Program-made: the position numbers and the translations under genes
Part shown: piece by piece, positions 1 through 37,414 of the stretch
Numbering within the stretch: position 1 is the first letter of the stretch
How the letters are laid out: the number at the start of each line of letters is the position of its first letter
Notes under the pieces: generated by a model
Databases searched by the model: none
What the model was told of the DNA's origin: nothing
The model's input: only the letters and a program-made list of their open reading frames with translations
Assembly: GCA_001767435.1 (NCBI GenBank)
Contig: MEKT01000009.1
Coordinates: 1-37,414 of the forward strand
Origin: Acidobacteria bacterium RIFCSPLOWO2_02_FULL_65_29
Lineage (GTDB): Bacteria; Acidobacteriota; Vicinamibacteria; Vicinamibacterales; CAVVIG01
Direction of reading: 5' to 3'
Length of the DNA: 37,414 nt

Positions 1-82
1 GGACAGCCGCGGCGCCCGGTTCGTCCTGCAACCACGCCAACCACGCGAAGGCATCGAGGCAAAACCTATCGCTTCGCTTCAC
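1..82 (-). CDS. PIN-domain toxin (VapC-like), N-terminal 27 residues only
   Basis: Partial gene running off the left edge of the window. A GTG at 82-80 opens a frame that overlaps the end of the AbrB-type antitoxin by 17 bp and reads through to base 1. The visible peptide contains LDAFAWLAWLQDEPGA, the usual first strand and helix of a PIN-domain ribonuclease; the Asp there would be the first metal-binding acidic residue. In this family the toxin is a Mg2+-dependent endoribonuclease neutralised by the upstream antitoxin. The overlap points to translational coupling with the antitoxin. The start codon choice and the toxin call rest on a short peptide plus the context. Confidence 0.6.
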   Translation of the reverse strand, partial: MKRSDRFCLDAFAWLAWLQDEPGAAAV

Positions 83-314
83 GCTGGTGCTCCGCAAGGT
101 GCTGCTTCAGCGCGTCCGTGCCTTTCGCGCATCCGCGCAGGGACCGCCAGCCGGTCTGGCCTGCTGAAACCCGTGCGCGTCTGACGGGTACCAGGACCAA
201 GCCCTCGTCTGTCTCGCTGACCTGAAGGCGCATGCCAGACGTCAGGTGGTGCTTCTCCCGCAGATGGCGCGGAATCACGACCTGACCTTTGGAAGAGACG
301 GTTGTCGTCGCCAT
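66..314 (-). CDS. AbrB/MazE/SpoVT-family antitoxin
   Basis: Protein of 82 residues. The N-terminus, TTTVSSKGQVVIPRHLRE, is the swapped-hairpin DNA-binding fold of AbrB/SpoVT antitoxins; the C-terminal half would wrap the toxin. It is the first gene of a toxin-antitoxin pair with the PIN-domain toxin that follows on the same strand and overlaps it. In this family the antitoxin, alone or with its toxin, represses its own promoter. A perfect 7-bp inverted repeat lies immediately upstream of the start codon and is a good operator candidate. There is no convincing Shine-Dalgarno sequence before the ATG. The family call is firm; the exact VapB-like subtype is not. Confidence 0.85.
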   Translation of the reverse strand: MATTTVSSKGQVVIPRHLREKHHLTSGMRLQVSETDEGLVLVPVRRARVSAGQTGWRSLRGCAKGTDALKQHLAEHQREAKR

Positions 315-321
315 CGTTATA

Positions 322-340
322 TCTTACCCCACGGGTAAGA
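322..340 (-). promoter_or_regulatory. Inverted repeat upstream of the antitoxin, probable autoregulatory operator
   Basis: TCTTACC, a 5-base centre, then GGTAAGA form a perfect 7-bp inverted repeat that ends 8 bp before the antitoxin start codon. AbrB-type antitoxins commonly bind palindromes overlapping their own promoter, so this is the likely operator. The role is inferred from position and symmetry; the promoter elements themselves are not clear. Confidence 0.55.
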
Positions 341-417
341 CAAGGAAACCAGTCGACGAATCACGTGCCGCTGAGCCGGAGCCTCGCGGCGTCGTCATCC
401 TTTCACATCGCCGGCAA

Positions 418-603
418 CAGGCCGGGATGCGCGCGCTCGTGATGGAGCTGGTCGAAGGGCCGACGCTCTCGCACCAGGAGCCGGCATGCCGCTCACGCAC
501 GCCCTTCAGATTGCGCGGCAGATCGCCGACGCCCTCGAAGCCGCGCACGACAAGAGCATCCTGCATCGCGACCTCAAACCGGCCAACATCAAGCTCAAGG
601 TGC
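418..603 (+). pseudogene. Remnant of a bacterial Ser/Thr protein kinase (catalytic loop region)
   Basis: Two pieces of a Hanks-type kinase are readable in different frames. Bases 427-465 encode MRALVMELVEGPTL, the hinge region. Bases 486-600 encode ALQIARQIADALEAAH followed by HRDLKPANIKLK, the catalytic loop with its HRD and Asn. The frame changes between them, and neither the N-terminal lysine/glycine-rich lobe nor a DFG motif can be found. This is a decayed fragment of a kinase type abundant in Acidobacteriota. Bases 604-825 downstream hold nothing I can assign on either strand. Confidence 0.7.
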
Positions 604-825
604 GCGGGGCGCCCACCCCCGCGAGGGCCGCGGGCGCTCGCCTCGATCGCAGTCTGTCGGCGGCCGATGCCGCGGATGGCCGCCGATTCGTCGTGGTGAA
701 GACGCTCAAACTGCCAGAGCGCCACGCAGTCGTCGTCGAGAACTGACAGACGCGTCTTGAGGAGGTCAGGAAGTAACCTCCGCCGCTGGCCTGCCGGCCG
801 GGGAGTATTCCAGATTTCACAACTC

Positions 826-881
826 TGTAGTGTCCGCCTGTAGGCGGACCTTGACAGGCTGGTTAGAAGCCAGCCACTACA
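826..881. repeat. REP-like intergenic element with two hairpins inside terminal inverted repeats
   Basis: The element is bounded by TGTAGTG (826-832) and its complement CACTACA (875-881). Inside are a perfect hairpin TCCGCCTGTAGGCGGA (833-848) and a second with 6-bp arms GGCTGG/CCAGCC (857-862 and 870-875). It begins about 20 bp beyond the stop of the GMC dehydrogenase gene. A further small hairpin (GCCAT, GAAA, ATGGC at 884-897) lies between element and gene. The architecture is that of a REP/MITE-type repeat and could also end transcription of the dehydrogenase operon. No second copy was noticed in this window. Confidence 0.6.
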
Positions 882-900
882 CAGCCATGAAAATGGCGCG

Positions 901-2571
901 CTAGGCGCCGGTCCTCAGGTCTCCGCCCTTCGCTGCACGCACCAGATGCTCCGCCGCGCGGAACGCGAGCGCCTGGATCGTCATCGTGGGGTGATTGCGG
1001 CCACCGGTGACGAGGTTGCTGCCGTCGACGATGTACAGGTTGGGTACGTCGTGCGCGCGGTGGAACTTGTCGACGACCGACGTCTTCGGGTCGTTCCCCA
1101 TTCGACACGTTCCCCGGTTGTGCGCGCTCCCGCGGCTGTCGTTGACCGGATTCGCCCACACCTTCTTCGCCCCGGCCGCCTGCAGAATCTCGATCGACTT
1201 CTGCCGGAAGAACTCCATGCTCTTGAAGTCGTCGGGATGGCTCGTGGACGTGATGCGCATCGCCGGCAGGCCCCAGTCGTCTTTCGCCTCGGGATCCAGA
1301 TCCACGCGGTTGGTCTCGAGCGGCAACTGAGTGACGAAACACGAAATCTGCATCTTGTGCCGCGCTTCCTCGACAAGCGCCTTCTTGTACAGGGCACCCC
1401 AGCGCGCGGCGCCAGGCTGCAGGCCCCTCAGCCCGTAATTAATCGGGGTGTCGAAGCCGCGGGCCGTCATTCGGCCGCCGCCGTAGAAACCCCGCTTGGG
1501 ATCGGTCGGGACGTAGTCCACGATCCCGGCGCCGGTCACGACGCCCTTGTAGTCGTTCAGCGGATGCTCGAAGAGCGCGCTCGCGCCGGCGCCGTTGCCG
1601 AGCATCAGATACCTGCCGACAACGCCGCTCGAGTTCGCGAGGCCGTCGGGGAAGCGGGCCGACTTCGAGAGCAGCAGCAGGCGGGGAGACTCCGAGCCGT
1701 TCGCCGACAGCACGACCGCCTTGGCCCGTTGTTGAATTTCACGTCGTTGCGCGTCGAAATAGACGACGCCGGTCACCCGGCCACTGTTGTTCACCGAGAT
1801 TTCGCGCACGTAGCTGTTCGCGCGAACTTCACAGCGGCCGGTCTTCACAGCCAACGGCAGCACCGTGACCGCCGAGCTCGATCGCGCCTTCACGTGGCAC
1901 CCGAAGCCCGAGCACATCCCGCAGTTGACGCACCCGGAGCGGCCCATGTACGGCGTGGAAATAATCGCGAGCGGACCGGGTACCACGGTCAAGCCGAGCT
2001 TGGCGGCCGCCACGTGGAACAAGGCGCCTGACGACTTCCATGGCATCGGCGGGACGGGATAGTCCTTCGACATCGGTGCCACGAACGGGGAGTTGACGCG
2101 CTGTCCCGAGATGCCCATCTCCCACTCGGCCTGCGTGTAATAGGGCTCCAGCTCCGCGTAGGAGATCGGCCAGTCCGCCATGCCCGAGCCGGCAATCTTT
2201 CCCACGGTGGTGGCTTCGTTGAACTCCCACGGCAGATGGCGCCAGCTGCTGCCACCGTACGTCACCGTCCCGCCTCCGACGACCATCCCGTACGAATGCG
2301 AACCCTGAACGGCCTTTTCCTTGTCGTTCCTGCGGAAGGTATTTTTCTGCCGCACGGGGTCGCTCATCAAACGGTCTTCGAGGCTCGGGTTGTCGTTGAG
2401 CCACTCGTCCTTCGTATAGTCCTGTTCGTGCCCGTACTTTCCCCAGCCGCCCTGCTCCAGGACCACCACCGAAAAGCCGGCCACCGACAGCTGCTTGGCC
2501 ATGATGCCCCCGGCAGCCCCGGAACCGATGACGACGAAATCAACCTCAGTTGCTGGCGTGAACTGTCCCAT
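901..2571 (-). CDS. GMC-family dehydrogenase, large flavoprotein subunit (gluconate/sugar dehydrogenase type)
   Basis: Protein of 556 residues. The N-terminal FAD site reads VVIGSGAAGG (residues 13-22). The C-terminal GMC domain has HNRGTCRMG and then NHPTMTI with the expected catalytic Asn/His near residues 526-527. A cysteine cluster CVNCGMCSGFGC (C214, C217, C220, C225) sits in the middle; related FAD-dependent glucose and gluconate dehydrogenases carry an Fe-S cluster in such a segment to pass electrons out of the flavin. There is no signal peptide. The gene lies 22 bp after a Tat-exported subunit-3 gene, so export as a folded complex (hitchhiking) is likely. The ATG at 2571 was chosen because GGAG precedes it and the Rossmann fold begins just after. 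The substrate is unknown (sugar, sugar acid or polyol). No cytochrome c subunit gene follows. Confidence 0.9.
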   Translation of the reverse strand: MGQFTPATEVDFVVIGSGAAGGIMAKQLSVAGFSVVVLEQGGWGKYGHEQDYTKDEWLNDNPSLEDRLMSDPVRQKNTFRRNDKEKAVQGSHSYGMVVGGGTVTYGGSSWRHLPWEFNEATTVGKIAGSGMADWPISYAELEPYYTQAEWEMGISGQRVNSPFVAPMSKDYPVPPMPWKSSGALFHVAAAKLGLTVVPGPLAIISTPYMGRSGCVNCGMCSGFGCHVKARSSSAVTVLPLAVKTGRCEVRANSYVREISVNNSGRVTGVVYFDAQRREIQQRAKAVVLSANGSESPRLLLLSKSARFPDGLANSSGVVGRYLMLGNGAGASALFEHPLNDYKGVVTGAGIVDYVPTDPKRGFYGGGRMTARGFDTPINYGLRGLQPGAARWGALYKKALVEEARHKMQISCFVTQLPLETNRVDLDPEAKDDWGLPAMRITSTSHPDDFKSMEFFRQKSIEILQAAGAKKVWANPVNDSRGSAHNRGTCRMGNDPKTSVVDKFHRAHDVPNLYIVDGSNLVTGGRNHPTMTIQALAFRAAEHLVRAAKGGDLRTGA

Positions 2572-2593
2572 GGCGTTGTCTCCAGTTCCAGGT

Positions 2594-3181
2594 CTAACGG
2601 CGGGGAAGGGGTTGCGCGTCGTAGTAGCCAAACGGCGGCTTGAAATTGAGGGAGTCGTCGTAGCCGACGAGCTTCCAGCCGGCCTTATTGGCATTGCCGC
2701 CGTGCACGGGGCTGGCGAAGAAACCGGTGATCGTGTGCGTGCGGACCAGGTTGAAGAACGGCGTCTTCTCCATGGCCGTGAGCACCTGGATCTGCTGGCT
2801 GGAGGTCAGCGCCGAGAATCTGCTGGCGCCCGGGACGATCTGTTTCGTTTGCGCCTCGAGATCCTCGAGGCCTTGGGTGTAGTCGGACTGACTATCTTTC
2901 TCGAAGGTCACGAGCGCTCTGTCGATGAAATTCACGACCCGGGCCTCGCGCGCGCCCGGCGTGTCGTCGGTGGGAATAATTTGAGCCGCCATGGCTTCGA
3001 CTTCGGCGGCCTGCGCCTGTGTGAAGAAGGCGAGCTTGACCGGCTGCCCCGACTGGGCCGCCTCCAGCACGTACTCTTCAGCCGCGAGGATGCCCGAGTA
3101 GTTGGCCGCGACCCACGCCGCGCCCAAGCCGGACACGGACTCAACGAGAAATGCCCGGCGTGATTTCTCTCGGGTGCTCAT
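2594..3181 (-). CDS. Gluconate 2-dehydrogenase subunit 3 family protein, Tat-exported
   Basis: Protein of 195 residues, first gene of the two-gene GMC dehydrogenase operon. The N-terminus contains SRRAFLVES followed by a hydrophobic stretch, a twin-arginine signal peptide. The mature part includes AAQIIPTDDTPGAREA, typical of the small (gamma, subunit 3) partner of membrane-linked GMC dehydrogenases. In that family this subunit assists maturation and carries the flavoprotein subunit through the Tat system to the periplasm. The ATG at 3181 is chosen because GAAGGGAG lies directly upstream; a TTG 15 bp earlier overlaps that site and is less likely. Confidence 0.88.
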   Translation of the reverse strand: MSTREKSRRAFLVESVSGLGAAWVAANYSGILAAEEYVLEAAQSGQPVKLAFFTQAQAAEVEAMAAQIIPTDDTPGAREARVVNFIDRALVTFEKDSQSDYTQGLEDLEAQTKQIVPGASRFSALTSSQQIQVLTAMEKTPFFNLVRTHTITGFFASPVHGGNANKAGWKLVGYDDSLNFKPPFGYYDAQPLPRR

Positions 3182-3338
3182 GCTCGCTCCCTTCAACGGT
3201 TGCCTGCTCGCGTGTGGTCTTTCGTGGCGCCTGTGCGCGCGTGACGCCTTGCGGATCTTACCTTCTACTACCGGCCGTCCACCAAGTCAAGGAGCAACTC
3301 TTCTCCCGCGCGGCCTAGACCGAATCGGGTATATCTTG

Positions 3339-3368
3339 CTCGGTCACCGAGAAAGGGCACATTCTCGG
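3339..3368 (+). promoter_or_regulatory. Overlapping inverted repeats in the pyruvate kinase leader
   Basis: CTCGGT-C-ACCGAG (3339-3351) is a near-perfect palindrome. Its right arm also begins a second inverted repeat, CCGAGAA (3347-3353) with TTCTCGG (3362-3368). The two hairpins share bases and could not form together. They lie about 30 bp before the pyk start and just after a TATATCT that could be a -10 element. They may be an operator or an alternative RNA structure. The function is inferred and unproven. Confidence 0.35.
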
Positions 3369-3396
3369 CAGGACCCTTCAGCAAAAGGAACACCAC

Positions 3397-4803
3397 GTGA
3401 GACGGACCAAGATTGTCTGCACGATCGGCCCCGCGTCTGATTCCGAGGAAATGATCGGCAAACTCATCGTCGCGGGCATGAATGTCGCGCGCGTGAATTT
3501 TTCGCATGGGACGCACGATTACCATCGCATGGTCATACGGCGCCTCAAGAAGCTGCGAAAGAAACTCAACAAGCCGCTTGCCATCCTGCAGGATCTGCAA
3601 GGACCGAAAATACGCATCGGATCCATTGCTGGCGATCACGCCATGCTCCAGCCAGGCAAGACCGTGACCCTCACCACCGAAACCGTTCCCGGCGATAGCC
3701 GATTGATTTCGGTGTCCCTGAAGTCGCTGCCTCACGCCGTTTCAGTGGGCCACCCGATTCTCCTCGCGGACGGCCGCATCGAGCTTGTCGTCGAAAAGAT
3801 CTCGCCCCCCAACATCCTGTGCCGGATCGTCGTCGGCGGCGCGCTGACGTCGCACAAGGGCATCAACCTTCCCGGATCGGAGCTCCAGGTCGAGTCGATG
3901 ACGGCGAAGGATCGCAAGGATCTCAAGGTCGGCCTCGAAGAAGGTGTGGACGCCGTGGCCTTGAGCTTCGTTCGAAAGGCCGCGGACATCGTCGCCGCCA
4001 GGCGTGTGATCAAGAACAACGGCGGCAACATCCCGGTGATTGCCAAGATAGAGAAGCACGAAGCCGTCAACAACATCGACACCATCCTCGAGGCCGCCAA
4101 CGCGCTCATGGTGGCGCGCGGGGACCTTGGCGTGGAGATCGAACTGGAACGCGTGCCGCTCGTTCAGAAGATGGTGATCCGCAAGTGCAACGCGGCCGGC
4201 AAGCCCGTGATCACCGCCACGCAGATGCTCGCACGCATGGTGGACAGTCCTCGCCCGACACGAGCGGAAGCCACCGACGTCGCCAATGCCATTCTGGACG
4301 GCACTGACGCCGTGATGCTCTCCGAAGAAACGGCGGTGGGCAAGTACCCGGTCGAAGCCGTGCTGATGATGGACCGCATCGCGCGTTCAGCCGAGGGCAG
4401 CCTCGACTCGCTCGCCTTCGAAAACCTGCCGTTCGAGCCCGGCACGAGAGACGCCATCAGCCGCGCCGCGCACCTCATTGCCAAAGAAACGGGCGCTGCC
4501 GCGATCATCACGCCGACCTGGTCCGGATCGACGGCGTGCCTGGTGTCGCGCTTCCGCCCCAGACAGCTCATCCTCGCGTCGACGCCCAATGAGAATGCCC
4601 TGGACTTCCTGTCCCTCTGCTGGGGCGTCGTGCCGCTGAAGATTGCGGCGACCGACAGCATCGACGAGATGCTCCGCTACACGATCCACGCCGCCCGCAA
4701 GGCCGGTCTGCTGGAGTCCGGTCAGACCGTGGTGATCACCGGCGGTGTGCCCCTGCAGGTCGCCGGAAAGACGAACTTCATCAGAGTGGAGCGGATTGAC
4801 TGA
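3397..4803 (+). CDS. pyk: Pyruvate kinase
   Basis: Protein of 468 residues, the usual length for the compact bacterial enzyme. It converts phosphoenolpyruvate and ADP to pyruvate and ATP in the cytoplasm, the last step of glycolysis. Visible signatures are TKIVCTIGPAS at the N-terminus, NFSHG (34-38), LQDLQGPKIR (64-73), the catalytic Lys in IAKIEK (K217) and MVARGDLGVE (238-247), which binds the metal and substrate. Start is GTG at 3397, preceded by AAAAGGA at a suitable distance. The gene is divergent from the GMC dehydrogenase operon and appears to be transcribed alone. Bases 4804-4938 after it carry no clear terminator or gene. Confidence 0.97.
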   Translation: MRRTKIVCTIGPASDSEEMIGKLIVAGMNVARVNFSHGTHDYHRMVIRRLKKLRKKLNKPLAILQDLQGPKIRIGSIAGDHAMLQPGKTVTLTTETVPGDSRLISVSLKSLPHAVSVGHPILLADGRIELVVEKISPPNILCRIVVGGALTSHKGINLPGSELQVESMTAKDRKDLKVGLEEGVDAVALSFVRKAADIVAARRVIKNNGGNIPVIAKIEKHEAVNNIDTILEAANALMVARGDLGVEIELERVPLVQKMVIRKCNAAGKPVITATQMLARMVDSPRPTRAEATDVANAILDGTDAVMLSEETAVGKYPVEAVLMMDRIARSAEGSLDSLAFENLPFEPGTRDAISRAAHLIAKETGAAAIITPTWSGSTACLVSRFRPRQLILASTPNENALDFLSLCWGVVPLKIAATDSIDEMLRYTIHAARKAGLLESGQTVVITGGVPLQVAGKTNFIRVERID

Positions 4804-4938
4804 GCGTGAAGTTGAGACTCATCAGTCAACAGTAAGGGCGTCGTGCAATCGCACAGAGTCTGGGCAGCGCCGCAACAATCGCGAGCGGGCGCATCTCGTG
4901 CGTGCGCGGTTTGACAAGGCGGTCCATGCCCAGATCAG

Positions 4939-5613
4939 CTAGTGACCGGTCGATCCAATCTCGCCGATATCGAGGGCGGTTCCGATCTCCATCTGCTTCT
5001 CCGCGTAGGCCTCCAGGTCGCCCAGCGCCTTCAATTGGGCTGCAGCCTCCTTGATGGCTTGATCGAACAGCTTGACCGATTCCGCAGACACGTGGCGTTC
5101 GGCGTCCAGTCGCAACAGCTGCAGCTGATTCAGGCAATTGTTGACGATATCCTGCACCGTCCGCATGGTCACTTGAACAACCCGTAGTTGCTCCGCCCGC
5201 AGTTGGAGGGCATGTCGTCGCTCGAGGTCCCGTCTGAGCTGCCGCTCATGCTCCGACTGTCGCGCGAACACGAGCGCGATGAACGCGACCACGGCGGCGC
5301 GGAGAGTCGCCGTCGCCACACCCCATCCCAGGGCCGCGGGCGGCCCCCACAGCGTCAGCGCGAACGTCAGGTGGGCAACCGGTACCGCGATCGCCAGAGC
5401 CAGAGCGGCGCGCTGGCCCGAATACCACGCGGCCACACAAACCGGGAGGACGTAGACGGCAGGGAGTGGAGTGTCGGGGCCCGCTGCGTAGTCGACCCAG
5501 ATCAGCCCTGGCGCGACCGCCAACCACCACGCTGGTCGAATCCGGCCGGAAGGCAAAACCCACCATGGAGTTGAAGACATCAGAGCGACCGCGATCGAGC
5601 TGCTCGGAATCAT
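4939..5613 (-). CDS. Membrane protein with a C-terminal histidine-kinase dimerisation-like segment but no catalytic domain
   Basis: Protein of 224 residues, family not named with certainty. The first 120 residues hold about four membrane spans, including PLPAVYVLPVCVAAWYSGQR, like the membrane sensor part of some two-component kinases. A charged coiled-coil-like stretch follows (RQSEHERQLRRDLERRH), then a helical region with VQDIVNNCLNQLQLLRLDA. That region looks like a kinase dimerisation helix in which the expected phospho-acceptor His is replaced by Gln. There is no ATP-binding domain, so it is not an active kinase on its own. It converges on pyk. It could be a degenerate sensor or a signalling partner; other in-frame starts (for example Met12) are possible. 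Confidence 0.65.
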   Translation of the reverse strand: MIPSSSIAVALMSSTPWWVLPSGRIRPAWWLAVAPGLIWVDYAAGPDTPLPAVYVLPVCVAAWYSGQRAALALAIAVPVAHLTFALTLWGPPAALGWGVATATLRAAVVAFIALVFARQSEHERQLRRDLERRHALQLRAEQLRVVQVTMRTVQDIVNNCLNQLQLLRLDAERHVSAESVKLFDQAIKEAAAQLKALGDLEAYAEKQMEIGTALDIGEIGSTGH

Positions 5614-5693
5614 ACTCCGTCATCACGAGTCCCGCCGCGTCGCCCAAAACGTCGCCGGCGTGACCGATTCGCGTCGGGTATCATGTCGTCCCG

Positions 5694-6569
5694 ATGCCGA
5701 CACCTGACGCGATCAGCTTCCGGGGTTTGCGCGTGCTGTCGTTCGAGAGCCGCCGCTCGACCGAGCTTGCCGCCCTCATCGCCACGTACGGCGGCCAGCC
5801 GATCGTCGCGCCGGCCCTCCGCGAAGTACCGCTCGACTCCAATCCTGCGGCGCTGGACTTCGCCAACGCGCTGATGCGCGACGCGTACGACATCGTCATC
5901 TTCTTGACCGGGGTAGGCACGCGCGTGCTGGTCAGCGTGGTCGAGCGCGCGCACCCGCGAGAGGCCTTCATCGCCGCGCTTGCGCGCACGAAGGTCGTCG
6001 TGCGCGGTCCGAAGCCGCTCGCGGTCCTGCGCGAGCTGCGCGTGCCGGTCTGGGTCGCCGCACCCGAGCCGAACACCTGGCGCGACCTGCTGGCGGCGAT
6101 CGAGGCCAGGGCGGAGGAACGACCGTTGCGGGGCGCGCGGCTCGCGGTGCAAGAGTACGGTGTTTCCAACACCGAGTTGCTCGAAGAGCTCCGCGGGCGC
6201 GGCGCCCACGTCACACCCGTACCGGTGTACAGGTGGGCGCTGCCGGAGGACCAGGCCCCGCTGAAGAACGCCGTGACGAGGATGGCGCGCGGCGAGGTGG
6301 ACGTGGTCGTTTTCACGACCTCCGTGCAAGTCGTGCATCTGTGGCAGATCGTTGGAGAGATGCATCTCGACGCCGACGTGCGGCGGGAGCTCCCGCGCAC
6401 CGTGATTGCGTCGATCGGTCCCACGACCTCCGAGGAGCTGAAACGCCACGGCCTGGTGGCGGATCTCCAGGCGTCGCATCCGAAGATCGGTGTCCTGGTG
6501 AGAGAGGCGGCGGAACGGTCTGAGGGACTGCTCCAGGCGAAGCGGAGCCGCGGAAGGTCCCCCTCCTGA
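5694..6569 (+). CDS. hemD: Uroporphyrinogen-III synthase
   Basis: Protein of 291 residues. In haem, siroheme and cobalamin synthesis this cytoplasmic enzyme closes hydroxymethylbilane to uroporphyrinogen III with inversion of ring D. The two-lobed HemD fold is recognisable from RVLSFESRRSTELAALI, YDIVIFLTGVGTRVL, LAVQEYGVSNTELLEEL, VTPVPVYRWALP, VDVVVFTTSVQVVHL and VIASIGPTTSEELKRHG. The sequence is diverged, as is usual for this family. It stands apart from other haem genes and is divergent from the upstream membrane-protein gene. No strong ribosome-binding site precedes the ATG. Some relatives are annotated as response-regulator-linked HemD proteins, but no such extra domain is present here. 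Confidence 0.88.
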   Translation: MPTPDAISFRGLRVLSFESRRSTELAALIATYGGQPIVAPALREVPLDSNPAALDFANALMRDAYDIVIFLTGVGTRVLVSVVERAHPREAFIAALARTKVVVRGPKPLAVLRELRVPVWVAAPEPNTWRDLLAAIEARAEERPLRGARLAVQEYGVSNTELLEELRGRGAHVTPVPVYRWALPEDQAPLKNAVTRMARGEVDVVVFTTSVQVVHLWQIVGEMHLDADVRRELPRTVIASIGPTTSEELKRHGLVADLQASHPKIGVLVREAAERSEGLLQAKRSRGRSPS

Positions 6570-6570
6570 G

Positions 6571-6590
6571 CTCGAGGTCGCAGCCTCGAG
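6571..6590. terminator. Inverted repeat between convergent genes, possible bidirectional terminator
   Basis: CTCGAGG, a 6-base loop, then CCTCGAG form a perfect 7-bp hairpin immediately after the hemD stop and before the end of the converging gene. No T-run follows on either strand, so it is at best an imperfect terminator. Confidence 0.4.
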
Positions 6591-6606
6591 GAGGACGACC
6601 CATCGG

Positions 6607-7158
6607 TCAGACGGACGGGAACGCGGGGGGCCTCGTCTTGGGCTCGTTTCGTCCCCGGAAGAGCGCGGAAGCGCCCCAGGTGAGCAGCCCGAAGAGGCCC
6701 GCGCCCAGCACGAAGAGCGTCGCCAGCGACGCGCCGAAGAAGATGCCGATGAAGGTCTTGCGGATCGCGAGCACGATGACGAACGTCACCGCGATCAGGG
6801 CCATCAGGCCCGAGAGGCGGTGGAAGCCGGGCACCTCGTCGAAGGAGACGCTGCGGCGCACCACGCCCAACGTCACGCCCATGGAGACGATCGGCGCGAG
6901 GTAGACGAAAAGGTTCACGTCGAGGAAGCTTTCGCGCGTGAAGAAGAGGGTGTAGGCGCTGAGGACCGCGGCGCCGACACCCGGAACGGAGACGAGGTAC
7001 ACGAGCACCGCATAGACGTACTTCCAGGGCGACACCCCGCCCCGGCCGGGTCCGTGGATCCAACCGAGGAGCACCACGCACATCGGCGGAGCGATGACGA
7101 GGGCCGCGAGAAGAAGCGGCTGCCGGCCCGCAAGCTCGATCAGGTCGCGTGCGGTCAT
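6607..7158 (-). CDS. Polytopic membrane protein of unknown function
   Basis: Protein of 183 residues that I do not recognise. It has about five hydrophobic spans: LLLAALVIAPPMCVVLLGWI, the segment around VYAVLVYLVSVPGVGAAVL, LFVYLAPIVSMGVTLGVV, MALIAVTFVIVLAI, and IFFGASLATLFVLGAGLFGL. The tail is short, cytoplasmic-looking and basic. There are no catalytic-looking motifs. The start at 7158 is supported by GGAG six bases upstream. It converges on hemD and lies downstream of the kdpE-like gene on the same strand, with a 53-bp gap, so it could be expressed from that transcript; a role in potassium homeostasis is not shown. Confidence 0.7.
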   Translation of the reverse strand: MTARDLIELAGRQPLLLAALVIAPPMCVVLLGWIHGPGRGGVSPWKYVYAVLVYLVSVPGVGAAVLSAYTLFFTRESFLDVNLFVYLAPIVSMGVTLGVVRRSVSFDEVPGFHRLSGLMALIAVTFVIVLAIRKTFIGIFFGASLATLFVLGAGLFGLLTWGASALFRGRNEPKTRPPAFPSV

Positions 7159-7211
7159 GGATGGCTCCGAAGACGAGCAATCGTATCACCTAAGGATCTG
7201 CGCCACTTCTG

Positions 7212-7919
7212 TCAGGCGCCATCTGCGCGTTCGGTAACGAATCGGTACCCGACCCAAGGCTCGCTGAGCAGGTAACGCGGGTGAGAAGGGTCGGGTTCGA
7301 TCTTCTTGCGGAGCTGTGCCATCAACACCCATAGGTGCTCAGGCTGGTCGGCGGCATTTGCTCCCCACACCGCCTTCAAGATTGCTCGGTGCGTGAGCAC
7401 TCGATCCGCGCTGCGCGCGAGGAGCGCGAGCAACTCGAACTCCTTCGGCGTCAAACGAATCTCGTCGTTTCCTCTTGACACACGCCGGCGGTCGTAGTCG
7501 ATGGTCAGGTCACCCGCTTGTAGCCGGCCCGAATGCGCATCGTCGGGAGAAAACACTCGGCGGAGCGCGACCCGGATACGGGCGAGCAGCTCCTCCGGTC
7601 CAAACGGCTTCGTGACGTAGTCGTCAGCGCCGAGATCAAGGGCTGAGACTTTGTCGGCCTCACAGCCACGCGCGGACAGCACCACAATCGGCACTGTCGA
7701 TTCGCGGCGAATGCGACGACAGACTTCAGTTCCCTCGATGTCGGGCAGCCCGAGATCCAGCACAATGAGATCCGGTGGCCGCGCGCGAGCGATCTTCAGC
7801 GCCTCGCTTCCGGTTCCCGCGACATCGACTTCATAGCCTCTCGCGCGCAGCAAGGGTGCGACCGCACGCTGGATTGGCACTTCGTCGTCCACGAGAAGGA
7901 TTCGGGCCGTTCGCGCCAT
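7212..7919 (-). CDS. kdpE: KdpE-like OmpR-family response regulator
   Basis: Protein of 235 residues. The receiver domain has the acidic pair at residues 11-12 (LLVDDE), the phospho-acceptor Asp at D55 (LIVLDLGLPD) and the Lys in DDYVTKPFG. The C-terminal winged helix reads IRLTPKEFELLALLARS and ends with EPWVGYRFV, typical of KdpE. It would be phosphorylated by the sensor kinase encoded just before it and act on DNA. The genes overlap as TGATG at the start codon, a sign of translational coupling; a GTG one codon upstream is an alternative start. No kdpFABC operon is present in the window, so the likely targets are elsewhere or the K+ permease operon itself. Confidence 0.9.
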   Translation of the reverse strand: MARTARILLVDDEVPIQRAVAPLLRARGYEVDVAGTGSEALKIARARPPDLIVLDLGLPDIEGTEVCRRIRRESTVPIVVLSARGCEADKVSALDLGADDYVTKPFGPEELLARIRVALRRVFSPDDAHSGRLQAGDLTIDYDRRRVSRGNDEIRLTPKEFELLALLARSADRVLTHRAILKAVWGANAADQPEHLWVLMAQLRKKIEPDPSHPRYLLSEPWVGYRFVTERADGA

Positions 7920-9439
7920 CACACGTGGTCCGCGGCTGCCGCAGCTTTGCTTTCTGCCGGAACGACGATGGTGAATTGCGCCCCGCCGTCTGGACGATTC
8001 TCGACCCAGATGCGGCCACGCTCGGCAGCCAGCATGCCACGCGCGATCGACAAGCCCATACCCGTACCCGATACTCGCTGACGGGCCTCCGTTCCGCGAT
8101 AAAACCGATCGAACAGGTGAGGAAGATCCCCCGGCGCGATTCCTGGCCCACGATCGCCGATCTTCAGCGTGAGTCCGTCAGTCGAGACCGACATGTTCAC
8201 CGTGATTGGCGAATCCGGCCTGGTGTACTGAGCCGCGTTCTCGAGAAGATGGGCGAGCGCCGACGCGGTCAGTCGAGGATCGAGACGGACCAGATCATCG
8301 GATTCCGACTCGACGTCAACGCGACGCCGCCGGAGCGTGTGCTCCACTTGATCGCGCGCGGCCTCGACTATCTCGGCGGGATGCACCCAGCGGAGGTCTG
8401 CGGCGATCGCACCCGCGTCGATACGAGCCATTTCCAAGATGTTCTGAAAGAGGCGACTCAGACGCTCGACTTCGGCAAGAATCAAGTCGCTCTGCTCTCG
8501 GCGATCGGCCTCCTGGAGCCAGGACGCCTGGAGATTGCTAGCGGCGACTCGAATCGCCGTCAGCGGTGTTTTCAGATCGTGGCCCAACGACGCGAGCAGC
8601 GCCGATTTCAGTTCCTCGCTTTGCCGGGCCAGCTCCGCTGCTTTCCGCTCTTCGAGGAATTGAGCGCGTTCGACCGCGATGGCGACGACGCCGGCGAGCG
8701 CGTCAAGCGTTCCGGGTTCGACCGGGCGCCCTGCGGCGGCGAGTAAGCCAATGGCCTTCGTTCCGAAGCGGAGCGGAACCAGTCGCACGTTCTGACCATC
8801 GAAGCTCATCATCCGATGTCCGGCGTACGTCCTAGCGCGGGCGTCGAATTCCAGGACGGTCTCGGCACCCGCAAAGACCAGCGAGAGTTGGTGTGTGTCG
8901 AGCGTGACGGACCCCGCTCCGGCTTCGTAGACGTCCCACTCGCGCGAGCGAGGCAGACACACCGCCGCATAGTCCAGATCGAAGCGGCGAGACACGAATC
9001 TCACCAACTGCCGGATGGCTTCCTTGCTGTCGGTAGTGAGTAACACATCGCGGCTGAGATCGAAGAGTCGCCCGAGCTCGTCTCGGCGCGCTGACGCCTC
9101 GCGCTCGCGATCGCGCACGGCGGCGGACAGCTGGCTGGCGATCACACTGACCGCGAAAAACGCGAATAACGCCACCCAGTTCTGCGGGTCGGCGATCGTG
9201 AACGTGCCGAAAGGCGGCATGAAGAAATAGTTCAGGCACAAATCGGCGACCACGGAAGTGAGGATGGCGACCCAGAGCCTCGACACCGCCGCGGTGGCCA
9301 ACACCACCAACAGGTAGGTCAGAGCGGCGGTCGTTGGATTCGTGAGGTGCAGCCCCAACCGGAATCCAGCCGTGATCGCGACCACCGAGACGAGCGCAAG
9401 CACCAGCTTGAACGCGTCGTGCCGCCAGAACTGATTCAT
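7919..9439 (-). CDS. KdpD-like sensor histidine kinase lacking the N-terminal KdpD/USP domains
   Basis: Protein of 506 residues; full-length KdpD is near 900. It begins directly with the DUF4118 four-helix membrane domain (residues 8-105, including LNYFFMPPFGTF). A GAF-like domain (about 120-260) follows, then a HisKA domain with the phospho-acceptor H287 in LLASLGHDLKTPL. The ATPase domain has its N-box (LLENAAQY), DRGPGIAP and GTGMGLSIARG. The missing N-terminal half is the part that in classical KdpD holds the Walker motifs and USP domain, where c-di-AMP is sensed in some Firmicutes. The gene sits 4 bp after the K+ permease gene and overlaps the regulator gene, so all three probably share one transcript. 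Confidence 0.88.
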   Translation of the reverse strand: MNQFWRHDAFKLVLALVSVVAITAGFRLGLHLTNPTTAALTYLLVVLATAAVSRLWVAILTSVVADLCLNYFFMPPFGTFTIADPQNWVALFAFFAVSVIASQLSAAVRDREREASARRDELGRLFDLSRDVLLTTDSKEAIRQLVRFVSRRFDLDYAAVCLPRSREWDVYEAGAGSVTLDTHQLSLVFAGAETVLEFDARARTYAGHRMMSFDGQNVRLVPLRFGTKAIGLLAAAGRPVEPGTLDALAGVVAIAVERAQFLEERKAAELARQSEELKSALLASLGHDLKTPLTAIRVAASNLQASWLQEADRREQSDLILAEVERLSRLFQNILEMARIDAGAIAADLRWVHPAEIVEAARDQVEHTLRRRRVDVESESDDLVRLDPRLTASALAHLLENAAQYTRPDSPITVNMSVSTDGLTLKIGDRGPGIAPGDLPHLFDRFYRGTEARQRVSGTGMGLSIARGMLAAERGRIWVENRPDGGAQFTIVVPAESKAAAAADHV

Positions 9440-9443
9440 GGTC

Positions 9444-11282
9444 CTAATGCCGCAAGTGGAACGGTACGCTGGTCACCACTGTGTTCCGCTTGAACAGGAG
9501 CGCGCCCTTGATGAGCAGCGCCCGCTGATTATGGAATAGATGATGCCACCAGCGCGCTGGCACAAACTCCGGCAGGACGGCCGTGATGTACCCGTCCGGC
9601 CGCTCACACGAGACTTGCTCGATGTACTCGAGCAGCGGCTCCAACAACGAACGATACGGTGACTCAAGCACAATGAGCGGCACGCTGTGTCCCCATCGAT
9701 TCCACTCTTGGCGCAGCTGCTCGGTGGCATCCGGATCGACGTCTACGTATACCGCCCGCACGTCCGAGGACAGTGTCTTGGCGTAATCGAGCGCCTCCAG
9801 CACGGCTCTCTGGATCCCGCTGATTGGCACGAGAACCGTATTGTGGCGCGGTCCCCGCGACTCCCACCCGCGAAGCGTGAGCTGGGCCGCCACACCGTCG
9901 TAATGTTTGCGAGTCATCCTGCAGAAGAGCACGTTCGCCGGGATCAGCAGCATGATGATCCACGCGCCTTCAAATGCCTTCGTGACCGCCACGACCAGTA
10001 GCACAACGCCGGTTACGAGTGCGCCGATGCCGTTGATCAGCGCGCTCGCGCGCCAGCCCGGTCCGCGGAGCCGCCGCCAGTGAACGACCATTCCGGCCTG
10101 CGACAGCGTAAAGGAGACGAACACTCCAATCATGTAGAGCGGGATCAGCGAGTGCGTATCTCCACCGAACACCGCGAGCAGGACCGCCGCGAGTGCGCTC
10201 AGCCCGACGATGCCGTTGGAGAACGCCAGCCGATCACCCTGGTTCATGAACTGCCGGGGCACGTAGCGGTCGCGTGCCAGAATCGACGCGAGGCGCGGAA
10301 AGTCTGCGTATGCGGTATTGGCAGCCAGCACGAGAATCAGCATCGTGCCGGACTGAACGGCGTAATACGGAATGCCGCGATCCCCGAAGACGCCGCGGGC
10401 GAGCTGCGACACCACGGTTTCTTGGTCGCTCGGCATGACATGAAACGCGTGCGAGAGCAGCGTGATGCCTAGGAACATCGTGATCGACAGCACGACCATT
10501 ATGAGCATCGTGGCCGCAGCGTTCTTCGCCTCGGGCGGCTTGAACGCCGGCACGCCGTTGGACACCGCCTCGACGCCGGTCATGGCCGTGCAGCCGTTCG
10601 AGAACGCGGTGAGCAACAGGAACAGTGTCAACGGTGAGCCGATCGACTCGACGGGGGCGACCGGCTCCACGGGCGCGACGGTGCCGGTCATGACGCGCCA
10701 CGTGCCAACGACAACCAAGGAGAGGATCGTCACGACAAAGAAGTATGTGGGCGCAGCGAAGATGCGGCCCGACTCGCGAATGCCGCGCAAGTTGCCCAGC
10801 ATCAGCACCAGCACGAACGCCAGAGTCAGCTCGACGCGATTGATGTGCCACTGCGGGAACGCCGATGTGATCGCCGCAACGCCTGCCGCGATGCTCACCG
10901 CCACCGTCAGGACGTAATCGATCAGGAGCGACGAGGCCGCAATGAGCGCGGGCAACTCGCCCAGGTTGTCCTTCGCGACGATGTAGGCGCCGCCGCCGCT
11001 TGGATAGGCATGAATCGTTTGGCGGTACGAGAAAACCACGACCGCCAGAATCGTCGCGATCACGAATGCGATTGGGGTCGCCAGTGTCAGCGCACCTGCA
11101 CCGACCAGCACGAGCACGCGCAGAATCTCTTCGGTGGCGTACGCAACTGACGAGAGCGGGTCGGACGAAAGCACCGCGAGTCCGGTAACACGAGACAGTC
11201 GTTCGTGGTGGGCGAGGTGCGATGGGATCGGTTTGCCGACGACAAACCGTTTGAACTGGGAGAGAAGCCCTTCTTCAGGCAC
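9444..11282 (-). CDS. KimA-like APC-superfamily potassium importer
   Basis: Protein of 612 residues. A cytoplasmic N-terminus leads into SDPLSSVAYATEEIL, the characteristic first-helix motif of KimA-type H+/K+ symporters. About twelve membrane spans follow, with SYRQTIHAYPSGGGAYIVA and MTGVEAVSNGVPAF. A soluble C-terminal domain of some 140 residues begins near HNTVLVPISGIQRAVLEAL and is USP-like; in KimA this domain binds c-di-AMP, which inhibits transport. The GTG at 11282 is chosen because GGAAGG lies six bases upstream and the conserved sequence starts at once. A longer frame would read into the riboswitch and is not real. It is the first gene of the operon with the kdpD-like and kdpE-like genes and is preceded by a c-di-AMP riboswitch. 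An amino-acid permease is the alternative call, but the motif, tail and riboswitch argue for K+. Confidence 0.88.
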   Translation of the reverse strand: MPEEGLLSQFKRFVVGKPIPSHLAHHERLSRVTGLAVLSSDPLSSVAYATEEILRVLVLVGAGALTLATPIAFVIATILAVVVFSYRQTIHAYPSGGGAYIVAKDNLGELPALIAASSLLIDYVLTVAVSIAAGVAAITSAFPQWHINRVELTLAFVLVLMLGNLRGIRESGRIFAAPTYFFVVTILSLVVVGTWRVMTGTVAPVEPVAPVESIGSPLTLFLLLTAFSNGCTAMTGVEAVSNGVPAFKPPEAKNAAATMLIMVVLSITMFLGITLLSHAFHVMPSDQETVVSQLARGVFGDRGIPYYAVQSGTMLILVLAANTAYADFPRLASILARDRYVPRQFMNQGDRLAFSNGIVGLSALAAVLLAVFGGDTHSLIPLYMIGVFVSFTLSQAGMVVHWRRLRGPGWRASALINGIGALVTGVVLLVVAVTKAFEGAWIIMLLIPANVLFCRMTRKHYDGVAAQLTLRGWESRGPRHNTVLVPISGIQRAVLEALDYAKTLSSDVRAVYVDVDPDATEQLRQEWNRWGHSVPLIVLESPYRSLLEPLLEYIEQVSCERPDGYITAVLPEFVPARWWHHLFHNQRALLIKGALLFKRNTVVTSVPFHLRH

Positions 11283-11294
11283 GGGTGTCCTTCC

Positions 11295-11455
11295 AACGGC
11301 CGACGGGGTTAGCTGTCGGGCTCGAGATTGGAAGTCCCCGTCCGACCATCGGTCGGATTCGCCCCTGGAAGCGATGTCGCGATGTCGCGATGTCGCGACG
11401 GTCGCCTCCCCTTGGTTCCCCCGCAACGCTCGGACAAGGCCGAACGTGTTAGGCC
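11295..11455 (-). promoter_or_regulatory. c-di-AMP riboswitch, ydaO-yuaA class
   Basis: On the minus strand the leader of the K+ permease gene contains, in order and with suitable spacing, conserved blocks of the ydaO-yuaA riboswitch. They are GGGGGAACCAAG (plus 11411-11422), GGGGCGAATCC (11355-11365) and GCCCGACAGCTAACC (about 11306-11320). Between the first two is a variable arm built of three tandem copies of an 8-base unit (11371-11394). Between the last two is a perfect hairpin TCCGACC-ATC-GGTCGGA (11341-11357). The conserved 3' block ends about 20 bases before the GTG start and next to its GGAAGG ribosome-binding site. Known members are genetic OFF switches that respond to c-di-AMP and often precede K+ transporters. 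Block identity is seen in the sequence; ligand and mechanism follow from the family. The outer helix boundaries are approximate. Confidence 0.88.
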
Positions 11456-11594
11456 ATTTCCAGTTCGATCGTAGCGCGACCGAAACGCCGACAGACCCGC
11501 GCTTTAGGGACTTATTAGGACTTTCTCAAGCGCGAGCCCGTCGGACGCACATCCTTTTTGGCACTTCTTAGGGATTGGTCGCTACCGTCGAATC

Positions 11595-11918
11595 GTGGCG
11601 GGTGCACGGCGGCGGGTTTTTGAGCTGAGGGCGTGCGGTCTGGATGATCCGGACGGATTGCGAACCGCGATTGTGTTGAGCGCGTACGTTCATGCGGAAC
11701 ACATGAAGGCGTTTCGTCGCCTGCTGTGGCGCAGGCTGGCGATCGCGGCGGCTATTTGGCTCATCGTCGCAACGACAACATCCCTGCTCTCACGGGGAGC
11801 AGTGCTCGCAGGTGTGTTGATCGTTGGCGCTGTGGCCTGCTGGGCGGCCTTCCTCGAGTGGAGTGCCGACAATCGGCTCAGCGCATTGGTCGCCGAACTC
11901 TGGCATTCGGGCTCTTGA
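11595..11918 (+). CDS. Small two-span membrane protein, hypothetical
   Basis: Frame of 107 residues from GTG; a shorter 71-residue form from the ATG at 11703 is equally possible. It has two hydrophobic spans, LAIAAAIWLIVATTTSL and AVLAGVLIVGAVACWAAFL, with basic residues (RRLLWRRL) before the first. A short polar tail ends in WHSGS. No family is recognised and no good ribosome-binding site is seen. It is divergent from the K+ permease operon, and its start lies beyond the riboswitch. It may be a genuine small membrane protein, but the evidence is only an open frame with a sensible hydrophobic pattern. Confidence 0.45.
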   Translation: MAGARRRVFELRACGLDDPDGLRTAIVLSAYVHAEHMKAFRRLLWRRLAIAAAIWLIVATTTSLLSRGAVLAGVLIVGAVACWAAFLEWSADNRLSALVAELWHSGS

Positions 11919-11997
11919 CTCGCCGGTCGACGGATCGCAGCCACGTCGTTGCTTCTGCTGCACCGTGAGCCTGGCTCACATAACTCGCTCTCCGACG

Positions 11998-12096
11998 ATC
12001 CCGGTACGATTCGTGGCCTCGGGCGCCAACAACGGGTGCCGGCCGAACCCGAACTACGCAAACAACCGTCAGTATTCCTCGGTCGGGGAGTCCGAC
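11998..12096 (+). pseudogene. Remnant of a TonB-dependent receptor/Oar-like outer membrane protein
   Basis: Bases 11998-12096 read GANNGCRPNPNYANNRQYSS within an otherwise unrecognisable frame. This is a typical loop-strand segment of large acidobacterial TonB-dependent receptors with a carboxypeptidase-regulatory domain. No start, plug domain or barrel end accompanies it, so only about 33 codons of an ancient insertion or deleted gene remain. It is identified by pattern recognition only; a protein search would settle it. Confidence 0.45.
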
Positions 12097-12112
12097 AGAT
12101 CGGGCATCGGGG

Positions 12113-12520
12113 TCAAGGCTTGTTGTTCGTCAGTGGGTTGGCAGACCCTCCGAGAGACAGTCTTCGCCCGTCGGCGAGCAGAATATTCCGGCCCACGCCT
12201 TTATTGGTTCCGTCTTTCGCCTGATAGCCTTCGATGATCAATTCCGTTCCGATGGCGAGGGACTTCTTCGTCACGCCCCCCTTGATGAGCTGGTTCGGGC
12301 TGCCGCCTTCGATCATCCAGGGGACCACGGCGCCATCCGCGCTTTTCACGTCGAGGTGGAACCACGAGTGGGGATTGATCATTTCCCATTTCGTGAGAGT
12401 GCCCCGAAGATTGATCGGCTTGTCGATGTCGAATTCCGCGGAAAACGCGTGGTGCGCCATCGGCGCTGCGGCCAGCAGCAGACCGAGGCCGACAACCGCA
12501 ACAGCTCGGCTCGTTCGCAT
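12113..12520 (-). CDS. DUF6152-family secreted protein
   Basis: Protein of 135 residues with a signal peptide (AVAVVGLGLLLAAAPMAHHAFSAEF; cleavage probably around AHHA). The mature part contains the sequence INLRGTLTKWEMINPHSWFHLDV followed by a compact beta-rich region. The pattern 'HHAFSAEFD...GTLTKWEWxNPH' is that of DUF6152 proteins, whose biochemical role is unknown. The ATG at 12520 is chosen for the AGGGA upstream and the signal peptide that follows. It is the last of three minus-strand genes for secreted proteins, 14 bp after the preceding one, and so probably co-transcribed with them. Confidence 0.82.
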   Translation of the reverse strand: MRTSRAVAVVGLGLLLAAAPMAHHAFSAEFDIDKPINLRGTLTKWEMINPHSWFHLDVKSADGAVVPWMIEGGSPNQLIKGGVTKKSLAIGTELIIEGYQAKDGTNKGVGRNILLADGRRLSLGGSANPLTNNKP

Positions 12521-12534
12521 GGAAAGTCCCTCCT

Positions 12535-13578
12535 TCATTTCGACGATCCCTTTTTCGCGGCTTCTTCGGCAGCCCGCTTCTCCTCGGCCCGAGCGCCCGC
12601 GAGGGTGTTGCGCAAGCCGTAATTCCCTTCGTGACACGCGTGCTCGAATATCGGACCGATCGTCTTCTTCCAGGGTACCTCTGCGGACCAGGGTCGTGTC
12701 CACGTCGAGGGATCGTCGACCGTGAATTGATACCGGATCGTGTCCTCATCCACTCGCGTGAAGCGCTCGGTCAAACGCATGTTCTCGCTCGAGCCCTGGA
12801 ACGCGAACTTGCCCGAGAGGTTCGTCGTCTCGACAACGAGCGTCTGGCCCTCCCAATGACCGCGGTAGCTCCCCGTCCACTGACGGACGTTTGGGGGCAG
12901 CTGCGGACGCCCATCCAGCGGAATGATGCGGACGTCATGGAGCATCTCGACGAGAATCATCACGTACCCAGGAGCTTGCATGATCTGGTAGCCGTTGTTG
13001 TAGGCCCCGGCAAGCATGGGCGGCCCGTTGCGATCCATCAGGATGCAACGCGCGCCGAGCGGCTCGTTCTGTACGGCATCGTGCAGGCCACCCCTGCTCT
13101 TTCTCTCCGCCGCACGTTCGGCGGCTCTCTTCTGTCCCTCCGCGGACAAGGGTGGAAGTCTCCCATCCGCCGGATCGACGATCAGCGATGTCCGCAGGTT
13201 CAAGGCCATCGCTTCCTGGCTCCGGTCCAGCCCAAACTGCGTAAAGTCATAGTGCACGTCGGCGACGGTGCCGGGTTCGGTCTGCTCTTCCTCCTGCGCG
13301 GCCAATCGTCTGACCACTTCGAGCGCTTCCTCTGCAGTGTAGAACTCCTTGGTGACGTTCTTCGGCCGCTCCAGAGTTGTAAAGGTGTTGTTCGTCCAAA
13401 TGCCCTGCAGATCCGGCTGGCCGTCTGGGGTGCGCGGCGCGGTGTAGGCCTTCGCCGGCTTTTCGTTCGTTCTCGCGCCGGCCGATCGCGCCTGGCCGGC
13501 CACGGGCATCGTCGCCGACCAAAAGACCGCGGCGGGAACGACGAGACCGCTCACCGAAACGAGCCATCGATGGTTCAT
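12535..13578 (-). CDS. Secreted protein of an acidobacterial hypothetical family (longer tandem paralogue)
   Basis: Protein of 347 residues with a signal peptide ending near VAGQA. After a short linker comes YTAPRTPDGQPDLQGIW, the hallmark opening of this family. It continues with GPPMLAGAYNNGYQIMQAPGYVMIL, GHWEGQTLVVETTNLSG, and a C-terminal region with TERFTRVDEDTIRYQFTVDD and TWTRPW. It ends in an Ala/Lys/Glu-rich helix (RAEEKRAAEEAAKKGSSK). No catalytic motif is recognised. It shares all of these blocks with the gene upstream, so the two are diverged duplicates. GGGAG precedes the ATG at 13578. Export to the periplasm or outside is inferred; the function is unknown. Confidence 0.8.
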   Translation of the reverse strand: MNHRWLVSVSGLVVPAAVFWSATMPVAGQARSAGARTNEKPAKAYTAPRTPDGQPDLQGIWTNNTFTTLERPKNVTKEFYTAEEALEVVRRLAAQEEEQTEPGTVADVHYDFTQFGLDRSQEAMALNLRTSLIVDPADGRLPPLSAEGQKRAAERAAERKSRGGLHDAVQNEPLGARCILMDRNGPPMLAGAYNNGYQIMQAPGYVMILVEMLHDVRIIPLDGRPQLPPNVRQWTGSYRGHWEGQTLVVETTNLSGKFAFQGSSENMRLTERFTRVDEDTIRYQFTVDDPSTWTRPWSAEVPWKKTIGPIFEHACHEGNYGLRNTLAGARAEEKRAAEEAAKKGSSK

Positions 13579-13600
13579 GTGGAATCTCCCTCTCACCTCG

Positions 13601-14407
13601 TCATTTGCCCGGCTGCTTGCGGAGATGCCCGTAGATCAACTCTTCGACAAATTCCACGCACCTGAATTCCATGATCTGCGCGTTCTTGTCCAACCGGCGA
13701 TAGAGGGGCATGCTGATCTTCCACGGTCGCGTGAACACGTTTGGATCCTCGATGGTGGCTTCATAGAGCAGGTGGTCGGGGCTCGTGGCGGTGTATCGCT
13801 CGACCACGTGCAGGGCGTCGCTGTGGAAATTTCCTGCACGGTCGAGCCAGGCCTGGCCATTGAAACCCGTGGTGTCGACGACCAACGTTTCTCCTTCCCA
13901 GTGTCCGTTCGACCAGCCCATCCAGCTGTCGGCGGGCGCTTCCTTGTGCTCATCCATGTAGATGGTGCGCACCGCCCCCGCGTACGTGTGGAGCATCATG
14001 ATGTACTTCGGGCCTTGAATGACCTGGAAGGGATAGGGCATGTAGGTCGCGCGCGGCACCCCAGGCAGATAGCACTTGATCTCCGGATCCAGCTTGAGTC
14101 GGTTCGCGTAGTTCTCCTGCCTTTTCGCCAGCGCTTCGGGCTTGTAGGGAATCGTCCCGCCGTCGATGATGCTCAGGCCGCCCGCGGCCGCATGGGCCGC
14201 ACCCAGTTCGAGCACGGGACTCGGGGCGGCGGCATGAGCCTCGATATCCCAAGAGGCCTCGTTGAGGGCCTGCCAGATGCCGTTGAAGTTGGGCTTGCCG
14301 TCGGCAGCGCGTGGCGCGCGATACGCCCGGGTCTGACCCCCAGCAGGCATCACGGCCAGCGTCAGACCGAGACCGACCATCGACGCGCGTCTGAGCCACT
14401 TTCGCAT
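13601..14407 (-). CDS. Secreted protein of the same hypothetical family (shorter tandem paralogue)
   Basis: Protein of 268 residues with a signal peptide (WLRRASMVGLGLTLAVMPAGGQT). The mature protein opens with YRAPRAADGKPNFNGIW and keeps the family blocks: YPFQVIQGPKYIMMLHTYAG, GHWEGETLVVDTTGFNG, VVERYTATSPDHLLYEATIED and FTRPW. It lacks the charged C-terminal helix of its neighbour and about 80 residues of the middle region. It begins the secreted three-gene group: 22 bp separate it from the next gene. GGAGA lies ten bases before the ATG. The function is unknown; the strong conservation of aromatic and acidic positions suggests a small-molecule or sugar-binding beta-structure. Confidence 0.8.
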   Translation of the reverse strand: MRKWLRRASMVGLGLTLAVMPAGGQTRAYRAPRAADGKPNFNGIWQALNEASWDIEAHAAAPSPVLELGAAHAAAGGLSIIDGGTIPYKPEALAKRQENYANRLKLDPEIKCYLPGVPRATYMPYPFQVIQGPKYIMMLHTYAGAVRTIYMDEHKEAPADSWMGWSNGHWEGETLVVDTTGFNGQAWLDRAGNFHSDALHVVERYTATSPDHLLYEATIEDPNVFTRPWKISMPLYRRLDKNAQIMEFRCVEFVEELIYGHLRKQPGK

Positions 14408-14810
14408 CGGAGACAGCTCTCCACCTGCCGGATTCTGGTCCCGGGCGAGCGTACGCGCTCGGAAGCTGGACTGACCGACCTATCTAACGCCTCCTAAGGC
14501 GGTTCGTCAAGAAGATCGCGCGACTCGCTGCTGGACGAAATCGCATTCTTCACCCTCTGAAAACCGTCCGCTCCGACTTCCAGACTGGCCGGGATCGTGC
14601 GGCGAGGGCATCCTCTTTGGCCATGCGACGCATGTCTCCCGGCTTCGAGTCCTGGGACGTCACCGGGGACCCGGCTCAAACCCTCCGTAAGTCGCCGCCG
14701 AAATTGAAATCTCTCGTTTCGGTGCGGTCGCCGATGTCAGTGCCACGGGAGCACCATGGCCCTACAAAGCGATCTGAACATCTCAACGGGCACACCAACG
14801 TGCTGCGCGA
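14408..14810. other. Intergenic region without a recognisable gene
   Basis: About 400 bp between the secreted-protein group and the end of the MFS/spermidine synthase gene. Frames here on the plus strand are shadows with no domain or signal. A short inverted repeat, CGCCTCCTAAGGCGG, lies near 14490. The promoter of the secreted-protein group should lie in the left part, but no convincing -35/-10 pair was seen. Confidence 0.5.
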
Positions 14811-17300
14811 CTACGGAAAAGGACGTCTGCCGCCAAAAACGGCGGTCTGGATTTCCGTCGGCAGTCGCGCGAGCGTGGCGAGCCCGAGCCGGTCGGCAGC
14901 CGCGTTGTCGCCTTCGAACGAGAGCAGCGACGCTTCCCAGATGTCGGCGCCACGATCGCGCCACGCGAGATGCTCGGCGTGCAGCGAAGCGGCCGCTGTG
15001 CCGTCCACCGGACGTGCGCGAATTTCATCGAGACGCGCTTTCAGGGGTCTCGCGACAAACGCGTTGGCGCCGCCGTTCTCGATGCGCAGGTGCAATCGGG
15101 GACTCGCCAGTTCCACCCACGGACTCGCGTCGAGGTTGCGCGGAGTCGATTGCAGTCTCGGCTCGGTCGAATCGAGCGGTCCAACGAAATACATCCACAG
15201 GCCTGCCGGATGCGACAGGTACGGGTTGCTTCGGTCGGGACTTGCGGCCAGCGCGCGCGTCCGTTGGTCCGCGACTAGAGGGTCGAGCGGATCAGTGTGT
15301 CCGATCAACGCCACCACCGCCTCGCCGGCGTTGAAGTCGCCGCGCCAGAGGGTCGTGCGAGGGAAGACGTCCAGAAAGGACGCGGCGATGCTGTCGAACT
15401 CCGCCTCGGATATCTGATGGAGCGGAATCCACTGGCAATACAGTCCGCCGGGCGCGAGGACGCGGCGCGCGGCTGCGAAGCTGTCGCGCGTGTACAACGA
15501 CGATTCCCCGCGCCGCCACGGTACAACGAGGTCGCCGATCACGAGGTCGAAACGATCGCGCGTGGCGCCGAGGTAGCCGCGCGCGTCCTCCGCACGCACG
15601 CGGACGCGCGGGTCGTTCAGGATGTCGAGATTCGCCTCGAGAAACCACTCGCGTGCGGCCGACACCACCTCGGGGACGAGCTCCATGGCGGCGACTTCAG
15701 CAACCGGATGAAATCGGATCGCGCTCATCGAGATCGCAGTCCCGACGCCGAGATACGCGACGCGCTGCGGCCTCGGATGCAGCAGCAGCGGGATATGGCC
15801 CTGCAGCCGTTCATCGCCGGCGGACGCGGTCCCGCCGAGCACGTAGAAGTTGTCCAACTGAATCCGGCGGTGGCCCTCATGCGACACCACCGCAACCGTA
15901 CCGAATGCGCCTTCGTGCATGTCGAGCAACTGATCGGACGAGGCAAGCTTGATGCGCGGCAGTCCGCCAGGCGGCAAGACGAGGAATGCCGTCGCAATCA
16001 CAACAGCGGATGCCGCCAACGTGCGGCGGACAGACTGTCCGCCGGCGCTGGCAGCCGCCGCCGCAACCATCGACGCGAGGCCGAGAACGGCGAACGCGTT
16101 CCAGATGCCGACCGCCGGCACGAGCGCGAATGCCGCGACGAGCGGTCCGACGATGGCTCCGAGCGTATTCGCGGCGAGAATCGCGCCAACCGCGCGTCCG
16201 CTGTCGTCGGCCTGACCCTGCACCTCGATCAGCGCGGGAAGCGCGAGACCGAGCAGCGCGCTCGGCGCGAGCAATCCGGCGACGACGAAGGCGCCGAGCC
16301 GCAATTCGTGCGCCAGGAGGCCGGCGCCCCCGATGTAATCGAGGCCGGTCGTGCGAACGAAGATCGCGGGAAGCCACACCATCCACACGCCCGCAAGCGC
16401 CCAGCCGCTCGCGGCTATCGCGCGTGCGCGCGTACCGCGTCGCAGCATCGCGCGGGTAGCGGCCGCTCCGATCCCAAGTCCCGCGAGGAAAACGGCGACG
16501 ACAGTCGCGAACGAGTACACGGAGTTCTCGTGCACCAACGCAAATGCCCGTGTGGCGAGCGCTTCGAGCGCGAGCGTGATTGCTCCGGAAAAAAACGCCA
16601 ACTGGAGCGTCCCCACACGCGTGGCCTGAACCTGTTCGCGTTTGACTACGCAGGTCACCGGGCGCTGCGGCGCCGACGGTTGAGGCCGACGCGCAAGCAG
16701 CACGGCGCCGATCGCAATCAGCGCGTTCATCGTCATGATCGCGGCCAGCGCGCCGTTCGCGCCGAATGACGGGAGCAAGACGGCCGGAACAGCGAGGGCA
16801 CCGAGCGCCGCGCCCAGCGTGTTCGTCGCGTAGAGCCCGCCGGTGCGAACGCCGAGCGACTCTGTTGATCCGGCGACCTGCGACAGCACCGGCAGCGTAC
16901 CTCCCACGCACGTGGCGGGGACGAGAACGGCAACGGTCGCGATGCCGACTCCGAGCGCCAGCTGGACGACGGCGCGGTCAACGGATGTGTCGTAGAGGGA
17001 TTGGTACAGCGGCTCCATCGCGCGAAGCAGCGGCTCCACTGAAAGCGCTGAAATCGCCGTGGCCGCTTCGAGGGATGCGAACGCCAGCAGTGGCCGCTTC
17101 AGGCGATGCGAGAGGCGGCCGAGGAGGAAACTTCCGACGGCGAGGCCGCCGAAGAAGGCCGTCAGCGCTGCGGCCGCCGCGGGCGCCGTCGATCCGAGGA
17201 GCACCGAAAAACGGCGCATCCACAGCACTTCGTACGCGAGCGCGGCTGCGCCCGACAGGAAAAAGAGCGAATGGAGCGCCAGGCGCTGAGACCTCAACAC
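14811..17300 (-). CDS. Fused MFS-like membrane domain and spermidine synthase-like methyltransferase-fold protein
   Basis: Protein of 829 residues. Residues 1-445 hold about twelve or more membrane spans in two related halves; each half starts with a segment like FFLSGAAALAYEVLWMRRF or FFSGAITLALEALATRAFAL. Residues 455-730 form a spermidine-synthase-like Rossmann domain: motif I YLGVGTAISM (516-525), acidic E540 in AAMELVPEV, and D590 in VIGDLVVPW, the place of the polyamine-synthase catalytic Asp. The C-terminal 90 residues are helical, with no family seen. Such fusions are common in Acidobacteriota and related phyla; whether they make, move or modify polyamines is not established. The start is GTG (TTG is the next codon) with no strong ribosome-binding site. 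It follows the TlpA-like gene by 54 bp on the same strand. Confidence 0.87.
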   Translation of the reverse strand: MLRSQRLALHSLFFLSGAAALAYEVLWMRRFSVLLGSTAPAAAAALTAFFGGLAVGSFLLGRLSHRLKRPLLAFASLEAATAISALSVEPLLRAMEPLYQSLYDTSVDRAVVQLALGVGIATVAVLVPATCVGGTLPVLSQVAGSTESLGVRTGGLYATNTLGAALGALAVPAVLLPSFGANGALAAIMTMNALIAIGAVLLARRPQPSAPQRPVTCVVKREQVQATRVGTLQLAFFSGAITLALEALATRAFALVHENSVYSFATVVAVFLAGLGIGAAATRAMLRRGTRARAIAASGWALAGVWMVWLPAIFVRTTGLDYIGGAGLLAHELRLGAFVVAGLLAPSALLGLALPALIEVQGQADDSGRAVGAILAANTLGAIVGPLVAAFALVPAVGIWNAFAVLGLASMVAAAAASAGGQSVRRTLAASAVVIATAFLVLPPGGLPRIKLASSDQLLDMHEGAFGTVAVVSHEGHRRIQLDNFYVLGGTASAGDERLQGHIPLLLHPRPQRVAYLGVGTAISMSAIRFHPVAEVAAMELVPEVVSAAREWFLEANLDILNDPRVRVRAEDARGYLGATRDRFDLVIGDLVVPWRRGESSLYTRDSFAAARRVLAPGGLYCQWIPLHQISEAEFDSIAASFLDVFPRTTLWRGDFNAGEAVVALIGHTDPLDPLVADQRTRALAASPDRSNPYLSHPAGLWMYFVGPLDSTEPRLQSTPRNLDASPWVELASPRLHLRIENGGANAFVARPLKARLDEIRARPVDGTAAASLHAEHLAWRDRGADIWEASLLSFEGDNAAADRLGLATLARLPTEIQTAVFGGRRPFP

Positions 17301-17354
17301 GCGACGCCGATCGTAGCGCAGCCGGCGCGCGGCGCTCCGGGCCTGCCGAGACGC

Positions 17355-17909
17355 CTAGCGGCCGCCCGCCGGCGCGGGTGAGGGCGCTGCTTCCATCAGG
17401 ATTCGGTCGAGCAGTTCGCGCAACTGCGTTTCGTCGGTCACGCCGGCGATCCGCGCCGCGATGCGGCCTTCCGTGTCCACGAACACCGTGTCGGGAATCC
17501 CCGGGCCGACGCCGAAGGCCGCCAGGTTCTGCTCCGACACCTCGAGCCAGACGGGAAATTGAATCGCGAGGTCGCGCATGAACTCTTCCACTTTGGGTCG
17601 CGACGAACGAGGCTCGTTGGCGGCACCGAGAAACTCCACGCCGCGGTCGCGATAGGCTGCGTACACCTTCGTGAACTCGGGCAATTCGCCCTTGCACGGC
17701 ACGCACCAGGTCGCCCAGAAATTCACGACGACGACCTTGCCCTTGAATTGGGACAGCTGGCGCCTTGCGCCCTTGATGTCGCTGAGCACGAGCTTGGGCG
17801 CCGGCGCGCGTTTTTCTATCGGTACCCACGCGTCCGCCGACCATGCGGGTCCGGCGAAGAGGAGAAGAGCGACGACGAACGACGAAGAACGAATGAATCT
17901 CGTGGCCAT
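17355..17909 (-). CDS. TlpA/ResA-like periplasmic thioredoxin
   Basis: Protein of 184 residues with a signal peptide (SSSFVVALLLFAGPAWSA, cleaved near residue 25). The thioredoxin fold has WCVPC (C69, C72) in VVVNFWATWCVPC, and the cis-Pro region reads VGPGIPDTVFVD. Members of this family are exported disulfide reductases used in cytochrome c maturation or in reducing specific periplasmic proteins. The Pro/Ala-rich tail is probably disordered. The start codon lies only about 15 bp beyond a strong terminator on the same strand and no ribosome-binding site is visible. Its expression is therefore likely to depend on read-through or an unusual leader. Confidence 0.9.
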   Translation of the reverse strand: MATRFIRSSSFVVALLLFAGPAWSADAWVPIEKRAPAPKLVLSDIKGARRQLSQFKGKVVVVNFWATWCVPCKGELPEFTKVYAAYRDRGVEFLGAANEPRSSRPKVEEFMRDLAIQFPVWLEVSEQNLAAFGVGPGIPDTVFVDTEGRIAARIAGVTDETQLRELLDRILMEAAPSPAPAGGR

Positions 17910-17923
17910 GGTGTTGTCACATG

Positions 17924-17956
17924 AAAAAAGAGCCAGGGCCCCAAGAGGGCCCTGGC
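17924..17956 (-). terminator. Rho-independent terminator after the outer membrane protein gene
   Basis: On the minus strand a perfect 10-bp stem (GCCAGGGCCC paired with GGGCCCTGGC, 5-base loop) is followed within two bases by six T residues. It lies 22 bp past the stop of the outer membrane protein gene and immediately before the tlpA-like start codon. This is the clearest intrinsic terminator in the window. Confidence 0.87.
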
Positions 17957-17977
17957 CCTGATTGACGAAAGGCCGTT

Positions 17978-19051
17978 CTAGAATTTCCGCGTGAATCCGG
18001 TCAGAAGGAGCCAGTCGGCGAACGCTGCGTCGCCGTGCGCGCCTCTTGCCGCGTCCGGCACGCTGATGAACCGGTTCCTGTAGATCGCGACAGGAACTCC
18101 GAACGTGAAGGAGTTATTCCCCTTGGCGATGGTGATCGACGGCTCGAACGAAACGGCGACTCCCGGACGCCGGAAGCCGTTGTCTCCGCCCATGATGTCG
18201 CGGGCGGGAACGCCCTCGACCCGTACCCCTGCGCTGGCAGACACGCTCGTGGTCTTGGGGACCGTGAACCCAAGCCCTCCCCGCAGCAGGAACTGGTCGG
18301 CGATCGACATGACTTCCTCGCCGCGCCCCCCGCGGTACGTCCGGACGTTGCTCTTCTCCTGAGGTGTGGCGAGGTACGCGGCGCCGGCGTACACCGAGAG
18401 CTTCGAAATGGCCTTGAACGTGGAGAGGTCGGCCAGGATGCCGAACCCGCCGTCACCTGGCTGGATCGACTGGTCCACCGTCCGAATCACGTTCGTGATC
18501 GTGCCCCCCGAAAGGACTCTGAACGTGTCGGTTTCGTTGTTGGCTCCCGTCGGAATCTTCACGCCGAAGCCGAGCTGCAGGTTGCCACCGGTGTGCGTGT
18601 CGGGATCGAACATCCAGCGCCGCGTCGAAACAAAGACGTCGCCGATGCCGCGCGCCGCCGTTTGATACCGCTCGAGCTCCACGCCGCTCTGGCGCAGCGA
18701 CTGCGAGCGCGTGGCCATGAAATACGGCACGCCGACCGAGATCTCGACGCGTCTCGTCGCCTGATACCTGATGCTCAAGTCAGCGAGGTTGACGTCGTTG
18801 ATGACCTGGCTGCCTTGTTCGTCCCGTTGCTCCTGATACTCGGACCCGACGAAGTGCCGGTCCGACTTCTGGTAGCGCCAGCCGAGCGACGCAGACCATT
18901 CGCCTGCGAGGGGGTACCCTCCGCCTAGCACGCCAAACCCGGGCGTGCCCATTCTCGCGGCCACTCAACCCTGGGCGAACGCGTGCTTGGGCGCGCCCAG
19001 CACGATGGCCGCCGCAAACACCACGACAACACCCTTACGCAGCAGTTTCAT
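17978..19051 (-). pseudogene. Outer membrane beta-barrel protein interrupted by an in-frame TGA after its signal peptide
   Basis: The ATG at 19051 has an excellent GGGAGG site and starts a signal peptide (LLRKGVVVVFAAAIVL, then KHAFAQG). Codon 29, at 18967-18965, is TGA. The same frame then continues for 328 codons as an outer membrane barrel: alternating strands such as LAGEWSASLGWRYQKSD, RRVEISVGVPYFMATRS, GNLQLGFGVKIPTGANNETD and SFTFGVPVAIYRNRF, ending in a C-terminal Phe (TGFTRKF), as is usual for barrels. The GTG right after the TGA has no ribosome-binding site and would give a protein with no signal. A Cys codon (TGC) or Trp codon (TGG) changed to TGA would explain it. It is either a recent pseudogene or a sequence error. 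A terminator follows the gene. The substrate is unknown; 'phenol pathway MetA-like barrel' is the nearest description. Confidence 0.78.
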
Positions 19052-19381
19052 CAGACCCGCCTCCCCGGTTTGAAATAGAGGCTTATGCTACAGACGCGCG
19101 ATAGAGAAAGCAACAGGGCGATCCGACGTTGTAACGTTTGTTGCTACAAGAGACTCTGCAGTTCGAGACTGAAATCGCTCTGTATTACAAGTTGTCACTC
19201 CATGTTCCAATTGAAACACAGTTGATTTTGTGTGTCCGTCTTCGCGCCGGCTACTGGAAGTCGTCGACGAGACGCAACCGCCGCGCATCGCGCGCATCAC
19301 GGTGAAGGTGTTCGTGTTGGCCGACCCGGAAACCGCAGCCAGGGTCGCCGCGGCTGCGGCAAGGCGACGAGTCCCGGTCAT
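19052..19381. other. Intergenic region, partly AT-rich
   Basis: About 330 bp between the outer membrane protein start and the SDR stop. Bases 19085-19230 are clearly richer in A+T than the neighbours and probably carry the promoter of the outer membrane protein gene. A weak minus-strand pair, TTGGAA and TAATAC with a 17-bp spacer, is present. The 97-codon minus-strand frame here has no recognisable domain and no ribosome-binding site, so it is not called. Confidence 0.45.
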
Positions 19382-20425
19382 TCAGCGGGTACGTGGGCCC
19401 CGTGAGCGAGCTCTGCCGGGGATCTTTGCCCTGAACTTCTTCGTCCTCCCCGCGAGCGTCGTTAGCCATCTGAGCTCCAGGTCGGTGCCTGTGCGGAACA
19501 GATCGACCCACGCCTGCGGCAACACCGAGAAATCAATCTTGTGGCGGCCCCAGTCGGGGCGACGTCCGTCGTAATCGTTGAATCCGTAGTCCCGCGCGAG
19601 TTCCCACGAGCTGACGAGCATCCCGGTGCGGTCCGTCACCTTCGGATCGCCGGCGAGCGCGGCGACCGCTCGCCCCACGAAGAGCGGCGATTCCGATTGC
19701 AGGAAGTTTGAATCTTTCCTGCCCGCTTCGCGCCAGTTGTCTTCGGTGACGCCGAAATGCTGCAGCACCGATTCCGAGCGTAGAAAGCCGGGCGTGATGG
19801 CGATCACGGCGACGCCATGCGGCGCGAGCTCGGCAGCCCACAGGAGCGGCAGCGCCTTCTGCGCGAGCTTGGCGGCTTGCGCCATCGGATTCCCGCCGCC
19901 GCCGATCATGTCGTTTTCCGTCACGTCGACGATGAGCCCGCGTTTGGCGGGCATCATCGCCAGCGCCGCGTGCTTCGCCGTCATGATGCGCGAGGTGATG
20001 GCCTGCCGGAAGATCGCGTCGGCGGTCGCCAGATCCGCCTGCCAGAGATACCCGTACCGTTTCATCAGCGGGTCTTCGCCGGCGACGCTGTCGACGACGA
20101 TATCGAGTCGCTTGTGCGCCCGGGCGATACGCCGGAAGAGCGCCTTGACCTCGGACTCGATCGTGTGGTCAACGCGGACGGGGATTGCCGAGCCGCCTGC
20201 GGTGTTGATCATCGCCGCGGTTTCGTCGATCGTTTCAGGCCGTCCGTACGGCGACGGTTTGCCGGTGACGCTTCGACCCGTGCAGTAGACCGTCGCGCCG
20301 GCCTCGCCCAGCGCCCGGGCGATGCCGCGCCCGGCGCCTCGCGTCGCGCCGGCCACCAGCGCAACACGTCCCGTCAGAGGCCTCGAGTCGACCAGCGCCT
20401 TCTTCCTTGCCATCTTCGGTGACAT
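19382..20425 (-). CDS. SDR-family protein, probably with a substituted catalytic tyrosine
   Basis: Protein of 347 residues. The Rossmann fold opens with VALVAGATRGAGRGIARAL (dinucleotide-binding GxxxGxG) and continues with VYCTGRS. Later blocks are DIVVDSVAGEDPLM, ITPGFLRSESVLQHFGVTE, then SPLFVGRAVAALAGDP and LARDYGFNDYDG, which match a long SDR subfamily. The usual YxxxK is replaced: the Lys aligns in NPMAQAAKLAQKAL, where Tyr would fall on an Ala. If that alignment is right, catalysis by the normal SDR route is doubtful. The Met at 20425 is chosen; MARKK at 20413 is an alternative. The gene lies 121 bp after the UPF0182 gene on the same strand. The substrate is unknown. Confidence 0.82.
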   Translation of the reverse strand: MSPKMARKKALVDSRPLTGRVALVAGATRGAGRGIARALGEAGATVYCTGRSVTGKPSPYGRPETIDETAAMINTAGGSAIPVRVDHTIESEVKALFRRIARAHKRLDIVVDSVAGEDPLMKRYGYLWQADLATADAIFRQAITSRIMTAKHAALAMMPAKRGLIVDVTENDMIGGGGNPMAQAAKLAQKALPLLWAAELAPHGVAVIAITPGFLRSESVLQHFGVTEDNWREAGRKDSNFLQSESPLFVGRAVAALAGDPKVTDRTGMLVSSWELARDYGFNDYDGRRPDWGRHKIDFSVLPQAWVDLFRTGTDLELRWLTTLAGRTKKFRAKIPGRARSRGPRTR

Positions 20426-20546
20426 CGTGTCGGCGTAAACTAAACGTTCGTTCGCAAGCCGACCGCGTTGACCGTGTTGATCGAGACGTTGCTGTAAGGT
20501 TCCGCCGATTAACGGCCTGGGCGTCGTGTTCGGATAGTACGCGGCA

Positions 20547-23255
20547 TCAGGGCCGCCGGCCCATCTGATCGATCGCGTCGCCGAGCTTCTTGATCTCTTC
20601 GCCGTACAGGGCCCAATTGCCGCTTCGCTGGGCTTCGAGCGCCCTCTGATAGTGTTCGCGCGCTCGGGTCGCGAGTGGATCAAGAGGCGCCGGCTTCAGT
20701 GATGCCTCGGTGTCCGGCGCATCGACGCGTGAGGGCGGCGGCTCGACGCCAGCCTCGCTTCCCGAGGGGAACAGGCGATTCAGCGCCTTGTCCAGTGTTT
20801 CCTCCATCACAATCTGGTTCTGGTGCGCGACGATCACGCGCTTCAACTCGGGGATGCGCCCGCCGGCTGACCGCAAGTAGAGCGGCCGGATGTAGAGGAG
20901 CGACTCCTCGATCGGGATGACGAGCAGCGTGCCCTGCAGAACCTCCGAGCCTTGCTGGTTCCAGAGCGTGATCTGGGGAGAGATCGCCTGGTCCTGGTTG
21001 ATCCGCCCGACGATCTGTCGCGGCCCGAACACCACCTTCTGCTTGGGAAACTGGAACACGCGCAGCTTGCCGTAGTGCTCGCCGTCGCTGCGTGCGACCA
21101 TCCACGACGCGAGGTTGTCCTTGCGCGCCGGCGTGAAGGGCAGCATCTGAATGAACTCGGGTTCCCGTTCGCCGGGCAGCCGCATCATCGTGTAGTACGG
21201 CTGCATCAGCTGCGACTGGGTCTCGGTGCCGATCGACGGAACCTCCCACAGATCTTCCTTGTTGTAGAAGACTGCGGGGTTCGTCATGTGGTAGGTGGCG
21301 TACACCGCCGCCTGGAGCGCGAAGATGCCCTCGGGATACCGGAGGCGCGTCCGCATGTCCTCGGGCATGCTGGCGAGCGGTTTCAGCAGCGTGGGGTAGA
21401 TCCGCTGCAGGGTCAGCGCAATCGGATCGGCCGGGTCGATCAGATAGAACGAGACGGTGCCGTGATACGCATCGACGGTGGCTTTCACCGAGTTGCGGAT
21501 GTAATTGATCCCGTTGGCCGCCGGCGTCGAATACGGGTAGCGGTCGGTCGTGGTGTACGCGTCCTGCAACCAGGCCAGCCGGCCGTTCGAGATCAGCAGG
21601 TACGGCTGCGGGTCATAGCGTAGAAACGGCGCGATGCGCGTGATGCGCTCCGACAGCCGGCGGTAGAACATCACGCGGCTCTCGTTGGTGATGTCCTCGC
21701 TCAGCAGCACCTTGAACGACCGGAAGCGGATGCTCAAGAGCACACGGCGCAGGAAACTCGAGATCGGCACGCCGCCCGTGCCGTCGTACGTCGAGTAGAC
21801 GTTGTCTTCGCCTCTGGGGTAGTGAAACTCGCGTGCGTTGGTCTTGACGAACACGTGATCGTTCGAGAGCTGCCCGTAGTAGATGCTCGGTTCGTCGATC
21901 TTCAGGTTCACGGAGGATTGCGGCGGCAGATCTTTGATGAACAGCACCGGAAGGCCTTCCGGCGTGACCTGGTTGACCGGTCCGAGCGTCACGCCGTACC
22001 CGTGCGTGAACGTCAGCCGCTCGTTGATCCAGTTGCGGTTGGGGAGACTGCTGGAGTTGAGCTCGCGCGCCGACAGCATTATCTGCCGGTAGCGGCCGTC
22101 GATGATGTAGCGATCGTTGTGCACGGAGACGAAATCGTAGTACGTGCGGATCTCCTGGATCTGCGCGAACGTCTCCAGGAGGGGCTGGTGGTCCCACAGC
22201 CTGACGTTGCCGAGCGTGGCGTCGTTGGCGTCGATGTCGGCGCGCGTCAGCATCGAGTCGCCCGAGAGCTCCCGCTCCTCGACCTGGTCCAGCGCGAACG
22301 CCTTTCGCGTGGCGCGGATGTTGTGCTCGATGTACGGCGTCTCGCGGACCTGCTCGTTGGGCGCGATCACGAAACGCTGCATGGCCGCGGCGGCTCCCGA
22401 CCCGGCCAGCATCACGATGGCATAGAGCAGGGCGGCCGCAGTGGCCGGCCACCAGGACGCGGCGACCGCCTGATAGGCCGCCAGGGCCGCGCTGATGAGC
22501 GCGGCGATCATCAGGATCCGCAGCGTGGGAATCCTGATCGCCAGGTCGACGTTCGCCACGCCGTGCACAATGCCGGCGGACGTCGTCAGCAATCGGGGCA
22601 CGTCCAGGTACGCACCGAACGCGAGGACCAGCATGAACGCCGAGCCGAGCACGGCCAGGTGCCTCTTCGCCCCCCTCGACAGCCGAAGGCCACGGTTGAG
22701 ATCGAGGTTCGCTGCTCCCGCGACGGCATACACGGCGCCGGACACGAGGGCCGAGAGCGCGACCAGGCCCAGCAGGAACCCGCGCAGCCGATCCAGAAAT
22801 GGCAGCTGAAACACGTAGAAGCTGGTGTCTCTGCCGAGGATCGGATCGAGATCGCCGAACGGCTGCGCGTGCCAGTAGAACAGCCAGGTCTGCCATTGAC
22901 TCGAGCCGAACAGCCCGAAGAACACCGCGATCACGCCGATGACCGCCAGACCTATGGGCTGAATGCGTCGCCGGTCGACGGTGACGCTGAAGGGCCCTTC
23001 CCGCGTCGTGATCACCAGTTGGCGCGGGGAAACGGCTCCGAGCGCAAGCCGGAAGTTGAACAGCAGGACCGTGAAGGCGGCGCCCATCGCGCCGGCAAAG
23101 AGCGTCGCCTGTGTGGTGAGCGTCTTGAGAAAGACTTCCTGGTAGCCGGTTTCGCCAAACCACAGCCAGTCGGTGTAAAACGTGACCACGGCCGGCAGGA
23201 TCACGGCCAGCATGATGAAGGCGCCGATGATCGCCGCGCGCCAGCTTCGCTTCAT
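20547..23255 (-). CDS. UPF0182-family membrane protein
   Basis: Protein of 902 residues. Seven or so membrane spans occupy the first 300 residues (opening RAAIIGAFIMLAVILPAVV, then FYTDWLWFGETGYQEVF). A very large extracytoplasmic domain follows, with family-typical blocks such as YIEHNIRATRKAFALD, VRLWDHQPLLETFAQIQEIRTYY and FTHGYGVTLGPVNQ. The region YPEGIFALQAAVYATYHM comes later. The C-terminus (about 800-902) is Pro-rich and then helical, with HYQRALEAQRSGNWALYGEEI, a TPR-like single helix-turn-helix. AGAGGAT precedes the ATG. UPF0182 is conserved in Actinobacteria, Cyanobacteria and others without an established function. It has its own upstream spacer of 160 bp and appears to be a single gene. 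Confidence 0.92.
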   Translation of the reverse strand: MKRSWRAAIIGAFIMLAVILPAVVTFYTDWLWFGETGYQEVFLKTLTTQATLFAGAMGAAFTVLLFNFRLALGAVSPRQLVITTREGPFSVTVDRRRIQPIGLAVIGVIAVFFGLFGSSQWQTWLFYWHAQPFGDLDPILGRDTSFYVFQLPFLDRLRGFLLGLVALSALVSGAVYAVAGAANLDLNRGLRLSRGAKRHLAVLGSAFMLVLAFGAYLDVPRLLTTSAGIVHGVANVDLAIRIPTLRILMIAALISAALAAYQAVAASWWPATAAALLYAIVMLAGSGAAAAMQRFVIAPNEQVRETPYIEHNIRATRKAFALDQVEERELSGDSMLTRADIDANDATLGNVRLWDHQPLLETFAQIQEIRTYYDFVSVHNDRYIIDGRYRQIMLSARELNSSSLPNRNWINERLTFTHGYGVTLGPVNQVTPEGLPVLFIKDLPPQSSVNLKIDEPSIYYGQLSNDHVFVKTNAREFHYPRGEDNVYSTYDGTGGVPISSFLRRVLLSIRFRSFKVLLSEDITNESRVMFYRRLSERITRIAPFLRYDPQPYLLISNGRLAWLQDAYTTTDRYPYSTPAANGINYIRNSVKATVDAYHGTVSFYLIDPADPIALTLQRIYPTLLKPLASMPEDMRTRLRYPEGIFALQAAVYATYHMTNPAVFYNKEDLWEVPSIGTETQSQLMQPYYTMMRLPGEREPEFIQMLPFTPARKDNLASWMVARSDGEHYGKLRVFQFPKQKVVFGPRQIVGRINQDQAISPQITLWNQQGSEVLQGTLLVIPIEESLLYIRPLYLRSAGGRIPELKRVIVAHQNQIVMEETLDKALNRLFPSGSEAGVEPPPSRVDAPDTEASLKPAPLDPLATRAREHYQRALEAQRSGNWALYGEEIKKLGDAIDQMGRRP

Positions 23256-23419
23256 TGAATCCTCTATGGGATGCGGCGGGTGACCGACGACGGCAAGGAC
23301 CTGCGGTGAGTGCGATCAATTGTATGTCAGAAGGCGACGCCGGGCTGCTGATGAGCTGGCAATCGCACCTCCGCGGGTTCCCGTCTACCGAGGGTCTCAA
23401 CGCGTGTGCGCGCCGTGGG

Positions 23420-24769
23420 TCAGGGCCTCGCTCCGAGATCTATGAGCCGCCAGTCGCCGAACGCCAGCTCGCGGGCGGCGAACTCGTAGATCACGACGCG
23501 CTTGCCGACGAGCCGGTCGTCGCCCGACTGGCTGAGCATCGCGCGCGTGGCGAACGCGCCGTCGTCGTTCTGCACGATCCGATCGATCGGACGCCGCAAG
23601 ACATAGCTCACCTGCTCGACAAATCCCGCGGCGCCACCCCATCCCATCGACGGCAATGAATAGATGTTGCTGAAGCTGTCGCCGAGCACGAGGACGTCTG
23701 CGTCCCGGGACGGCTGCCACGGCGTGCCGTCCGCCTCGAGGACACGCCGCAGCCAGACCGCCTCGGCCGGATACACGATCTGGCCACTCGGCAGATCCAG
23801 CATGCGCGCGCTGTCGCCGGCGGCGCGGACTTCGACGCGTTCCACGCGATGGCCAGGATCGGGTGCATCGGGCAGGAGCGCGTGCGCGGCGATCATCCCG
23901 CCGAGCGCTTCCGCCGCCATCTCCATCGCCTCGGGCCGCCAGTGTGTGTCAGTGGCGAGATACTGGGCGGCGCCCGAGGCTGCGTCTGCGAGCGCCTGCG
24001 AGACATCCAGAACGAGAACGCCTTCGCGCACGAGATCGTCGAGGAACGCCGCGTACGACGGGTTGTGCGGCGGCGCGGAACGTTCGTCGAAGCGCCCCGC
24101 CAGCTTCGCTGGATGGACCGTCGGCTTGACCGGCGTCGGCATCACGATCAACGTGATCCCCCGCGCGTCCAGATCTTTCTTCAGCCGCAGGATGGCTTTG
24201 CGCGGATCTGGCTCGATCGGCCTCGTCCACTCGCTGGCGGATCGGACGCGCCGCTCGAGCTCGGCCGGCGTGAGAAATCCGCGCCCGGTCAGATACTCGA
24301 CGTCGGGCCGGTAGAACAACCAGCCCTCGCGCCCGCGATACACCCGCTCGTTGCCGGCGCCGAGCCACCGACTCATCGCGAGCTGCGCGGGCGGGCGCAG
24401 GCGTCCCCCAATCGTTGATCCGTCTTCGAGCGCGCTTTCGAACGAGGAAAGGCCGGCGAGCACGGCGCGATTCGCCGTCACGATCCGTGTCCACGTGTCG
24501 TGGCCTCCGGTCGGTGGCATGTCCGACAGCTGCCCCGAAACCTCTCGCGGCAAGGCGGCCAGGATCGACCATGCCGTCCCAGACGCCTGGTCCCCTTCGG
24601 GCCGCTCCGCCAGCGCAAACTCCGCGAGCGGCGCGACGACGATCGCGGCGAGGAACACCACGACGAGAAACCACGCGAGCGTCGGCGAGACGGCCGTGTG
24701 TCCAGCCTCGAGCTGGGCAATCTCTTCGCGGGACAACATCGCCGGCGATTCGAGTGGCGGCTGCGTCAT
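23420..24769 (-). CDS. AlgX/AlgJ-like SGNH-type O-acetyltransferase partner
   Basis: Protein of 449 residues anchored by one N-terminal span (LAWFLVVVFLAAIVVAPLAEF). The periplasmic part has the SGNH/AlgX signature: block LVLGDSFSNIY with the nucleophile Ser (S365) and ATDTHWRPEAM with the Asp-His pair (D274, H276). In alginate and related polymers, proteins of this type receive acetyl groups passed across the membrane by an MBOAT protein and transfer them to the polysaccharide. The ATG overlaps the stop of the MBOAT gene (TGATG), so the two are translationally coupled. Longer frames extending to 25312 are shadows of the MBOAT gene. The polymer substrate is unknown. Confidence 0.87.
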   Translation of the reverse strand: MTQPPLESPAMLSREEIAQLEAGHTAVSPTLAWFLVVVFLAAIVVAPLAEFALAERPEGDQASGTAWSILAALPREVSGQLSDMPPTGGHDTWTRIVTANRAVLAGLSSFESALEDGSTIGGRLRPPAQLAMSRWLGAGNERVYRGREGWLFYRPDVEYLTGRGFLTPAELERRVRSASEWTRPIEPDPRKAILRLKKDLDARGITLIVMPTPVKPTVHPAKLAGRFDERSAPPHNPSYAAFLDDLVREGVLVLDVSQALADAASGAAQYLATDTHWRPEAMEMAAEALGGMIAAHALLPDAPDPGHRVERVEVRAAGDSARMLDLPSGQIVYPAEAVWLRRVLEADGTPWQPSRDADVLVLGDSFSNIYSLPSMGWGGAAGFVEQVSYVLRRPIDRIVQNDDGAFATRAMLSQSGDDRLVGKRVVIYEFAARELAFGDWRLIDLGARP

Positions 24770-26169
24770 CAGAAGATGAAATAAATGAACGGGTTGTACG
24801 CCTGCGTGGTCAACGCGACCGTCGAGAGCAACAACAGCGCGAACGCGACCGACGTCTTCGGCCACGTCAGGGTCCGCGTCCAGTCCCACGTTTGCGGACA
24901 TGTCCAGACGACCGCCGCCGCAAGGAGAAAGGTTGCAAGATAGTACGGCTGGTACACGATGCCTGCGAGAAGGCCGGCACCTTCCTGCGGAGTCCCCAGA
25001 CCCGCCATGCCGCCGAGATAGCGGAAGGCTGAAGGCAGATCGGGCGCACGGAAGAACACCCAGGTCACGAGCACGATCAGGAACGTGACGCCGACGCGAA
25101 GGGGCGCAGCCAGCCGCAGGTACGACGGCGTCTTGCCGCGGAGCCGCTCGAAGGCCAGGAGTGCGCCGTGCAGCCCGCCCCAGACGAAGAAGTTCCACGC
25201 CGCGCCGTGCCAGAGCCCCCCGAGCAGCATCACGATGAACAGGTTGATGTAGGTGCGCCAGGGCCCTTTGCGACTTCCGCCGAGCGGCAGGTAGAGGTAA
25301 TCGCGCAGCCACGTGGAGAGCGAGATGTGCCAGCGATGCCAGAAATCAGTGATCGATTGCGCACGATAGGGCGAATCGAAGTTTTTCGGAAACACGAAGC
25401 CGAGCATCAGCCCCAACCCGATGGCCATGTCCGAGTAGCCGCTGAAGTCGAAGTAGATCTGAAACGCGTACGCGGTGACGCCGTACCAGGCGTCGAGCGG
25501 GCTGAGCGATCCGGCGTCGAACGCGAGGTCGGCAATCTTGCCGGTCGGATTGGCCAGCAGCACCTTCTTTGCCAGCCCGACGCAGAAGAACGACACGCCC
25601 CGCGCGAACTTTGCTATCGTGTGCGTTCGCGTCTGAAGCTGATCGGCGACTTCGGAGAAGCGGATGATCGGCCCCGCCACGAGCTGCGGGAACATCGAGA
25701 CGTAGCACGCGAAGTCGACGAAGCGTCGGATCGGCGCCACGCGCGCGCGGTACACGTCGATCGTGTAGCTCATCGACTGAAACGTGTAGAAGCTGATGCC
25801 GAGCGGCAGCGTCACGCGGATCGCCGTGTCGATGCTGAGCGCCGGCAGGCCGATCGCTTCGACGAGCGCATCGAAGCTCGCCGTCGCGAAGTTGAAATAC
25901 TTGAAGAAGCCCAGCAGCGAGAGATTGCTGACGATGGAGGCGACGAGCGCAGTCCGCTTGTGGAAACCGCGGCCGATCGCAAGGCCGCACCCGTAGTCCA
26001 CGAGCGTCGACAGGAACAGCAGGACGACGAACAGCGGGTTCGCCCAGCCGTAGAACAGATAGCTCAACGCCGTCAGCACCAGGTGTTTCGCCCGCCGCGG
26101 CGCGGCGTAGTAGAGCAGCAGAGCGGTAGGCAGGAAATAGAAAAGGAACAGGTAGGAGCTGAAAACCAT
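24769..26169 (-). CDS. MBOAT-family O-acyltransferase (AlgI-like)
   Basis: Protein of 466 residues with ten or more membrane spans. It begins FSSYLFLFYFLPTALLLYY, as AlgI proteins do. Family blocks include PLGISFYTFQSMSYTIDVYR, FPQLVAGPIIR, FDFSGYSDMAIGLG, FWHRWHISLSTWLRDY (H278) and GGLWHGAAWNFFVWG with the catalytic His H321. AlgI-type MBOATs move acetyl groups from a cytoplasmic donor across the inner membrane for O-acetylation of exopolysaccharide or another wall polymer. It lies between the lipoprotein gene (4-bp gap) and the AlgX-like gene (overlap), which together form a three-gene surface-modification operon. Confidence 0.93.
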   Translation of the reverse strand: MVFSSYLFLFYFLPTALLLYYAAPRRAKHLVLTALSYLFYGWANPLFVVLLFLSTLVDYGCGLAIGRGFHKRTALVASIVSNLSLLGFFKYFNFATASFDALVEAIGLPALSIDTAIRVTLPLGISFYTFQSMSYTIDVYRARVAPIRRFVDFACYVSMFPQLVAGPIIRFSEVADQLQTRTHTIAKFARGVSFFCVGLAKKVLLANPTGKIADLAFDAGSLSPLDAWYGVTAYAFQIYFDFSGYSDMAIGLGLMLGFVFPKNFDSPYRAQSITDFWHRWHISLSTWLRDYLYLPLGGSRKGPWRTYINLFIVMLLGGLWHGAAWNFFVWGGLHGALLAFERLRGKTPSYLRLAAPLRVGVTFLIVLVTWVFFRAPDLPSAFRYLGGMAGLGTPQEGAGLLAGIVYQPYYLATFLLAAAVVWTCPQTWDWTRTLTWPKTSVAFALLLLSTVALTTQAYNPFIYFIF

Positions 26170-26173
26170 TCAG

Positions 26174-27607
26174 CTACGGGCGGCCGACGTCGTAAAAGAC
26201 CGGCCGGCCGGCAGCGTCATTCTGGATGATCAGCCGCTCGCCCTCGAGCTCAGGGTGGGCGTCGTACGGCTCCACGGTCAACCGATACCGCGTGCCCGCC
26301 GCCTTGCGGGCCCCGTTCAGCACGCGCCCATCGCGAATCGCCCACTGGGCGATCCGCATCCGCTGCTCGCCGTACGTTCCCTCGCGCACGGAGACGACCT
26401 CATAGTCGTTGACGACGAGCGCGTGACGATAGGGAAGGATGGCGTCGGGCGACGGAATCGGCCCGGGGCGAGAGAGCTGAACGTCGACCACCATTCGTCG
26501 GGCGATCGCGGACGTGGCCGCCCGACCCGTGCCCGAGGGCCTCGGCGCCTCGGCAGCGGTCGCGGGGCCGATCGGCCCGTCGGGCCGCGCGGCATGCGGG
26601 CTGCGGTTCCGATCGATCCAGACGTCCGCGTACAGGTCGCCGCGCGCGTTGTTCGTCACGCGCGCCCACGCCTCGACGCGGGTGAAGTCCGCGCTGAAGC
26701 GTCCCACATGGACCTCGACCTGATCGCCTCCGCTGCGAACCTGGTTGGATCCGCCCTGGTTGTACGGACCGGAAATCGCCAGGAAGCGAGAGTGATTCGT
26801 CCATCGCGGGTAGAACACTTCCGCGCCATCGAACTCCGGGGCGCGGTTGAGGCTGACGCCCCAGCGCTTGTCGGTCTCGAGATCGACCATCGTCACGTTG
26901 CGATGCGAGCCGTCGAAGTACCAGAGCAGCGGACCGCGCGCCTGAGCCAGCGCCGTCCAGCAGCCCTCACCGAGCTTGCGCAGCGTGCCGTTCGGCAGGT
27001 CGGCGATGCCGGCGTCCGGCCACGGGAAGAGGCCCGCGGCGCGGCGGCCATCCGCGGACACCTGAAACGTGTCGAGGCTCACGGGTGTCTTGTTCCAGAC
27101 GAGCTCGCGCTCCTGAGGTTTGTCGATTCGAAAACGCGAGACGCTGGGCGGACCCGGCCTTTTTTCCGTGTCGGCGGCGGCGTACACCCACTCGGTTCCT
27201 TCCGCGGGATGCCGCCACACGGCGAGCGCGTAGCCGTCTGCCAGCGGCGTGAGCCCTGAGCCGTCCCAGTTCACCGCGAACATCCGAGCGCCCTCCGGCG
27301 TCCGACTGGAAAAGACGATGCGATCGCCGCTCGGCGTCAGCATCGGCTTGACGTAGCTCCGGCGCTCGCTTCGGATCGTCCGCTCGCCGCGGCCATCGTC
27401 GGTGTCGAGGCCCATCAGAGCGAGGTTGGCGCCGAGGGCCAGCGGATCGGTTCCGTCCTCCTGCACCCACACCACTCTCGTCCGGGTGCCCGTGAGGGCG
27501 CGCACGTCGGCGCCGGCTCCATGCGCGGCCGGCGCCATGCCGGCTGCGTTGCCGGAGCAGGCGGCCGCGAGGAGGCTCAGCAGCAGGAACGAGAAACAGC
27601 GGGGCAA
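26174..27607 (-). CDS. Lipoprotein with TolB-like beta-propeller repeats
   Basis: Protein of 477 residues. The signal peptide ends in a lipobox (FLLLSLLAAAC; Cys17), followed by a Gly/Ala-rich tether. The body contains beta-propeller strands of the TolB/WD40-like type: VKPMLTPSGDRIVFSSRTPEG, MFAVNWDGSGLTPLADG, VSADGRRAAGLFPWPD, and VFYPRWTNHSRFLAISGPY. The C-terminal 90 residues hold a different beta-rich region. It is the first gene of the operon with the MBOAT and AlgX-like genes (4-bp gap), so it may recognise or position the polymer being acetylated. That role is inferred from context only. The family could not be named with certainty. Confidence 0.78.
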   Translation of the reverse strand: MPRCFSFLLLSLLAAACSGNAAGMAPAAHGAGADVRALTGTRTRVVWVQEDGTDPLALGANLALMGLDTDDGRGERTIRSERRSYVKPMLTPSGDRIVFSSRTPEGARMFAVNWDGSGLTPLADGYALAVWRHPAEGTEWVYAAADTEKRPGPPSVSRFRIDKPQERELVWNKTPVSLDTFQVSADGRRAAGLFPWPDAGIADLPNGTLRKLGEGCWTALAQARGPLLWYFDGSHRNVTMVDLETDKRWGVSLNRAPEFDGAEVFYPRWTNHSRFLAISGPYNQGGSNQVRSGGDQVEVHVGRFSADFTRVEAWARVTNNARGDLYADVWIDRNRSPHAARPDGPIGPATAAEAPRPSGTGRAATSAIARRMVVDVQLSRPGPIPSPDAILPYRHALVVNDYEVVSVREGTYGEQRMRIAQWAIRDGRVLNGARKAAGTRYRLTVEPYDAHPELEGERLIIQNDAAGRPVFYDVGRP

Positions 27608-27757
27608 GCACCAATGGTACTACGACACCGGATCGCGCGATCGAATCGCCATTGCATCCTTGGAAATCCTTTCGTCCGCGGCCCGAGTCGAGTGGAGCGA
27701 GGTCCAGGAGCGCCGTCGGTTGGCGCGTCCGCTGACGGCTGAGGTAGGTCTATCTGC

Positions 27758-28315
27758 TCAGCGGGGCAACGACTCCGTTCTCTTGAAAACGGAGCTGTCA
27801 TTGAGAAAGCCCACTTTCTCAGCAATATGACAAGCTATGCACGCTTGTCGGACGACCTGAAACTGTGTTCGCATCCTTCCAGCGTCCCTGGAAGTCAGCG
27901 CATCGTGCATGGATTTCCACACACCGCTGTCCAGGAACATGCCTTCGATATTCTGGGTTCTAGCCGGACGCTTCATGCCTGCGGTATTCAGACGATCCTG
28001 CAGCTTCTCCCAATGATACACACCCATTTCCCAGTTGTTGTTCTGGATTGCCACATACAGCTCCTCGTACCGATGCGCAATTTCCCACATGGGTATGTCG
28101 GTTCCGCCCGCGATAACTTGCAAACGACGAAAGCGCTCAATGTCGTCGTCTGCGTCCAGTAGCCAGTTGTTCGACGGCGGCTTGGTTTGCTTTTCCAGAT
28201 CCTTGTAGGCTTTGGGAAAGCGAGGGGTATTACCGGTCGGCTGTACCACGCTCTGTGCGAGTGCGACCGATGTGGCTATCCAAAGAACTGCGGCCCCGAT
28301 GACCTGCGATTTCAT
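27758..28315 (-). CDS. Periplasmic mono-haem c-type cytochrome (cytochrome c'-like)
   Basis: Protein of 185 residues with a signal peptide (IGAAVLWIATSVALA, cleaved before Gln21). A single haem-binding site, CIACH (C159, C162, H163), lies close to the C-terminus of a largely helical protein. This is the arrangement of cytochrome c' and related four-helix-bundle cytochromes. Aromatic-rich helices such as AIQNNNWEMGVYHWEKLQDRL fit that fold. Met residues in the last helices could be a sixth ligand, but this is not clear. AAGGAG precedes the ATG. Base composition is noticeably lower in G+C than the neighbours, suggesting separate acquisition. It follows the cation exchanger by 79 bp. No terminator with a T-run follows it. 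Confidence 0.87.
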   Translation of the reverse strand: MKSQVIGAAVLWIATSVALAQSVVQPTGNTPRFPKAYKDLEKQTKPPSNNWLLDADDDIERFRRLQVIAGGTDIPMWEIAHRYEELYVAIQNNNWEMGVYHWEKLQDRLNTAGMKRPARTQNIEGMFLDSGVWKSMHDALTSRDAGRMRTQFQVVRQACIACHIAEKVGFLNDSSVFKRTESLPR

Positions 28316-28394
28316 CGTTGTCTCCTTGTTGGTCGTCCGCCGTGGTACTCGTCATACGTGAAAAGCGTTCGATTGAAGGCCGCGGTGCGACCAG

Positions 28395-29390
28395 TCACCC
28401 TTTGAGCAAGTAGGCCAGAGCCACTGCCACCACGTACACGGCGGCCATCGCACCGGTGTCCCACGCGACAGCGAAGCGCTTCGTTATGACCCGATACGTG
28501 AGACCGATCAAAAAGAGCGCGTTCATCGTCACGACCGCCAGAATTGCGACGCCGTGGCTTGCGTCCGCCGCCACAAGCAAGGGCCCCTGCCTGTAGAACA
28601 CGTCGTCGAGCCCCAGGATGAGCAGATTGAACAGGTTGCTGCCCAGGACATTGCCGATGCCAAGGTCGATCGCGCCGATGCGCACGGCGGCGAGTGAGAC
28701 CACAATTTCCGGCAACGACGTCGTGATCGCGATGAAGAGACTGCCCACAAAGGCTTCACCGAGTCCAGTCTGGCGCGCGAGCTCGGCGCCAAGTCGAGGC
28801 AGCCAGAGCGCCGCGCCGACCACGAGCACCGCGGCACCCGTGTAGTGCAGGGCCGCCGAACGCAGTGGGATGTTTGCGTACTGGAGCTCCTCCGCCACCT
28901 CCTGGATCTCGCGCGCGCGTCGGTGTTGTTCGTGCGTGAAGATGAGCCGCATGCTCACAAAGTACAACCCAATCAGCGCGGGCGTGTGGAGGCCGATCCA
29001 TCCGATCGCCGGTAACCGCGAGCTGCCCAGCAGACCGAGACCGGCGATGCCGATGAGCACCAGGCCGAACCCGATGGAGAGCGCGTGACCCTGGTGGGCC
29101 CGCGTGCTGAGCGGCTCGCGCTGCACGGCGTCCATGAACGACAGGATCAACAGATTGAACATGCAGCTGCCGAGTACGTCGCCCACGGCAATATCAGGGA
29201 GATTGGCCAGCGCCGTGGCCCCGAAGCCGGTAAACAGTTCCGGCAGGCTTGTGGTCGCCGCCAACAGCACCACGCCGACCCAGCTACGTCCCAGACCGGA
29301 TTTCTCCCCCAGCACATCCCCGTACCGTGCGAGACGCACCCCGGCGAAGACGATGACGAGCGCCGTGGCCAGAAACTGGATCCAGATCAT
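28395..29390 (-). CDS. Calcium/cation antiporter of the Na+/Ca2+ exchanger family
   Basis: Protein of 331 residues with ten membrane spans. The two inverted alpha repeats carry the ion-binding motifs: LLAATTSLPELFTG with GDVLGSCMFNL (about 42-80), and IAITTSLPEIVVS with GNVLGSNLFNL in the second half. A short cytoplasmic linker with HEQHRRAREIQEVAEEL separates them. Members exchange cytoplasmic Ca2+ for Na+ or H+. The start codon overlaps the stop of the P-type ATPase gene by 4 bp (ATGA), so translation is coupled to it, and the pair looks like a Ca2+-efflux module. The exact ion is inferred from motif similarity. Confidence 0.9.
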   Translation of the reverse strand: MIWIQFLATALVIVFAGVRLARYGDVLGEKSGLGRSWVGVVLLAATTSLPELFTGFGATALANLPDIAVGDVLGSCMFNLLILSFMDAVQREPLSTRAHQGHALSIGFGLVLIGIAGLGLLGSSRLPAIGWIGLHTPALIGLYFVSMRLIFTHEQHRRAREIQEVAEELQYANIPLRSAALHYTGAAVLVVGAALWLPRLGAELARQTGLGEAFVGSLFIAITTSLPEIVVSLAAVRIGAIDLGIGNVLGSNLFNLLILGLDDVFYRQGPLLVAADASHGVAILAVVTMNALFLIGLTYRVITKRFAVAWDTGAMAAVYVVAVALAYLLKG

Positions 29391-31858
29391 CGTCCGCCGC
29401 CTTCACGCGGGGGCTGGCGCCAGGCGAGTCGGGAACACGCCTCTGCCAGTCCCCACGCCAGCAGCGCGCCGCCGAACACCACGCCCCAGAGCTCCACAGG
29501 GATGGCGGCGTGTCCCAGCAGCTCGGACGTAAACGGCAGCGAGGCCGCAGCGAACTGGATGCCGACGCCAGCGATGACGGCCGCATGGAGATACACGTTG
29601 GGAAGCGGGCGCATCCACGTGTGTCTGGACGGATAGGTCAGGAACAGCTGACCGACGGCCATGAAGTGGAACGCGGCTGCGCGCGTGACATCAAGCGAGT
29701 ACCCGAGCAGCGGCAGGAGGCCGAGCACGCCGAGCGCGAGAACGGCTTTCATGCTGCCTGCGGCGAGGACGAATCGGACCGACGGTCGGTCCAGCAGTGG
29801 AGAGTGGGCCGGGCGCGGCGGCTGCTGCATGACCCCGGGGGTACGATCGAACGCGAGCGCCAGCGCGGGCACGCCGTCGGTCATGAGATTGATCCACAGG
29901 ATTTGTGCCGCGGTGAGCGGGAGCATCAGCGCCCCGGTGGTGTCGCGAAGATCGAGGGCGTATGCGAGGACGGCGCCGGTAGCCACCAGCAGCACTTCCG
30001 ACAGATTCGTCGAGAACAAGAAGCGGAGGAACTTCTGGATGTTCTCGTAGATGCCGCGGCCTTCCTCGACGGCACCGACGATGGTCGCGAAGTTGTCGTC
30101 GAGCAGGACCAAGTCCGCCACCTCGCGGCTGACGTCCGACCCACGCTGGCCCATCGCCACGCCGACATCCGAGCGCTTGAGCGCGGGCGCATCGTTGACC
30201 CCGTCTCCGGTCATCGCCACGATCTCGCCCTGCGCCTGGAGCAGTTCCACGAGCTGCAGTTTCTGCTCCGGGCGCACGCGAGCGAAGACGTTCACTTCGC
30301 CGAGCGCCTCGATCAGCGAGGTGCCCTGATACTCATCAAGATCTTCACCGGTCAGCACCCGCACCCCGGAGATGCCGATCAAGTGCGCGACCGCCAACGC
30401 GGTCGCCGGGTGATCGCCGGTAATCATGATGACGCGGATCCCAGCAGCCTGCGCCGTGGCGACGGCGTCGGGCACTTCCGGCCGCGGTGGATCCCAGAAC
30501 AAGACGAGACCGAGCAGCGAAAGGTGCTCTTCCGTTTCGCCTTCCGCCCACGCTATCGCCAGTACTCGAAATCCTTCGCGCGCGTACGCGTCGGCCTTTT
30601 CCACCCAGGATTCGCGGTCCTCGGTCGACAGGGTGCAGCGGCCGAAAAGGATCTCGGGCGCGCCCTTGAGATAGCTCACGAGTCGCCCGTGCTGTTGCAC
30701 GGTGACCCTGGCGAACTTCCAGGCGCTGTCGAACGGCCGCTCAGAGACGGCTGGGTGTTCATGGCGCAGCTGCGCGATGTCCACGCCGTGTGCAGCGGCA
30801 TGGCGCAGCAGACCAAGCTCCAGCGGATCACCCGCACCGGTCGTCAGGTCCGCATCATTCGCCAGCACGATGGCCGTGAGCGCGCGCGGCAGATCGGACG
30901 CGTCGAGCGTGCGGACGTCCATGCGGCTCTCGGTCAGCGTCCCGGTCTTGTCGGTTGCAATGACCGTGACCGATCCGAGCGCCTCCACCGCGGAGAGTCG
31001 CCGAACGACTGCGCGGTGCCGGGCCATGCGCTCGACACCGAGGGCCAAGGCCACTGTGAGCACTGCCGGCAGCCCTTCGGGTACGGCCGCCACGGCCAAG
31101 GCCACCGCGAAAATAATGATCTCCGGTGCGCGGCCGATCCCTTCTGCGATGATGCCGACGACGCCGAGGGACGCTGCGAGCACCAGCACCCAGCGCGCGA
31201 TCTGCCGGCCCAGTTGATCGACGCGACGTTCGAGTGGCGTCTTCGCAGCCTGGATGTCGCCGAGCATGGCGGCCAGGCGACCCATCGCACTGGAGCGACC
31301 GGTCCTCGTCACCTCGAGATAGGCCTTGCCGCGGACGAGTAAGGTGCCGCTGAACGCCTCCTCTCCGTCGCTCTTGTCGACGGCCATGGATTCGCCCGTG
31401 AGAATGGATTCATCCAGCATGGCGCCGCGAGCATCCATCAGCCTGCCGTCTGCCGGGACGCGGTCGCCCGCTTCGAGCCGCACCCAGTCGCGGGGAACCA
31501 GGGCATGCGTCGGAAGACGGACGAGATGACCATCGCGGAGGACCCATGCCTGAGCACCAGCCAAGGCCTTCAACCGGGTCAAAGCGGCTTCGGACCGCTG
31601 TTCCTGATAGAGGCCGAGCGCCGCGTTGAACAGGAGGATCAGGCCGATGGCCGTCGCTTCGATGGGCCAGGCGTGCGCGCCTTCGTAGATCCAGAGGCCG
31701 AGATCAAAGGCAAGGGCGAACAACAGGATGTAGATCAGCGGACTCTGGAACTGACGCACGAACCGGCGCCAGAGCGGATCGGGAGCCTGCTCGGGCAAGG
31801 CGTTCGGCCCGACCTGGGCCATTCGGTCGGCGGCTTCTGCGGTAGACAGTCCGTTCAT
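29387..31858 (-). CDS. Cation-transporting P-type ATPase, P2 (calcium) type
   Basis: Protein of 823 residues. An N-terminal cation-ATPase domain (LSTAEAADRMAQVGPNAL) is followed by the actuator domain with TGES (154-157). The fourth span has PEGL (260-263), which marks P2 pumps rather than heavy-metal CPx pumps. The phosphorylated Asp is D303 in DKTGTLTE, and the hinge motif is GDGVNDAPALKRSDVG. The C-terminal spans contain TNLSEVLLVATG and ILWINLMTDGVPALALAFD, with Asn and Asp placed as in Ca2+ pumps. The ATG at 31858 starts the conserved domain; the open frame extends upstream without homology. The ribosome-binding site is weak. The stop overlaps the exchanger gene, so both likely act together in Ca2+ (or Mn2+) extrusion. 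Confidence 0.92.
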   Translation of the reverse strand: MNGLSTAEAADRMAQVGPNALPEQAPDPLWRRFVRQFQSPLIYILLFALAFDLGLWIYEGAHAWPIEATAIGLILLFNAALGLYQEQRSEAALTRLKALAGAQAWVLRDGHLVRLPTHALVPRDWVRLEAGDRVPADGRLMDARGAMLDESILTGESMAVDKSDGEEAFSGTLLVRGKAYLEVTRTGRSSAMGRLAAMLGDIQAAKTPLERRVDQLGRQIARWVLVLAASLGVVGIIAEGIGRAPEIIIFAVALAVAAVPEGLPAVLTVALALGVERMARHRAVVRRLSAVEALGSVTVIATDKTGTLTESRMDVRTLDASDLPRALTAIVLANDADLTTGAGDPLELGLLRHAAAHGVDIAQLRHEHPAVSERPFDSAWKFARVTVQQHGRLVSYLKGAPEILFGRCTLSTEDRESWVEKADAYAREGFRVLAIAWAEGETEEHLSLLGLVLFWDPPRPEVPDAVATAQAAGIRVIMITGDHPATALAVAHLIGISGVRVLTGEDLDEYQGTSLIEALGEVNVFARVRPEQKLQLVELLQAQGEIVAMTGDGVNDAPALKRSDVGVAMGQRGSDVSREVADLVLLDDNFATIVGAVEEGRGIYENIQKFLRFLFSTNLSEVLLVATGAVLAYALDLRDTTGALMLPLTAAQILWINLMTDGVPALALAFDRTPGVMQQPPRPAHSPLLDRPSVRFVLAAGSMKAVLALGVLGLLPLLGYSLDVTRAAAFHFMAVGQLFLTYPSRHTWMRPLPNVYLHAAVIAGVGIQFAAASLPFTSELLGHAAIPVELWGVVFGGALLAWGLAEACSRLAWRQPPREGGGR

Positions 31859-31928
31859 GGGGACGTCACGAGTCTCTGGTCGAAGCGAGCGAGCCTTCTG
31901 ACATCCGTCGTCGGAAGGAACCGCCGCG

Positions 31929-32366
31929 TCATTCTTGTTCTGTGATGTGGGGTTCCAGGCGGATGGGTGTCGAAAGGGACGCGGACACCAAACACATCTT
32001 CTCGCTCTTCTCAAGGACGTGCAACGTCCTCTCGCGATCCGCGCTGGAAGACACCGTGAGCCTGGGACGCAGCACGATCTCGGTAAAGCGCGTTACCCCG
32101 TCCTGTCGATTCACGGTCCCTGAGGCCTCCAGGTCGAGGGTGATGAACTCCACTTTTGACAAGTGCGCGATCGCACGCAGCGTGAAGAGAAAGCACGACT
32201 GCACCGAGGCAAGCAGCAGATGCTCCGGGCTCCAAGCGTCTCCAGGGCCGTCGTAGTCCGCGGGCGGCGCCGTGCGGAGTTCGGGGACGCCCGCCGTGGA
32301 GAGCTGCGCATAGCCGGCAGGCCCTCCTGCCAAATGGACGTCGTAGTGATGCGGGAGTGGCTTCAT
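31929..32366 (-). CDS. OsmC/Ohr-family peroxiredoxin-like protein
   Basis: Protein of 145 residues, the normal length. The two redox cysteines are C58 in LLLASVQSCFLFTLRA and C125 in EKMCLVSASL, on facing helices as in OsmC and Ohr. These enzymes reduce organic hydroperoxides in the cytoplasm. The N-terminus YDVHLAGG and the line APPADYDGPGDAWSPEHL fit an OsmC-like subgroup rather than classical Ohr. The ATG overlaps the stop of the truncated PEP-synthase gene (ATGA), so it may be translated by coupling. It is part of the same-direction stress block with flotillin, NfeD and the Ca2+ pump. Confidence 0.92.
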   Translation of the reverse strand: MKPLPHHYDVHLAGGPAGYAQLSTAGVPELRTAPPADYDGPGDAWSPEHLLLASVQSCFLFTLRAIAHLSKVEFITLDLEASGTVNRQDGVTRFTEIVLRPRLTVSSSADRERTLHVLEKSEKMCLVSASLSTPIRLEPHITEQE

Positions 32367-32806
32367 TGTGTCGTCCTTGACGCCACGGCTTCCCTGGCCA
32401 TTCCGGTCCCGTGAGCATGTGGCACCTGCGCGACGTCCCGTGCGGTCTCCGACGTCGTCTGGGCCAACGCCTTCTCGACATCCACAATCGCGAGCATCGT
32501 CTTGAGCTGGGAATCGGGATTGAGGGACAGGCTGTCGAGAGCGGACCGTACACGCCCTCCGGCCGCCTGCAGCCTGTCGATCCGGTCCACGTCGAGGTGC
32601 CGAAGGCCGTCTTCGATCACGCGCTCGAGATCGGCCGCGCGCAGAAATGCCCGGTAGGCATCCGCCGTGGTCGCAAACCCATCAGGCGTTCGGATGCCGA
32701 GGGGTGTCAGGGCCCTCCGCATCTCGCCGAACGATGCGTTCTTGCCGCCCACTGCCGGCAGGTCGTCCATGCCGACCTCGTCGAACCAACGGAACCAGTT
32801 CGTCAT
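32363..32806 (-). CDS. Truncated phosphoenolpyruvate synthase, N-terminal fragment
   Basis: Protein of 147 residues; the full enzyme is near 800. Residues 1-90 are a clear start of PEP synthase: WFDEVGMDDLPAVGGKNASF, LGIRTPDGFATTADAYRAFL, then the helix RIDRLQAAGGRVRSAL. From about residue 92 the sequence is unrelated to the family. The rest of the ATP-grasp domain, the phospho-histidine domain and the PEP-binding domain are absent. The frame has an ordinary start, and its stop overlaps the OsmC start, so it may still be translated, perhaps only as a coupling leader. It is most likely a deletion remnant. A stand-alone nucleotide-binding fragment is the less likely alternative. Confidence 0.75.
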   Translation of the reverse strand: MTNWFRWFDEVGMDDLPAVGGKNASFGEMRRALTPLGIRTPDGFATTADAYRAFLRAADLERVIEDGLRHLDVDRIDRLQAAGGRVRSALDSLSLNPDSQLKTMLAIVDVEKALAQTTSETARDVAQVPHAHGTGMAREAVASRTTQ

Positions 32807-32875
32807 CCTGTCCGCCTTTCATGCCGTGCGTCCGAGACGCCCGCGGTCGGTCGGCCATCCGCCACGATGGCACCG

Positions 32876-33214
32876 TCAGGGTCGATGGTCCTGATCGGCT
32901 GATTGAGCCCCGCAGGGTCCAAGAATCGTGGCCAGCACGATGCCCTTGCGCGCATCGGCCAGATTCAGGCGCCGCGTCGGGCGTTCGCGACCGGCGGCGA
33001 GCAGCCTCATCGGCGTCGGGGACTGTGCGAGCACGACCTCCTGTGGCGTCGCCGAGCCGTCGGCCGGCGCCCGTGCGGCTGGAACTACGGGAGGGATCCG
33101 TGGTGCCTCAGCGGGTGGTTTTCCGGCGATCGCACGCGCGAGAAACCTGGCGGCGAGCATGGCGCTGATCGCGGCGGCGAGAACGATGAACGACTGAAGC
33201 AGATCGGATGGCAC
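32876..33214 (-). CDS. Small membrane-anchored protein downstream of floA
   Basis: Protein of 112 residues. One N-terminal span (LLQSFIVLAAAISAMLAARFL) is followed by a Pro/Ala-rich linker (residues 30-65). A basic C-terminal segment contains LNLADARKGIVLATILGPCGA. That last segment looks conserved-like, with a single Cys, and resembles small proteins found next to NfeD/flotillin pairs. I cannot name the family with confidence. Start is GTG at 33214, supported by GAGGA a few bases upstream. It lies 12 bp after floA on the same strand and is probably part of that operon, so a role in the flotillin microdomain is a reasonable inference. Confidence 0.65.
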   Translation of the reverse strand: MPSDLLQSFIVLAAAISAMLAARFLARAIAGKPPAEAPRIPPVVPAARAPADGSATPQEVVLAQSPTPMRLLAAGRERPTRRLNLADARKGIVLATILGPCGAQSADQDHRP

Positions 33215-33226
33215 GTCGTCCTCGAT

Positions 33227-34213
33227 CTATTCCTGTGTCTTCGGGCCGGGTGACGTGGTGTCATCTCCGCGCGCAATCGCATCCCGCATGGTCGTGTCCG
33301 CCTGGACGTTTTTCATGCGGTAGTAATCCATCACACCCAGATGACCCTGCCGGAAGGCCTCCGCCATCGCCCGAGGGACTTCGGCCTCAGCCTCGACGAC
33401 GCGCGCCCGCATCTCCTGTTCCAATGCGACGGCCATCGCGCGGCGCTGCTCGGCTCTTGCCTGCGCGATCTGCTTGTCCGCATTCGCCTGCGCGATCTGG
33501 AGTTTGGCGCCGATGTTCTCGCCGACGTCCACATCCGCGATGTCGATCGACAGGATCTCGTACGCGGTGCCTGCGTCCAGTCCCTTGCTCAGGACGTGCT
33601 TGGAAATGTGGTCCGGGTTCTCGAGCACGTCTTTGTGGGTCTCCGCGGACCCGATCGTGCTGACCATGCCCTCCCCGACGCGTGCGATGATCGTTTCCTC
33701 GCCGGCGCCGCCGACCAGACGATCGATGTTGGTGCGCACCGTCACGCGGCAGAACGCGTGCAACTGGATGCCGTCTTTGGCCACGGCCGCGATGCGGGGC
33801 GTTTCGATGACCTTGGGGATGACCGACATCTTCACGGCCGCCAGAATGTCCCGGCCGGCCAGGTCGATCGCGGCCGCGCGCTTGAACGGCATCGGGATGT
33901 TCGCTTTGTCGGCAGAGATCATCGCGATGACGACGTTGACCACGTTGCCACCGGCCAGGTAGTGCGCCTCGAGATCATTGAGGGGAATGTCGAGCCCTGC
34001 TTTCACGCTGCTGATACGCGCGGTCACGACGGTACCTGGCGGCACGCGCCGCAGGCGCATCCCGACCAATGTCAGCAGCCCGACATAGGCGCCTGAGGCC
34101 CACGCGGCAATCCACAGGGGAATGGGTACGAGGTACAGCACCATCGAGAGGATCGCAACGGCCAGAATAAGCGCCGCCACCGCACTGAGTAGACCGGTTT
34201 CAAGTCCCGCCAT
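33227..34213 (-). CDS. floA: Flotillin-like protein FloA
   Basis: Protein of 328 residues, the usual length. An N-terminal hydrophobic hairpin ([21 protein letters not shown], then [19 protein letters not shown]) inserts into the inner membrane. An SPFH-like domain follows ([40 protein letters not shown]). The C-terminal coiled coil is rich in Ala/Glu/Gln repeats ([19 protein letters not shown]). FloA forms lipid microdomain scaffolds that affect membrane fluidity and signalling complexes. The ATG at 34213 has AGGAT upstream and lies inside the end of nfeD (14-bp overlap). The nfeD-floA pairing is the classical arrangement. Confidence 0.95.
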
Positions 34214-35645
34214 GAGATCCTCCCGTGTTGTCGTGCGGCGCGTGCCGGACGACGATCCGATTGCCGTCGACGCGCAGCACGTCAATGGACTGCCCGGCGT
34301 CGATGAAGACGCCTTCGGAGACGACGTCCACGCGTTCGCCGTCGAATTCCGCAATACCGGCCGGGCGGAGCGGCGAGACCGTCGTCCCTCGTTTGCCGAC
34401 CCATCGGCGGTCGGACTCCGGCGCCGAGGCGTAGCCTGCCTGAGCGGTCAGTTCCTGCTCGAGCACCAATCGGTGGCCAAACGGCAGCCGCGGGAGCGCG
34501 CGCAGCATCACGACGGCGCCCACGAGCGCGAGCAGCAGAGACGCGGCGACGCGTCCGCCCGCGCGGAGGATGACGTCCCATGTCGCGCCGGCGCCCACGA
34601 CGCTCAATCCCAAACCGCCCAGGAGTGCGCCGATGCCCAGGAGTCCCGCGAGACCGAAGCCCGGCGTGACGAAGATTTCCACGACCAGGAGCGCGAGGCC
34701 GGTCGCCATGAGCAGAAGCTCCTCCCAGCCGGCCAGCGCTACGAGCCAATGTCCCCAGAAGAACAGTCCCAGGCACACGAGGCCCACACCGCCGGGCAAG
34801 CCGATGCCGGGCGTCTGGACCTCAATGATCAATCCGAGCATGCCGATCGCCAGCAGGATCGAGGAGAAAACGGGATGCGTCAGGACGCGCACCAGTGTTT
34901 CGGCCCACGTCTGGGGGATGCGCCGCACCTCCGCGCCGCCAAGATCCGTTGCCGTCAGCATGGCTTCGAGCGTGTCGGCGCGGACATCCGCGATCTTGTG
35001 TTCGAGCGCCTCATCGGTCGTCAGCGTCAAGAGCTTGCCTTTGTCGCTGAGTCCTGGCACCTCGACGTCAGCGTCGACCATCGCCTCGGCCAGCAGCGGT
35101 GGCCGCTTGCGGGCTTCGGCCGTCGCGCGGAATTCCTTGCGCATGTAGGACACGGTCTTTTCTTCCACCGGTTGGGCAGGGCCGCCTGGTGCGCCCATCG
35201 CGACGGGGGTCGCTGCCCCGAGGGTGCCCCCCTCGGCCATCGCGATCGTCGTCGTGGCCAAGGCGATGAGCGCGCCCGCCGAAATGGCACGCTTATTCAC
35301 AAACGCAATCGTTCGTACGGGCGTGCGGAGCAGCGCGTCACGGATTAAGACCGCGGCGTCCACCCGGCCGCCGAACGTGTTGATCTCCAGGACGACGGCG
35401 GCAGCCCGCTCGGCCGCAGCTTCCGTCAACGTCCGCTCGACGAACGGCGCGAGTCCGAGATCGACCACGCCGTCGATGGGGACGACGTACACGACGGGAG
35501 CCTGCGCCGTTGCTACTTCAACCAGACCTCGGCCAGCCATCCCGAGCACCACCAAGCACGGCGCCAAGCAGAGCCGCAGCCGGCGTGTCCGGCACGCGGT
35601 CCCTATGCCAGCGAAACGAGACGGCCGGTGTCGAGTGGTCACCAT
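34200..35645 (-). CDS. Long-form NfeD with a ClpP-like membrane serine protease domain
   Basis: Protein of 481 residues. A basic N-terminus and a signal/anchor segment ([17 protein letters not shown]) are followed by a ClpP-class protease domain: [34 protein letters not shown] and [16 protein letters not shown]122 is the likely nucleophile, and a Lys in [12 protein letters not shown] the likely base. A membrane section of about four spans ([39 protein letters not shown]) follows. The C-terminal OB-fold NfeD domain has [14 protein letters not shown] and [17 protein letters not shown]. These proteins partner flotillins or stomatins, and floA overlaps the end of this gene. The ATG at 35645 is chosen because the signal segment follows it. 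Confidence 0.92.
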
Positions 35646-35665
35646 CTTCCAATCCCAGCTGTGCG

Positions 35666-35914
35666 TCACGCGCGAACGGTGAGCACGGGACACGTCGCCG
35701 CGCGCACCACATGCTGCGTGTTCGACCCGTACAGCATCAACTCGACGCCGCCGCTTCCCTGAGCGCCCCTGGTGCGCACGACCTTCTCCGTGACCGAGCC
35801 CAGGAGTAGCCGGTGAAACCCGCCGAGTCCATGCGTCCCCATGACCAGAAGATCCGCCTTCATGGCTGCGGCGCAATTCACGATCAACGCTGTGGCGCGG
35901 CCTTCCTGGACCAA
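35666..35914 (-). pseudogene. Universal stress protein remnant with a duplicated C-terminal nucleotide-binding loop
   Basis: Frame of 82 residues starting at TTG, with an in-frame stop a few codons further upstream; a normal USP has about 140-150. The N-terminal half of the fold is missing. The surviving part carries the ATP-loop region twice. [20 protein letters not shown] is followed at once by a second version, [20 protein letters not shown], and then the normal family ending [10 protein letters not shown]. The two copies align position by position (G-x2-G-x9-GS). This looks like a junction between two USP genes or domains after deletion or unequal recombination. It sits between the D-lactate dehydrogenase and nfeD genes on the same strand. 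Confidence 0.72.
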
Positions 35915-35973
35915 GAATATGCGGGTCCCTCCGAATCAACGCGGAAATCGTCTGGCGAAGTCCGCGGATGCTT

Positions 35974-36993
35974 TTAGGGCACCGTCGCCAAGACCTGTTC
36001 GGCTCTGACCTCGTTCAAGAGGTGCTCACCACGCTCGAAGGCGCTGACGTTCGCCAGAGTCGTGTCGGCGATATTGGCCAATGCTTCACGAGTGAGGAAC
36101 GCCTGGTGCGAGGTAATGAGCACATTGGGGAAGGTGAGGAGACGGGCCAACACGTCGTCCTGCAGCACCTGGTCGGAGAGGTTGCGAAAAAAGACCCCTT
36201 CCTCTTCCTCGTAGACATCCAGTCCTGCCGCTCCGACCTGGCCGCGCTTGAGGGCATCAATCAACGCACGACTGTCGAGCAGCGCACCCCGGCCGGTGTT
36301 GATCAGCATGACACCCGGTTTCATCTGTGCGAGGGCGGCGGCATCGATCAGATGATGAGTCGTGGGGGCCAGTGGAACGTGCAGAGAGATGATGTCTGCC
36401 TCTCGATACAACTCCGACAAGTCTGTGTAGCGAACGCTCACTTCCGTCGCGAGCGACTCGTTAGGATTCAGGTCGAAGGCCAGGAGACGGCACCCGAATC
36501 CCTGCATGATACGCGCGACCACCGCACCGATCTTTCCGGTGCCGACGATGCCACACGTCTTGCCGAACAGATCAAATCCAACGAGTCCCTCGAGCGAGAA
36601 ATTGGCCTCCCGCACCCGGTTGTATGCGCGGTGTATCTTCCGATTGAGAGCCAGAACGAGCGCCGCCGTGTGCTCCGCGACGGCATGGGGCGAGTACTCA
36701 GGCACGCGGACCACGACGAGCCCGAGCCCACAGGCCTGATCGAGATCCACATGGTTGTAGCCCGCCGACCGAAGGGCTATCAACCGGGTGCCCCCGCTAT
36801 GCAGCGTCGCCAACGCCTGAGCGTCGACGCGATCGTTGACAAACGAGCAGACGGCCGGGAACCCGGAGGCCAGTGACGCGGTCTCTCTGGTCAAACGTGG
36901 CTCGAGATACGTGATGTCGTGCGCATAGCGAGCATTCGCGGCTGTCAGTGCCTCGCGGTCGTACGCATGCGTGTCGAAGATAGCTAGCTTCAT
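35974..36993 (-). CDS. ldhA: D-lactate dehydrogenase (NAD-dependent, LdhA type)
   Basis: Protein of 339 residues in the D-2-hydroxyacid dehydrogenase family; it closely follows E. coli LdhA in pattern. It reduces pyruvate to D-lactate with NADH in fermentation. Signatures are CSFVNDRVDAQAL, RSAGYNHVDLDQA, HRAYNRVREANFSLEGLVGF, the NAD site GTGKIG (151-156), and the catalytic triad R235 (INTGRGALLD), E264 (VYEEEEG) and H296 (LITSHQAFL). The Met at 36993 is chosen by alignment; a Met three codons earlier is possible, and neither has a strong ribosome-binding site. Its neighbours in the same direction are the truncated enolase upstream and the USP remnant downstream. Bases 37003-37222 upstream hold no recognised gene. 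Confidence 0.93.
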   Translation of the reverse strand: MKLAIFDTHAYDREALTAANARYAHDITYLEPRLTRETASLASGFPAVCSFVNDRVDAQALATLHSGGTRLIALRSAGYNHVDLDQACGLGLVVVRVPEYSPHAVAEHTAALVLALNRKIHRAYNRVREANFSLEGLVGFDLFGKTCGIVGTGKIGAVVARIMQGFGCRLLAFDLNPNESLATEVSVRYTDLSELYREADIISLHVPLAPTTHHLIDAAALAQMKPGVMLINTGRGALLDSRALIDALKRGQVGAAGLDVYEEEEGVFFRNLSDQVLQDDVLARLLTFPNVLITSHQAFLTREALANIADTTLANVSAFERGEHLLNEVRAEQVLATVP

Positions 36994-37222
36994 CTTGTGC
37001 ATCAATCGCTGGGGGACTGGCGACCAGCGTCTGAATCTACTTCGTATCTCGCCGCGCCTGCCGGCGCCGTCCACGTGACGCCGTGTGTGCGCGTGAACGA
37101 TAGACGTGCGTGCTGCGCAGGATGTAACTAATTATCGCGTTCCACACGCTGATGGTAACGCCAACCGACGGTTGCCGTACGATTTTCCGATTCGATGTCT
37201 GGCAGCGACGTAAGATCAGCAG

Positions 37223-37354
<132 letters not shown>

Positions 37355-37414
37355 TCACTCCTGAAACGACGGCGAGGGCACGCCATCACGACTGGTGTTG
37401 GGATCTTTCGCTTG
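37355..37414 (-). CDS. Possible C-terminal end of an upstream gene
   Basis: A minus-strand frame is open from the right edge and stops with TGA at 37357-37355, inside the ribosome-binding region of the enolase remnant. The 19 visible residues (ending GVPSPSFQE) are not recognised. The close spacing would fit an operon, but one frame this short may be open by chance. Confidence 0.22.
   Translation of the reverse strand, partial: QAKDPNTSRDGVPSPSFQE

Follow-up and report, generated by a model that had tools for sequence, protein, structure and literature searches.

Does the in-frame TGA that directly follows the signal peptide of a predicted outer-membrane protein end this gene, or is it read as an amino acid? 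The question arises in the window, the 37,414-nucleotide stretch of DNA analysed here, which is contig C9 of a 5.5 Mb assembly (239 contigs, 97% complete) of Acidobacteria bacterium RIFCSPLOWO2_02_FULL_65_29. A preliminary description of this DNA had reported GGGAGG, an ATG, a signal peptide with cleavage at AFA, a TGA at codon 29, and a continuation of the same frame for 328 codons to a terminal Phe; all of these elements and their coordinates were confirmed by re-reading (Table 1). The TGA lies two codons past the signal-peptidase site and, if it is counted as sense, the protein has 357 residues and ends in ...TRKF. We propose that this barrel protein is a selenoprotein with selenocysteine (Sec) at mature position 3, a reading to which we assign a probability of roughly 0.93 on sequence evidence, and which is founded on a conserved TGA/Cys position, a covarying hairpin, the presence of SelA, SelB, and SelD in the genome, and fold prediction. 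Beyond this, we infer actual Sec insertion, as well as the position of Sec in the pore, its partner, and the substrate.

Table 1. Features of the barrel protein gene and its downstream neighbour in the window
Feature	Position	Strand	Remarks
Barrel protein gene	17978–19051	minus	ATG 19049–19051; internal TGA; final stop TAG 17978–17980
GGGAGG, ribosome-binding-site-like	19060–19065	minus	8 bases ahead of the ATG; direct sequence reading
Signal peptide, 26 residues, ending ...KHAFA	18974–19051	minus	signal peptidase I cut placed, by inference, before Q27
In-frame TGA, codon 29, proposed Sec codon	18965–18967	minus	mature position 3, Q-G-Sec
bSECIS-like hairpin	18927–18949	minus	8-bp stem, 7-nt loop CGGGTTT
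Mature barrel protein, 331 residues	17981–18973	minus	COG4313/FapF-type fold, predicted; mean pLDDT 94.3
Terminator-like hairpin, strong	17929–17959	minus	between the barrel and thioredoxin-like genes; 14 pairs, then a T-run
TlpA/ResA-like periplasmic thioredoxin, motif WCVPC	17355–17909	minus	proposed redox partner

Relatives were collected by tblastn of public genomes with the part of the protein downstream of the TGA, and the best 80 of 404 relatives were kept. An in-frame Q-G-x motif was present in 79 of these best 80, with x encoded by TGA in 18 and by TGC or TGT in 61; these loci were chosen only on downstream similarity, and the presence of the motif in frame argues against search bias. 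The 80th locus, L017, has Q-G-TGA and the hairpin intact at 3948–4007 in another frame, with a frameshift shortly after, which could be a genuine lesion or an error in the MAG. In whole-genome searches, 8 of the 162 genomes of the order and 37 of the 396 genomes of the phylum had a match, so the gene is patchy. At least 22 of the 45 phylum matches contain an internal stop, in each case exactly one TGA, the count being a lower bound because L121 was listed without a stop yet has a TGA. Inspection of 37 new loci yielded a Q-G-x site in 31, no usable site in five (L105–L108 and L127), and Q-S-Cys in L115. When the best 80 of 404 (L017 added) were combined with the new loci, four exact duplicates dropped, and the window included, 108 distinct sites were obtained.

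Among these 108 distinct sites, 33 carry TGA (the window and 32 others) and 75 carry TGC or TGT, with no other codon present; TAA, TAG, and TGG are all absent. Sites were located by the motif Q-G followed by Cys or a stop, which makes Q and G partly a selection effect, while TAA and TAG would have passed. UGA is thus aligned with a conserved Cys of homologues, and an alignment of orthologues at the residue after AFAQG, as the preliminary description had proposed, returned TGA or Cys only. Of the two codons that it had put forward for the position, TGC (Cys) stands, Cys being the residue encoded in 75 of 108 distinct genes, whereas TGG (Trp) was never seen. The underlying idea of a lost codon is not upheld: no codon was lost, and the TGA is best read as selenocysteine, which had not been proposed. 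Family genes occur in Acidobacteriota, Planctomycetota, Verrucomicrobiota, Bacteroidota, and others, including Candidatus Wallbacteria; Bacteroidota, like Gemmatimonadota, contribute Cys forms, and species of Salegentibacter, Phaeodactylibacter, and Christiangramia are represented in the set. A search of plasmids for relatives of the barrel gave no match.

The TGA of the window is followed by a hairpin with a spacing of 23 nt from the TGA to the start of the loop, a loop of 7, a stem of 8, and a folding energy of –13.2 kcal/mol when taken alone. Sites were evaluated against the bSECIS limits published in PMC13188914, which include a hairpin within 16–37 nt, with the additional requirement of a contiguous stem of at least 5 pairs. 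A hairpin within these limits is present in 30 of the 33 TGA genes (window included) versus 7 of the 75 Cys genes. Synonymous-codon shuffles using each gene's own usage gave expectations of 12.3 TGA and 4.4 Cys sites; protein sequence alone therefore does not explain the TGA hairpins. Were the rows independent, 30 or more passes would have a probability of about 1e-11; the rows are, however, not independent. The three TGA sites that failed the contiguous-stem test are L004, L019, and L121.

Most TGA genes share the loop CGTGNTT or CGTGNTC above a GC-rich stem. Across 32 of the 33 TGA sites (L039, whose hairpin is located elsewhere, left out), compensatory changes occur in 5 of 7 pairs; paired cells amount to 93.1% versus 83.9% in shuffled alignments, with 0 of 500 shuffles as high, and compensatory cells number 17 versus 3.7. 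Sliding the partner column by 1–3 columns abolished this covariation pattern. The window hairpin, with its loop CGGGTTT, departs from the consensus, and its pairing is kept via changes on both sides. Folded alone, the 46-nt stretch of the window does not favour the hairpin and prefers another structure (z –0.33); the 60-nt fold contains it.

Turning to the decoding machinery, the genome to which the window belongs encodes SelA (462 bits), SelB (362 bits), and SelD (365 bits), each above its curated cut-off. All three are encoded on contig C60, where selD, selB, and selA are grouped and selA is cut by the contig end; the three proteins thus occur together in one genome. The SelD frame (C60:7132–8055) itself contains an in-frame TGA, within the motif G-TGA-A-A-K, which would be read G-U-A-A-K; UxxK is the SelD Sec position listed in PMC13188914. 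Judged from this motif, SelD of this organism is probably a selenoprotein too, and its in-frame TGA provides an independent argument for decoding of UGA as Sec in this organism. Searches of the assembly of 239 contigs (97% complete) for tRNA-Sec with Rfam RF01852, a model built from the tRNA-Sec of six relatives, and a pattern did not find it, the pattern giving 20 matches with 2 mismatches versus 10 in a backward control and nothing convincing. An RF01852 match over the cut-off in this genome, at C12:3864–3953 (L082), was rejected as tRNA-Sec, as ARAGORN shows it to be a tRNA-Ser(tga); it scores 48.9 bits against the RF01852 gathering score of 47. RF01852 alone is a trap for judging Sec machinery—scores of about 50 bits also mark ordinary long-arm tRNAs—and its matches over the cut-off in 36 of 50 genomes were not counted as machinery evidence.

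The survey of Sec machinery covered 50 of the 80 relatives' genomes, namely all 18 with TGA, L017, and 31 of the 61 with Cys, selected for taxonomic spread. SelB exceeded the cut-off in 14 of 18 TGA versus 12 of 31 Cys genomes, and SelA in 16 of 18 versus 10 of 31; one or the other did so in 17 of 18 TGA versus 12 of 31 Cys genomes (n = 49; Fisher p 1.8e-4). The TGA genome with neither SelA nor SelB over the cut-off is that of L009, and the L017 genome has SelA and no SelB over the cut-off. ARAGORN reported tRNA-SeC(tca) in 6 of 6 relatives' stretches. As a separate observation, the L032 genome (G014) carries two SelB and two SelA genes over the cut-off in one assembly.

These results allow the competing explanations of the TGA to be weighed. 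It could have arisen as an error in sequencing or assembly, or as a nonsense mutation recently acquired by a decaying gene, in keeping with the fragmentation of the assembly and with the long branch (0.88) of the window row on the protein tree; against this, 32 further distinct genes in other genomes have TGA at this codon, the hairpin is conserved and covarying, and all 57 of the alignment columns with at least 90% conservation among 70 other relatives are retained in the window protein. The earlier impression that both halves of the gene are intact is upheld. The conclusion then drawn—a recent change, a sequencing error, or a tolerated stop—does not agree with a TGA that recurs at this codon in 33 distinct genes across phyla, is followed by a conserved hairpin, and resides mostly in genomes with Sec machinery. 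Error or decay is refuted for the family as a whole and is extremely unlikely for the window gene.

Another possibility is that UGA is read as some other residue, through code reassignment, leaky readthrough, or insertion of Cys. UGA can be read as Cys by a tRNA-Cys with anticodon UCA, and both the Cys found at the aligned position in relatives and the failure to find tRNA-Sec in the assembly would suit a reading as a residue other than Sec. However, TGA ends 11 of 18 window ORFs picked by eye and so looks like a normal stop there; SelA, SelB, and a Sec-type SelD are present; ARAGORN reported tRNA-SeC(tca) in all six relatives' stretches; and the bSECIS-like hairpin tracks TGA rather than Cys codons, which leaves this explanation very unlikely. 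Termination at the TGA followed by reinitiation, with a leader peptide of 28 residues and the barrel as an ORF of its own, draws on the GTG, the supposed start, that directly follows the TGA in the window and many relatives. This codon is instead GTC, GTA, GTT, ATT, ATC, or TGC/TGT in other TGA genes, the Cys relatives have one open frame through the site, and the resulting barrel would be without a signal peptide; the probability of reinitiation is close to negligible. Insertion of Sec remains our preferred reading of the TGA.

The history of the site was followed on a tree of 107 proteins from which the first 20 mature residues were left out. At least five changes between Sec and Cys, in either direction, are required, four of them forced by well-supported branches. 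Locus L039 has the lone TGA among Verrucomicrobiota Cys genes and a different hairpin, with a spacing of 17 nt and the loop GGTC; this isolated position and the different hairpin at another spacing suggest an independent gain. Two genomes, G229 and G330, each contain a TGA copy plus a stop-free copy. The Gemmatimonadota locus L063, with TGC at about position 2371, has a very strong bSECIS-like hairpin (12 pairs, –22 kcal/mol), and its genome has SelB over the cut-off, a 74.5-bit tRNA-Sec match, and no SelA match; this locus may represent a recent Sec-to-Cys change.

All 108 distinct genes encode A, G, or S immediately before Q, and cleavage by signal peptidase I should therefore yield a mature N-terminus of Q-G-Sec or Q-G-Cys. 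Lipidation of the Sec or Cys was also considered. A lipobox calls for a small residue at –2 and, as a rule, L at –3; the sites used here have Q at –2 in every case (motif-selected), preceded by A, G, or S throughout, and lipidation was judged unlikely. The structure was predicted with an input of 71 of 105 complete mature sequences, picked for spread, and is a barrel, as the preliminary description had supposed, with approximately 25 residues ahead of strand 1, the first 20 of which have pLDDT 63–66. Its best fold match is the COG4313 channel Pput2725 (PDB 4rl8; Z 24.3, 2.5 Å over 255 residues, 11% identity), and its best Foldseek match is FapF (E 4.5e-14). Searched against PDB sequences, the family profile retrieved only FapF chains (5o65, 5o67, and 5o68; E 4.7e-11). 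On the strength of this model, we assign the protein as a predicted COG4313/FapF-type barrel. COG4313 and PF13557 (Phenol_MetA_deg) proteins are 12-stranded barrels; with the PF13557 profile, the window protein gave no match at E 0.001, and 20 of 71 members matched at E ≤ 0.01 (best 3.4e-8). The solved relatives have a corresponding N-terminal segment that occludes the pore, in or under it on the periplasmic side; by homology, Sec would sit in such a plug here.

Directly downstream of the barrel gene in the window, behind the terminator-like hairpin, is a gene for a TlpA/ResA-like protein with the motif WCVPC. With this protein as the tblastn query, 17 of 111 related loci contained a relative, and only 2 of these loci are those of TGA genes; no relative is more than 1.7 kb from the site, both sides of it and both strands are represented, and all of these loci, judged from their titles or from the searches of the order and phylum, are from Acidobacteriota. 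Where flanks of up to 4 kb per side were examined (80 loci), the TlpA-like relative occurs in 7, with none farther away. A simple scan for thioredoxin motifs found 3 of 22 TGA loci and 4 of 63 Cys loci, and the TlpA link therefore rests on tblastn. This proximity supports, but does not prove, a redox partnership of the barrel with the TlpA-like protein. Against a partnership speak the minority of loci that have this neighbour, the small share of TGA genes among them, and the terminator that separates the two genes in the window. Clustering of neighbours identified none common to most loci, the largest cluster apart from the barrel being response-regulator-like by its first residues and present in 18 of 81 loci. 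Near the barrel gene, positions 14811–17300 (minus strand) encode a fused membrane/spermidine-synthase-like protein; in the Planctomycetota loci L007 and L017, a gene for a relative of this protein closely follows that of the barrel.

Together, these elements probably form the following pathway. The mRNA would present UGA at codon 29, followed by a bSECIS hairpin bound by SelB, and the ribosome would insert selenocysteine at the UGA and continue translation through the barrel. Once cleaved by signal peptidase I, the exported protein would begin Q-G-Sec and fold into a COG4313/FapF-type outer-membrane barrel, with Sec carried on the first 25 or so residues, ahead of strand 1. The proposed Sec is the only Sec/Cys residue in 16 of the 25 TGA proteins of the alignment, the window protein included; among the 46 Cys proteins, 18 have a single Cys and up to 18 have a second Cys at mature position 11 or 12. 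As Sec stands without Cys in most Sec members, it would be expected to act with a partner rather than through an internal disulfide, for which the most likely candidate is the TlpA-like periplasmic thioredoxin that some members have as a neighbour. Sec could then serve as a redox-active or metal/metalloid-binding group at the periplasmic mouth of the channel; we hold this role, with a TlpA-like partner, tentatively and at somewhat less than even odds. More specifically, Sec might be a redox switch in the plug, such that a TlpA-like thioredoxin reduces or binds Sec and thereby opens, closes, or recharges the pore, a model we regard as doubtful and quite unlikely. If it held, the gate of an outer-membrane transporter would be a site of selenium chemistry that draws its power from the periplasm. 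Alternatively, Sec or Cys at the channel mouth may be a non-catalytic ligand for soft metals or metalloids, such as Hg, Cu, As, or Se species, and the TlpA-like gene would then be incidental. The solitary Sec of most TGA proteins and the restriction of the TlpA-like neighbour to 17 of 111 loci favour such a ligand; yet the invariant columns include no conserved His or Met beside Sec in the N-terminal segment, and a scan of ten window proteins revealed no recognisable metal-resistance gene. A purely ligand role is possible but rather unlikely.

The stop codon hides the barrel gene from standard annotation. If the selenocysteine reading is correct, a widespread barrel family would be a further selenoprotein family, and one of the few with Sec in an outer-membrane barrel, here as residue 3 of the mature protein and, in most members, with no Cys available for pairing. 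Because Sec and Cys have switched repeatedly within the family, naturally occurring pairs are at hand for examining the contribution of Sec beyond the cytoplasm.

A 2026 table in PMC13188914 lists 119 selenoprotein families, two of them at the outer membrane—the GSU2204 MtrB/PioB-type barrel and a TonB receptor. No row of this table describes the present barrel, no NCBIfam model matched the window protein at E 0.1 or better, and NCBIfam matches among the 71 members were weak or of FapF type only; apparently, the barrel is an unlisted selenoprotein family, although the groundwater-MAG survey of Deng et al. (2026) may list it among its unvalidated candidates. The GSU2204 family (seleno)protein (NF041027) is likewise an outer-membrane barrel annotated as a selenoprotein, but has CXXCH, whereas the window protein has no Cys besides its proposed Sec; NF041027 did not match the window protein and matched 1 of 71 members weakly (E 0.0015). 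The TonB-dependent receptor NF049945 (FCYXU) is similarly an outer-membrane selenoprotein predicted by deep-Sep; it differs in its motif, CxxU, and 0 of 71 members match it at E 0.01. The COG4313 channel Pput2725 resembles the window protein in its predicted fold but differs in sequence, at 11% identity, and the accessible part of its description mentions no Sec. FapF, the only PDB sequence match of the family profile and the best Foldseek match, is a plugged barrel, with a periplasmic coiled coil and a helical plug according to PMC5557850, where the window protein has only its short segment before strand 1. With the NCBIfam FapF model NF058560, the window protein gave no match at E 0.1 and 16 of 71 members gave one at E ≤ 0.01; the ten window proteins scanned include no recognisable Fap neighbour. 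With the known SelB/bSECIS selenoproteins, as set out in PMC13188914, the barrel family shares the alignment of UGA with Cys, a bSECIS-like hairpin at 16–37 nt, and the accompanying Sec genes.
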